Shown here: positions 1 to 47,803 of the stretch, one piece after another
How the letters are laid out: every line of letters begins with the position of its first letter
How positions within the stretch are numbered: the stretch's first letter is position 1
Assembly (NCBI GenBank): GCA_944358895.1
Contig: CALVSB010000011.1
Span: 1 to 47,803 of the forward strand
From: an uncultured Bacilli bacterium
GTDB lineage: Bacteria > Bacillota_I > Bacilli_A > RFN20 > CAG-826
DNA: 47,803 bases
Direction of reading: 5' to 3'
Made by a program: the position numbers and the translations under genes
The notes under the pieces: generated by a model
Seen by the model: only the letters and a program-made list of their open reading frames with translations
Told to the model about the DNA's origin: nothing
Database searches by the model: none

Positions 1-84
1 GTTGAATATTATGAGTCGAAATGATTAGAATTCGGAAGCCTTGCAGGAACCGTTTACACAAGATTCCGTACACTCTCATTAATT

Positions 85-116
85 CAACCAGTGGTTGCAA
101 AATATCCAACCAGTTG
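85..116. promoter_or_regulatory. Tandem palindromes upstream of the XRE gene
   Basis: A 13-bp palindrome, CAACCAGTGGTTG, lies at 85-97. A second, shorter palindrome, CAACCAGTTG, lies at 107-116. Both begin with CAACCAGT and their starts are 22 bp apart, about two helical turns. They sit roughly 80-110 bp before the start of the XRE regulator, so they are candidate operator sites for it or for a neighbour. This is inference from symmetry and spacing; I could not place a convincing -35/-10 pair beside them. Confidence 0.4.
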
Positions 117-194
117 ATGAGCCATTTCTACCTTCTGGCAATAAACAAACCGGGCCTCCGGACCTTTAATAAAGGCGTCGAAGGAGGAAATAAA

Positions 195-722
195 ATGGAC
201 TCATCGAACAACAGCTTCGTCGTAAAGGAACAAAATAACATCGTCAAAAAGGAGGATGGCAAGATGGATAGCTTCGCAAGGAATCTCGTCGAGCTGAGGA
301 AGAAGGCTGGGCTGACCCAAGAGGAGTTGGCCTCGAAGCTCGGATTGAGTGCCCAGTCGATCAGCAAGTACGAAACGGGGGCCGCCAACCCGGACATCTC
401 CTATCTTCCGGGGATTGCCGATGCCCTAGGCGTCACCATCGACCGCCTCTTCGGCCGGGAAACGGTCGGCTACGAAGAAGGGCGGAAGCCGAAGAAGATC
501 CTCGTGAGGGTCAATTCGGAAGACGGGGACAAGGTGAATCTCAATCTCCCCTATCGGGCGGCCAAGTTCCTTCTCAAGGCCGGACTCAAGTTCGGCGCGA
601 ACGACGCCATGAAGAACATCGACGTCGATGCCATCTTCAAGGCGGCCGAGCAAGGATGCTTCGGGCCGATCGTCGACATCAACAGCAGTGACGGCGATAT
701 CGTTCAGATCATCATTGAGTAG
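195..722 (+). CDS. XRE-family transcriptional regulator with C-terminal SHOCT/YvlB-like domain
   Basis: This is a 175-residue DNA-binding protein. A helix-turn-helix of the Cro/C1 (XRE) type starts near residue 27 with NLVELRKKAGLTQEEL and runs through the recognition helix ISKYETG. The C-terminal half (from about residue 90) resembles the small domain found in YvlB/LiaX-like envelope-stress proteins, with an ILVRVNSEDGDKVNLNLP strand and a final VDINSSDGDIVQIIIE. That assignment is from memory and moderate. Two starts are possible: ATG 195 with AAGGAGG just upstream, and ATG 264, also with AGGAGG 8 nt upstream, which removes 23 weakly ordered residues. The gene converges on the defence operon. 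It may regulate it or itself, but the sequence does not prove a target. Confidence 0.8.
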   Translation: MDSSNNSFVVKEQNNIVKKEDGKMDSFARNLVELRKKAGLTQEELASKLGLSAQSISKYETGAANPDISYLPGIADALGVTIDRLFGRETVGYEEGRKPKKILVRVNSEDGDKVNLNLPYRAAKFLLKAGLKFGANDAMKNIDVDAIFKAAEQGCFGPIVDINSSDGDIVQIIIE

Positions 723-779
723 GGCATTGCCGAAAGCTGAGTTGCTCAGTCAAAAATTCCAACCGTAATTATCAGAATA

Positions 780-1874
780 CTATTTGAGCGATTGCATTAA
801 ATTCTCAACGCTCGAAATCTCTTTTTGGCAAGTTTTGGGATAACTGACAATCAGGAACTTGGGGCAAACGATGGAAATACCCCTCTCGATAGTTTTTCTA
901 ATTTCACTTATGGCAAACCCCGGCTGAACAGTCAAAACGGTCTTTTTCCAGTCGTTGCCGGTTTGAAAATCTGGCAAATCGTTTTCGCTCCTCAGTGTGT
1001 CGGCAAAGCCTATCTCAGTTTTGCCTGAAATCAAAATGTTACCATTCGAACCGGCCTCAAAGGAAATTCCTGAGTCACGAAAAATTGATTCGATATGATA
1101 CCTGAGGGATGCTTCACTACGGCTTTTTCGGAAGTCGCTGAGTTCCTTATCAAATAGATTTATGGCTTCCTCGGACGACCGGCCAGCTGCCCGGAGTTTT
1201 TCGATGGCCTCAATCTGCAATGCATTCAAAATCGAGCCATCGAGACGCATGTATTCAACAAGCAACCAATCAGGCATTAAATTGCCCTTTTGAACGTGCC
1301 TCACAATCCATTCTGAGGCATTGAATATGACTCCTTGTTCGGGGAAGGAACCACCGCAATCAGCGATGAATTTTTCTATGTAGTCTTTTTCCTTTTCCAC
1401 AAAGGAGGATGGAAGTCCACCGCCGATGATTAAACCGTTCGCGTCTATTGGGGTATATCCGAAATGAGTTAGAAATTCTCTGATGTCGCTGCTGTCATTA
1501 AAGACGTAGGCTCTGTATATATCCGACGCCTTTTTGCAGAGAATAAACATCGACCCAACATAATCTGGCCTCAAAAAAGGGAAATTTGGACCGAAGTTCG
1601 TTATTCGATACTCGTTTCTCGTTCCGGTGCCGTAATAAATAAAGTGTGAATGGGTAAGCCCGTATCCGAACCATATGATGTCGACCCAACGGTCTTTGTT
1701 GGTTCCCTTTATTCCTGGGCCGTCTTCAAACAAAGCGGAGTGCGATTTATGGCCAACATGTATTCCTCTTTGATGGCTGCCGGTTATCCCAACATCATTG
1801 GGGCTGAGATATTTCATGTAGGAAATGACGCTCTCTTGAACGTCAGTCCAGGCTCGAACTACCCCTTCATTCAT
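780..1874 (-). CDS. EcoRII-type type II restriction endonuclease with diverged catalytic core
   Basis: This 364-residue protein matches EcoRII (about 404 residues) along most of its length. The N-terminal effector domain is clear: YMKYLSPNDVGITGSHQ near residue 20 and TRNEYRIT near residue 84. The linker region has the RKSR motif followed by a helix matching the start of the EcoRII catalytic domain. The last conserved block, TVLTVQPG and then SIVCPKFLIVSYP, is also present. The piece between them should carry PDF, a catalytic Tyr and KTTCKDRW. It is shorter here and shows none of these in order. The enzyme would be expected to cut CCWGG, but may be inactive or altered. The start overlaps the methyltransferase end by 8 nt, so the pair is translationally linked. 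It is the last gene of the eight-gene operon. Confidence 0.85.
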   Translation of the reverse strand: MNEGVVRAWTDVQESVISYMKYLSPNDVGITGSHQRGIHVGHKSHSALFEDGPGIKGTNKDRWVDIIWFGYGLTHSHFIYYGTGTRNEYRITNFGPNFPFLRPDYVGSMFILCKKASDIYRAYVFNDSSDIREFLTHFGYTPIDANGLIIGGGLPSSFVEKEKDYIEKFIADCGGSFPEQGVIFNASEWIVRHVQKGNLMPDWLLVEYMRLDGSILNALQIEAIEKLRAAGRSSEEAINLFDKELSDFRKSRSEASLRYHIESIFRDSGISFEAGSNGNILISGKTEIGFADTLRSENDLPDFQTGNDWKKTVLTVQPGFAISEIRKTIERGISIVCPKFLIVSYPKTCQKEISSVENLMQSLK

Positions 1875-3012
1875 GAGATCCGCCTCTCAAATTGCTTTTC
1901 TCAAGTTCATCAATTTCTTCAACGACAAGCCTAGCAACTTCGCGCATGAGCGGTACCACCACTGAATTGCCGAATTGCCGATAGGCTTGATGGTCGGAGA
2001 CAACGATGCGGAAAGACTCTGGGAAGCCCTGCAATCTCGCACATTCTCTGGGCGTAAGGCGACGCGGGCACTTCCCTTTCTGCGGAACCAAAATCTCTGC
2101 TCCATCCTTATAGTAACGAGCACTCAAAGTCCTAGTGATTCCGTTCTTAGATGCAAGGCCATATCCAAAGCCATTACCTTTGGCCCGATGCTTGGCTGCA
2201 TACTCCTGAAGGTAGTTCCAGAGATGGTCTGAAAGGGTGTAACAATCGGGAACGTTTTTCTCTAATATGTCATTAAGAATCGGCTTGCGTTCCGGAACTT
2301 TTAAATTAAAGTCGAATTTTATTGGCTTTTTGTATCTTTTCCTATCGAACCCAACGATTAAGATCCGCTCTCGATGCTGCGGGACGAAAAGCTGGCCATC
2401 TAGAACTTTGTAGAAGACCTCATAATTGAGTTCTTCAAGCGATTCAAGAATGACTTTGAACGTGTTCTTATGGTCATGAGTAAGGAGATTTTTAACGTTT
2501 TCGAGCATGAAAGCTTTTGGTCTTTTGGCTTTCAAGACCCGGCATACGTCAAAGAACAAAGTGCCCTGCGTCTTATCCGCGAAACCAGTCGGCTTGCCTA
2601 GACTATTTTTCTTAGAAACCCCGGCAATCGAAAACGGTTGGCACGGAAAGCCAGCAACGACAATATCAGCATCAGGCAATTCTTTAGTCTGAACTTTCGT
2701 GATATCGCCTTCCGGCATCATGTGGAAGTTGGCGAAATAAGTTATCTGGCACCACCGATTCCACTCATTCGCGTAAACGCATTTGCATCCATTGTCAGAA
2801 AAAGCAATGTGCATTCCGCCAATGCCAGCAAACAAATCCATAAAGGAATATTTGCCGCTCGGCTTTTCCCAATTGCTTTCGATGCCATCGCAGCAAAACG
2901 ACTCGATCAGTTCATCAAGAGTGCATTTTTTTCGTCTGGCAAGATATTTCAAATCTCGCAAAAGCCAGTCTTGAAGAAGCGTAGGCGTCTGCCCGTTTTC
3001 TTCTTTTTTCAT
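1867..3012 (-). CDS. dcm: DNA (cytosine-5-)-methyltransferase, Dcm/M.EcoRII type
   Basis: This 381-residue enzyme transfers a methyl group from SAM to C5 of cytosine. All main motifs are visible: motif I DLFAGIGGMH (59-68), the catalytic PCQPFS loop with Cys124, ENV (171-173), QHRER (212-216), RRLTPRECARLQGFP (317-331) and QFGNSVVVP (346-354). The target-recognition region contains GNGFGYG and RTLSARYYKDGAEIL, which is very close to E. coli Dcm. This predicts methylation of the inner C of CCWGG. That fits the EcoRII-like partner downstream, and the two genes overlap by 8 nt. The start lies 5 nt after the AIPR stop. No vsr repair gene is present in the window. Confidence 0.96.
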   Translation of the reverse strand: MKKEENGQTPTLLQDWLLRDLKYLARRKKCTLDELIESFCCDGIESNWEKPSGKYSFMDLFAGIGGMHIAFSDNGCKCVYANEWNRWCQITYFANFHMMPEGDITKVQTKELPDADIVVAGFPCQPFSIAGVSKKNSLGKPTGFADKTQGTLFFDVCRVLKAKRPKAFMLENVKNLLTHDHKNTFKVILESLEELNYEVFYKVLDGQLFVPQHRERILIVGFDRKRYKKPIKFDFNLKVPERKPILNDILEKNVPDCYTLSDHLWNYLQEYAAKHRAKGNGFGYGLASKNGITRTLSARYYKDGAEILVPQKGKCPRRLTPRECARLQGFPESFRIVVSDHQAYRQFGNSVVVPLMREVARLVVEEIDELEKSNLRGGSHE

Positions 3013-3017
3013 AACGG

Positions 3018-5126
3018 TTATTCGACAATTACTCCTTGTTTCTCGAGACGTTCCCTAAGCTTCCACAAATCCTTTGCTTCTTTTTGATTAAGGAGCTGAG
3101 GTCTGGGGCCGCTTAAAGTTGATGCCTTTTGCAGCAGGCGCACATCCAAGGGGCCAATGATACGCCTTTCAGCAGCTTCGTCCCAAATTCGTTTCCAGTA
3201 AGCACCGCCGAGCTTCATGATTTCGACCTCGACGTTGATGCTTTCGCTCGCGGCCTTTTCTTTCTGAGCGGAATATGATTTTTCGGCCTCGATTATTGTC
3301 GACACGAGAGTTTTCGCGAACTCCATTGTCGGTTGAAGCGGCTCTTTCAAATAAAGCTTCCAGTTGTCTTCCTTTTTCGCAAACTCGGTCAAGACGCCGT
3401 GGTTTCTCGAGGTGATGAAAAGATATGCATCTTTCAAAGCGATCGACAGCATTTGGTCAACGGCAGGAGGAACGGACTGGTAATTCCAGATGCTAGCCCA
3501 GTCAATCTCGTATCCCTTTGGACATATGGCACACATTTTTGCCAAAGCATATGGAACGACCGAGGTCACAATGCCTTTTTGGTCATACCAGTCAGCATTT
3601 GAAAGTATAAATCTGGCTCTCCTAAAAAGGATTGCATAAGAGACCATTCGCTTAAAGAAATGGACATTCAGGAAAGAGCTGTCCTTATTCCATCTGTCAT
3701 TGATATAAGAGGAAAATTCCGCGATGTTTTTTACTTGGCCGCGCGCCACCATGAAAGGCTTTCCGTTAAACGAATTGAAGTATTGGGCCAGCTCTTCTTT
3801 CGTAATGACTTGCTGTTTCGGGTGAGATTCGACGTACTTTTTCTTTTGAGCGTCGGTCATCTTGAAAGTCTGCTGGTCATATTTACCGCGAGACCTCTCA
3901 TAGTACCAGTAATGGCTTCTGAGGTTACCGGCCGCGACCGGAGTAGGAGTTTCGTTGGCAATCCGTTCAAGCTCAACGTGGAATGGGTGGTTCGCAAAGA
4001 AATCCGACTCTTTGATTTGATTCTGCGAGTTGGCATACCGAGCAATGTTCTGGACCATCTCCCCATATTCTTCTTGCTCGTGTATCACGGTTATCTTAGC
4101 TTGAACAAATGTTTTAGATAAATCAGCCCCTTCTTTGCTCATGGCTGAGAAAAGCGATGCCGTTGTTTGACCGCCATTGATGATTTGAAGATCAGAAAGG
4201 CTAGTTATGACTTCCTCGCCGTTTTGCTTTTCAAAATGAATGTTTTCCGTCGTGCAAGAAATGCCGTTGTTATAAGCAAAGAAATCATCAGGATGGGTCT
4301 TTATCGTATTGCGTATGCCGGCATTGATTTTTTTCCGATTGCTAAGGAAAGCTCGGATGTTGCTTTCCAAAATCCGTGAACCATACCTGCCATAAATATC
4401 GGCTAGCAGCTTCCCAGGAAAAATCGTCAAATATCCGTCATATCTAGTTCCTTCAACCAATGGAGCTTTGATAAAAGGCAATCCGTTAACACCAAAATCA
4501 GCAAGGTGAATTTCAATAGCCTCGCGTTCCCTGCCGCTTTGATACATTTCAAAGAAACGTTCAAGCGACCACACCGTCTTATCGACTTTTTTCCCGTGGA
4601 AAACCTCGCTTCCAAAAGCCTTGGCGTTTCTGACTGCAAGGTAACCGTTGGTGATGACCAAAAGTCGAATTCGCTCAATCGACTCGTCTTCCTCTCCGAC
4701 GTTTACGTAGCGGATTTCCAAGCGTCTTTTCAAATCCTTGGCTATTTCGACATAGACATTTGAATCGTCGCAGTATTCGTTGATGCTTCCTTCAAAGACA
4801 CACTCAAGGAAATTTTCCATGCGGGAGAAGATTGAATCCAAGTCAGTCTTTCCCAGCTTCATTTCGGAAGGATTCTGTATAAATTTCGAAGTAAAAAGGG
4901 TGAGCGCGTGATCGGACGGATCGATAGCATATCCGTCGATTACCATCATCTTATTCTGTTTGCCCCTCTGACCAAAAAATGAAATAAAAGGGTCAACTAG
5001 TTCACTCATTTCAGTAAGCTTGTTGACAGAGTCTTCCGTAAACTCGTCGTCCGGGGTACGCCCATTGATCTGGGCATCCACTTTAATTTGGCCAATTAGC
5101 TCCTCTTGATATTGATTAATGTCCAT
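3018..5126 (-). CDS. AIPR-family (abortive infection phage resistance) protein
   Basis: This 702-residue protein carries the AIPR signature: an N-terminal region with GTRYDGYLTIFPGKLLADIYG (from about residue 226), then DDFFAYNNGIS (280-290) and QIINGGQTTASLF (314-326). The family was named from an abortive-infection locus. It recurs beside DNA methyltransferases, Z1 proteins and MORC-like ATPases; its biochemical role is not settled. No membrane segment or signal peptide is apparent, so it is probably cytoplasmic. It starts only 1 nt after the DUF4420 stop, with GGAG upstream, and ends 5 nt before the methyltransferase. Fixed placement between DUF4420 and the methylase supports a role in the same restriction complex. 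The family call is firm and the mechanism is unknown. Confidence 0.9.
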   Translation of the reverse strand: MDINQYQEELIGQIKVDAQINGRTPDDEFTEDSVNKLTEMSELVDPFISFFGQRGKQNKMMVIDGYAIDPSDHALTLFTSKFIQNPSEMKLGKTDLDSIFSRMENFLECVFEGSINEYCDDSNVYVEIAKDLKRRLEIRYVNVGEEDESIERIRLLVITNGYLAVRNAKAFGSEVFHGKKVDKTVWSLERFFEMYQSGREREAIEIHLADFGVNGLPFIKAPLVEGTRYDGYLTIFPGKLLADIYGRYGSRILESNIRAFLSNRKKINAGIRNTIKTHPDDFFAYNNGISCTTENIHFEKQNGEEVITSLSDLQIINGGQTTASLFSAMSKEGADLSKTFVQAKITVIHEQEEYGEMVQNIARYANSQNQIKESDFFANHPFHVELERIANETPTPVAAGNLRSHYWYYERSRGKYDQQTFKMTDAQKKKYVESHPKQQVITKEELAQYFNSFNGKPFMVARGQVKNIAEFSSYINDRWNKDSSFLNVHFFKRMVSYAILFRRARFILSNADWYDQKGIVTSVVPYALAKMCAICPKGYEIDWASIWNYQSVPPAVDQMLSIALKDAYLFITSRNHGVLTEFAKKEDNWKLYLKEPLQPTMEFAKTLVSTIIEAEKSYSAQKEKAASESINVEVEIMKLGGAYWKRIWDEAAERRIIGPLDVRLLQKASTLSGPRPQLLNQKEAKDLWKLRERLEKQGVIVE

Positions 5127-5127
5127 T

Positions 5128-6051
5128 TCAGTCGTTCTCCATGTATTGGGAAAGTCTAGACAAATTTAACTTGTACACGGCCGACTCCACTGCTTCGTTG
5201 ACGTCTCTTTTTCTTAAAGCAGGGAACCGCGAATCGACCAAATAAGAAGAAAGCGACAGTAGCTCAAAGCAGTACTCGTCGTATTTGTCCAAAGACACGT
5301 ATCCACGGTCCAGCAATTTTCCGTCAAACTCTTGGTCCAAACCATGAAGCGCAAACTTATCGCGCAGGTCACTTACCAAGCTGTTGAGTTTGAGGCCGTC
5401 GTATGAAGCGGCCATGGTTTCCAATCGAATTACAACCAAGTGTCCTAGCGCGTTTGAATCAAGCTGTTCAAGGGAATCAATAATTACCGAAGTTTGCTTG
5501 GCACCAATCGTTTTTAGTTCAAACCAAGTCGAGTCTAAAGAAAAGTCTTTTATGGTGGGTTCCGAAGCCGTCCATGACCTCAGAGCTTTTTCCTCGGTAT
5601 AGACAGGGATCAGTTTTTCCTTTAGGAAATAAAGTTCTCCTATGAGGCCCATGATTTCCTGTTTGGAAAGCATCGACTTCTTTTTCAAAAACATTTGCTT
5701 CCATTTGATATAGCGCCACTTCAAATAGGCATAGCCCGTTTCTTTGTTTGCATGCACACTTGAAGCAGAGACAATGTCGTCGCAGAAAGCGTAAAAGATG
5801 TCGGTAAATTCTGGGTCGTCGAGCGAGAACTCCAGGCATTTTTTGTTATCGACATAAAGCTGTCGAACCATAATCCCAGCAGTTGGACCGATGGGTGTTT
5901 TTACGAAGTCTCCGAAGTAGCGCAGTGCCTTGTGCCCTTCGGCGTTGACCCCTGCCCAAAGTTCCAACGGGTGATTAGGAATTTTCTTGAAGAGCGTATC
6001 AAACTGAATGCTATCGAATATGTCTTTCGAAACAAATTTTTTGTTATTCAT
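5128..6051 (-). CDS. PD-(D/E)XK motif protein (DUF4420)
   Basis: This 307-residue protein has the hallmarks of the DUF4420 nuclease-fold family. GLIGELYFLKE near residue 135 is followed by KDF with Asp169 and then FELKT with Glu178 and Lys180. That is a complete D-(E)xK active-site pattern, so catalysis is plausible. An SLEQLD motif follows. The family is known from restriction-like clusters with Z1, AIPR and MORC ATPases. I chose ATG 6051, preceded by a G-rich GGGGGTG stretch, over an in-frame GTG at 6060. The start overlaps the Z1 stop by 8 nt, indicating coupled translation. It is likely the DNA-cleaving subunit of the module, an inference from the intact motif and the neighbours. Confidence 0.88.
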   Translation of the reverse strand: MNNKKFVSKDIFDSIQFDTLFKKIPNHPLELWAGVNAEGHKALRYFGDFVKTPIGPTAGIMVRQLYVDNKKCLEFSLDDPEFTDIFYAFCDDIVSASSVHANKETGYAYLKWRYIKWKQMFLKKKSMLSKQEIMGLIGELYFLKEKLIPVYTEEKALRSWTASEPTIKDFSLDSTWFELKTIGAKQTSVIIDSLEQLDSNALGHLVVIRLETMAASYDGLKLNSLVSDLRDKFALHGLDQEFDGKLLDRGYVSLDKYDEYCFELLSLSSYLVDSRFPALRKRDVNEAVESAVYKLNLSRLSQYMEND

Positions 6052-8776
6052 TGGAGTCACCCCCGCCGGAATAGACCGCTCGCCTATTGGTGTAATAAAC
6101 CTTCGTTTCTATATGGCATTCAGACGAACGTGGGAAGCCAACGGCAAAGGCAAGCAACGGATTTTTCATTTTGGCCATTATTTCCAAAGAATTCTTGGCT
6201 ATATTTTGAGTACCTTGAGTAAATTCTGGAACAGGCTTGGCAACGCAAAGGTAGATGACGAGCAAAGGGTTGCGGCCTTCGCAAAGATAAAGCTTGCGAT
6301 CGTCGGAACCACACTTTTCGGAAACTCGGTTCATTTTCAAATAATTTATCTTTTCCTTGGACAAGCCATAAGAAGTGTCCGTGGACGATCCGATATGAGC
6401 GTGCGTTCCGCTAATGACAATGCGCATCGGCCCGTCATAGAGCTTAACTTTCCGACTCATTGGGATGATTGACATTTCATCCGTAACAGGGAACGGAGCG
6501 CCGCTTTCGTCGTCTTGCTTTACGTTCGAAGTGAATGCCACGTCCCATTTCGAATACATTTTCGAGCAAACATCGAAGATGAAAGAGCGAATCGATGACC
6601 ATGTATCAAAGTAGGCTTTTGCTTCTCCCATATAATCGAATCGGTATTCTCGGAAGAACTGTTCAACCGTTTCCCGCGGGACATCCTTAAATACATAGGC
6701 ACCCCTTTGTAAGGGGCCATGCGCGCCTGCATTAACCGCGAGTTTCTTTGCGGCCAGCAAATTATCGTTATTTGCCTTGGCATCAAAAGGAACAGCCGCA
6801 GCCTCTTTGAACTTTCCAAAAAGAATTTCCTTGCACCCCATTAGACGAGCCGTTCTCATCTTCTCCGGAGACGTAATGTCCAACTCATCAGTCATATTTC
6901 TGATTCGAACGCCGAATTCACGCGGTCTCATCTTAAGCTCGTTCATTTTGGCAATATCAGACTTAAGTTCTTCGGTGGCCGTACTGATATCTCCGTACCA
7001 GCCAGCCGTGTCTTTCGGCAGCCAAATCCTAATCAAGTCTTCAAAATGGGGGCGATACCCAAACCAGCGACCCATCTGCATCAAAACATCGTATGTGCTT
7101 GTTGAACGGCTCATGTACGAAACGATTAAGCCATCCAAGGTGAGACCACGAGACAATGAGTATCCACCAATTACGATTTTTGAAGTCGCCGCATCAAAGT
7201 CTTTTTCCACTTCTTTTGACATTTTTGCCTTCGAGTTAACGGTGAAAGTCTTTATATGAGGGACTGAATCGTACAAAATTGGCAGCAATTCTTCCCAAGA
7301 AAACCCACATTTGGAATATTCTTTTTCAAAGGTTGCCTTCAATTCAGTAATGTCATTGTTACTTTCATTTTCTGAATCGCTGAAGAAACGAAGTGCCTTG
7401 CGAAGACGTTCGATATAGCCGTCGACATTTCTTTTCACGACCCTGTGAACACTTGAAAAATAGGAAACGTTGATCAGCATCGAACGTTTTTTAGGGAAAC
7501 CGCGTTTTTGACAAATGCAGTCAGCGAGGCAATAAGTCCTGATTGCCTCATATAACTTCTCTGGAAGAGACTCCGATTCCCAGTCCTGCTTATGGTCGAT
7601 TGGAAGGCACGATGTCGGTCCTATGTCTAGCTCGTCAAGAAGACGCAAGCATCCATAGTATTTGCTTTCCTTGTCAAAGTATTTTGACGCACCCAGGTAA
7701 TTGGACGGGGGATTCAATGTAAAAATGAAATCCTTTGGGAAAAGGTCCTCATGGCACATCGAATCAACACTATCCGGATCAATAAAAACGTTTGCAAAGG
7801 GGGTCGCCGTGATCCCGACGTATGAGGATCTAGCAAAGAGCTCTAGAAGATTTCGAATTCCTAGGTTTACCTTCGTCGGATCGTTTTCGTCCTTACTAGT
7901 GTTTACGGAAGCGTTGTCTGATTCATCATCGATCAAAAGAAGAGATGAATTGACGGTGCCGTTGGGCCCCTTCCTTACTGAAAGGGCTGAATAAATTCTC
8001 TTTAAAATTGAAACCTGCTTTTTGCAGACGAAGACAAGTGGCTGGTCACCAACCATTTGTGAGCTATTTTGGGATGCCTTCAGCACAAAATCCTGACTGG
8101 CTGAGGTTAGTGAAATTGGAAATAGAATTCCCTTTTTATTTCGACTGAGCCCCACTCCTACGAGTCCGTTTTCTTCTTTTCCCTCTTGTTGGCCGATTCC
8201 GATAAATCCTTTTTCAACCCTTTTCTGAGTCTGACTGCGCAATTTTTCCGTCGTTCCGGTCAGAAGAACGAACACCTTGTAGCCAGCATCGGCAGCCTTA
8301 CACATAAGGCCAATATAAGTTGAGGTCTTTCCAGACTGAACGTCTCCAACAACCAGCCCCTTAACATGGAAAGATTCGTTGGAAGTGGGATCCCCAAGCG
8401 CTCCGCAAATTTTATCGGTGTCAGAGTCTAAAACCGCATATTGCCGATCAACCCAATTCGTGTCTGCTTTAAGATACTCAAGATATTCTTCCCAGTAGGG
8501 CCTTGGCTTGCTCGGGTCATACCAGTCTTTCTTTTCATAGTCGTCGAGAAGCAAAGAACCCTCCTCTTGGGTTCTTCCTACAATTTCTTCAACGTGCGTT
8601 CTGATCAACGAGCGGAAGTGCTCTAAATCGGCTTTCGAAAATTTATCGATATTTTTGGATGCTCGACAAGCAAAGTCGACAACACTATTTACTTTTTCGT
8701 CATCAAGCGGACCTTCCTTTAAAAATAGCAAAGCAACGGTCTTGGCAATAGCAAGTTCTATTTCAAAGTCTTCCAT
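6044..8776 (-). CDS. Z1-domain NTPase, helicase-like
   Basis: This is a 910-residue P-loop NTPase. Walker A is GDVQSGKTS (144-152) and Walker B is LLLIDDESDNAS (279-290), followed by GITATPFANVF (321-331). These match helicase motifs I, II and III. The Z1 domain proper contains GGYSLSRGLTLDG and QMGRWFGYRP near residues 540-580. The family is a superfamily II-like ATPase known from MORC-associated restriction clusters. It presumably translocates on or remodels DNA for the adjacent DUF4420 nuclease. Its start has GAGG 9 nt upstream and overlaps the preceding GHKL gene by 14 nt. The ATPase motifs look intact. Confidence 0.93.
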   Translation of the reverse strand: MEDFEIELAIAKTVALLFLKEGPLDDEKVNSVVDFACRASKNIDKFSKADLEHFRSLIRTHVEEIVGRTQEEGSLLLDDYEKKDWYDPSKPRPYWEEYLEYLKADTNWVDRQYAVLDSDTDKICGALGDPTSNESFHVKGLVVGDVQSGKTSTYIGLMCKAADAGYKVFVLLTGTTEKLRSQTQKRVEKGFIGIGQQEGKEENGLVGVGLSRNKKGILFPISLTSASQDFVLKASQNSSQMVGDQPLVFVCKKQVSILKRIYSALSVRKGPNGTVNSSLLLIDDESDNASVNTSKDENDPTKVNLGIRNLLELFARSSYVGITATPFANVFIDPDSVDSMCHEDLFPKDFIFTLNPPSNYLGASKYFDKESKYYGCLRLLDELDIGPTSCLPIDHKQDWESESLPEKLYEAIRTYCLADCICQKRGFPKKRSMLINVSYFSSVHRVVKRNVDGYIERLRKALRFFSDSENESNNDITELKATFEKEYSKCGFSWEELLPILYDSVPHIKTFTVNSKAKMSKEVEKDFDAATSKIVIGGYSLSRGLTLDGLIVSYMSRSTSTYDVLMQMGRWFGYRPHFEDLIRIWLPKDTAGWYGDISTATEELKSDIAKMNELKMRPREFGVRIRNMTDELDITSPEKMRTARLMGCKEILFGKFKEAAAVPFDAKANNDNLLAAKKLAVNAGAHGPLQRGAYVFKDVPRETVEQFFREYRFDYMGEAKAYFDTWSSIRSFIFDVCSKMYSKWDVAFTSNVKQDDESGAPFPVTDEMSIIPMSRKVKLYDGPMRIVISGTHAHIGSSTDTSYGLSKEKINYLKMNRVSEKCGSDDRKLYLCEGRNPLLVIYLCVAKPVPEFTQGTQNIAKNSLEIMAKMKNPLLAFAVGFPRSSECHIETKVYYTNRRAVYSGGGDSNE

Positions 8777-10259
8777 GTATTTTCCTCAATAGTATTGGAC
8801 GAAGCCAATCTTCATATTCCCTGTAGTTCAAGCAGTTAATAATTAAATCCGCAAACTGTTCAGACTGCTCTCCGCTTGGCATTTGCAAGGTCGCGGCAAG
8901 CGAAAGACAGTTTTCAAGAATCTGATCTTTTCTTTCCTGACTTAAAGACGAATCTATATTGTTGCTGGCCACTTGGGTGTATAGGTTGATATAGGGTATA
9001 GACGTCTCAATTGAATCGAGAAGTATATTCAAATAATTTTTTTGAGCCCCGTCGAGCCTTTCCTCGAATTTTTGGAGAAGGGGTGCTTCGCGATTTATTA
9101 CGAAAGATACCTTCTTATCCCGCGCAACAGACGTGCTCCAAAGGCTAAATTTGGAATCGCTTCTTATGGATGCACGGTGCAGGCTTTTCTTTTTTGACTT
9201 TCCTTGGGTTTTGTCTACGAGGCGCGACAACTGCTTTCTAATATCTAAAGGCAGACTTGCTTGCTGCTTTTTAACATCAACCTGCCAAATAGAATCCAAA
9301 GAAGACGGAACATCGACTCTTATCCGACCATATTTGGTAAGTTCCTGACTGTGAGACATGCGGAACCACGTTCCATAAATGATCAGCCTCTTGTTTCTAT
9401 AAACGTAAAAGCCTTGTTTGGAGAACAAAGATTCCTTGCCTCCAAGAATTTCATAATCTTCGTCGGTCAAATCTTTTTGAAACGGCAGCAAGTAGGTCTG
9501 AACCGAAATGTATCTCTCGATTCCTTTGTCATCTCTAATGGACAAGGTCTCAGGTTTTCCGGGCTCCGTTTTTTTATTATTAGCTAAAAAAGGATCTCTA
9601 TAAGGAAGAGAACGGTGATTAACCTTAATCGTTACATCTGCATCTGAACCATTCAAAAATCTGTGAAAAACCAATGCTAGATGATTGCAGGCAGAATCAA
9701 CCTTATCAACCAGCGGCTCGTACTCTTTGCCAGAGTTCGCGTTTCTTAGAACGTCAAAATTTTCCCAGAGGACCATCGTCCCATTATTCTTAACGTCCAG
9801 TTCGTCAAACTTGGGCAGCTTCTCACATTCTGATTCACTTAGTTCGCCCATGACCCAAGACTGTTCTTTCATCAAGGAATCCAAATCCCAAACCATTCCA
9901 GAAAGTTTTCCGTTTTTCTTGGAAAGAACAGTAAATCTTCGACACTGAGAGGACGAAGCAAGCTTTAGTCCAAGCCCAAACCGGCCAAGATCGCTGTCTT
10001 TTCTTTCTTCGTCTTTTGAAAAACTGGCAAACCTCATGGCACGAATGAGTTCGTCGCGGTCCATGCCACACCCGTCATCAACAAAAGCCAGGTATGGCCT
10101 TTCGCCCGTAGGGGGTATATAAAGATCAATGTGTTTGGCACCTGCAGAAATTGAATTGTCGACTATATCGGCAACAGCAGCATCGAAGCTATACCCAGTC
10201 GATCGTAAAGAGTCGACGAGATAGTAAGCGTTTGGCGGATTCTGGATTTGTGATGGCAT
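8763..10259 (-). CDS. GHKL (MORC/MutL/Hsp90-type) ATPase
   Basis: This 498-residue protein begins with a GHKL ATP-binding domain. The N box is DIVDNSISAGA, the G1 box DDGCGMDRDE, and the G2 box GRFGLGLKLAS, all within the first 105 residues. The arrangement fits the MORC/MutL-like ATPases described in restriction-modification clusters; these are thought to clamp around DNA upon ATP binding. The C-terminal half is helical and has no motif I recognise. I chose ATG 10259 (MPSQIQNPPN) rather than an upstream TTG at 10277, because family proteins begin close to this motif. It follows mcrC by 38 nt and overlaps the Z1 gene by 14 nt, so it is the first gene of the MORC/Z1 module. Confidence 0.9.
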   Translation of the reverse strand: MPSQIQNPPNAYYLVDSLRSTGYSFDAAVADIVDNSISAGAKHIDLYIPPTGERPYLAFVDDGCGMDRDELIRAMRFASFSKDEERKDSDLGRFGLGLKLASSSQCRRFTVLSKKNGKLSGMVWDLDSLMKEQSWVMGELSESECEKLPKFDELDVKNNGTMVLWENFDVLRNANSGKEYEPLVDKVDSACNHLALVFHRFLNGSDADVTIKVNHRSLPYRDPFLANNKKTEPGKPETLSIRDDKGIERYISVQTYLLPFQKDLTDEDYEILGGKESLFSKQGFYVYRNKRLIIYGTWFRMSHSQELTKYGRIRVDVPSSLDSIWQVDVKKQQASLPLDIRKQLSRLVDKTQGKSKKKSLHRASIRSDSKFSLWSTSVARDKKVSFVINREAPLLQKFEERLDGAQKNYLNILLDSIETSIPYINLYTQVASNNIDSSLSQERKDQILENCLSLAATLQMPSGEQSEQFADLIINCLNYREYEDWLRPILLRKIHGRL

Positions 10260-10297
10260 GGCTAATTCTACTATCAAGTATATGAATTGTTACATGA

Positions 10298-11674
10298 TTA
10301 AAGAGCAGCCGTGGAATATTGAAGGAATTTTGTAAGTTGATTAACTAGGCCAGCCGTCGAAACAGACTTTGAATTGGGTTCAAGGAGTAAACTCAAATCA
10401 ACAAATTCAATATGAATCGTAACGTTGGTGTCGGCACTGCTGCCGTATTTAAAGTCGTTGATCGTTATATATCTTCTCTCTTTAATTTTTGATGAGTTGC
10501 CATCAAGTGGGTACAAAAGCCAGACATGGTTCGCATGATATCGTTTTGCATACGAATACATCTGATACATGTCGTTTTGAGAAATACCGTTTTTATTTAT
10601 TCTTGGATCAAGACGCTTCCACTTGGTATCCAAAATAAGATTCTTGTCGCCATTAAAGAGCCTTATGTCAGGCCTGATTCTGAATTTAGCCGGGTTATCA
10701 AAAAGGGTTTTGTAGCCTTGGATTTTGACATTCCAGCCAGCGAAGAGATCGCTTCTCCTTCGGACAATTCTGGCGACGAGCCTGCCGATGAACGATTCGA
10801 AAACTTTCTCCATGGGGAATAAAAACGTGTCGGCACGTGTTTCTCCAGTAGAAAAAGAGAGTGATTTTCTGGAAAGAAAAGCCACTGACCACTCTAGTGC
10901 CTCTCGATAATGCTCGTTGTTTCGGTCGAATGTTATTCTTTTCCAATCGCTCTTAAAGTCTTTTGACATTGAAACGTTTTGGAACCGGTTCAAAAATAGC
11001 CTTATCAGTCTGTTGTTTGTGAAGCTCAAAGATTGCTTTTCGAGGAAAGCTAAAGCTGTTTTGATAATTCTATTTTCCAGGCAGTCCGGTAGATATTCGT
11101 CATATTCACAAAAGAATTTCGATAAATTGCTAAAGTTCTCCCTCAAATTATTTGTTACGTCAATCCGACCCTTAACGCAGGTGACATTCTTTCTGATGGT
11201 AATGTATCCGGAACGGATCCCACGCTGGAGAATGGCTCCAATTTTTCGTAGGTAAAGTCGAACAAAGCAGTCAAACAGGGAAGTATGTTCAAACGGCAAA
11301 TGAGCCGTATCGGATGGTTTTCCGGGGAAGTCTTTTAGATAGCCAAGCATGGCCATAAGAATTTTGGAGCTTAGGTCGTCGTCGGCTCCTTCCGAATTTA
11401 TCTCTATTTTGGGAAGTATCTGCAAATCAACATCTCTGTTGATCTGAATGGTTCCAACTAAATTTCTGATCTTTACAACATCGCCGAGCCTAACGCTTCT
11501 GCTGATATCAGCAAATCGAGATTGCCCTTTATCAAAACGATAGACGGCTTCCTCAAGGCTTTTAAAAACGGCCGGATCAACCTCGACAAACCGCGAATCT
11601 CCCGACTGGGAGTCTCCTTTGCTCCGAGACTCGATGATGGAATCGTATTCCTTAACAACAATTACTTTTTTCAC
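10298..11674 (-). CDS. mcrC: McrC-family nuclease subunit of McrBC type IV restriction
   Basis: This 458-residue protein matches McrC, the nuclease partner of the McrB motor. The PD-(D/E)XK core is visible near the C-terminal third: RPDIRLF with Asp336, then ILDTKWK with Asp349 and Lys351. A conserved YAKRYHANHVWLLYP strand follows. The N-terminal part (to about residue 120) is the beta-rich region typical of McrC. In the E. coli system McrBC cuts DNA with modified cytosines at purine-mC half-sites. Its start overlaps the mcrB stop by 4 nt (ATGA type), so the two subunits are translationally coupled. The active site looks intact. Confidence 0.93.
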   Translation of the reverse strand: MKKVIVVKEYDSIIESRSKGDSQSGDSRFVEVDPAVFKSLEEAVYRFDKGQSRFADISRSVRLGDVVKIRNLVGTIQINRDVDLQILPKIEINSEGADDDLSSKILMAMLGYLKDFPGKPSDTAHLPFEHTSLFDCFVRLYLRKIGAILQRGIRSGYITIRKNVTCVKGRIDVTNNLRENFSNLSKFFCEYDEYLPDCLENRIIKTALAFLEKQSLSFTNNRLIRLFLNRFQNVSMSKDFKSDWKRITFDRNNEHYREALEWSVAFLSRKSLSFSTGETRADTFLFPMEKVFESFIGRLVARIVRRRSDLFAGWNVKIQGYKTLFDNPAKFRIRPDIRLFNGDKNLILDTKWKRLDPRINKNGISQNDMYQMYSYAKRYHANHVWLLYPLDGNSSKIKERRYITINDFKYGSSADTNVTIHIEFVDLSLLLEPNSKSVSTAGLVNQLTKFLQYSTAAL

Positions 11675-13461
11675 GAATGTTTAGAGACAATTTTCGAATA
11701 GGTATCAAACCGTAGGAAAGCATCGGGGTCGATTTCGTAGCTGACTTCATCTTCATCATCAGACGAAATCGGATCCACATAAGCAAAGGAATCGATACTT
11801 TTTGCCACGACAGCATCGCCAGCCGAAAAGCTGCTGCATCCGAGGATGTCCCCTATCCGTTTGATGTTGTCATAAAAATATTCGGTCAGAAGCGGAACGA
11901 TGGAGTTAGCGAAAACGGAGGCTAAATCATTAATGGACACGCAACCGCTAGCGTCATGGGGAACGCGCATGAAATAGGAATGCCCGATTTCGTGGTCGCG
12001 GTCAAAGAAGAAGTGGATCCGCTCGTTAATTGACCTGAGAATTTCGCCGAGACTTATGTTTGCTGTTCCGTCCGTTATATAAAGGCCATCTAGCAAAGAT
12101 GGGTTAGGCATAAGCTCAAAAAAGTCGAACCTTCTTCTCAGAGCGGTATCAATGCTTTGGATTGAACGGTCGGCTGTATTCATGGTTCCAAGGACGAAAA
12201 CGTTGGAAGGAACCGACCAAAGCTTCTTTGAATAAGGAAGAATGGTATTGATTTCATGGGCCTCACCGCTCCTCTTATCGGCCTCTAGGAGAGTTATAAG
12301 ATCACCGAAGATTTTGGATATATTTCCACGGTTTATCTCATCGATGACCATCACAAAGCGTTCGCTTGGCCTAGTCCTGGCCTCGTCGCAAAGCAATTTG
12401 AAAATGCCGCTTCTCAATTCATAAACGACAGAACCGTCTTTTACGCTAGGAAATATTCCCTCGATAAAGTCCTCATACGTAAATGACTGATGAAAAGTCG
12501 TGAAGGCAATATGCCCTTGCTTCTTATCATTTCCGCTTGGAGAAAAGAGATCGTTTTTGAACTTATTAGCCAAATCAGAATAGTTAGACAATGTGGCGCC
12601 TTTAAGGGCATTGGTAAGATTCGTCTTGTCCCCTTCAACAATCAGTTCTGATACGGCAACCGTTGAATAGGTCTTACCTGTACCAGGAGGGCCAAAAAGA
12701 ATAATGTTCTTCGGGCACAAGAAATCGGCGACATGTTTAGCAGAATCCTGCTCATCATTTTCAGGTTCAGGTTTTACCGACTGCATGAACAAGGTACTTT
12801 TTGCTTTGTCATAGAATTTTATCAGCTTCTCAAGGTATGGCTTAATTTCGTTTATGTAGCCTTGGTCATCTAGATTGCTATCTTGCTCAAAATAGACGAC
12901 CGGTTTGCAAAAGACATTCTTTTTCCCTTGGGGAACGAATTTTGACTTTTGAATAAGCTCCCTAGCCTCAGTAAGGCTTATCCCCGACTGCTGAGACATG
13001 AAAACTTTTGAACCCAAAACTTCAATTTTGAATCCATTCAGATCTGTATCATCGCTAGCTAAGTATGAATGGTATGCCTTATAGCCGGCATCACTGCACT
13101 TTGTCTGTTCTATTTCAAAAGACGCCGAAACAGCCATCTTTGAAGGATCTTTGTCAGACTTTGAGATAAATAGGGAAATTGAGAAAGGGAGATTTCTCAA
13201 ACCATTTATCTGGCTTTTAAAAAGGGCAATGTCTTCGTCCCGCACAAGTCGGGCCCACAAATAATTCATGAAGTAACCACTGTTTTGCCAAGTCGGTTTG
13301 TAAACACAGGCAAAGCCATTTTCAAGTTTGGAAGCAAAATCCCTAAGTGATGATACGGCTGTTCCGAAGTTATTCGCGACTGCTTGATTCTTGTTATATT
13401 TCGTACCCAAGTAAGGACGGGCGAGGTCGCATATTTCGTTTATATTCATGGGACTGTTCAT
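11671..13461 (-). CDS. mcrB: McrB-family AAA+ GTPase of McrBC type IV restriction
   Basis: This is a 596-residue AAA+ protein. Walker A is GPPGTGKT (257-264), Walker B VIDEINRGN (372-380), and the McrB-specific MNTADRS motif begins at residue 427. LRRRFDFFEL follows as the arginine-finger region. The first 200 residues lack the E. coli McrB DNA-binding sequence and resemble the DUF3578-like N-terminal domain seen in many McrB proteins, so target choice may differ from E. coli. McrB uses GTP to translocate DNA and activates McrC. The start at 13461 has a weak AGGG 10 nt upstream; a second ATG lies four codons in. It is the first gene of the operon and overlaps mcrC by 4 nt. Confidence 0.94.
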   Translation of the reverse strand: MNSPMNINEICDLARPYLGTKYNKNQAVANNFGTAVSSLRDFASKLENGFACVYKPTWQNSGYFMNYLWARLVRDEDIALFKSQINGLRNLPFSISLFISKSDKDPSKMAVSASFEIEQTKCSDAGYKAYHSYLASDDTDLNGFKIEVLGSKVFMSQQSGISLTEARELIQKSKFVPQGKKNVFCKPVVYFEQDSNLDDQGYINEIKPYLEKLIKFYDKAKSTLFMQSVKPEPENDEQDSAKHVADFLCPKNIILFGPPGTGKTYSTVAVSELIVEGDKTNLTNALKGATLSNYSDLANKFKNDLFSPSGNDKKQGHIAFTTFHQSFTYEDFIEGIFPSVKDGSVVYELRSGIFKLLCDEARTRPSERFVMVIDEINRGNISKIFGDLITLLEADKRSGEAHEINTILPYSKKLWSVPSNVFVLGTMNTADRSIQSIDTALRRRFDFFELMPNPSLLDGLYITDGTANISLGEILRSINERIHFFFDRDHEIGHSYFMRVPHDASGCVSINDLASVFANSIVPLLTEYFYDNIKRIGDILGCSSFSAGDAVVAKSIDSFAYVDPISSDDEDEVSYEIDPDAFLRFDTYSKIVSKHS

Positions 13462-13529
13462 AAGCTACCCTAGCTTAACAGCTTAACAAATAGTTGGAGA
13501 GAGTTTTTGAAAAGCACTACAGCAAAAAA

Positions 13530-13573
13530 AGATTAATCTACAAAACCAAGCAATTCAAAATCTCTACAAAACC
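13530..13573 (-). promoter_or_regulatory. Candidate promoter of the defence operon with flanking direct repeats
   Basis: Reading the minus strand, TTGAAT (13558-13553) and TAATCT (13535-13530) are separated by 17 nt, giving a plausible -35/-10 pair. The leader to mcrB would be about 60 nt. On the plus strand, CTACAAAACC occurs at 13538-13547 and again at 13564-13573, a 26-bp period. One copy is inside the spacer and one just upstream of the -35. In the leader, GTTAAGCT is repeated back to back. These repeats could bind a regulator; this is inference. Confidence 0.5.
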
Positions 13574-13585
13574 GGCAAATAATGT

Positions 13586-14973
13586 CTAATTTTTGGTTAA
13601 AGCTTCCCGGAGAGTTCTTAAAAACCCATGGGTCTTGCCTAACCGCTCGACCGACATCTCGTAAATCTCTTTCTTGAGGTCGAGATTACTGGCCATCTTG
13701 GCCAAGATCGTGCCCAGTTCCCCGAGGCGGGAACGGTCCATGTCCAAACGATGGTATGAAAGCTCGTCGAGGAGGGCCTCAAGGAATGAAGCCCGGTCGT
13801 CCCGGGTGATGGAGAGCCTTTCGTACGACTCCTGGAGAAGCAGGAGCCACTACGGGGAGTCGATGACGTCTTGCTCATTGATGAATTCCTCAAGACGTCC
13901 TCCGACGAATGAAGAGAAGGAAGCAATACTCCTGGTTTGGAGGCAATCGAGGTCGAGGACATAGTAATTTTTTATAGCGAAAGATGGTTGCCCAATCCTT
14001 CATCGCGATTAGGCAGTCAGCTTTTTCCTGGTCGTCTATCTCGAGGAGAAGGAAAGCAAAAGAATCCCGCCGGCATTTGAAGAAAGGCAACCGTTGGGAC
14101 CGGATTTCCGGGTAAGAAGCCACCGCGTATTCGTAAGCTTTTCCAAGATCCGCGTTCTCGGTGTCGAGGTAGAAATCGGCGAGATCGCGGAAATCGATGC
14201 CGTGCTGGTAAAAAATAGGGCGCCAGCTTCGAAAAGAGGGCCGGATTTTCCATGGCCCGTTCCTTCATAAGGCGGTCGTACCCAGTAGCCGATAGCAAGG
14301 CCGCCGCCTCGTCTTCATGGCCGCTAAGCGGTGTCGCCTCGACAGCTGCCTTGAGAATTTCCAAACGGCCTTTGCGACCTTCGAGAGACGAAAGAAGGGA
14401 AGAGGCGTTGATCATTCCCTGGCGGTAAAGACCGACGATTCTAGCGTCCTCGCCCTTTTCAGCAAGCGTAGCGACAGCTTCTTCTTCGAGGAGACAAACC
14501 GGAAAGCTGAGCCCAAGGGCTTCGGCGGCTTGGGCAAAAGCGGCCGGTCTATTTCCTTCCCGGGAGCGGATTTCTTAGGGGCACTCAAGGAGCGATGCCG
14601 CCAGCTTCCCCGCTTCTTCCCGGCGGCCAAGGGAACGGAGGGCGAAAAAGAGATTGATAGTTTCGACAAAGCGTTCGGCGTTTTTCTCCTCGGTTCTCGG
14701 CGATGGAGCCGGGCTACCGCACGGACCCCTTTGCGGAAGGACGAGCTTCCCTTTCTCCGAAACGAAGGACCATGCCTCGGCAATCCTGGCTTCAAGGACC
14801 GGACCGTTTGCCGCCTTCATGGCTTTGAGGTAAGAATCCTCCTCGATTCCCATCAAGAAGGCCTCGAGCTTGGTCTGCCTCTCCTCCGAGGACATGGCGT
14901 TAAGTTCCTCCACGAAGTCGTCAACTAATCTCCGTTTGATTAGCATGGCACGTATTATCCGCTCGTCGATCAT
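13586..14973 (-). pseudogene. Decayed gene, unknown helical protein of about 460 codons
   Basis: A single reading frame begins at ATG 14973 (MIDERIIRAMLIKRRLVDDF) and can be followed to a stop at 13586, but it is broken at four points. There is an in-frame TAA at 14575-14577. A frameshift falls in a run of six A at 14210-14215, and another in a run of six T at 13968-13973. An in-frame TAG lies at 13851-13853. The pieces join smoothly, for example KLAPYF into YQHGIDFRDLADFYLD, then RYKK into YYVLDLDCLQ. The product is rich in Leu, Glu and Ala and looks like a chain of helical hairpins. I do not recognise the family. Both frameshifts are at homopolymers, so sequencing error is possible there, but the two nonsense codons argue for real decay. 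Confidence 0.75.
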
Positions 14974-15232
14974 CTTAACAAAGGGGCAAAATTATGTTTC
15001 AAACGGCCCCTGATTCACGCGGCTGGGACAACTTTTGGCGCCTTCTTGGGCTCACCATTGGCTAAAAAAGACCGCAAATGGCGTGGCCTCGGCCGACGGC
15101 ACCAATACATCCAATTAGTCAAATCAATTGTCAACGAAATGGGGATATTGCAAAGGAATAGCTATACATTTACCTCGTTTCCTTAGATACCGTTTGCCCT
15201 CCGAAGAATGATGGCCCGAATGAGAGGCAAAT
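14974..15232. other. Gap without a recognisable gene
   Basis: This stretch lies between the divergent pseudogene and degV. A CATAAT -10-like box facing the pseudogene lies near 14990, and a TTGACA hexamer occurs on the minus strand near 15130. I see no open frame with a ribosome binding site, no RNA gene and no strong hairpin. Confidence 0.5.
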
Positions 15233-15262
15233 TTGCCAAAAACTCCGATAAGCCCTTATAAT
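15233..15262 (+). promoter_or_regulatory. Promoter of degV
   Basis: TTGCCA (15233-15238) and a perfect TATAAT (15257-15262) are separated by 18 nt. Transcription would start near 15269, giving a leader of about 24 nt. The only ribosome-binding-like element, AAAGG, is close to the predicted 5' end and far from the ATG. Confidence 0.75.
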
Positions 15263-15292
15263 GCGCGCGAAAGGTAATTCAACATTTCAATT

Positions 15293-16168
15293 ATGTGGAA
15301 ACTATTCGTTGACCTTGACGAAGACTTCAAGCCGTCCGAAGCGAAGGAACACAATCTCGGATTTATCTCGATGCCGGTCATCATCGACGGCGTCCCGACA
15401 CTTCCCTATATCGAAGGAGAGCTCAAGGACTATGAGCCCCACGCTTTCTTCGAGCGCCTTCGGGGCGGCCTCGTCCCCAAGACGAGCGGCCTCTCGCCCG
15501 AGCAATACCGGAAGCACTTCGAGCCCTATGCCAAGGAAGGCACGGCCGTCCTGTACGCCCACTTCTCCGAGGCGATGAGCGGCACCTTCAACGCCATGCG
15601 GATCGCGGTCGACGACCTCAAGAAAGAGTTCCCGACCTGGCGGTTCGAGGAAGTCGACACCCTGGCCATCACCGGCCTTTCGAAAGCCATCATCGAGGAA
15701 GCCCTTCCCCTCTATGAGAAGGGAGCAAGCCTCGACGAAGTGAAGAAAGCCATCGAGGATGCGAGGCAGCACTTTGCCATCACCCTCTTTGCCGACGATC
15801 TCAAGTTCTTCAAGGCCTCGGGCCGCGTGAGCGGCATCTCGGCCTTCCTCGGCGGCGCCCTCGGCATCAAGCCGATCATCAGCATCGACAAGGACGGCTA
15901 CATGAAGCCGGTCGGCAAAGTCGCCGGCAAGAAGAAGGCCTTCATGACCATCATCGAGGACATTGAGAAGAAGGGCGACGACATCGCCAACCACCCCTTC
16001 CTCATCGTCCATAGCGACATCTCGAAGGAACTCCTCGAATACCTCCGCGGGCTCATCAAAAAACACTTCGGCGAGCTCAACATCGAGGAAATCATCGTCT
16101 CGCCGGTCGGTGGGAGCCACGCCGGCCCCGACTGCCTCGGCATCGCCTTCCACGCCAAGCACCGCTAA
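15293..16168 (+). CDS. DegV family fatty-acid-binding protein
   Basis: This 291-residue protein has the DegV fold signature: VPKTSGLSPEQY (61-72, the TSG loop), HFSEAMSGTFN (90-100) and FFKASGRVSGISAFLGGALGIKPI near residues 176-200. DegV/FakB proteins bind a fatty acid. Some present it to the FakA kinase for phospholipid synthesis, but no fakA is nearby, so that role is not shown. The length is normal for the family. The next gene begins one nucleotide after its stop, so the two are co-transcribed. The codon use and GC content are typical of the host genes and contrast with the island to the left. Confidence 0.93.
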   Translation: MWKLFVDLDEDFKPSEAKEHNLGFISMPVIIDGVPTLPYIEGELKDYEPHAFFERLRGGLVPKTSGLSPEQYRKHFEPYAKEGTAVLYAHFSEAMSGTFNAMRIAVDDLKKEFPTWRFEEVDTLAITGLSKAIIEEALPLYEKGASLDEVKKAIEDARQHFAITLFADDLKFFKASGRVSGISAFLGGALGIKPIISIDKDGYMKPVGKVAGKKKAFMTIIEDIEKKGDDIANHPFLIVHSDISKELLEYLRGLIKKHFGELNIEEIIVSPVGGSHAGPDCLGIAFHAKHR

Positions 16169-16169
16169 T

Positions 16170-17288
16170 ATGTACCGCTTAGTCGAAGTAAAGACAAAAA
16201 GGGAGCAAAGGGACTTTCTCGACTTCCCCCTCAAACTCTACAAGGGCAACCCCTACTTTGTCCCCTGCCTCTATGGCGACGAGAAGAAGATCCTCCGCGG
16301 GGACTGGCATCTCAAATACGCGAAGCAGGCTTTCTACCTCGTTTACGATGGCAAGAAAGTCGTTGGCCGGATCCAGGCCATTCTCTCGCGGCTTTCGAAT
16401 GAAAAGCAGAACCAGAAGCGGGTGCGCTTCACCCGTTTCGACGCGATCGACGACCCGGAGGTAGCCAAACTCCTCTTCGGGGCGGTCGAGCAATTCGCGA
16501 AGGACAACGGGATGGATAGCGTCTGCGGCCCCCTCGGCTACAGCGACATGGACCGGGAAGGCCTCCTCATCGAAGGTTTCAACGAGCTATCGACCTTCGA
16601 AGAACAGTACAACTACCCCTACTACCAAAAGCTCATCGAGGGCCTCGGCTATGAAAAAGAGGTCGACTGGGTCGAGCGGAAGCTCTATGCCCCGAAGGAA
16701 CTCGATACCCGGATCGGAAGGATCGCCGATGCCATGATGAAGCGGAACAACCTCCGCTTTGCCGTCTGCAAGTCGACGAAGGAGATGGTGAAGCGCTACG
16801 GCGACGCCTTCTTCGACCTCATCGACGAGACCTACAAGGACCTCTACATGACGATCGACTTCCCGGAAGAGGAACGGAAGGAGTACATCGCCGCCTTCAA
16901 GCTCCTCATCTCCCCGAAATTCGTCCGGATCATCGTCGACAAAGACGACAAGGTCGTGGCCATCGGCCTCTGCTTCCCCTCAATCGGGAAAGCCCTCCAG
17001 AAGTCCGGGGGCAAGCTTACCCTCCCTTGCCTCATCAAGGTCATGAAAGCTGTGAAGAAGCCGGAGATCATCGACCTCGGGCTCATCGGCATTCTCCCCA
17101 AGTACCAGAATTCCGGCGTCAGCTGGGCCATCTTCTACGAGATCATGAAGATGCTCTACGAAGGCGGAGTCGCCTATTGCGAGACCAACCTCAACCTCGA
17201 GGACAACAAGGGGATCCAAAACAACTGGGGGCGCTTCGAAAACGTCCTCCACAAGCGGCGGAGATCCTACCTCAAGAAAATCGCCTAA
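16170..17288 (+). CDS. GNAT-superfamily acetyltransferase-like protein
   Basis: This 372-residue cytoplasmic protein looks like a two-part GNAT protein. The N-terminal half has YLVYDGKKVVGRIQAIL near residue 54, a typical GNAT beta-strand pair. The C-terminal half has IDLGLIGILPKYQNSGVSWAIF, which corresponds to the acetyl-CoA loop region (normally Q/RxxGxG/A; here QNSGVS). Proteins of this length and organisation are usually annotated simply as N-acetyltransferases, with no known substrate. The start ATG 16170 sits one nucleotide after the degV stop, with no separate ribosome binding site, so translation probably depends on degV. A terminator follows directly. Confidence 0.65.
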   Translation: MYRLVEVKTKREQRDFLDFPLKLYKGNPYFVPCLYGDEKKILRGDWHLKYAKQAFYLVYDGKKVVGRIQAILSRLSNEKQNQKRVRFTRFDAIDDPEVAKLLFGAVEQFAKDNGMDSVCGPLGYSDMDREGLLIEGFNELSTFEEQYNYPYYQKLIEGLGYEKEVDWVERKLYAPKELDTRIGRIADAMMKRNNLRFAVCKSTKEMVKRYGDAFFDLIDETYKDLYMTIDFPEEERKEYIAAFKLLISPKFVRIIVDKDDKVVAIGLCFPSIGKALQKSGGKLTLPCLIKVMKAVKKPEIIDLGLIGILPKYQNSGVSWAIFYEIMKMLYEGGVAYCETNLNLEDNKGIQNNWGRFENVLHKRRRSYLKKIA

Positions 17289-17309
17289 GGAGCCGTTGGC
17301 TCCTTTTTT
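17289..17309 (+). terminator. Terminator of the degV operon
   Basis: A perfect GGAGCC/GGCTCC stem with a 3-nt GTT loop is followed by six T. It begins right after the stop codon. Confidence 0.9.
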
Positions 17310-17354
17310 CGTCGCAAAAACGCGGCAAATCCCCACTCGAATTTTGAAATTCCG

Positions 17355-17384
17355 TTTCAATGGGCAGGGGAAAGCGGTTACAAT
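17355..17384 (+). promoter_or_regulatory. Promoter of the small membrane protein
   Basis: TTTCAA (17355-17360) and TACAAT (17379-17384) are separated by 18 nt. An AAGGGAG ribosome binding site lies shortly before ATG 17409. Confidence 0.6.
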
Positions 17385-17408
17385 GGAAGTCAAGAAGGGA
17401 GACAACAA

Positions 17409-17972
17409 ATGTCCAAAACTAAGAAAGCCCGGGTTTCACCCATCGGCACCATCGTCATCCTCGTCGGAATCGTCATCGCAATCATCGGCATCGTCTGTAT
17501 GAGCACTACGGCCCTTTGCCTCACCGTCAAGGCAGGTGGGGAAACACAGGTCGGGGACCTTATCACCGGTTTCGGCCTTGCCTTCGGCGCTCCTTATGAT
17601 GTCAAGATTGGCGACTTCACCTACACGGCCCAAGCGGAAATGAATACGACGGTCCTCATCTTCTTCATCGTCCTCGCCATCGGCCTTGTCATGGGCATCC
17701 TCGCCATGCTTTTCCGGGTCATGAAGAACCGGAAGATCGCGACCATCTTCGGCCTCGTCGGCGGCCTTCTTACCATCGTCGGCGGCGTTCTCTTCTTCTT
17801 CGTCCCGAACTTCGTTAGCGAAGACCTCATCAATTCGGTCGATGCGTTCAACAAGATTCTCAGCATCGTCGGCGGGAGCGCCGCCCTCACCCTCGGGCCT
17901 GGATCCATCATCCCGGCCATCGGCGGCATCCTCGGCGGAGCCGCGATCGGCGTCGGCAGCATCATCCGCTAA
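17409..17972 (+). CDS. Small four-helix membrane protein, unknown
   Basis: This 187-residue protein has four clear hydrophobic segments: about residues 13-33, 78-102, 111-131 and 142-184. The last is long, Gly/Ala/Ile-rich and may be two re-entrant pieces. Residues 36-76 form an extracytoplasmic loop with the only polar stretch. The N-terminus is basic (MSKTKKAR), which favours a cytoplasmic start. I do not recognise a family. It stands alone between its own promoter and a terminator. Confidence 0.75.
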   Translation: MSKTKKARVSPIGTIVILVGIVIAIIGIVCMSTTALCLTVKAGGETQVGDLITGFGLAFGAPYDVKIGDFTYTAQAEMNTTVLIFFIVLAIGLVMGILAMLFRVMKNRKIATIFGLVGGLLTIVGGVLFFFVPNFVSEDLINSVDAFNKILSIVGGSAALTLGPGSIIPAIGGILGGAAIGVGSIIR

Positions 17973-17992
17973 GCTCAAGGATTACTCCCTAG

Positions 17993-18017
17993 CTCCCTTG
18001 CACCGGGGAGTTTTTTT
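17993..18017 (+). terminator. Terminator after the small membrane protein
   Basis: CTCCC (17993-17997) pairs with GGGAG (18006-18010) around an 8-nt loop. An alternative longer stem uses ACTCCC at 17984. Seven T follow. The end overlaps the last codons of the convergent lacI-type gene. Confidence 0.8.
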
Positions 18018-19017
18018 ATCGGGTGCTCTCCCCCACTTTGACGCTTGGGACCGTGACGAAGCTCTGGATGCCGTAGCTGCGGTTGCCGATGAGGCGGATC
18101 ATTTGCCTGGCAACCTCATGTCCCAGTTCCTGGACGTTGATGACGATGGAGGTCGCCGGCGGATAGGCGATCCCGGCATAGGGATAAGCATCGAAGGTGA
18201 GATAGGACACTTCCGAGGGGACGCTGATCTTCCGCCGCTCGAGCGAGCGGGAAACGCCGTAGACGATCAGATTGTTGCTCGCGACGATGACCTCGGGGCG
18301 TTCCGCCAAGGAAAGAAGCCGCCCGACGGCTGCGTCGACACTCGGAAAAGAACCATCCGCCCGCTCGACGAGGCTCGGGGCGAGTTCGATCCCGTGCTCG
18401 CTCAGCCCCATGAGAAGGCCTTCGAGGCGGCCGGATGAAATGTCGTCCTCTTTGCTGGGGCCGATGAAGGCAAAGCGGGCATAGCCGCGGTTGAGAAGAT
18501 AGCTGGCCGCGGCCCGGCCGGCCAAGACGTGGTTGGTGTCGAGCCAGTTGACGTATTTGTCCCGCCCGATGAGGATGGCCGGGAACTTATTGAGCCGGAG
18601 TTGGGCCAGAAGTTCCTCGTCGAGGGCATTCGCGTGGATGATAGCCCCGTCGTAGGCCTTCCCGGCCATGAGGGATTTCACCGTTTCCGAAGGATTGGCC
18701 AAATTGTTCACGTTGAGGATTGCGAACCGGTAATGGCTCTCGGTAAGCGATTCGAGGATCGCTTCGAAAAGGGAATAGACATAAGGGTTGGTAAAGGGAT
18801 CGTCCGGATAGGAACGGTAAACGAAGAGGATGGCATGGGCTTCTTGCCGGGAGAAGGAAACGGCCCGCGCGTTAGGCGCGTAGCCAAGGATCTTGGCCGC
18901 GTTCATGATCCTTTCCCTTGTTTCGGCCCCGACGCCTTTTTCCCCGTTCAGGGCCTTGGAGACGCTGGCGATCGAAACCTTCGCTAGCTTGGCGACGTCT
19001 TTGATAGTTGAAGCCAT
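18016..19017 (-). CDS. LacI-family transcriptional repressor
   Basis: This 333-residue regulator has a LacI helix-turn-helix at the extreme N-terminus (TIKDVAKLAKVSIASVSKAL) followed by the hinge helix NARAVSF. A periplasmic-binding-protein-like sugar-sensing domain makes up the rest, with VDAAVGRLL and ASNNLIVYG typical of the fold. GGAGGT precedes ATG 19017. It is divergent from the sugar ABC operon. Two palindromic operator-like sites lie in the shared 150-bp region, so it very likely represses both itself and the transporter genes and is released by a maltodextrin-like ligand. The ligand is inferred from the neighbours. Confidence 0.93.
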   Translation of the reverse strand: MASTIKDVAKLAKVSIASVSKALNGEKGVGAETRERIMNAAKILGYAPNARAVSFSRQEAHAILFVYRSYPDDPFTNPYVYSLFEAILESLTESHYRFAILNVNNLANPSETVKSLMAGKAYDGAIIHANALDEELLAQLRLNKFPAILIGRDKYVNWLDTNHVLAGRAAASYLLNRGYARFAFIGPSKEDDISSGRLEGLLMGLSEHGIELAPSLVERADGSFPSVDAAVGRLLSLAERPEVIVASNNLIVYGVSRSLERRKISVPSEVSYLTFDAYPYAGIAYPPATSIVINVQELGHEVARQMIRLIGNRSYGIQSFVTVPSVKVGESTR

Positions 19018-19029
19018 GGCTTACCTCCG

Positions 19030-19051
19030 CGAAAACGTTTTCGTTATTTTA
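19030..19051 (-). promoter_or_regulatory. lacI-type gene promoter with overlapping operator
   Basis: On the minus strand TAAAAT (19051-19046) is a -10 box. Immediately downstream is the perfect 14-bp palindrome CGAAAACGTTTTCG (19030-19043), which would cover the transcription start. This is the classic geometry for autorepression by a LacI-family protein, whose operators have a central CG. Confidence 0.75.
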
Positions 19052-19098
19052 ACGTAAAGTTTCGTTATTGAAAGGGCTTTCAAAAAAATTAATGACCT

Positions 19099-19154
19099 TA
19101 TAATGGCCTCAGATACTTAGGTTAAGCTTTGCCTAATAAGGAAAACGTTTAACC
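19099..19154 (+). promoter_or_regulatory. Sugar ABC operon promoter with downstream operator
   Basis: TATAAT at 19099-19104 faces the transporter operon. A second LacI-type half-symmetric site, GAAAACGTTTAACC (19141-19154), with core AAACGTTT identical to the first operator, lies about 30 nt after the expected start. There it would block elongation. The -35 is not clear (TTTCAA at 19078 is 15 nt away). Confidence 0.65.
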
Positions 19155-19167
19155 GGAAAGGAACAAA

Positions 19168-20370
19168 ATGAAGAGACTAGCCATCATCCCCATCGCCGCC
19201 TTCTTGGCTGCTACGGCTTTAGCCGGATGCACCACGGAACAGGGAGGCCCCACCACTCTCACCTTCTGGCACGACAACGACGAGGCCATGATGAATTACC
19301 TCGCCTCGGCCGCGACCGACGCCCTCAAGGACGAAGGCATCACCGTCGAAGCCGTCAAGAAGAGCGGCATCCAGGACCAGATCAAGCTCTACGGCAACGA
19401 TTCCTCGAACGGCCCGGACTTCTTCTTCGGGGCCCACGACGCGATCGGAGCCTATGCCGAAATGGGCATCCTCGCCGGCATCGAAGGCTATGCCGACGCC
19501 ACCACTCTCGGCTCCTTCCTCGACAGCACCGTCGATGCAGGCGAATATAAGGGTACCAAGTACCTCTTCCCCCTCTATGCCGAGACGAACCTCCTCTTCT
19601 ACAACAAGGACCTTTGGAAAGGGGAAATGCCGACGACGACCGACGGCCTCCTCGCCTACAACGAGGCCCGGGTCAAAGAAGGAGGCTATGGCTTCCTCAA
19701 CCAGTACAACGACACCTACAACGCCGCTCCTTGGATCAACGGCTACGGCGGCTTCGTCATCAACGAAGAGGCGACCCCCGGCATTAGCGACGCCAAGACG
19801 AAGGAAGGGGCAGCCTACAATGCCCGCTTCGCCCCGACCATGTCGGACGGAACTTACGACACCATCACCAACCTCTTCCTCGAAGGGAAAGCCGACGGCA
19901 TTCTCGCCGGCCCGTGGTTCGTCTCCTCGGTGAAAGACGCCGGCATCGACTGCGGCTATGTTTCCCTCTCCCGGTTCGAGCTGCCCAACGGAGAGGTCCT
20001 CTCTCCTTATGAAGGTGTCCAAGGCTTCGCCGTCATGAAGTACGCCGAGGGGAAGAAGGATGCCATTTCCAAGGCCCTCAAAGCCATGGCGACCGTCGAA
20101 GTTGCGACCGACCTCGCAAAAAACTACAACTGCACCCCGGCCCTCGAAGCGGCTTCCGACGTGGCTGAGGTAACTTCCAACGAAATGGTGAAGGAAACCC
20201 AGTACACGATCGCCGAATCGGCCGTCCCGACGCCGAACATCCCCGAGATGGGCGTCATGTGGACGCCGTTCACCAACTTCCTGACCGCCGTCAACAAGGG
20301 CGAGAATATCGACGAGGCGGCGACCAAATACCAAGCCGACGCCGTCCAAGCCATCGAAAACATGCACTAA
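19168..20370 (+). CDS. Sugar ABC transporter substrate-binding lipoprotein, maltodextrin type
   Basis: This 400-residue extracellular solute-binding protein (family 1, MalE-like) has a signal peptide and lipobox ending LAGC, with Cys21 as the lipidation site. The mature part starts TTLTFWHDNDEAMMNYL. The domain around GPDFFFGAHDAIGAYAE (residues 75-91) and KYLFPLYAETNLLFYNK matches the maltose-binding family. It should capture an oligosaccharide outside the cell and pass it to the two permeases downstream. AAAGGA precedes the ATG. Substrate assignment to maltodextrins rests on the GH13 gene at the operon end. Confidence 0.92.
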   Translation: MKRLAIIPIAAFLAATALAGCTTEQGGPTTLTFWHDNDEAMMNYLASAATDALKDEGITVEAVKKSGIQDQIKLYGNDSSNGPDFFFGAHDAIGAYAEMGILAGIEGYADATTLGSFLDSTVDAGEYKGTKYLFPLYAETNLLFYNKDLWKGEMPTTTDGLLAYNEARVKEGGYGFLNQYNDTYNAAPWINGYGGFVINEEATPGISDAKTKEGAAYNARFAPTMSDGTYDTITNLFLEGKADGILAGPWFVSSVKDAGIDCGYVSLSRFELPNGEVLSPYEGVQGFAVMKYAEGKKDAISKALKAMATVEVATDLAKNYNCTPALEAASDVAEVTSNEMVKETQYTIAESAVPTPNIPEMGVMWTPFTNFLTAVNKGENIDEAATKYQADAVQAIENMH

Positions 20371-20377
20371 GGGAAAA

Positions 20378-20401
20378 GGGCCCCGCTTCCGGGCGGGGCC
20401 C
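20378..20401 (+). other. GC-rich hairpin between binding protein and permease genes
   Basis: GGGCCCCGC (20378-20386) pairs perfectly with GCGGGGCCC (20393-20401) around TTCCGG. No T-run follows, and the permease gene has its own GAGGAGG-like site 10-15 nt later. It is therefore unlikely to terminate fully. Such hairpins commonly protect the binding-protein transcript, giving more of it than of the permeases. Confidence 0.75.
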
Positions 20402-20421
20402 CTTCCCGCGAGGAGGGATCA

Positions 20422-21339
20422 ATGAAAGGAACAGCAAGGAACGAAAGGAAGCGCCGGTACGAAAACAGCGCTTATTTTTACGTAGCGGCCATCCTTCTAT
20501 TGGTCGCGCTCATCGTCGTCTTCCCGATCGGCTACACCGTCTACATCTCGCTCACGAACATGAACCTCTACCATTGGTTCGACTTCGAGTTCATCGGGAT
20601 CGGCAATTACATCCGGGCCTTTTCCCAAGCCAATAGCGAGTTCCTCTCTTCCCTTGGCCTCACGATCCTCTGGACGATTGCCAACATGGTCTTGATCACC
20701 CTGGTCTCGCTGGTGCTGGCCGTCCTTTTGAACGTCAAGGGCTTCAAGGGAAGGAACGTCTACAAGACCCTTCTCATGTTCCCGTGGGCGGTTCCTTCCT
20801 ATGTCTCGATCCTTCTATGGCGGATCGGCATCTTCAACGGCGAATTCGGCCTCCTCGGCGACATCGCCCGGGCCCTCGGGAGCGATTCCTTTTACATCCT
20901 TCAAAGCTATTGGGGCGCTTTCTTCGCCTCGCTCCTCGTCAATGTCTGGCTCTCCTACCCCTTCACCATGACGATGATGGACGGAGCCCTCCAAAGCATC
21001 GACCAGTCCCTCTACGAGGCGGCTCGGCTCGACGGGGCCGGCTTCTGGCGGACGACCTTCAACGTCTCGCTTCCGGAAATCGTCCCCATCGTCGCGCCTT
21101 CCCTGCTTATGACCGCTTTCATGCAATTCAAGCAATTCGACGTCGTTTACCTTTTGACCCTCCAAAAGGGCGCCCAGACGGGAGCGGGTCTCCAAACGAT
21201 CATCACCTATGCCCACACGACGGCCTTCGAAAGCAACAACTACGGCCTTTCGAGCGCCATCTCGACCATCATCTTCATGCTGATTGCCCTACTGTTCTCG
21301 CGCTTCGCCTACCGCGAAGCCAAGGAAGGGAGGAACTAG
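20422..21339 (+). CDS. Sugar ABC transporter permease, MalF type
   Basis: This 305-residue integral membrane protein has six hydrophobic segments. The first (about 19-40) follows a basic, cytoplasmic N-terminus. The EAA loop, EAARLDGAGFWRTTFNVSLP, near residue 200 is the contact site for the ATPase. It forms a heterodimer with the next permease. It lies 51 nt after the binding protein and 1 nt before the next gene. Confidence 0.93.
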   Translation: MKGTARNERKRRYENSAYFYVAAILLLVALIVVFPIGYTVYISLTNMNLYHWFDFEFIGIGNYIRAFSQANSEFLSSLGLTILWTIANMVLITLVSLVLAVLLNVKGFKGRNVYKTLLMFPWAVPSYVSILLWRIGIFNGEFGLLGDIARALGSDSFYILQSYWGAFFASLLVNVWLSYPFTMTMMDGALQSIDQSLYEAARLDGAGFWRTTFNVSLPEIVPIVAPSLLMTAFMQFKQFDVVYLLTLQKGAQTGAGLQTIITYAHTTAFESNNYGLSSAISTIIFMLIALLFSRFAYREAKEGRN

Positions 21340-21340
21340 G

Positions 21341-22183
21341 ATGGAACTCCGCAAAACCGCCCGCAAGGCCCTGAAATTCGGCTCGCTCCACCTTCTTTTC
21401 ATCGCCGTTTGCTTCATCGCCCTCGTCCCGATCATCTATGCCCTGGCCATTTCCTTCAGCGGCACGACCAATCTGACCGGCGGGATCTTTGCGATCACCG
21501 ACTTCACCTTCGACAACTATCTCCACATTTTCACCGAGCTCGATTTCGGAACGTGGCTCGGGAATTCGCTCATCCTTTCCATCGCGACGGTCCTCGTCAC
21601 CGTCATCCCCTCGGCCTTTGCCGCCTACGCCTTCGCGACGATGTCGTTCCGGGGGAAGCGTGTCCTCTTGTTTCTCCTTCTCATCTTGAATGCCTTCCCC
21701 CAGGTTCTCACGATGACGGCTCTCTTTGCCCTTTTGCGAAACACGCACCTCCTCAACACGAGGATCGCCCTGATCCTCGTCTATAGCGGCAGCAACAGCA
21801 TCTTCGCCTTCTTCAATCTCAAAGGGTATTTCGCCTCGATTCCTTCTTCGATCTCGGAAGCGGCGACCATCGACGGGGCAACGAGGCCCGAGATCCTTTT
21901 CAAGGTCGTCCTTCCCTTGGCCCGCCCGGCCATCATCGTTACCTCGATCCTCGTCTTCATCAATTGCTGGAACGAGTACCTATTTGCCTCGACCTTCCTG
22001 ACCGGGAAGGACCTCTATACCCTGGCCAGCGGCCTCTATGCCCTTCAAAGCAACAACCTGGCCCGGAACTGGCCGCAGTTCGCGGCCGCCTCGCTCTTCA
22101 TCTCCCTCCCGGTCCTCATCGTCTTCTTCCTCATGCAGCGTTACATGGTGAGCGGCCTCACGGCCGGAGGGGTCAAGGAATGA
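21341..22183 (+). CDS. Sugar ABC transporter permease, MalG type
   Basis: This 280-residue permease has six hydrophobic segments and the EAA loop EAATIDGATRPEILFKVVLP near residue 170. ATG 21341 follows the stop of the first permease by 1 nt, with GGGAGG overlapping that stop region. An upstream in-frame extension exists but would overlap the first permease deeply and lacks hydrophobic character. Its stop overlaps the GH13 start in an ATGA arrangement. No ATPase gene follows, so the pair must use an ATPase encoded elsewhere (MsmX-like sharing is known in Bacillota). Confidence 0.93.
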   Translation: MELRKTARKALKFGSLHLLFIAVCFIALVPIIYALAISFSGTTNLTGGIFAITDFTFDNYLHIFTELDFGTWLGNSLILSIATVLVTVIPSAFAAYAFATMSFRGKRVLLFLLLILNAFPQVLTMTALFALLRNTHLLNTRIALILVYSGSNSIFAFFNLKGYFASIPSSISEAATIDGATRPEILFKVVLPLARPAIIVTSILVFINCWNEYLFASTFLTGKDLYTLASGLYALQSNNLARNWPQFAAASLFISLPVLIVFFLMQRYMVSGLTAGGVKE

Positions 22184-23865
22184 AAATCGAGCGTGCCGCC
22201 CTCCTCCACCGCGCCCAAGGGAGCGATGCCTGCCCCCTAGCCGATGGCCGTTTCTTCCTTCGCCTCTTCGCTAGGGAAGGCGATGTCCTGGAAGCTTATG
22301 TCGTCTATGGCGACCGCGGGTCCTCCTCGACGCCGGTGCCTCTATCCGAAAAGCCCATGAAAAGGGTCGCGGCGTCCGAGGGACGGGAGACCTTCGAGGT
22401 ATATCTCAGTCACGTCCCGGAACGCCTCTTCTACGCCTTCCGCCTCGTCGGCCGGGAGGAGACGCTCTATTTCATCGACGGTTTTGTCCGGCCGTCCATC
22501 GAAAACCAGTCGTGCGACGGAAAGACCATCGACAACCGGGAAGAGTTCTTCAATTATCCTTACGATCTGAGGAGCGAAAGGATTTCACTTCCTCCATGGT
22601 GGGAGAAGGCCAATGTCTACAATATCTTCCCGGATTCCTTCGTGTGTGGGAGGAAAAAGAGCGTTCAGGCGCCTTCGCGCGTAGGCGGCACCTTCAAGGA
22701 CATCGAGGAAAAGCTCCCCTACCTCAAGGACCTAGGGATCGATTGCCTCTACCTGAACCCCATTTTCAAAGCGGCTTCCTACCACCGCTACGACACGAGC
22801 GAATACTTTTCTTGCGACCCCGCCCTCGGGGGAGACGAAGCTTTCCTCTCGCTCGTCCAAGCCGCCCATCGCCTCGGCCTCAAGGTCATGGTCGATGGGG
22901 TCTTCAACCATACGGGCCGCGCTTTCTTTGCCTTCCGGGACATTGAGGAAAAGGGGGATAAGTCGCCTTACCTCCAATGGTACTACCGGGTATCCTTTCC
23001 CCTTTTCAAAGCCGACGGCTCCCCGAATTACGCTTGCTTCGGCTACTGCCCCGCGATGCCGAAGCTCGACACCTCCAATCCCGAGGTCATCGCCTATTTC
23101 GCGAAGGGAGCCGCGGACTTCAGCCGGCGCTTTCAAATCGACGGCTGGCGGCTAGACGTGGCCAACGAAGTCGACAAAAGCTTCTGGCGGGCCTTCAAGA
23201 AAGAGGTGCTCGCGGCCCGCCCGTCCTCGGTCTTCCTGGCCGAAATCTGGGGCGGGGCTGAGGCTTGGCTCGCCCACGACCTCTTCGACAGCACGATGAA
23301 TTACGAATTCGCCCGGATTGCCCGCTTCTTCTTCGCTTATGGAAAATTGGATGCCCAAGGTCTCTCCGACGAGCTCAATCGATTATTGGACCGCTATGCC
23401 CCGCCGTTTGCTAGGGCCCAACTCAATCTCCTCGATAGCCATGACGTTCCGCGCTTCCATAGCCTCGTCCGCGGCGACAAAAGGAAATACCGCTCGGCCC
23501 TGGCCCTCCTCTACCTCTTCCCCGGGGTCCCTTCACTTTTCTACGGGGACGAAAAAGGCCTCGATGGCATCGTCGAAAACGATTACCGGCGACCCATGGA
23601 ATGGGATCCTTCGCCTTTCGAAGAGGATATCAAGAGATTGATTGACCTTCGCAATACTTTGCCGCCCACGCGCCCTTCCATCGAGGCGGCCGAGGATGTA
23701 TACGAGCTCCGATATCGGTCAAAAGAGGGCTGTTTTGCGGTTCTTTTGGCCGGGAATCGCGCAGTTTCCGTCCAACTTCCGTCTCGGGCGACGATCCTCT
23801 TCCAAAACGGCTTCGAGGATGGCTGCCTCCTTCCCTTCGGCTGCCTTGCCTACCGCCTATCCTAG
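22180..23865 (+). CDS. GH13 alpha-glucosidase-type enzyme, neopullulanase/cyclomaltodextrinase-like
   Basis: This 561-residue enzyme has an N-terminal beta domain (about 1-105, CBM34-like) and a GH13 barrel. Conserved regions are VDGVFNHTG (238-246), GWRLD with nucleophile Asp326, FLAEIWG with acid/base Glu355, and LLDSHDVPRF with His421-Asp422. It lacks a signal peptide, so it should hydrolyse imported maltodextrins or cyclodextrins in the cytoplasm. ATG 22180 overlaps the permease stop by 4 nt and is preceded by AAGGA-like sequence. The short C-terminal beta domain is typical. The closest subfamily is GH13_20 by architecture; exact substrate is inferred. Confidence 0.92.
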   Translation: MKIERAALLHRAQGSDACPLADGRFFLRLFAREGDVLEAYVVYGDRGSSSTPVPLSEKPMKRVAASEGRETFEVYLSHVPERLFYAFRLVGREETLYFIDGFVRPSIENQSCDGKTIDNREEFFNYPYDLRSERISLPPWWEKANVYNIFPDSFVCGRKKSVQAPSRVGGTFKDIEEKLPYLKDLGIDCLYLNPIFKAASYHRYDTSEYFSCDPALGGDEAFLSLVQAAHRLGLKVMVDGVFNHTGRAFFAFRDIEEKGDKSPYLQWYYRVSFPLFKADGSPNYACFGYCPAMPKLDTSNPEVIAYFAKGAADFSRRFQIDGWRLDVANEVDKSFWRAFKKEVLAARPSSVFLAEIWGGAEAWLAHDLFDSTMNYEFARIARFFFAYGKLDAQGLSDELNRLLDRYAPPFARAQLNLLDSHDVPRFHSLVRGDKRKYRSALALLYLFPGVPSLFYGDEKGLDGIVENDYRRPMEWDPSPFEEDIKRLIDLRNTLPPTRPSIEAAEDVYELRYRSKEGCFAVLLAGNRAVSVQLPSRATILFQNGFEDGCLLPFGCLAYRLS

Positions 23866-23912
23866 CCTTGAAGGGGCTTGTCTCTCCTTTCCGAAGCCCT
23901 TTTAAGGGAAAC

Positions 23913-23938
23913 GCCGCCCCAGGTTAAGGGCGGCTTTT
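23913..23938 (+). terminator. Terminator of the sugar operon
   Basis: GCCGCCC (23913-23919) pairs with GGGCGGC (23928-23934), followed by TTTT. It lies 47 nt after the GH13 stop. Confidence 0.85.
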
Positions 23939-23940
23939 CC

Positions 23941-23970
23941 ATAAAGAAAGGCCAGCCACACGGCCGGCCT
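23941..23970 (-). terminator. Terminator of the repeat lipoprotein gene
   Basis: Reading the minus strand, AGGCCGGCC (23970-23962) and GGCTGGCCT (23957-23949) form a stem with one mismatch and a 4-nt loop, followed by TTCTTTAT. Confidence 0.8.
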
Positions 23971-23986
23971 CGTGATGCGGCTTTGC

Positions 23987-26900
23987 TCAGCTGACTTTCG
24001 TCATGAGGGCATCGATCATGTAGTTCGCGTTGTCCTTACACGTCAGGTAGATGCTATAGCTGCTTTCGCCCCAAGTGCTGTGGTAGAGCTCGATGTCGTA
24101 TTCGATGCCGTCGAAGGAATATTTCCCGAGGAAGCCACCATATGTGTTGGCGGCGAATTCCTCCACCGCCGTTCCGGCGACGCCATTGAGGGAAAGCCCG
24201 TCTTCGGCGACAACCATCGTATACGTCTTCCCGGCATAGGTCATTTCATAGGTGCCGTACCAAGCGGCATAGGGAACCTCGTCCCCGGTCGAGGGGTCTT
24301 CCGGCTCCTCTTCCTCGGTCACGACCTTCTCGAGGGTCAGCCAGTAGATATACGGTTTCGAGCAGTTGATCGCGACGTAGGGCTCTCCGTCGAAGTCGGT
24401 GGAGAACTCGATCTCGTAGGTCGTCCCGCCGAAATCGGCCTTCCCGGTCCAGCCGTAGCTGACTTCCGTAAGCTCGGTAAGCGTCCCGACGGTGCCGTTC
24501 AGCTCCATCGTGCCACCGGAAATGACCATCGTGTAGGTGACTCCGCCGGTTACGCCCTCGAAGGTCCCCTCGTAGCCGTCGGGGATCGCGAGTTCCGGCT
24601 CTTCCGGATCGGGGTCGGGTTCTTCGACCTCGACCTTCTTAAGGATCGGATAGTCATAGGACGAAGAGGTCTCGAGGTTGTCGAGGATGACGCTCGGGGT
24701 GAAGCCAGGGGTGGCCGAATAGGCGACCGAGTGCTCGACGCCGTCGAAGTAAATCGTCGCGACGAGGTCACCGTTGCTGTCCTCCTCGAAGGCCGTGAGG
24801 CCGGTCCCGACGACCCCGTTGAGGGCGATCGAATCGGCCGTCACGACGAGCTCGTAGACGGTTCCGGTGTACCCGTCTTCCCCCGTCCAGGTGCCGATCA
24901 TCTCCTCGGGAATGACGACCTCGGGGTCGGGTTCTTCGACCTCGACCTTCTTGAGATACGGATAGTCGTAGAGCGAAGAGGTCTCGAGGTTGTCGAGGAT
25001 GACGCTCGGGGTAAAGCCCGAGCCAGCCGAGTAGGCGATGGAATGTTCGACGCCGTCGAAGTAGATGTGGGCGACGAGATCGCCGTAGCTATCTTCCTCG
25101 AAAGCCGTGAGGCCCGTGCCAACGACGCCGTTAAGGGTGATGGTATCCGCCGTGACGATGAGTTCGTAGGATTTGCCAAACTCCTCACCGGACCAAGTGC
25201 CGATCATGCCTTCGGGGATCTCGACGGCCGGTTCCGGCTCTGGCTCTTCGGTCTCCTGCTTCGTCATGTTGACCGTAATGGCATCGGTCCCGGTGCTATA
25301 AAGCTGGAGCTGCTCACCGTTTTTCCAAATTGTGTATTTCTTGCCGTTGAGAAGGAGGTCGTACCAACCATAATCCTCGGCCGTGACCGTCGCTTCGACA
25401 CCGTTGATGGTGATGGTTCCTTCTTCGGTGATGACGACCGTGTAGGTAGCCCCGTCCTCGGTATTCGTGTCGACGCCGACCCAGGTACCGGCCCATTCGG
25501 CCGGAAGGGCAATGCTCGGGGTCTCAACCGCTGCCTTTTCGAGATAGCCGAGTGTCGTTCCCGCCATCTTGATGGCAATCTTACTGACACCATCTTCTTC
25601 AACGAGAGCCGCGACGATAGCCATGCCGCTATAGTCGATGTGGAGTTCATCGGCCGCCGCGTCATAGGTCCAGCCGGTGAGGGCTTCCCCACCCATCGTG
25701 ATCGTCATGTCGTCGGCTACGGTGAGGGCAATGCTCACGCCCTTGATCGTGCCCGACCATTCGCCGAGCCAGCCCGCCGGGAGGGTGACCGGGGCTTCCC
25801 CGTCCTTCCGAAGGACGAGTTCGGATCCCATGACGGCGACGTGGATTTCATAGATGCCTTGGTTCCACTCGAGGGTCGCGGTAGCCGGCAGGCTCATGAA
25901 GGTGATTGAGAGGGTGCCGGTTTCTTCGTCATAGGTCGCACCTTCGGCCACCGATCCGAGGATCGTGATCGTTCCGTCTTCGGCGATGGTCAGAGTGATG
26001 TCCGTCTGCATGAACGTTCCGGTCCAGGTGCCGGTCCAGCCGGCCGGGAGTTCAAGAGCCGGGGCTTCGGCGCCTTCCTTGTGGAGAATCCAGCCGTCGA
26101 GGTTCGAGAGTGTCTTAACCTCCATGACCGTTTCGCCATTTTGCTCGATGAGCTCCATCTGGTAAGAAACGGATTCAGAATATTTGCCGATGCGAGCGCT
26201 ATAGAATTGCCCGCTCTTCTGAACGTTGCTGGCGTATTCGCCGTTGACCATCCAATAGCCATCAGCCGTAATCTCAATCGTGAGGGTCTCGGCCTCGTCC
26301 TTCCAGACGCCGATCCAGACTGCTTCCGGAACGAGGACGGCCGGCTCGTCGGGCTCCTCGATTTCCTCGCGGACCAAGACGGCCGAAACGCTATGGTCGG
26401 CCTTCTCGAGGAGGATGCCGCTCGAGGAAAGGGTCAATTCGTAGAGTTCCTCCCCGAAGAGGATGCTGGCCCCGGCCCCACTCTCGGAAACGAACTGGAC
26501 GTAGCCCCTGGTTCCGTTGAGGGTCGGGACTCCCTCCCCGTCGACGACAAGGGTATAGGCGAGCGAGGTTTCGAGGTCGGTCCCTTTCCAAGTCCCGACG
26601 AAGGTGGTCGGAAGAGGCGGAAGGGGCTCTTCGACCGTCCCTTCCGGATAAAGGGTGGCGACGGTGCTTCCGCTCGTGAGGGCGATGTAACGGTCGGTCC
26701 CGTCATCGACGTAATCGACGTAATAGGCCGTGTCCCCGAAGGCGACCCGGCCCCGGATGGTGCCTTCGTACTCGGTGAAACCGGAGACGATCGTCCCGAT
26801 GGTCCCGTTCAGGTCGAGGCTATCTTCCCCGACCGTCAGCTTGAGGTAGCGATGGCCGTCGTTTCCTTCGTAGACGCCGATCATCGCGGTCGGGATCTTC

Positions 26901-27121
26901 GCCCCTTCTTCCGAAGAAGGGTCGCTAGTCGTCGAGTCGGAAGCGGGATCCGAGGAGGGGATGCTTGATTCTTCCGAGGAAGAAGAACCTTCCTCGACAG
27001 AGGAGGAAAGGGAAGAGCTCCCCGAGGTCGACGGCGAAGAGGAAGAGGAAAGCGTCTCGCCGCAGGAAGCGAGGCCGAGCAAAGCGGCCAAGGCCAAGAC
27101 GGCTAGCGGTTGTTTTTTCAT
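23987..27121 (-). CDS. Large surface lipoprotein with about ten tandem repeats
   Basis: This 1044-residue protein has a lipoprotein signal with Cys20 (GLASC) followed by a Ser/Glu-rich linker to about residue 72. The rest consists of about ten repeats of 80-105 residues. Each begins with a Pro-x-x-(W/M/F)-x-G-x-(W/Y) motif such as ELPAGWTGTWTG or EIPEGMIGTWSG. Then come strands like YTLVV, an INGV/LNGTxGT turn, and an acidic Glu-Pro linker. The unit looks like an all-beta, lipocalin-like or small barrel fold, but I do not recognise a named family. Repeats 7 and 8 are nearly identical in DNA. AAAGGGGG precedes ATG 27121. It probably projects from the cell surface; no catalytic motif is seen. 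Confidence 0.85.
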   Translation of the reverse strand: MKKQPLAVLALAALLGLASCGETLSSSSSPSTSGSSSLSSSVEEGSSSSEESSIPSSDPASDSTTSDPSSEEGAKIPTAMIGVYEGNDGHRYLKLTVGEDSLDLNGTIGTIVSGFTEYEGTIRGRVAFGDTAYYVDYVDDGTDRYIALTSGSTVATLYPEGTVEEPLPPLPTTFVGTWKGTDLETSLAYTLVVDGEGVPTLNGTRGYVQFVSESGAGASILFGEELYELTLSSSGILLEKADHSVSAVLVREEIEEPDEPAVLVPEAVWIGVWKDEAETLTIEITADGYWMVNGEYASNVQKSGQFYSARIGKYSESVSYQMELIEQNGETVMEVKTLSNLDGWILHKEGAEAPALELPAGWTGTWTGTFMQTDITLTIAEDGTITILGSVAEGATYDEETGTLSITFMSLPATATLEWNQGIYEIHVAVMGSELVLRKDGEAPVTLPAGWLGEWSGTIKGVSIALTVADDMTITMGGEALTGWTYDAAADELHIDYSGMAIVAALVEEDGVSKIAIKMAGTTLGYLEKAAVETPSIALPAEWAGTWVGVDTNTEDGATYTVVITEEGTITINGVEATVTAEDYGWYDLLLNGKKYTIWKNGEQLQLYSTGTDAITVNMTKQETEEPEPEPAVEIPEGMIGTWSGEEFGKSYELIVTADTITLNGVVGTGLTAFEEDSYGDLVAHIYFDGVEHSIAYSAGSGFTPSVILDNLETSSLYDYPYLKKVEVEEPDPEVVIPEEMIGTWTGEDGYTGTVYELVVTADSIALNGVVGTGLTAFEEDSNGDLVATIYFDGVEHSVAYSATPGFTPSVILDNLETSSSYDYPILKKVEVEEPDPDPEEPELAIPDGYEGTFEGVTGGVTYTMVISGGTMELNGTVGTLTELTEVSYGWTGKADFGGTTYEIEFSTDFDGEPYVAINCSKPYIYWLTLEKVVTEEEEPEDPSTGDEVPYAAWYGTYEMTYAGKTYTMVVAEDGLSLNGVAGTAVEEFAANTYGGFLGKYSFDGIEYDIELYHSTWGESSYSIYLTCKDNANYMIDALMTKVS
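24611..25230. repeat. Near-identical 312-bp tandem duplication in the lipoprotein gene
   Basis: The stretch starting at 24611 and that starting at 24923 (both GGGGTCGGGTTCTTCGACC) run in parallel for about 300 bp with scattered substitutions. They encode repeats 8 and 7. The period is 312 bp, or 104 codons. This is the most recent duplication in the array. Confidence 0.85.
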
Positions 27122-27204
27122 TGAGGTCCCCCTTTAGGAATATCGCTATGACTTGAAAATACCCGGGCCGGCCGCCATTTCAACAAAAAGGTGCAAATGT
27201 TGCC

Positions 27205-27238
27205 TTAAAAAGCAAAAAGGCCGCCATTTGGCGGCCTT
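27205..27238 (-). terminator. Terminator of the second large lipoprotein
   Basis: On the minus strand AAGGCCGCC (27238-27230) and GGCGGCCTT (27225-27217) form a perfect 9-bp stem with a 4-nt loop, followed by TTTGCTTTTTAA. Confidence 0.9.
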
Positions 27239-27254
27239 CCTCCTACCCGCCCAC

Positions 27255-29585
27255 TTAGGCAAGGGGATAGAAAGGATAGTACTCGGTGTTCCGAATCGCG
27301 ATGTCGATCATCGTGTCCTCGCCATGGGAAACGAAGCAGATGACGAAGGGCAATCCTTCCTTGCCGTAGCGCGTCGGAGTGCCCTGCCCGGCCTCGAAGC
27401 CGCATTCCTCGACGATGTACTCCTCGTAGCGATAAGCGTATTCGGCGGCCTCCTCGCTCCCGATGACGGAGTAGTTGTTGAGGATGACGGCCTCGGTGAT
27501 GGTCGTTCCGCCTTCGCTCCCGAAAAGCCAGTAGTCGTTGAGGATGGGATCGTAGAGATAAGGAATCTCGTCGACGGCCTCGCCGATCCAGCTGACGGCC
27601 TTCAGCTTCTCGTAGAGTTCGGGGCAGCCTTCCGCCCAGCTCGTCGGATTGGCAAAGCCTCCTTCGAGAGAAGAGAAGTCGATGTCGTCGGGGAGGCTCG
27701 CCCCATAGGCGATGTCGGCCCGCTCGCTATCGAAGCCCGGGACGTCGTAGACGTAGCCGGTGATCCTAGCGCTCGCTTCGTCGTAAACGAAGCGAAGGGA
27801 TGTTTCGTCCATGAACTCGCCGTTTGGCCCGAGGAAGAGCAAGTCCTTGTAGCCTTTGACGTAGGCCCGGGGGACGATATAGCCATCGTCGTCGAAGGCA
27901 AGGGTAGAGGCGGAAATGCCTTGATAGCCGAGGAAATCGTCGACCGAGGTGTAGCTCGGATCGCTCTCGGCGTAGAGGACGGCTTTCCCCTCCTCGACGC
28001 GGAAGGGGGCAATGCCCTCCCCGTCGAAGTAGTAGCCGTCGTAGACCTGGGTCGGCCCGTCGAGAAGCTCGGTTCCGGTCATCGAGCGGAGGACGACGTT
28101 CCCGACGACGGTGAGTTTGTTGTAGTAGGCCGGGTTCCCGGTCCGGTAGGCGGTGATCGAATAGCCGCCGTCGGCCTTCAGGGCGGCGAGGGCCGTCTTG
28201 ATCTTCTCCTCGCCCTCGTCTTTGTAGACGTCGACGTTCTCGATCGTCTCGGCCGCTCCGAAGGCAAGCTTCATGACATAGCGGTAGGTCCCGGTCCCGG
28301 TGAGGGTAACGTCGCGGGAAACGGCGGTAATCGCCACGAGGTTCCCGCTTTCGTCGACCTTGGCTTCCATGTCGATGACGAGCCCCATCCCGTCGACGGC
28401 TCCGGTCAATCCCTTGACGAGCCTATCGTATTGGAGGCCGAAGTAGCGATAGGTCGTCTCGTCGATTTTGAGGAAGGCTTTATAGTCGAGGAGGTCGAGG
28501 AGGTCGGGGACCCACTCCTCGTAGCTAACCCCTTGCCCGAGCTCGACGAGGCGGTTTTCGGGGCTGAGGAACTGCTCGACGAGAGTTCCGTCGGAACCCT
28601 CGGCATAATAAGAGGTTTCCGGACCTCCGACCGAGGAGTCGACGACCTTCGCCCGCTTGGCGGCATAGTCATAGGAGAAGGTCGCCTTGGCCGGATAGGA
28701 ATCCGGGATCCCGTCGAGGTAAAGGGTGAGGTCGGCGGAATAGGTGACCTTGTCGCCCTTGAGGTAGGAGAGGTTTTCCTCCCCGAGGGACTCGGTCGGC
28801 ATCTCATAGGAGGAAACGAAGGCGGCGACCTCTTCGTCGACGCTCGTGCCGACGTCGTAGATGACGCCCATCGTGCCTTCGATGGCCGGGGAGATGGAGC
28901 CGTCGCTATCGGTGTAATTTGGAATGAAGCCGACGTAGAGGCTATCTCCGTCGAGATTGAAGAGGACGCGCATCACGTAGTCGGTGTAGTTGCCGAGCCC
29001 GAACATGCTCGCGAAGATGAGGATGACGTTCTCATCCTCGCTCAGGTAGTTGCCGCTTTGCTCGAAAAGGGCCTCGCTTCCCCACGCGACGTCTTCGCGC
29101 TTGAGGAGGGCCAGGTAATCGAGCTCATCGGTCGAGGCATAGCCGGAAACTTCCCCCGTCAGGGTGTCGGTGTAGGTCGCCGCGACGACGACGGAATACT
29201 CGCCCTCGGCCTTGTCGATGTCGTAAAGGAGCTTGCTCCCGTCTCCTTCGTAGCTCGGGAGGGCGGCCCGGGCCATCTGCTCGGATGGGTAGGAAATGTA
29301 TTCGGGAGTCATGATGGTCGGATTGCTCACGAAGGCCGACCCGTCGGTAAAGGCGTAGGTGTAGTTGGTCCCTTCTTCCGCCCGGTCAATGAAGTCCACG
29401 ATGGCTTGCTTCTTGGCGTCGACGTCCTCGGAAACGTCCGGGAGGGACGAAGAGGAGGGATCGGAAGAGGAAAGCGAGGAGTCCGGCTCGGAGGGTAAAG
29501 AAGAGGAACTCACGACCGTCTCTTGACATCCGGCAAGGAGGATGGAAGCGGCAGCAATAAGGAGGCAGGTCTTGTTTTTCATCAT
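27255..29585 (-). CDS. Large surface lipoprotein, unknown
   Basis: This protein of about 776 residues has a lipobox LLAGC with Cys20 when started at ATG 29585, then a Ser/Pro/Glu/Asp-rich linker to about residue 55. The remaining 720 residues are acidic and Tyr-rich with no repeat or motif I can name. The rhythm of alternating hydrophobic strands (for example YSVVVAATYTDTLTGEV) suggests beta-sheet domains. Start choice is uncertain: ATG 29585, ATG 29582 or an upstream TTG 29594 are all in frame. The only good Shine-Dalgarno element lies in a hairpin at 29601-29617, closer to the TTG. It shares linker type and orientation with the repeat lipoprotein, but has its own terminator. Confidence 0.8.
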   Translation of the reverse strand: MMKNKTCLLIAAASILLAGCQETVVSSSSLPSEPDSSLSSSDPSSSSLPDVSEDVDAKKQAIVDFIDRAEEGTNYTYAFTDGSAFVSNPTIMTPEYISYPSEQMARAALPSYEGDGSKLLYDIDKAEGEYSVVVAATYTDTLTGEVSGYASTDELDYLALLKREDVAWGSEALFEQSGNYLSEDENVILIFASMFGLGNYTDYVMRVLFNLDGDSLYVGFIPNYTDSDGSISPAIEGTMGVIYDVGTSVDEEVAAFVSSYEMPTESLGEENLSYLKGDKVTYSADLTLYLDGIPDSYPAKATFSYDYAAKRAKVVDSSVGGPETSYYAEGSDGTLVEQFLSPENRLVELGQGVSYEEWVPDLLDLLDYKAFLKIDETTYRYFGLQYDRLVKGLTGAVDGMGLVIDMEAKVDESGNLVAITAVSRDVTLTGTGTYRYVMKLAFGAAETIENVDVYKDEGEEKIKTALAALKADGGYSITAYRTGNPAYYNKLTVVGNVVLRSMTGTELLDGPTQVYDGYYFDGEGIAPFRVEEGKAVLYAESDPSYTSVDDFLGYQGISASTLAFDDDGYIVPRAYVKGYKDLLFLGPNGEFMDETSLRFVYDEASARITGYVYDVPGFDSERADIAYGASLPDDIDFSSLEGGFANPTSWAEGCPELYEKLKAVSWIGEAVDEIPYLYDPILNDYWLFGSEGGTTITEAVILNNYSVIGSEEAAEYAYRYEEYIVEECGFEAGQGTPTRYGKEGLPFVICFVSHGEDTMIDIAIRNTEYYPFYPLA

Positions 29586-29600
29586 TATTGGCAATTAGCT

Positions 29601-29617
29601 AGGAAAGCTCCTTTCCT
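29601..29617 (-). promoter_or_regulatory. Leader hairpin covering the ribosome binding site
   Basis: A perfect inverted repeat, AGGAAAG/CTTTCCT with a 3-nt loop, contains the only Shine-Dalgarno-like AAAGGAG of the lipoprotein gene. A TTGACA-like -35 is found upstream near 29648 on the minus strand. The hairpin could hide the site and limit translation. Confidence 0.5.
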
Positions 29618-29812
29618 CGAGGATTTTCCCTTTGCGGGGGCAAATGTCAATAATATTTTGTCTTCGGGGACGGGGCGAGCCGGAAGGAGCCATGGCCATT
29701 AACGATTTACATTTCCGCCTGATGTCCTGCTTCCGCTCGGAGAGCGTCAAAGAAAAGAGGCCCCAGCCGGGCCTTGCCTCACATATCGACCAAAAGAAAG
29801 GCTTTTTGCAGC

Positions 29813-30850
29813 CTATTTCACCGGTTTCATGTGGAAGCGCCCGTCGACGAGCTGCAGCTCGGTGACGTAGACGAAGGCATGGGGATCGTTCTTCCGGACG
29901 ATCTTGATGAGATGGTTGACCTCGTAGCTCGAGACGACCATCGTGACGTAGAAGACCGGCTTCCCGGAATAGGCGCCCGAGGCGTTGACGACCGTCGCCC
30001 CGTGGGGCAATTGGGCCACGAGGAGGGACCCGAGCCCTTCCTTGGCGGTCGTGATTTCGACCTTCATTTTCTTGTTTCGCAGATTGATCTTGTCGACGAC
30101 GAGGCTGGAGGCGAGGAGATAAAGGGCGGAGTAAAGGATCCGGGCAAAGGCAAGGAAGGTCGTCTCGCTTTGGAAGCCGGCATTGGCTGCGGTGAGAAAG
30201 GCAAAGAGGGTCATCGTTGTGCAGTTGAGGATGAGGGCGTACTTGCCGACGAGAGCCGATTTCTTGAGGGCAATGTAATAGGCAATGATGTCGATGCCGC
30301 CGGTCGAGAAATCGAATTTGAAGGCCAAAGCCGAGGATAGGCCCGTGAAAACACCGCCGAAAAGGGCGCGGGCCAGCATGCCGCCATTGTCATTGACGAG
30401 TTCGAACACCTCCCCGAGCGCCCCGATGTTGGCCGGAGTAAAAAGGTGAAGGAAAAGCGATGTTTCAGCAACATTGATCAAGGTAAACAGGGTGAATTTA
30501 CGTCCAACCCGGAGGAAGCCGAGGATGATGAGCGGGACATTCACCACGAAATAGAGAATCGAGATGGCGGTCGAGGCATCGATGTCTTTCCAACCGCAGA
30601 GCTCGCAGAAAAGGACAATGACCTGGCTGACGCCGGAGACGCCGCCGGAAGCGAGGGCATAGGATTCTGATTGCCCCAGGATGTCCGCCCCCGGATCCAT
30701 GAAGCAATTGAATCCGAAGGCGAAGACCATCGCCGAGATGGACGAAATGATGAAAAGGAAACCATTGGATAGGATGTTGCGAAGCCAAGGATGGTCGTAA
30801 AGGAAGTTCTCTTCCTTTTCTTTCAGCTTTTCGATTGGATGCTGAGTCAT
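29813..30850 (-). CDS. YitT family membrane protein with C-terminal DUF2179 domain
   Basis: This 345-residue protein has five hydrophobic segments between about residues 25 and 235, including GGVSGVSQVIVLF and FDFSTGGIDIIAYYIALK, the two YitT internal repeats. A cytoplasmic DUF2179 (DUF161-like) domain of about 90 residues follows: KVEITTAKEGLGSLLVAQLPHGATVV, then GKPVFYVTMVVSSYEV and NDPHAFVYVTE. The family is widespread in Bacillota and a transport role has been suggested, but the substrate is unknown. ATG 30850 has no ribosome binding site; a TATCCT box lies 11 nt upstream. I preferred it to the longer frame from 30871 because the extra residues add nothing recognisable. Confidence 0.92.
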   Translation of the reverse strand: MTQHPIEKLKEKEENFLYDHPWLRNILSNGFLFIISSISAMVFAFGFNCFMDPGADILGQSESYALASGGVSGVSQVIVLFCELCGWKDIDASTAISILYFVVNVPLIILGFLRVGRKFTLFTLINVAETSLFLHLFTPANIGALGEVFELVNDNGGMLARALFGGVFTGLSSALAFKFDFSTGGIDIIAYYIALKKSALVGKYALILNCTTMTLFAFLTAANAGFQSETTFLAFARILYSALYLLASSLVVDKINLRNKKMKVEITTAKEGLGSLLVAQLPHGATVVNASGAYSGKPVFYVTMVVSSYEVNHLIKIVRKNDPHAFVYVTELQLVDGRFHMKPVK

Positions 30851-30861
30851 AGGGCGAGAGA

Positions 30862-30867
30862 AGGATA
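30862..30867 (-). promoter_or_regulatory. -10 box close to the yitT-type start
   Basis: The extended -10 TGTGCTATCCT on the minus strand ends 11 nt before ATG 30850. No Shine-Dalgarno sequence lies between, so the transcript would be leaderless or nearly so. Confidence 0.45.
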
Positions 30868-30987
30868 GCACAGAGAAACAGCTTTGCGGGCAAGGGAAAA
30901 GGCAAAACTTTTGCCGCCTGCCTCTAAGGGCGGCCGGCCCGCGGGAAAAAGGCGGCCGTTTCTTGGGAATTGGCTCCGCCTATTTTA

Positions 30988-31016
30988 TTGTCACCATAGG
31001 TGGGTGGTGCTATGAT
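30988..31016 (+). promoter_or_regulatory. Promoter of the thioredoxin-like membrane protein
   Basis: TTGTCA (30988-30993) and TATGAT (31011-31016) are separated by exactly 17 nt, with an extended TGC before the -10. The leader is about 40 nt and ends in GGAGG before ATG 31062. Confidence 0.85.
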
Positions 31017-31061
31017 TACTCCGCTTTTAAGAGGCATCCTTTCTTTATTGGAGGAATTTCG

Positions 31062-31949
31062 ATGGTAATTCTTAAGTCAATCGGCGCCTTCTTCGTGAAG
31101 ATTTGGCACTGGATCAAGGAGACCGCCTGGGTCCAGCCGCTCCTCATCGTCGGCGCTATCTTCGCCGTCATCTTCTCGATCCCTTACATCACCCAGTGGG
31201 TCGAAGGCTGGAGCGGGACCGGAGCCTACTCCTTTTACGAAGCCAATCTTCTCACCCTTGAAGGGCAAACCCTCTCGGGCGATGTGACACCGGCCGACCG
31301 CTTCGCGAACGTCCTCGAAGCCAACGAAGAAAAGATCGCCGAAGGCAAATACGACGAAATCGACACCGAATCCTATGGCGAGAAGTTCTTCTTCGTCGTC
31401 TGGAAGGAAGACTGCACCGCTTGTGAAACGGCCGAATCCGGCCTCCGCTACCTGAGCGACAACTGGGGCTACTACGACCTCATCCCGGCCATCTCCGGCG
31501 AAAGCTTCAAGATGTACACGATCGACGCCAGCCAGGAATCGGCCAACGACGACGACAAGGAATACACCGACATGGGCACCGCCCCGTCGGCCTTCAACCG
31601 TTGGACCATCGCCCACATCAACTTCTTCCAGCAGCTCAATACCGACTGGGATTGGAAGAACAGCAACTACAAGGTGAACGAGTCGATCGGCGACGATGAC
31701 TACCTCAAGTTCTTCATCGATACCGATAGCGACGACCCCACCACCGCCCTCGGAGCCTTCCCGGTCCCGTCCATCTGCCTTGTCGATTACACCCAAGAAG
31801 CCATCGACCAAGGCGTGGCTGGCCTCCGCGAAGTCGTCTTCTCGGTCACCGGGGACACCGATCAGCAACGGGCCTCCTTCCTCATGAACATGTGGAACCA
31901 CACCGAGACGCCGTCGGCGAGCAACCCCTTCACCGATTACCGGAACTAA
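31062..31949 (+). CDS. Membrane-anchored thioredoxin-like protein with CTAC motif
   Basis: This 295-residue protein has a single hydrophobic anchor near residues 24-43. An extracellular domain contains VVWKEDCTACETAES (Cys118, Cys121), which sits after a beta strand (KFFFVVW) as in thioredoxins. Near residue 231 AFPVPSICLVD provides the cis-Pro loop expected opposite the CxxC. The spacing between CxxC and cis-Pro is longer than in thioredoxin because of an acidic insertion with many Asp and Trp. It is likely an extracytoplasmic disulphide oxidoreductase or a redox sensor; the substrate is unknown. GGAGG lies 7 nt before ATG 31062. It is monocistronic. Confidence 0.75.
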   Translation: MVILKSIGAFFVKIWHWIKETAWVQPLLIVGAIFAVIFSIPYITQWVEGWSGTGAYSFYEANLLTLEGQTLSGDVTPADRFANVLEANEEKIAEGKYDEIDTESYGEKFFFVVWKEDCTACETAESGLRYLSDNWGYYDLIPAISGESFKMYTIDASQESANDDDKEYTDMGTAPSAFNRWTIAHINFFQQLNTDWDWKNSNYKVNESIGDDDYLKFFIDTDSDDPTTALGAFPVPSICLVDYTQEAIDQGVAGLREVVFSVTGDTDQQRASFLMNMWNHTETPSASNPFTDYRN

Positions 31950-31966
31950 TCCCCTCCGTCAATGAA

Positions 31967-31989
31967 CCCCGCGGCAAAGGCGGGGTTTT
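31967..31989 (+). terminator. Terminator of the thioredoxin-like gene
   Basis: CCCCGC (31967-31972) pairs with GCGGGG (31980-31985) around GGCAAAG, followed by TTTTCTTTT. Confidence 0.9.
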
Positions 31990-32023
31990 CTTTTGCCTCC
32001 GCGCTCGCCACACGTCTTTCCTT

Positions 32024-32029
32024 TATAAT
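32024..32029 (+). promoter_or_regulatory. -10 box giving a leaderless transcript
   Basis: A perfect TATAAT ends only 6 nt before ATG 32036. Transcription starting 7 nt after the box would begin on the A of the start codon. No clear -35 or Shine-Dalgarno site is present. Confidence 0.65.
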
Positions 32030-32035
32030 AGAGGC

Positions 32036-32551
32036 ATGAAGCACACTGAATTATTCCCGCCCTTCCGCATCGAAATGGAGGCCGGCCGCCCCGGCGCGCG
32101 TTTCGACCGGGAAAAAGGCATGGTCCTGACCGACGACATGCTCATGGCCCTCTATGACGGAAACCGCCTCAAGGTCGTTTCCTTCTCCCCGACCAATTGC
32201 CTCGAAGGCGAGATTGAGAAATACGTCGCTTATCTAGCAAAGGACGAGGTTCCATTCGACCTGAATAAGGCCGCGGCCTATATCGGGCCGGCTCTCTCTT
32301 TCTCTTCCTTCCCCATCGACGATCGAACCGCCGAGGCATTCATCGAAACGGCCTTCGGCTCGGTCAAGGGAAGCGACGGAACCAAACGCTATCTGGACAC
32401 GAAAGTCCTCGCCGCTCTCATCCTTGAAAAAGCCGGGGTCGACCCCCGGCGGATCAATATTTCGCCCCTATGCGTCAACGAAGCCGACGGCATCTTGACC
32501 GTCGATTTCGATAGCGGGCTTCGCAACCTCTATCGGGTCGAGATCATCTAG
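32036..32551 (+). CDS. Shortened laccase-domain (YlmD/YfiH)-like protein
   Basis: This 171-residue protein resembles the C-terminal half of the multicopper-oxidase-like YfiH/YlmD family (purine nucleoside phosphorylase/polyphenol oxidase). AAYIGPALSF (80-89) matches the IGPAI/C motif, RYLDTKVLAALILEKAGV (118-135) matches the YLDLxxxxxxxLxxAGV helix, and ISPLCVNEADG corresponds to the next Cys-containing strand. VVSFSPTNCLE (47-57) may be the relic of the taDCvP motif. The QxHG and AHAGWRG motifs that supply the metal-binding histidines are missing, and the protein is about 90 residues shorter than usual. It is therefore either non-enzymatic or changed. It overlaps the end of coaD by 8 nt on the other strand. 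Confidence 0.5.
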   Translation: MKHTELFPPFRIEMEAGRPGARFDREKGMVLTDDMLMALYDGNRLKVVSFSPTNCLEGEIEKYVAYLAKDEVPFDLNKAAAYIGPALSFSSFPIDDRTAEAFIETAFGSVKGSDGTKRYLDTKVLAALILEKAGVDPRRINISPLCVNEADGILTVDFDSGLRNLYRVEII

Positions 32552-33035
32552 GCTCGACCGGCCCGTACTTCTTTAGCAAAGCTTCGTTCACCGCTTCCGG
32601 GACGAGGCTCGAGACGTCGACGTGGGAGGAGGCGAGCTCGTTGATCATCGAGCTCGAGATGAAATTCTCTTCTTTCCGCGCCATGAAGAAGACCATGTCG
32701 ATGTCGCTGGCCACGTATTCGTTGGCCGCGGCCAGGCCGAATTCGTACTCGAAGTCGCTGACGGCCCTAAGCCCCCGAATGAGGTGCTTGGCCCCGACCT
32801 CATGGCAATAGTCGACCGTGAGGCCAGTATAGCAATCGACCCTCACGCCCTTTAGATCCTTCGCCGCCTCTTTCATGAGGCGCAGCCGCTCATCCAAGGG
32901 GAAAGCGGCTTTTTTGTTGGGATTGATAGCCAATAGAAGGATGACCTCGTCGAAAACCTGAAGCGAGCGCTTCAAGACATCGAGGTGGCCGTTGGTAATC
33001 GGATCGAAGCTTCCGGGATAGACTGCTAGGCGCAT
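32544..33035 (-). CDS. coaD: Phosphopantetheine adenylyltransferase
   Basis: This 163-residue cytoplasmic enzyme makes dephospho-CoA from 4'-phosphopantetheine and ATP. The N-terminal nucleotide-binding motif GSFDPITNGHLD (8-19) contains the TxGH signature. Further on are LIRGLRAVSDFEYE and the late FISSSMINELAS motif. ATG 33035 is preceded by GGAGG at 5 nt and overlaps the rsmD stop by 10 nt. A longer frame from 33047 has no better site. The order ylbF-rsmD-coaD matches Bacillus subtilis, apart from a missing ylbG. Confidence 0.97.
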   Translation of the reverse strand: MRLAVYPGSFDPITNGHLDVLKRSLQVFDEVILLLAINPNKKAAFPLDERLRLMKEAAKDLKGVRVDCYTGLTVDYCHEVGAKHLIRGLRAVSDFEYEFGLAAANEYVASDIDMVFFMARKEENFISSSMINELASSHVDVSSLVPEAVNEALLKKYGPVEPR

Positions 33036-33571
33036 GGATTCCTCCAAAGTAAGCGGACAAAGGTTCGGCCGTAATTATAAGTTTTCTCCCGGCATCCTTC
33101 CAAATGGGGCAAAAAGTCGGGGTTTTCACTTTCGACGATGAGGCATCCCTCTTCTTTGAGGAGGCCTTTGGCCATGATGGAGGCCGGGATTTCCCTATAG
33201 GCTCTTAGATCCTTGTAGGGAGGATCGAGGAAGATGAGGCCATATGGGTCGTGTTTTTCCTCGATGAAGCGGAAGGCATCGTCATAAACGATATTGGCTT
33301 TCTCTTCTTTGAGAGTCGCCTTGTTCCGCTTGATGACGGCAATGGCCGAAGGAGAACAGTCGACGAGGTCGGCCTCCCCAGCTCCCCGCGAGAGAGCTTC
33401 GAAAGCGTAGGCTCCCGAGCCGGCGAAAAGATCGAGGACCCTTTCGCCTTCGATGTGGCCGCTCAAAGCCGAGAAGATAGCCTCCCGAACCCGCGACTTG
33501 GTGGGGACGGTGACCTCGGGCGGCACCTCGATGAGACGGGAACGGTACTTGCCGCCAATGATTTTAATCAT
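33026..33571 (-). CDS. rsmD: 16S rRNA (guanine966-N2)-methyltransferase
   Basis: This 181-residue SAM-dependent enzyme has motif I DLFAGSGAYAFEALSRGA near residue 47 and the catalytic FLDPPYKD motif near residue 118. It also has GKYRSRLIEVPP at the N-terminus, all typical of RsmD, which methylates the 30S subunit. AAAGGAG lies 5 nt before ATG 33571. It overlaps the ylbF stop by 8 nt and coaD by 10 nt, so the three genes are translationally coupled. Confidence 0.96.
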   Translation of the reverse strand: MIKIIGGKYRSRLIEVPPEVTVPTKSRVREAIFSALSGHIEGERVLDLFAGSGAYAFEALSRGAGEADLVDCSPSAIAVIKRNKATLKEEKANIVYDDAFRFIEEKHDPYGLIFLDPPYKDLRAYREIPASIMAKGLLKEEGCLIVESENPDFLPHLEGCREKTYNYGRTFVRLLWRNPCA

Positions 33572-33914
33572 TCGGTCTCCTTTCAAAGAAAAAGGAAGGC
33601 AGGTCGTTGGCGAGAAACAGAGCCCGGTCGATGCTCGAAAGGGCGAGGCGATATTCCTTCAAGGCCGCTTCGTAAGCCTTGGAAACGGGCAATTCCATCA
33701 GCTTTTTCTTGGTTTCGATGGCTTTTTGCGAGAGATTTTCCTCTTTCGAACCCTGATCGACCTTGAGGAGGAGACGAGAGAGTTCCTCTTTGGCCGCTTG
33801 GGCTTCCTTGTCGTTCAAAAATGCTTCTTCGGCCGCAAGGTAGGCTTTATACCGGGGATCGTTTTGAAGAGCGGCCTTCAGTTCTTCGGCCGCTTTGATG
33901 AGACGTGCATCCAT
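33564..33914 (-). CDS. ylbF: YlbF/YmcA family protein
   Basis: This 116-residue, almost fully helical protein (DUF964/Com_YlbF) matches YlbF by length, by heptad-like Leu/Ala spacing and by position beside rsmD and coaD. The motif DPRYKAYLAAEEAFLNDKEA is characteristic. In B. subtilis YlbF works with YmcA and YaaT as a complex that controls RNase Y and development; here only YlbF is seen. GGAGT lies 11 nt upstream of ATG 33914, and a CATAAT -10 box is at 33938-33933. It is divergent from def. Confidence 0.85.
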   Translation of the reverse strand: MDARLIKAAEELKAALQNDPRYKAYLAAEEAFLNDKEAQAAKEELSRLLLKVDQGSKEENLSQKAIETKKKLMELPVSKAYEAALKEYRLALSSIDRALFLANDLPSFFFERRPND

Positions 33915-33932
33915 CGCGATTACTCCGACGGA

Positions 33933-33945
33933 ATTATGCTACAAT
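33933..33945. promoter_or_regulatory. Back-to-back -10 boxes between ylbF and def
   Basis: Minus-strand CATAAT (33938-33933) and plus-strand TACAAT (33940-33945, with an extended TGC) are separated by one base. The def box is 10 nt before its ATG, leaving a 3-4 nt leader. The ylbF box leaves a short leader with GGAGT. Confidence 0.6.
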
Positions 33946-33955
33946 CCAGCCAAGT

Positions 33956-34507
33956 ATGCTAAAAATCGTGTTAGACGGAGCCTCCTCTTTGAGGGAGGCT
34001 TCGAAGGAAGTGGAACTCCCCCTTTCGGCCAAGGATCAGGAAACGATGAAGGAAATGCTCGATTACCTCATCAAAAGCCAGGATCCGGAGTTTCTCAAAA
34101 AGCACCCCAACGTCCGTTCGGGGGTCGGCCTCGCCGCACCCCAGATCGGCATCAACAAAAGGATGCTGGTCGTCTATTTCCTCGACGACCCGGAGAGCAA
34201 CCACTACACCACTTATGTGCTTGCCAACCCGCGGATCGTTGCCAGTTCCGTCAAGCAATCCTACCTCGAAGGCGGGGAAGGCTGCCTTTCGGTTCCCAAA
34301 CCGCACGAAGGATATGTCTACCGCCACTACAAGGTAACCGTTTCGGCTGTCGACGGTCTTACCGGCAACCCCATTCTCATCAAGGAACGGGGCTTCGGGG
34401 CCATCGTCCTTCAGCACGAGATCGACCATCTCGACGGCATTCTCTTCTATGACCGGATCGACAAGAACGATCCTTTCAAAAAACTCCCGGGGGCGGTCTC
34501 GATATGA
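33956..34507 (+). CDS. def: Peptide deformylase
   Basis: This 183-residue metalloenzyme removes the N-formyl group from new proteins. Motif 1 is GVGLAAPQIG (56-65), motif 2 is EGCLSVP with metal ligand Cys110, and motif 3 is QHEIDHLDG with His154, Glu155 and His158. Length and insertions match the type 2 (Gram-positive) enzymes. I chose ATG 33956 because it begins MLKIV right after the -10 box; the transcript would be leaderless. Its stop overlaps the start of the phosphoesterase lipoprotein by 4 nt. Confidence 0.96.
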   Translation: MLKIVLDGASSLREASKEVELPLSAKDQETMKEMLDYLIKSQDPEFLKKHPNVRSGVGLAAPQIGINKRMLVVYFLDDPESNHYTTYVLANPRIVASSVKQSYLEGGEGCLSVPKPHEGYVYRHYKVTVSAVDGLTGNPILIKERGFGAIVLQHEIDHLDGILFYDRIDKNDPFKKLPGAVSI

Positions 34508-35544
34508 AAACGGCCGTCCTTTTCTTCTTGCCAATCGTCCTTCTCGCTTCCTGCGGAGAGGGAAGACTCGCCCCAACCCGCGATGACTACCTATCGGAAC
34601 TGACCTTCCACGAGGGATTCAAAATCATCCAGATGGCTGATCTCCACTGGGACAAAGGAACCCCGATCGAGGAAGAAAGTGCCTATCTCAAAAGCATCGT
34701 TAGTCGGGAAGACCCGGATCTGTTGGTCTTCACCGGGGACAATGTCCTCGGAGCCGACCAATACGTCGCGAAGAAACTCTACGATACGATCGAAAGCACC
34801 GGCGTTCTCTACGCCGTCACCTACGGCAACCACGATTACCAGGGGCCCTACTCCCCGGATTTCATGGATAGCCTCGTGACCGGCGGAGCCCATAGTCTCA
34901 CCAAGATCGTCGACGACGACATCCACGGGGCCACCAACTACGCGGTTGAGCTGAAAAACGCGGACGGGTCGCTTGTCTGGCGGATCAACCTCATCGATTC
35001 CGGCTCCCTCATCGTCGAGTCTGGTTCCTACGTCTACGATTACGTTCGGGACGAGCAAACCGAACTCTATCAAAAGCTGCAAAACGACCAAACGCCCAAC
35101 CTCCTCTTCTTCCACATCCCCCTCTACGAGTGGGCCTACGCCTATGACGAGAATGAGGAAGGGCTCCTCGGCGAAATCCACGAAAAGGCCACCTGGGAAA
35201 GCCGCGACGACAACTTCAAGGGCCAAAAGGAAAGCTATCCTTTCTTCGCCGGGCAAACCCATTCGAGCATCTTCGAAGCCGCGAAGGAAGCCAACTGCAA
35301 AGGCATGTTCGTCGGCCATGACCATAGTAACGACTGGGTTTCTTCCTACGAGGGAGTGACCCTTGGCTACGGGGTCAAGACCGGCCGCGGTCTCTATTAT
35401 TCCGACGATCCCGAAGGCGGCTGGTCGCGGGTCGGCTACGCGAGCTATGTCCTCAACGGCGACGGCTCTTACGACCTCTCGCACGTCTACTACCAGGAAG
35501 ATAGCCTCGAGGAAAACGGAAGGGAGAGTATCCATGTCGCTTGA
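34504..35544 (+). CDS. Metallophosphoesterase lipoprotein
   Basis: This 346-residue calcineurin-type phosphoesterase has a lipoprotein signal with Cys17 (LLASC). The metal-binding motifs are intact and in order: QMADLHWD (Asp and His), FTGDN, YGNHDY, FFHIP and GHDHSND. It resembles the purple acid phosphatase/Dcr2-like group. With a lipid anchor it should act outside the membrane on phosphate monoesters or diesters; the substrate is unknown. It overlaps def by 4 nt (ATGA) and the following membrane protein by 11 nt. Confidence 0.93.
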   Translation: MKTAVLFFLPIVLLASCGEGRLAPTRDDYLSELTFHEGFKIIQMADLHWDKGTPIEEESAYLKSIVSREDPDLLVFTGDNVLGADQYVAKKLYDTIESTGVLYAVTYGNHDYQGPYSPDFMDSLVTGGAHSLTKIVDDDIHGATNYAVELKNADGSLVWRINLIDSGSLIVESGSYVYDYVRDEQTELYQKLQNDQTPNLLFFHIPLYEWAYAYDENEEGLLGEIHEKATWESRDDNFKGQKESYPFFAGQTHSSIFEAAKEANCKGMFVGHDHSNDWVSSYEGVTLGYGVKTGRGLYYSDDPEGGWSRVGYASYVLNGDGSYDLSHVYYQEDSLEENGRESIHVA

Positions 35545-36493
35545 TAAGATCTACCGCCTCGTCATGGCGCTTCTCTTCATTCCCCTCTCTTTCCTTTTCT
35601 ACAACTATGTCTATCTCGTGGTCGGATCTTTCAGCGAAATCCGGGTAATTTACCTGCAAATCCCCACTCTTTTGTCCTATTTAGGCTTCTTCGTGGCCTT
35701 TTATCTCCTCCTCATGTGGACCCAGCCCCGCGGGAAGCACCGCCTCGCTCTCGTCCGTTCGAGCTTCATCGTTCCCCTCGTTTTCGGCGGCCTTTCCCTC
35801 ATTCTCTATGCCTCCTATTTCGGGGCCGGTCTCTTGAACGACATCGCCCCGCACGGGGTCGGTTACCCGTTCGACGGGCTCATCGTGGCTCTTCTTTCCT
35901 TGGGCCTAGGCATCCTTGGCCTCACCTTCGAGAAGAGGATCCTTGCCCTTCCCCTGTCCGACGATAGTAGGCCTGGCAGCTTATCAAGCCCGCGATATGG
36001 CATCCAGGTCGTTTACTCCGTTCTCTATACCTTCCTTACCATGCATTTCCTGGCCGGCGTTTTCTATATGCCGACCTACGCCCGGATTACGCCGGAGACG
36101 GCTTTCCCGCTCCTGGTTTCCCTCTTCCTCATTTTGTCGCTTTATGCCTCGCTTTTCCTTCTCATCCCCTCTTGGGATTACGAGAAGAGGAAGAAGGCCG
36201 GTTACATCCATTTGGGGATCAATGCCGTCCTCATCGTCCTCACGATCGTGAGCTTCGTCATTTATCCCGACGGCCTCGTCGAGAGCTACCCGGCCCTCAT
36301 TCCGCTGGAACTCATGGGAAGTCTCAACCTCTTCCCGTACGTGATGCCGGCCCTGCTATTAATCAATTCGCTTGGGTATTTCCTTTTCTACGCGAAAGAT
36401 CCCGACAAGCCGTCGAAACTCGGCCAGTGGCTTTTGAACAATCGCCTCGACGACTGGTGGGAAAAACACACTCAGAAGAAAAAACAAAAATAG
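35534..36493 (+). CDS. Polytopic membrane protein, unknown
   Basis: This 319-residue protein has about eight hydrophobic segments from residue 9 to 300, and a basic, Trp-containing cytoplasmic tail (DDWWEKHTQKKKQK). ATG 35534 is preceded by GGGAGAG and overlaps the phosphoesterase gene by 11 nt, so they are co-translated. I do not recognise a family. No transporter or enzyme motif is apparent. The link to the phosphoesterase suggests a shared envelope role, which is inference. Confidence 0.8.
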   Translation: MSLDKIYRLVMALLFIPLSFLFYNYVYLVVGSFSEIRVIYLQIPTLLSYLGFFVAFYLLLMWTQPRGKHRLALVRSSFIVPLVFGGLSLILYASYFGAGLLNDIAPHGVGYPFDGLIVALLSLGLGILGLTFEKRILALPLSDDSRPGSLSSPRYGIQVVYSVLYTFLTMHFLAGVFYMPTYARITPETAFPLLVSLFLILSLYASLFLLIPSWDYEKRKKAGYIHLGINAVLIVLTIVSFVIYPDGLVESYPALIPLELMGSLNLFPYVMPALLLINSLGYFLFYAKDPDKPSKLGQWLLNNRLDDWWEKHTQKKKQK

Positions 36494-36541
36494 TTAAAGC
36501 GGTTTCACTTCTTTCCGTTCTCTTTTGTCCCGTCTTTTTGC

Positions 36542-36613
36542 TATTATCTTCTCGAAAGAGAAGACGACATATCTCCATTCGCCCACGTTAAGCATGCTCT
36601 TTAAGGAGGTTTC
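36542..36613 (+). promoter_or_regulatory. rnjA promoter, leader hairpin and ribosome binding site
   Basis: TGCTATTAT is an extended -10 (TATTAT at 36542-36547). It is followed directly by the perfect hairpin CTTCTC-GAAA-GAGAAG (36548-36563), whose tetraloop is of the stable GNRA type. A near-perfect AAGGAGGT precedes ATG 36614. The hairpin overlaps the expected start site, so part of it may be at the very 5' end of the mRNA. Confidence 0.55.
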
Positions 36614-38296
36614 ATGGCGAGAATCGATTCACCCGTAAATATCTTTGCCCTGGGGGGCCTTTCCGAAGTCGGAAAGAACATGTATTGCTTTGAGACGGAC
36701 CGCAACCTCATCATCGTCGATGCCGGCGTCCGTTTCCCGGAAGCCAACCTCCCGGGCGTCGACTACGTCATCCCCGACTATTCGTATCTCAAGGCCAACC
36801 GCGGCAAGATCCGCGCCCTTTTCATCACCCACGGCCACGAAGACCATATCGGGGGGATCCCCTTCCTTCTTCGTACCGTCAATATCCCGGTCATCTATGC
36901 CCCGCGCCTGGCAGCGGCTTTAATCCGTCACAAGATCGAAGACGCCAGGATCAAGGAAAAGGTCAACATCGTCGAGTACGATAGCGACACCGTCGTCGAC
37001 ATCGCCGGTGACTTCAAGGTTTCCTTCTTCCGGGTTACCCACTCGATTCCCGATGCCTTTGGCATCTGCATCGATACCAAGCATGGGCGGATCATCGAGA
37101 CCGGCGACTTCAAGATCGACCTTACCCCGGTCGGCCCCCAGTTCGAGCTGGCCAAGCTCTCGCGCCTTGGAAGCGAAGGCGTCGATCTCCTCATGGCCGA
37201 CTCGACCAATGCCGAGATCGAAGGCTATACCCCATCAGAGACCAACGTTCGCAAAGGCGTCGAGGACATCTTCGAAAAAGCCCTCGGCCGCATCATCGTC
37301 TCGACCTTCTCGAGCAACATCAACCGCATCCAGCAGGTCGTCGAGGTCGCCGTCGAGCACGGAAGGAAGATCTGCATCCTCGGCCGGAGCATGGAAAACG
37401 TCGTTTCCATTGCCCGGAAGTATGGCTACATCAAGATACCCGACGCCTCGATCGTCGAGGATAGCGCCGTCAGAAACCTCCGCCCTCGCGAAGTTTGCAT
37501 CCTCTGCACCGGGAGCCAAGGGGAAGAAATGGCCGCCCTTTCCCGGATTGCCCGCGGGGAACACCGGAACGTCCACATCGTCCCCGGTGATACCATCGTC
37601 TTCTCCTCGAACCCGATCCCGGGCAACAACGCGGTCATCGACCGCCTCGTCAATAGCCTCGTGAAACTCGGGGCCGACGTGAAGCTCAACTCGATGAGTT
37701 TCTCTCTCCACTCCTCCGGGCACCCGAGCAAGCAGGAGCTCCGCCTGATGCTCCGCCTGGCCGCGCCTTCCCACTTCATGCCGGTCCATGGCGAGTACCG
37801 GATGCTCAAGATCCATGGGGAAATCGGCCACCAGGTCGGCATCCCGGAGAGCAACATCTACGTTCTCGACAATGGTGACATCCTCACGCTCAAGGACCAC
37901 GAGGTCAAGCGCGGTGGCCATGTCCCGGCCGGCGACGTCTATATCGACGGCAACGATCTCGACGGCCTCTCCTCGGCCGTCATGCGGGACCGCGACGAAA
38001 TGAACCGCGAAGGCCTCATCGCCGTCCTCCTCACCATCGACAGCCGCCAGAGCAAGATCGTCGTCCCGCCGATCGTCTATTTCCGGGGCTTCGCTTCCTT
38101 CTCCGACACCCATGTCGTCAGGCACTGCCAGATGCACGCCCTCGATGCCGTGAACGAGGTCATGAAGGGCCGCGTCACCTTCGCCGAAATCAAGACGGCC
38201 GTCCGCCAGGCCGTTTCTTCCTACGTCTATAGGAAGACCCAGCGGACCCCGATGATCGTGCCCCTCATCATGGATGCCTCGCGGGAGCGCGCCTAG
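36614..38296 (+). CDS. rnjA: Ribonuclease J
   Basis: This 560-residue metallo-beta-lactamase/beta-CASP nuclease processes and degrades RNA by 5' exonuclease and endonuclease action. The zinc motif HGHEDHIGG has His73, His75, Asp77 and His78, all intact as in RNase J1 rather than the degenerate J2. Beta-CASP motifs follow: DSTNAE, TGSQGEEMAAL, SSGHPSKQEL and PVHGEYRML. The C-terminal domain (from about 450) is present. It is followed without a gap by maf, so both share a transcript. Confidence 0.97.
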   Translation: MARIDSPVNIFALGGLSEVGKNMYCFETDRNLIIVDAGVRFPEANLPGVDYVIPDYSYLKANRGKIRALFITHGHEDHIGGIPFLLRTVNIPVIYAPRLAAALIRHKIEDARIKEKVNIVEYDSDTVVDIAGDFKVSFFRVTHSIPDAFGICIDTKHGRIIETGDFKIDLTPVGPQFELAKLSRLGSEGVDLLMADSTNAEIEGYTPSETNVRKGVEDIFEKALGRIIVSTFSSNINRIQQVVEVAVEHGRKICILGRSMENVVSIARKYGYIKIPDASIVEDSAVRNLRPREVCILCTGSQGEEMAALSRIARGEHRNVHIVPGDTIVFSSNPIPGNNAVIDRLVNSLVKLGADVKLNSMSFSLHSSGHPSKQELRLMLRLAAPSHFMPVHGEYRMLKIHGEIGHQVGIPESNIYVLDNGDILTLKDHEVKRGGHVPAGDVYIDGNDLDGLSSAVMRDRDEMNREGLIAVLLTIDSRQSKIVVPPIVYFRGFASFSDTHVVRHCQMHALDAVNEVMKGRVTFAEIKTAVRQAVSSYVYRKTQRTPMIVPLIMDASRERA

Positions 38297-38851
38297 ATGC
38301 TGATTCTGGCCTCCTCAAGCCCCCGGCGGAAGGAAATCCTTGCCAAAACCGGCCTCGAATTCACCGTTTTCTCACCGGATGTCGACGAACGGCTCCTCGA
38401 TAACTCGCTTCCACCGAGCAATCTCGCCAAGGAGGAAGCCCGTCTCAAGTGCTATGCCGTGAAGGCCCTTTATCCCGACGCCGAGGTCCTCGCGGCCGAT
38501 ACGGTCGTCGTCCTCAACGGGAAGGCCATGGGCAAGCCCCTGACCGAGGAAAACGCCGTCAAGATGCTCATGGAGCAAAGCGGGAAGAAGGAGAAAGTCC
38601 TCACCGCCTACCATTACCTTGGCAGGGGCAAGGAAATCGCCCGGACCGTTGTATCGACCGTCGTCTTCCGTCTCTTCAGCGAAGAAGATGCTCGCTCCTA
38701 CGTCGAAAAGAAAAAGCCCCTCGACAAGGCGGGAGGCTACGGGATTCAAGACGATTCGGGCCTCATCGAGCGGCTCGAAGGCAGCTACTACAACGTGATG
38801 GGACTTCCCCTCGAGGATTTAGTTCGCCACGTCTTCCCCGAAAAGGAGTGA
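38297..38851 (+). CDS. maf: Maf-family nucleotide pyrophosphatase
   Basis: This 184-residue house-cleaning enzyme hydrolyses non-canonical nucleoside triphosphates. Motifs are ASSSPRRKEIL (5-15), ADTVV (67-71), DKAGGYGIQ near residue 143 and GSYYNVMGLPL near residue 161. The start codon follows directly on the rnjA stop, without spacing. Its last 33 nt overlap, on the opposite strand, the end of the EIIB-like gene. Confidence 0.95.
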   Translation: MLILASSSPRRKEILAKTGLEFTVFSPDVDERLLDNSLPPSNLAKEEARLKCYAVKALYPDAEVLAADTVVVLNGKAMGKPLTEENAVKMLMEQSGKKEKVLTAYHYLGRGKEIARTVVSTVVFRLFSEEDARSYVEKKKPLDKAGGYGIQDDSGLIERLEGSYYNVMGLPLEDLVRHVFPEKE

Positions 38852-39199
38852 ATAGACGTCCCTAGCGTTCTTCGCGACCAGCGTCAGTTGGTCGCTTTTT
38901 TCGATGAAGCCGGTGATTCCGGTCTTCTTGAGAGCTTCGCGGTCAATCTTGCTCTGGTCGACGAGGACAAGGACGATCCGGCTTCCGACGAGCCTATGGG
39001 AAACGATGTTCGCTTCTCCGCCGAGGGAGAGGAGGTAATCGCCCCGCGGGGCGATTTTCTTCTTGTCGGAGGAGAGGGATTTCCGCTTCCTCACGATGAG
39101 GAAATCGACGAGGTAGACGGCCCCGACGAGGAGGGCGAGGGCCACGAGGACGATCCAATAGAGATTGGATAGGAGGAAATCGCGTTCAAGGAAGAGCAT
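38819..39199 (-). CDS. Membrane-anchored PTS EIIB-like domain lacking the phosphocysteine
   Basis: This 126-residue protein has one transmembrane helix (about residues 11-35), a basic stretch, then a domain close to the EIIB fold of the glucose PTS family. LLSLGGEANIVSHRL matches the LGGxxNI motif, DREALKKTGITGFIEKSDQLTLV matches the LkxxGaxGvv segment, and it ends with ARDVYSLL. In EIIB a Cys follows NI and carries the phosphate; here that stretch reads SHRLVGSRIVL and there is no Cys at all in the protein. No EIIC or EIIA is nearby. I chose ATG 39199, 9 nt after a TATTAT box, over ATG 39208, which abuts that box. Confidence 0.6.
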   Translation of the reverse strand: MLFLERDFLLSNLYWIVLVALALLVGAVYLVDFLIVRKRKSLSSDKKKIAPRGDYLLSLGGEANIVSHRLVGSRIVLVLVDQSKIDREALKKTGITGFIEKSDQLTLVAKNARDVYSLLFGEDVAN

Positions 39200-39207
39200 A
39201 GCGCGCA

Positions 39208-39214
39208 TATAATA
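39208..39214. promoter_or_regulatory. Shared, symmetric -10 for divergent genes
   Basis: The heptamer TATAATA contains TATAAT on the plus strand (39208-39213) for the CYTH gene and TATTAT on the minus strand (39214-39209) for the EIIB-like gene. The plus transcript has GAGGT before ATG 39236; the minus one would be leaderless. Confidence 0.6.
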
Positions 39215-39235
39215 ACATTCAGCGAGGTCACTTAA

Positions 39236-39808
39236 ATGAGCAACGCAATCGAAATCGAGGCCAAGGCCCTCGTCGGGCCGGCCGACTACGAAAAGCTTAG
39301 GTCCTTATATAGGGATTATCCCAGCTACACCCAAACCAACTACTACGTCGACGACGACAGCTTCCTCCTCCGGAAGGAAGGCTTTGCCCTCCGGGTCCGG
39401 GAAAAGGAAGGTCTTTACGAGATGACGCTCAAGACGCCGCTCAGCCAAGGGCTCCTCGAGAAGAACTGCACCTGGAGCAAGGCCACTTTCGAGGCTTTCG
39501 AGAAAGATGGCATCTTCCCCGACGGCGACATCAAGCGCTTCCTCACGATGCTCGACATCGACGTGAGCGCCCTCCGCATCAAGACGAGCCTCACGACCTG
39601 CCGGGTCGATGTCCCCTACCTCAACGGCAAGCTCTCGATCGACAAGAACGACTACAGCGGCAAGACCGACTACGAGGTCGAACTCGAGTTCAACAACCTC
39701 CGGGATGCCGAAAGCAATCTCAAGGAACTCCTCGAGAAAAACGGCATTGCCTACGTCCCGAACAAGAAAACCAAAGTGGCGCGGGCGCTGGACGAAATCA
39801 AGGGTTGA
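39236..39808 (+). CDS. CYTH-domain triphosphate-binding protein
   Basis: This 190-residue protein has the signature ExExK at Glu6, Glu8 and Lys10 (AIEIEAK). Further beta-strand motifs typical of the CYTH tunnel fold are ALRVREKEGLYEMTLKTP and YSGKTDYEVELEF. The family binds triphosphates; relatives in Bacillota hydrolyse inorganic triphosphate or thiamine triphosphate, and the substrate here is not decided by the sequence. GAGGT lies 7 nt before the ATG. A terminator follows. Confidence 0.92.
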   Translation: MSNAIEIEAKALVGPADYEKLRSLYRDYPSYTQTNYYVDDDSFLLRKEGFALRVREKEGLYEMTLKTPLSQGLLEKNCTWSKATFEAFEKDGIFPDGDIKRFLTMLDIDVSALRIKTSLTTCRVDVPYLNGKLSIDKNDYSGKTDYEVELEFNNLRDAESNLKELLEKNGIAYVPNKKTKVARALDEIKG

Positions 39809-39827
39809 TTAGACTATTGTATTCTTC

Positions 39828-39854
39828 GGAGCGGCGTTTGTCCGCTCCTTTTTT
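39828..39854 (+). terminator. Terminator of the CYTH gene
   Basis: GGAGCGG (39828-39834) pairs with CCGCTCC (39842-39848) around CGTTTGT, followed by six T. Confidence 0.92.
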
Positions 39855-39948
39855 GGCAGTTACCGCTTACAGCAAAGTCAATAATTAAATGGGGCTTTTG
39901 CTTATTTTGTCCTCAGGTAGAATAGAAGGGTAATAGTGAAAGGAGAAA

Positions 39949-42507
39949 ATGATGAATCGTAAGATCATCCTATTACCGCTAGTCTTGAGCGCCCTTGTTC
40001 TTGCTGGGTGCGGCGAGACCGGCACGTCCTCCACGTCGTCGAGCGAAGAGACTCCGACCAGCTCCGAGACTACCTCTTCGAGCGAAGAGACCCCGACCAG
40101 CTCCGAGACTACCTCTTCGAGCGAAGAAGTCCCTTCCAGCTCTTCCACAACTGAATCCGAAACCTCCAATCCCGAGGAAGAGACTTGGAGCACCATCGCC
40201 GATCTCAAGACCATGGACATCGGCGCCTCCTTCACGGCCCGCGCCTACTGGATGGGCACTTGCGGGATGATCAACAAAGAGTTCGGCACTTACAACACGT
40301 CGTACGTCGCTGACGGAGACGAAGGCTACATCATCTACCGGGGCGAGGCTTCCAAAATCGACGCTCTCGAGCTCGAAGTTGGAAAGACGGTCGTCGAGTT
40401 CACCGGAACCATCGCCAACTACGTCGACGAAAAGAGCGGAAGCACCACCTACGAATGCAGCCTCAATACCATCGCCGTCGTCGATGATGCCACCGGCCTT
40501 GAAGCCCCGGTCATGCTGACCCTCAATGCGGCCAACCCGACTTTCACTTTCGATGCCACCACGGCTTCTCGCCGCATTGCCATCAGCGACGCCAAAGTCG
40601 TAAGCAACGAAAGCGGCAATTACGGCAATGTCACCGTGACCTTCACCGTCGGAACCGATACGACCAAATACACGATCTTCTTTGATTCCCGGTACACTGA
40701 CACCTCGCTCGTCGCTGACCTCAAGGCCGGCGATACCTTCAACTGCGAATCGTTCGTTGGCCGCAGCCGCTTTGAATCGATCGACAAGCTCGTCATCACC
40801 TCGGAAGGCGGCTCGACCGAGGAACCGGGCGGCGAAACGATCACTCCGCTCGCCGACGTCATCGATCTCGCGGACGGCACCACCTTCACGACCCGAGCCT
40901 ATTACGTCGGGCGCAACAGCAAGGCGGCCGAGAAGGGGATCATGACCTACAACGCGGTGTATGTCGCCGACGGCGCCACCGCTTACATGATCTACAACCA
41001 CAGCCAGGAAGAAATCGATGCGCTCAACCTCGTGCCGGGCGAATCGATCGTCGAATTCAGCGGCAAAGTCGCCAACTACGGCGGCCTTTATGAATGCCGT
41101 GCCGACTCCATCAAGGTCATCACCGACGCCACCGGCCTTGAAGCCCCGGTCTATCAGACCCTCGACAAGGACCATGCCGATATCGACCTTGAGAGCGTTC
41201 TCGTCAGCACGAAGTTCAACGTGAGCGATGCTACCGTCAAGAACATCACCACCTCCGGCAATGACACGACCATCACCTTCACCGTCGGCGAAGGGACCAA
41301 GGAATACACTCTCCTTCTCGATCAACGCTACAACGACATGACCCCGGTCGAGGATCTCGCGGTCGGCGATGCCTTCGAAACCGAAACCTTCCTCAACGTT
41401 GAGGATGGCGAGAAGGTCTTCACCTACATCGCTAACTTCGTCGACAAAACGGAAGGCGGTTCGACCGAAGAACCCGATCCCGAACCCGAACCGCTCCCGA
41501 CCCCGGTCGACACGACCATCGCGGAAGCTCTTACGGGCGAACTCAGCAAGACGACCCTCTACCGGGTTACCGGCGTCATCGAACAGATGAAGGGGGACCA
41601 GTACGGCAACGCCATGCTCGTCGACCCGGAGACCGGCGACTACATCACGGTCTACGGCAACACTACTTCAATGAGCGCCTTCACGGTTACCAACGGCGAA
41701 GTTTCCTACACCAACCCGAAGGATGCCGAGACGACCCTTGCCGACATTCACGACGGAGACAAGATCACCGTCCTTTGCGTCTACGACTACTTCCAGTGGA
41801 CTGACACGCACGAACTCCTCTGCGTCACGACCGAGCACGCCGCCTATGACGGCACCGTCGCGGTCACGATGCCGACCGAAATTGCGAACGCCACGGCCAC
41901 GGCCAGCAAGACCGAAGCCGCTTGGGGCGAAGACATCACCATCACCGTTACCCCGGGCGAGAACTATGCCGTTACTTCCGTCAAAGTCGACCACGGATAT
42001 ACCACCGAAACTCTGACCGCAGCTCCCTACACCTTCAAGGCCCGTTGCATCAACAATGTCACCGTTGAACTCAGGGACGCCAGCGTGGTTAGCGAGTCTT
42101 TGACCATCACCCCTGAGGACGTTCCGGCCACCTATAATGACGAGCAAACGTTCACTGTCGATGGAATTGTCTTCAAGTCCAATAACCTCGGCGGCACCTA
42201 TGGAACCGGCATCCAAACCAAAGTCGGCGCCTTCATCTACAACGAAACCGCTCTTCCGAAGGCCATCGACAATATCGTCTTCACCTTCTCGGAAAAACAA
42301 ACCTCTACCGCTTCTGCTGATTCGGTCAATTTCGGAACCAGTGTGATGACCAAAGTCGGCGAGGAAAACAATCTCGTCATGTTCGATGGCGAAACCGCCA
42401 CGATCACCCTTGATTGCGACGTCGAAGGCGCGACCTTCTTCCGGATCGACCACACCCTCAAAGGCATGATCTGTTTCGAAAGCATCGTCATCAACTACGC
42501 TGCTTAG
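39949..42507 (+). CDS. Large surface lipoprotein with repeated OB-like domains
   Basis: This 852-residue protein has a lipobox VLAGC with Cys21, then a Ser/Thr/Glu linker containing 13-residue repeats to about residue 78. Two homologous units follow, near residues 80-290 and 300-505. Each has a strand pattern such as TTRAYYVG, a YVADG loop, FSGKVANY and ATGLEAPV, and each ends in a Gly-Ser-Thr-Glu linker (EGGSTEEP). A third, different domain (about 525-640) looks OB-fold-like (VTGVIEQMKG, MLVDPETGDYITVYG). A small Ig-like domain and a C-terminal beta domain close the protein. No catalytic site is evident; it may bind polysaccharide or nucleic acid outside the cell. GGAG lies just before ATG 39949. 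Confidence 0.8.
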   Translation: MMNRKIILLPLVLSALVLAGCGETGTSSTSSSEETPTSSETTSSSEETPTSSETTSSSEEVPSSSSTTESETSNPEEETWSTIADLKTMDIGASFTARAYWMGTCGMINKEFGTYNTSYVADGDEGYIIYRGEASKIDALELEVGKTVVEFTGTIANYVDEKSGSTTYECSLNTIAVVDDATGLEAPVMLTLNAANPTFTFDATTASRRIAISDAKVVSNESGNYGNVTVTFTVGTDTTKYTIFFDSRYTDTSLVADLKAGDTFNCESFVGRSRFESIDKLVITSEGGSTEEPGGETITPLADVIDLADGTTFTTRAYYVGRNSKAAEKGIMTYNAVYVADGATAYMIYNHSQEEIDALNLVPGESIVEFSGKVANYGGLYECRADSIKVITDATGLEAPVYQTLDKDHADIDLESVLVSTKFNVSDATVKNITTSGNDTTITFTVGEGTKEYTLLLDQRYNDMTPVEDLAVGDAFETETFLNVEDGEKVFTYIANFVDKTEGGSTEEPDPEPEPLPTPVDTTIAEALTGELSKTTLYRVTGVIEQMKGDQYGNAMLVDPETGDYITVYGNTTSMSAFTVTNGEVSYTNPKDAETTLADIHDGDKITVLCVYDYFQWTDTHELLCVTTEHAAYDGTVAVTMPTEIANATATASKTEAAWGEDITITVTPGENYAVTSVKVDHGYTTETLTAAPYTFKARCINNVTVELRDASVVSESLTITPEDVPATYNDEQTFTVDGIVFKSNNLGGTYGTGIQTKVGAFIYNETALPKAIDNIVFTFSEKQTSTASADSVNFGTSVMTKVGEENNLVMFDGETATITLDCDVEGATFFRIDHTLKGMICFESIVINYAA
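40039..40155 (+). repeat. 39-bp minisatellite in the lipoprotein linker
   Basis: Units begin at 40039, 40078 and 40117, each 39 bp. The first two differ at one or two positions and the third is more diverged. Each encodes 13 residues, SSEETPTSSETTS or similar. The period keeps the reading frame, so copy number can change without breaking the gene. Confidence 0.9.
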
Positions 42508-42522
42508 TTGAGCAACGACTGG

Positions 42523-42550
42523 GCAGGGGAGGCAGCTCCCCTGCTTTTTT
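42523..42550 (+). terminator. Terminator of the OB-like lipoprotein
   Basis: GCAGGGGAG (42523-42531) pairs perfectly with CTCCCCTGC (42536-42544) around a 4-nt loop, followed by six T. Confidence 0.93.
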
Positions 42551-42556
42551 CATGCC

Positions 42557-42582
42557 AAAAAAAGAACCCAACGCGCTTGGGT
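42557..42582 (-). terminator. Terminator of the Spx-like gene
   Basis: On the minus strand ACCCAA (42582-42577) and TTGGGT (42571-42566) form a stem with a 5-nt loop, followed by TCTTTTTTT. Confidence 0.85.
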
Positions 42583-42603
42583 CCTTTCTCCTAGGAAGAG
42601 GGG

Positions 42604-43056
42604 TTACTTATCTTCTTTCTTTTCTTCGATTCGGTCGCAACTCGCATCGCAGGTCCCGAAGGCGGAACACTCGCCCGAACTGCAATACATTTCGGCCAAG
42701 CGTCTAGCCCGGGGAATGAATGTCCGGATTTCCTCTTCGTTATAGCCGACCTGGACCCGCCGGTCGTCGACGATGATGGGGCGGCGGAGAATGGAGGGAT
42801 GTTCCTGGATGAAGGAAATGAGCTCGCTGATCTTCATCGAATCGAAGTCGATGTTCTGCTCGCTCACGATCTTGCTGCGCGGGGAGATGATGTCGTCGGT
42901 CCCATCGATGCACTTGGTGATGATATCCTTAAGCTCTTCCCGACTGAGGGGCGAGGCAAAGATGTCTTTTCCCTCATAAGGAATGTTTTGCTCCTCGAAC
43001 CATTTCTTCACCTTGCGGCACGAAGAACAGGAGGGAGAGTAGTAAATCTTGATCAT
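42604..43056 (-). CDS. Spx/ArsC-family redox protein with a cysteine-rich tail
   Basis: This 150-residue protein has an ArsC/Spx thioredoxin-like fold: YYSPSCSSCRKVKKWF with the redox pair Cys10 and Cys13. Further Spx-type motifs are FIQEHPSILRRPIIVDDRRVQVGYNEEEIRTFIPR. This combination is characteristic of Spx, which binds the RNA polymerase alpha C-terminal domain under disulphide stress. After the normal end of the fold there is a tail with four cysteines (125, 130, 136, 140) and a charged end, which I do not know from standard Spx. I chose ATG 43056; there is no ribosome binding site and a TACAAT box lies 10 nt upstream, so the mRNA is probably leaderless. It is divergent from trpS. Confidence 0.88.
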   Translation of the reverse strand: MIKIYYSPSCSSCRKVKKWFEEQNIPYEGKDIFASPLSREELKDIITKCIDGTDDIISPRSKIVSEQNIDFDSMKISELISFIQEHPSILRRPIIVDDRRVQVGYNEEEIRTFIPRARRLAEMYCSSGECSAFGTCDASCDRIEEKKEDK

Positions 43057-43066
43057 AATCACCAAT

Positions 43067-43131
43067 ATTGTAACCTTCTCTCCCCTTCTAGGGGAGGCTC
43101 TTTCGTCTGCCGCCCCGAGGTGTGCTAAAAT
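43067..43131. promoter_or_regulatory. Divergent spx-like/trpS promoter region with palindrome
   Basis: TACAAT on the minus strand (43072-43067) serves the Spx-like gene. TGCTAAAAT (TAAAAT at 43126-43131) is an extended -10 for trpS. Between them CTCCCCT-TCT-AGGGGAG (43080-43096) is a perfect inverted repeat with a 3-nt centre, overlapping the upstream part of the Spx-like promoter. It could be an operator. Confidence 0.6.
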
Positions 43132-43152
43132 TGCGCGGCAAAGGAAAAGGAT

Positions 43153-44136
43153 ATGGAACGCATTCTTTCTGCAATCAAGCCGACGGGCAAATTGACCCTC
43201 GGGAACTATATCGGGGCTCTCTCCCACTTCAAGGATTTCCAGGACCAAGGCGAAAGTTTCATCTTCATCGCCGACCTCCATGCCTTGACCCTTCCGATCG
43301 AGCCGGAAGACCTCAGGAACAACTCGCGCGACATCGCGGCTTTCTACCTTGCTTCGGGCCTCGACCCGAAGAAGACGACGATGTTCCTCCAGTCGAGCGT
43401 CTCGGCCCACGCCGAACTGAATGCCATCGTCCAGAATTACCTCTACATGGGCGAACTGAAGCGGATGACCCAATTCAAGGACAAGTGCTCGAAGATGGCC
43501 GATACGGCTATCGGAATGGGCATCTTCGCCTACCCGGTCCTCATGGCCGCTGACATTCTTCTATACGATGCCACCCAAGTCCCGGTCGGCGAGGACCAGG
43601 CCCAGCACGTCGAGCTTTGCCGCGACCTCGTCCGCCGCTTCAACCACCGCTATGGCGAGATCCTCAAGCTCCCGAAGGCCGTCGTCCCGACCGTCGGAGC
43701 CCGTATCATGTCGCTTACCGATCCGACCAAAAAGATGAGCAAATCCGACCCCAAAGGCGACATTTTCCTCCTCGACGACCCCCGGTCCATGCGGAAGAAG
43801 ATCATGGGGGCGAAGACCGACATGGGCCCGACCGTCACCCTCGATCCGCAGGAAAAGCCCGGCATTGCGAACCTCCTTACCATCTATGCCGCGCTCGACC
43901 GGATTCCCCTCGAGGAGGCTGCCCACCGCTTCGACGGCTACCGCTACGGGGACTTCAAGAAGGCCGTGGCCGACAAGCTTGACGAGGTCATGATTCCCTT
44001 CAAGGCCCGCTATCAGGAAATCGTCGATAGCGGCTCCTACCTCGACGTCCTCCGCCAAGGCGCTGAGAAAGCCCGGGCCGTAGCCAACAAGACCCTCCGC
44101 AAAGTCCAAGAAGCCGTCGGCCTCCTTACCCTTTGA
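43153..44136 (+). CDS. trpS: Tryptophanyl-tRNA synthetase
   Basis: This 327-residue class I enzyme charges tRNA(Trp). The HIGH-equivalent is TLGNYIG (15-21) and the KMSKS loop is KMSKSD (194-199). Trp-binding and dimer motifs such as MAADILLYDATQVPVGEDQAQHVEL are present. AAAGGA precedes the ATG. The length is normal. Its stop TGA shares its last base with the ATG of the HAD gene. No T-box leader is visible in the short region between the -10 and the start. Confidence 0.97.
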   Translation: MERILSAIKPTGKLTLGNYIGALSHFKDFQDQGESFIFIADLHALTLPIEPEDLRNNSRDIAAFYLASGLDPKKTTMFLQSSVSAHAELNAIVQNYLYMGELKRMTQFKDKCSKMADTAIGMGIFAYPVLMAADILLYDATQVPVGEDQAQHVELCRDLVRRFNHRYGEILKLPKAVVPTVGARIMSLTDPTKKMSKSDPKGDIFLLDDPRSMRKKIMGAKTDMGPTVTLDPQEKPGIANLLTIYAALDRIPLEEAAHRFDGYRYGDFKKAVADKLDEVMIPFKARYQEIVDSGSYLDVLRQGAEKARAVANKTLRKVQEAVGLLTL

Positions 44137-44936
44137 TGAAGAAGCCGTATCTTATTGCCATCGACTGTGACGGAACGCTCGTCGGGGACGATCTCGTCCT
44201 CCGCGAGCGGACCGTTTTCGTTTTGCGTTCCCTTCTCCAAAGGGGCCACTACGTCGTCCTGGCCAGCGGCCGTCCTTACCGCTCCCTTCAGTCCTTCGTA
44301 AGGGAAATCGGCCTCGAAAAGATGCCGGTGGTCACCTATAACGGAGCCCATGCCTTTTCGCTCGCCGATCCTTCCTTCGCCTATTCGAAGGCCTTCAACC
44401 TCGCCGCGGCCAAAGACATTGCCACGCGTCTTCTTCCGGAGGTTGATTCCCTTCTCATTGACGATGCTAAGAAGGCTTATCTCAAGGTCGAGGACCCCTA
44501 TCTCAACCAATTCTTTCCGTATCGGGAACTTCCCTATGCGGTCGATGAAGAAAAGCCCCATCTCGAAAATCCGCCCTATGTCATCGTCTTCAAGCGGAAG
44601 AGCCTTAGCGACGAGCCGTACCGTTCGATCATCGAAGCCCATGAGGGGCTTCATTATCGGGCCTGGCGGGATTCCCTTTATGCCGAAGCCTACCAGGAAG
44701 GAAGCGACAAGGGACACGCTCTCAAGGCGGTCATGGATTACCTCAAGGTCGACTCTTCCCATTTAGTCGCCGTCGGCGACTCGGACAACGACCTCCCGAT
44801 GCTTCAGCTGGCGGGTCATGCCTACCGGATGCCCGAGAGTCGCCAAAGCTCGCTTCTTCCTTACGAGGCGGCGCCCGATACGGCGAAAAACGAGGGCCTT
44901 GCCAAGCTATTGGCGTCCCTTTCTTTCCTCTCGTAG
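44136..44936 (+). CDS. Cof-type HAD phosphatase
   Basis: This 266-residue HAD hydrolase has motif I DCDGTL with nucleophile Asp10, motif II LASGRPYRS, a type IIB cap in the middle, and motif IV VAVGDSDNDLPML. It is a phosphosugar or flavin phosphatase-like enzyme; the family is promiscuous. ATG 44136 shares one base with the trpS stop (TGATG), which indicates translational reinitiation. A TTG one codon upstream is also in frame but is less likely. Confidence 0.93.
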   Translation: MKKPYLIAIDCDGTLVGDDLVLRERTVFVLRSLLQRGHYVVLASGRPYRSLQSFVREIGLEKMPVVTYNGAHAFSLADPSFAYSKAFNLAAAKDIATRLLPEVDSLLIDDAKKAYLKVEDPYLNQFFPYRELPYAVDEEKPHLENPPYVIVFKRKSLSDEPYRSIIEAHEGLHYRAWRDSLYAEAYQEGSDKGHALKAVMDYLKVDSSHLVAVGDSDNDLPMLQLAGHAYRMPESRQSSLLPYEAAPDTAKNEGLAKLLASLSFLS

Positions 44937-44955
44937 ACAAAAAATCGCATGCAAA

Positions 44956-44983
44956 AAGCCCCTCGATTGCTCGAAAGGGGCTT
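44956..44983. terminator. Bidirectional terminator between HAD and phosphomutase genes
   Basis: AAGCCCC (44956-44962) pairs with GGGGCTT (44977-44983), with an inner TCGA/TCGA pair. Plus-strand CTTTCCTT and minus-strand TTTTGC flank it, so it can serve both convergent genes. Confidence 0.75.
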
Positions 44984-44989
44984 CTTTCC

Positions 44990-46702
44990 TTAACGAAGGC
45001 CGATGGCTTTCTTGAAGTCGGAGATGATGCTCTTGGCCTTTTCCTTGAGGCCAGCATCCGAAGGACCGACCGCCTCGACGTAGAACTTGCTCTTCGGCTC
45101 GGTTCCCGAGGGACGGAGGGCAATCCAGGAAGTGTCTTCGAGGTGGAGTTTGACGAGGGCCGTCCGGTCGAGGGTGAGAGGCGCCACCTTGCCCGTCAGG
45201 CAATCGGTCGATTCAAGGGACATGTAGTCGTCTTTCCGAATGACCTTGAGGCCGCCTAGTTCCTTGAAGGAAGTAACGTGGGCCGCTTCCATCATCTTAT
45301 CCATGTCTTCCTTGCCGGACGAGCCTTCGAAGTAGAGGCTTTCGGCCACCGTGTAGTGGAAGCCGAAGCGTTTCTCGAGGTTCTCGTAGGCAATGTCGAG
45401 GGGGATGCCCTTCCGGTAGTAGTAAAGGGCCATCTCGCTGTACATGAGGATGGCTTGGAGGCCGTCTTTGTCCCGAACGAAGGGGGCGATGAGGCAGCCA
45501 TAGCTTTCCTCGTAGCCGAAGACGAAGGTCGGCCCGCGGCCGATCTCCTCGTAGTGGGCAATCCGGTCGCCGATGTATTTGAAGCCGGTCAGGAAGCTTT
45601 CGACCTTGAGGCCGTAGCCTTTGGCCACCTTGCGGCCGAGGTCGCTCGTGACGACCGTGTCGTAGACGACGCCGTCTTCTGGAAGAGTCCCCTGCTCCTT
45701 GCGGGTCATGAGGATGTAATCGAGAAGGAGGGCGGCGCTTTGGTTGCCGGTGAAACGTTCGTAGGTTCCCTTGCTCGAGAGGTAGGCGAGTCCGCAACGG
45801 TCGCCGTCAGGATCGGTCATGACGATGAGCGAAGCCCCGGTTTCCTTGGCGATCTTGAGCGGCTCGATGTAGGCGTCGGCGTTCTCCGGGTTGGGGGAGA
45901 GGGTGCCGCCGAAAGCGGGGTCGTGGGTGCACTGCTTCTCAACCTTCACCATCTCGTAGCCGAGATCGGAGAAGACGCGGACGGCGTTCTCGAGCGAAGC
46001 CCCGTGCTGCGGGGTATAGACGATCTTGAAGCCTTTCTTGTCGAGATCTTTCCGGAGGGCGATGGCCTCGACCTTGGAGACGTATTCGTCGTCGACCTCG
46101 TGGCCGAGGACGATCGTTTCCCCGGGGTCTTGGTCCCTAATCGGCTCGACGGTCAGCTCGTCCTCCATCTCGGCAAGGATGGAAAGAAGGGGCGCAATCT
46201 TCGTCGGGGTGAGCTGGCAGCCCTTCTCGTCGTAGACCTTGTAGCCGTTATATTCCTTCGGATTGTGGGAGGCCGTGACCATGACCCCGCCGGCCGCGCC
46301 GAGATAGCGAACGGCAAAGGATAGTTCCGGGGTCGGGCGGAGGCCGTCGAAGATGTAGCTCTTGATGCCCATCTCGTTGAAAATCCGGGCCGCCTCGAGG
46401 GTGAATTCGCGGCTCATGAAACGGTTGTCGTGGGAAATGACGATGCCTTTTTCCTTGTTGGCGGGATCCTTCAAAAGAAAAAGGGCAAAGGCAACCGACG
46501 CCTTCTTGACGGTGAAGAGGTTCATCCGGTTGGTGCCGGGGCCGAGGACGCCGCGCATCCCGGCCGTGCCGAAGGCGATGTCGCAATAGAAGGCATCGTC
46601 GGTCGCCTTCGCGTCCATCGCGCGGATCGTTTCCTTGTCCGAGGCGGAGACTTTCGGAGAAGAGAGCCACCGTTCCCTGTTTTTCTCAACCAATGTTTCC
46701 AT
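44990..46702 (-). CDS. pgcA: Phosphoglucomutase/phosphomannomutase
   Basis: This 570-residue alpha-D-phosphohexomutase has the phosphoserine loop TASHNPKEYNGYK with Ser145, the metal loop TDPDGDRCG, the sugar-binding GYEESYG, and the phosphate-binding RPSGTEPKSKFY near the C-terminus. It interconverts glucose-1- and glucose-6-phosphate, which links it to the maltodextrin pathway and to envelope glycan synthesis. The sequence and length match PgcA of Bacillus. AAGGAG precedes the ATG. It starts 3 nt after the rluD-type stop, so the two are co-transcribed. Confidence 0.95.
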   Translation of the reverse strand: METLVEKNRERWLSSPKVSASDKETIRAMDAKATDDAFYCDIAFGTAGMRGVLGPGTNRMNLFTVKKASVAFALFLLKDPANKEKGIVISHDNRFMSREFTLEAARIFNEMGIKSYIFDGLRPTPELSFAVRYLGAAGGVMVTASHNPKEYNGYKVYDEKGCQLTPTKIAPLLSILAEMEDELTVEPIRDQDPGETIVLGHEVDDEYVSKVEAIALRKDLDKKGFKIVYTPQHGASLENAVRVFSDLGYEMVKVEKQCTHDPAFGGTLSPNPENADAYIEPLKIAKETGASLIVMTDPDGDRCGLAYLSSKGTYERFTGNQSAALLLDYILMTRKEQGTLPEDGVVYDTVVTSDLGRKVAKGYGLKVESFLTGFKYIGDRIAHYEEIGRGPTFVFGYEESYGCLIAPFVRDKDGLQAILMYSEMALYYYRKGIPLDIAYENLEKRFGFHYTVAESLYFEGSSGKEDMDKMMEAAHVTSFKELGGLKVIRKDDYMSLESTDCLTGKVAPLTLDRTALVKLHLEDTSWIALRPSGTEPKSKFYVEAVGPSDAGLKEKAKSIISDFKKAIGLR

Positions 46703-46705
46703 TTG

Positions 46706-47680
46706 TTATTCTCCTTTGTTTCTGAGTGCCATGAGCAAGTCCTCTTCTTTCTTGGAAAGAGGGGAAGCGAAGCTTTGCCCGCTCAAGGGCGACAAAATGC
46801 CCTTTAGCTGACCAAAAGTCAACTTGTAAGCCCTTAGGAATTGGCCCTTCCAGCCGAATTGCCTCTCGAAGAGGCGGTTGGTCTCGAAATCGCCGTATTT
46901 GCCGTCCCCGACGATCGGGTGCTCGACATAGGCCAAATGGACGCGGATTTGATGGGTCCGCCCGGTGAGGAGCTCGCACTCGACGAGCGAGTAGCCAATG
47001 AAGCTTTCGATCGGTCGCACGACCGTGAGGGCCGGCTTGCCGCCGTTGAGGATCGAGCAAGGCTCGACGAGGCCTTTTTGGCTGTCCTTCTTGAGAGGAA
47101 CGCTGATTTCGAGGGAGCGCTCGAAGGAGCCTTTGACGAGGGCCAGGTAGCGCTTATCGATGTCCTTCCGCTCCTTGAAGAGTTCTTCGAGGGCCTTGAG
47201 TCCGGCATCGGTCTTCCCGAAGCAGACAAGGCCGGCCGTGTTGCGGTCGAGCCGGTGGGCCGGAGAGGGAACGAAGGTCGGATGCTCGGGATCGAATTCG
47301 CCTTTGAAGTAAAGATAGTCGAGGACTTTTTGGGCCAAGGTATTCTTGCTGCCCTTGTTGTCACCCATGACCAAGAGGCCGGAGGGCTTGTCGACGATGA
47401 GGACGTTCCGGTCCTCATAGACGATCGGGAGGTCGAGGTCGCGCTTGATCGCGAGCCGGGGCTTCGCGAAGTCGGCCAACTGCTCGTCGGTCAAATAGAC
47501 GCGGACGGCATCGCCTTCATGGACGATTTCCTCCCGCTTGACCCAGTGGCCGTTGACCTTGACGTCCTTCTTGCGGAAGGCCTTGAAGATGATCGAAAGT
47601 GGAGCTTCGCTCAGCCACTTCCGAACGAACTTCTCGACCTTCTGCCCGTCGCTCTCGCGATTGACGATGATTTCTTTCAT
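46706..47680 (-). CDS. RluC/RluD-family pseudouridine synthase
   Basis: This 324-residue enzyme has an N-terminal S4 RNA-binding domain (about residues 1-75, with VEKFVRKWLSEAP and FRKKDVKVNG). A catalytic domain follows with the HRLDRNTAGLV motif whose Asp is the nucleophile, then LLTGRTHQIRVHLAY. It converts uridine to pseudouridine in 23S rRNA; which position is not decided by the sequence. ATG 47680 begins MKEIIVNRES. It is 10 nt after a TATAAT box with no ribosome binding site. A longer in-frame extension upstream crosses that promoter and is rejected. Confidence 0.93.
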   Translation of the reverse strand: MKEIIVNRESDGQKVEKFVRKWLSEAPLSIIFKAFRKKDVKVNGHWVKREEIVHEGDAVRVYLTDEQLADFAKPRLAIKRDLDLPIVYEDRNVLIVDKPSGLLVMGDNKGSKNTLAQKVLDYLYFKGEFDPEHPTFVPSPAHRLDRNTAGLVCFGKTDAGLKALEELFKERKDIDKRYLALVKGSFERSLEISVPLKKDSQKGLVEPCSILNGGKPALTVVRPIESFIGYSLVECELLTGRTHQIRVHLAYVEHPIVGDGKYGDFETNRLFERQFGWKGQFLRAYKLTFGQLKGILSPLSGQSFASPLSKKEEDLLMALRNKGE

Positions 47681-47690
47681 AACCGGGGAA

Positions 47691-47696
47691 ATTATA
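47691..47696 (-). promoter_or_regulatory. -10 box giving a leaderless pseudouridine synthase transcript
   Basis: TATAAT on the minus strand (47696-47691) is 10 nt before ATG 47680. The leader is predicted at 3-4 nt. The remaining 107 bp to the window end hold no gene I can support. Confidence 0.6.
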
Positions 47697-47803
47697 TACG
47701 AGTCGGGACGTTTCCTCACGCTTCCCGCTTGAATAAAAAAGCGAGCTCCACAAAAAGTCATTTCTAGCAATCGTTGGAAATAAGTTCTGCAAAACCCCGG
47801 TCT

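Follow-up and report, generated by a model that had tools for sequence, protein, structure and literature searches.

Organization of the Locus

The window, that is, the whole stretch of 47,803 nucleotides analyzed here, comes from an uncultured gut bacterium of the Bacilli and carries on its minus strand a gene (23987..27121; ATG at 27121, stop at 23987) for a 1044-residue lipoprotein with ten units that appear calycin-like. A good ribosome-binding site, AAAGGGGGACC, lies shortly 5' of the ATG, a weak promoter-like site (27156..27183, minus strand; 9 of 12 matches, a consensus match only) is found 5' of the gene, and a terminator-like hairpin (23948..23971, minus strand) stands 3' of it. The protein opens with a signal peptide and lipobox (LASC, aa 1-20; 27062..27121, minus strand), read from the ORF as MKKQPLAVLALAALLGLASC, in which C20 is the lipobox cysteine, followed by a Ser-rich and presumably disordered spacer (aa 20-75; 26897..27064, minus strand). 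The mature protein is acidic (pI 4.05) and has no C-terminal effector domain. Together with the homology of the ten units, these features bear out the initial annotation, which had read the gene as a lipoprotein of ten repeats, in ORF, coordinates, and strand. Two ORFs on the plus strand, 645 and 295 aa long, overlap the array gene and are best taken as shadow frames, because the lipobox and the homologues sit on the minus strand. Shadow ORFs of this kind (645 and 781 aa) lie opposite both lipoprotein genes of the locus (window 23972-29498, plus strand).

The other lipoprotein gene (27255..29594, minus strand) encodes a 779-aa protein with no family match and stands directly upstream of the array gene in the same orientation, an arrangement found in five genomes from two families. 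A strong terminator-like hairpin (27214..27241, minus strand) lies between the two genes, which makes their co-transcription in the window doubtful. Relatives of the 779-aa protein occur in 15 of the 279 genomes of the order, and the protein is also found without the array elsewhere. Compared with PDB sequences, it gave weak matches and no coherent fold (best E 0.014). Its hhalign comparison with the N-terminal domain of the four-unit paralogues described below reached 99% with the signal and Ser-rich parts included, and 67% with a score of 47 (controls 13-19) with these parts removed, so that the resemblance between the two sequences is suggestive only. The 779-aa lipoprotein may be a partner of the array protein.

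A functional tie to a tail-to-tail amylase/ABC sugar operon was considered and dropped, as the operon was not found next to the lipoprotein gene pair in two genomes of another family of the same order (G270 and G271). Homologues of the window DegV gene and its neighbor (15293-17288) adjoin the lipoprotein pair in G271 (locus L127, 4211-6192), suggesting an old shared neighborhood. Elsewhere in the window, an 852-aa lipoprotein-like ORF (39949-42507, plus strand) without a Pfam match has two similar internal regions and, within a Ser/Thr/Glu-rich spacer, a 39-bp tandem repeat (40039-40142).

Ten Homologous Units

The units are about 90 aa long and run along the minus strand from unit 1 (aa 76-162; 26636..26896) through unit 2 (aa 170-254; 26360..26614), unit 3 (aa 263-349; 26075..26335), which is the most diverged, unit 4 (aa 358-441; 25799..26050) and its sister unit 5 (aa 447-532; 25526..25783), unit 6 (aa 539-623; 25253..25507), unit 7 (aa 635-727; 24941..25219), unit 8 (aa 737-831; 24629..24913), and unit 9 (aa 846-934; 24320..24586) to unit 10 (aa 949-1044; 23990..24277). 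Leave-one-out profiles, each unit being set against the other nine, identify all ten as homologous, with scores of 18 to 95 bits (E 1e-5 to 1e-29, 100 targets) and unit 3 scoring lowest. Most pairs share only 15-37% protein identity, in line with the sequence variation initially remarked on, whereas units 4 and 5 reach 35-38% and units 7 and 8 reach 81-83%; the low identity of most pairs is why Tandem Repeats Finder did not report the array. Two motifs had been put forward as common to the repeats. The opening P-x-x-[WM]-x-G-x-[WY] is exact in six of the ten units and survives in all of them only in the looser form G-x-W/Y/F, and the LNGxxGT turn is exact in five units.

A Probable Small Calycin-like Barrel as the Repeat Unit

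The array protein had no usable match in Pfam, NCBIfam, or PHROGs, and it reached no lipocalin family model at cutoff; of the 19 units scanned, one hit Lipocalin_4 at E 0.013, and NF040528, the NCBIfam model of the SP_0198 family, scored 8 bits against a cutoff of 100. DUF4828 (PF16110) exceeded its gathering cutoff (23.3 bits) for one unit of a paralogue on contig C3 of this genome, with 26.3 bits in a protein scan, and fell below it in six-frame genome scans of the same paralogue (21.8 bits); no window unit matched, a six-frame search of eleven relatives found nothing, and we found no mention of DUF4828 in the literature searched. The earlier view that the domain cannot be named therefore holds for curated families, but a name is available at the level of the fold.

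Structure prediction and a structural search had been proposed with the initial annotation, and these gave a confident barrel for which the VIA-align list consists mostly of calycins or calycin-like barrels. The AlphaFold2 model of unit 8, made from an alignment of this unit with 27 others (28 units), has a pLDDT of 92 and a pTM of 0.82 and is a small β-barrel in which a short N-terminal helix is followed by antiparallel strands, seven of them of three or more residues, plus short bridges, where an eight-stranded antiparallel +1 meander would be expected of a calycin. VIA-align placed it nearest to Cap15 (Z 9.3 over 86 residues, 12% identity), SP_0198 (Z 8.6, 21% identity over 76 residues), 5cyb (8.5), TP0435 (8.3), and Tp0751 (7.9), where Z values of 8-9 are near background for models without clear matches; avidins and FABPs followed near Z 7, and some designed barrels, with a few of other kinds, were also listed. 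Foldseek returned nothing below E 0.001 for the unit model (best 0.1), nor did a BFVD search. A sequence profile of the ten units, built before any structure, ranked 3ge2 (SP_0198) at the top of the PDB at E 0.4 and also listed 5cyb, neither match being significant.

The sequences carry the calycin signature known from Tp0751 (PMC5040251, PMC7521688), in which strand A has a GxW and the last strand a basic residue. On strand A (SCR1), G-x-W/Y/F is present in 10/10 window units, as G-x-W in seven and G-x-Y/F in three, and in the family alignment G7 (26/28) and W9 (25/28) fall on the first strand after the short helix. On the last strand (SCR3), hydrophobic-x-K/R is found in every window unit except unit 1, which is striking because Lys and Arg make up only 4% of the residues of these units; the last-strand signature was matched by 0 of 20,000 shuffles, and position 92 of the family alignment is K/R in 16 of 25 aligned rows. 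Because the Z values are near background, it is the concordance of three lines that carries the assignment, namely the structural list, the profile search with SP_0198 in first place, and the signature, and on these grounds the predicted repeat unit is best called a small calycin/lipocalin-like barrel. In a model of two units, each barrel is mostly above 90, and the linker is at about 65 (pTM 0.53), which suggests flexible linkers and an arrangement like beads on a string. We are accordingly confident, short of certainty, in the fold and architecture taken together, namely a lipid-anchored string of ten calycin-like barrels.

The Array Is Old, and Copies Have Been Gained and Lost

Units 7 and 8 had been described as almost identical over 312 bp and the array, on that basis, as still growing. 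The period is real, as the orthologue in the sister species G035 has nine units and lacks exactly 312 bp at the position of units 7 and 8, but the near identity is not; the DNA of the two units is 84.5% identical over a 251-column match, and 263 of 339 aligned bases agree when the linker is included. In G035 and in a second species of the same genus, G030, the array orthologue lies at the same locus with shared flanking genes, and the G030 orthologue, which is split across contigs, likewise has a single unit at this position. Compared with G035, the whole array gene evolves under purifying selection (dN/dS 0.27). Units 7 and 8 are separated by a dS of 0.93, whereas the value is 0.03-0.38 in most orthologous units (about 0.2 between species), with the unit 3 orthologues as an outlier at 1.19, and 0.05-0.14 in the flanking genes. 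The pair is older than the species on this measure, and its duplication predates the divergence of the three most closely related species.

The single units of the sister species carry traces of this older pair. At the sites that separate unit 7 from unit 8, the G035 unit is unit 8-like after a junction in the linker, and the G030 unit is unit 7-like in its first half and unit 8-like in its second. Since the junctions differ, the simplest account of the sequences is that the pair contracted separately in the two species, by unequal recombination, although gene conversion could have contributed to the junction pattern. A current expansion with units 7 and 8 as a fresh copy would fit their being the closest pair within the array, the 312-bp period, and the differences in copy number between species, but it is contradicted by a dS far above that of most orthologous units and flanking genes and by the two different collapses of the pair in the sister species, and we regard it as very improbable. 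Copy number is not fixed, with 3, 8, 9, and 10 units in different species, in a comparison that is between species with one genome for each. The array is old, copies have been gained and lost between species, and unit identity has been held by position; contrary to a common inference, the presence of one especially similar pair of repeats does not imply a growing array.

Relatives and Distribution of the Module

The array gene is rare; of the 224 genomes of the family, only G035 and G030 yielded close orthologues. The relative in G270 and G271 has eight units, and its order in G270 is collinear with that of the window (1-1, 2-2, 3-3, 6-4, 8-6), an agreement equaled in 14 of 5000 permutations; for G271 the figure is 50 of 5000. 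In a tree of units, units 1, 3, and 7/8 group with their G270/G271 counterparts. Units retain their identity according to their place in the array even in different families, and so are not interchangeable. Two further genomes, G017 and G032, encode a three-unit protein whose first units are like units 1 and 2, and its unit-order test against the window was not significant. In the array gene of G271 the reading frame changes ahead of the last unit (locus L121, 3960-4080), and that of G032 has an in-frame stop within a unit (locus L056, 3690-3770); either may reflect decay, phase change, or assembly error.

The barrel module as such gave hits in 33 of the 279 genomes of the order and in 13 of 395 sampled genomes of the class, and a same-family relative is found in Candidatus Alloenteromonas pullistercoris (locus L074). 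Beyond the window gene, the module forms C-terminal arrays of four or five units on a different lipoprotein and occurs singly at the C-terminus of other proteins. A scan of genome contigs with the paralogue family gave six loci; the second lipoprotein of this genome, on contig C3 (57033-58118, locus L053), joins an unnamed N-terminal domain of about 450 aa to four C-terminal barrel units and has relatives in several congeneric species. A tblastn search of plasmids gave no match. We give roughly even weight to the wider proposal that these proteins represent an undescribed branch of the calycins, used as a tandem-array module of 1 to 10 barrels on lipoproteins in several families of Bacilli, and including an ancient, position-specific string of ten barrels beside a partner lipoprotein.

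How the String Might Work

In the family numbering, the hydrophobic strand positions W9, L22, V24, L31, Y61, L63, Y65, and L77 are conserved and the alternating positions vary, where facing inward or outward is read from the alternation along strands and not from coordinates. As the inward-reading positions are the conserved ones, binding at the outer face or rim would be favored over a set of diversified pockets. The N-terminal lipid would anchor the protein, the Ser-rich disordered spacer would come next, and ten independent acidic barrels with short Pro/Glu linkers would extend outside the membrane as beads on a string, binding a partner multivalently on the outside of the barrels, by way of variable faces, rims, and loops, and not in an inner pocket that has diversified. 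Candidate partners would be a host or dietary macromolecule or another surface protein, such as the adjoining 779-aa lipoprotein, and small molecules held at the barrel rims are candidate ligands. The window protein may be an adhesin or a ligand binder, as first proposed. The conserved core fits any folded barrel and is also compatible with small-ligand binding or a spacer role, and we put forward multivalent binding as a function only tentatively, as something rather less than an even prospect. As a whole, the reading that we slightly favor is that of lipocalin-like barrels on a lipid-anchored string, with multivalent binding of some partner.

Two other roles can be weighed against multivalent binding. 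The barrels might each capture a small ligand at low affinity, such as fatty acids, heme, or bile compounds, the array raising capacity near the membrane; FABPs and avidins are among the fold neighbors, the lipocalin domain of Tp0751 binds heme with a Kd of 11.7 μM (PMC7521688), and SP_0198/PccL is listed as involved in small hydrophobic molecule transport (PMC8997422). However, barrels of about 90 aa with strands of 6-8 are very small, the conserved aromatic core is probably packed, and the sugar ABC transporter genes that lie nearby in the window did not turn up next to the gene pair in G270/G271; we consider this role unlikely, if still the stronger of the two. Alternatively, the array could be a structural spacer or stalk that extends the lipid-anchored surface or links envelope layers, with the sequence outside the core drifting for want of a specific partner. 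Flexible linkers, the acidic surface, the tolerance of 3 to 10 copies, and the lack of a C-terminal effector domain would all suit a stalk, but the retention of unit identity by position in different families, as seen in the G270 collinearity and the unit tree, argues against it, and we judge it improbable.

Comparison with Known Systems

The top structural match, the cyclic-dinucleotide receptor barrel Cap15, shares little sequence with the window units and belongs to a different setting, as Cap15 is a phage-defense effector and the window protein a secreted lipoprotein; none of the flanking proteins scanned in the window matched a nucleotidyltransferase family. DUF4828 resembles the module in the one unit of the C3 paralogue that exceeded the cutoff in one search, unlike the units of the window.

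Nearer in kind is SP_0198/PccL of Streptococcus pneumoniae (3ge2, 5cyb), which is also a lipoprotein and whose barrel is comparable in size (the crystal chain has 89 residues), but it has one barrel where the window protein has ten. Tp0751 and TP0435 (Tpp17) of Treponema pallidum are likewise lipoproteins of lipocalin fold, and Tp0751 in particular combines a disordered N-terminal region with an outlier-lipocalin barrel that has the GxW of strand A and a basic last strand; both differ from the window protein in being single barrels with no detectable sequence relation to it. The function of Tp0751 is disputed between adhesin and heme binder; its lipocalin domain has been reported to mediate adhesion (PMC7113585), whereas others describe a heme binder that is expressed poorly and doubt that it is exposed at the surface (PMC7521688). 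The bacterial lipocalin-like lipoproteins identified in this analysis as the nearest known relatives are single barrels, whereas in these uncultured Bacilli what appears to be the same kind of barrel is repeated, in 1 to 10 units, on several lipoproteins, and a formerly anonymous repeat gains a fold-level name that suggests concrete tests of binding.
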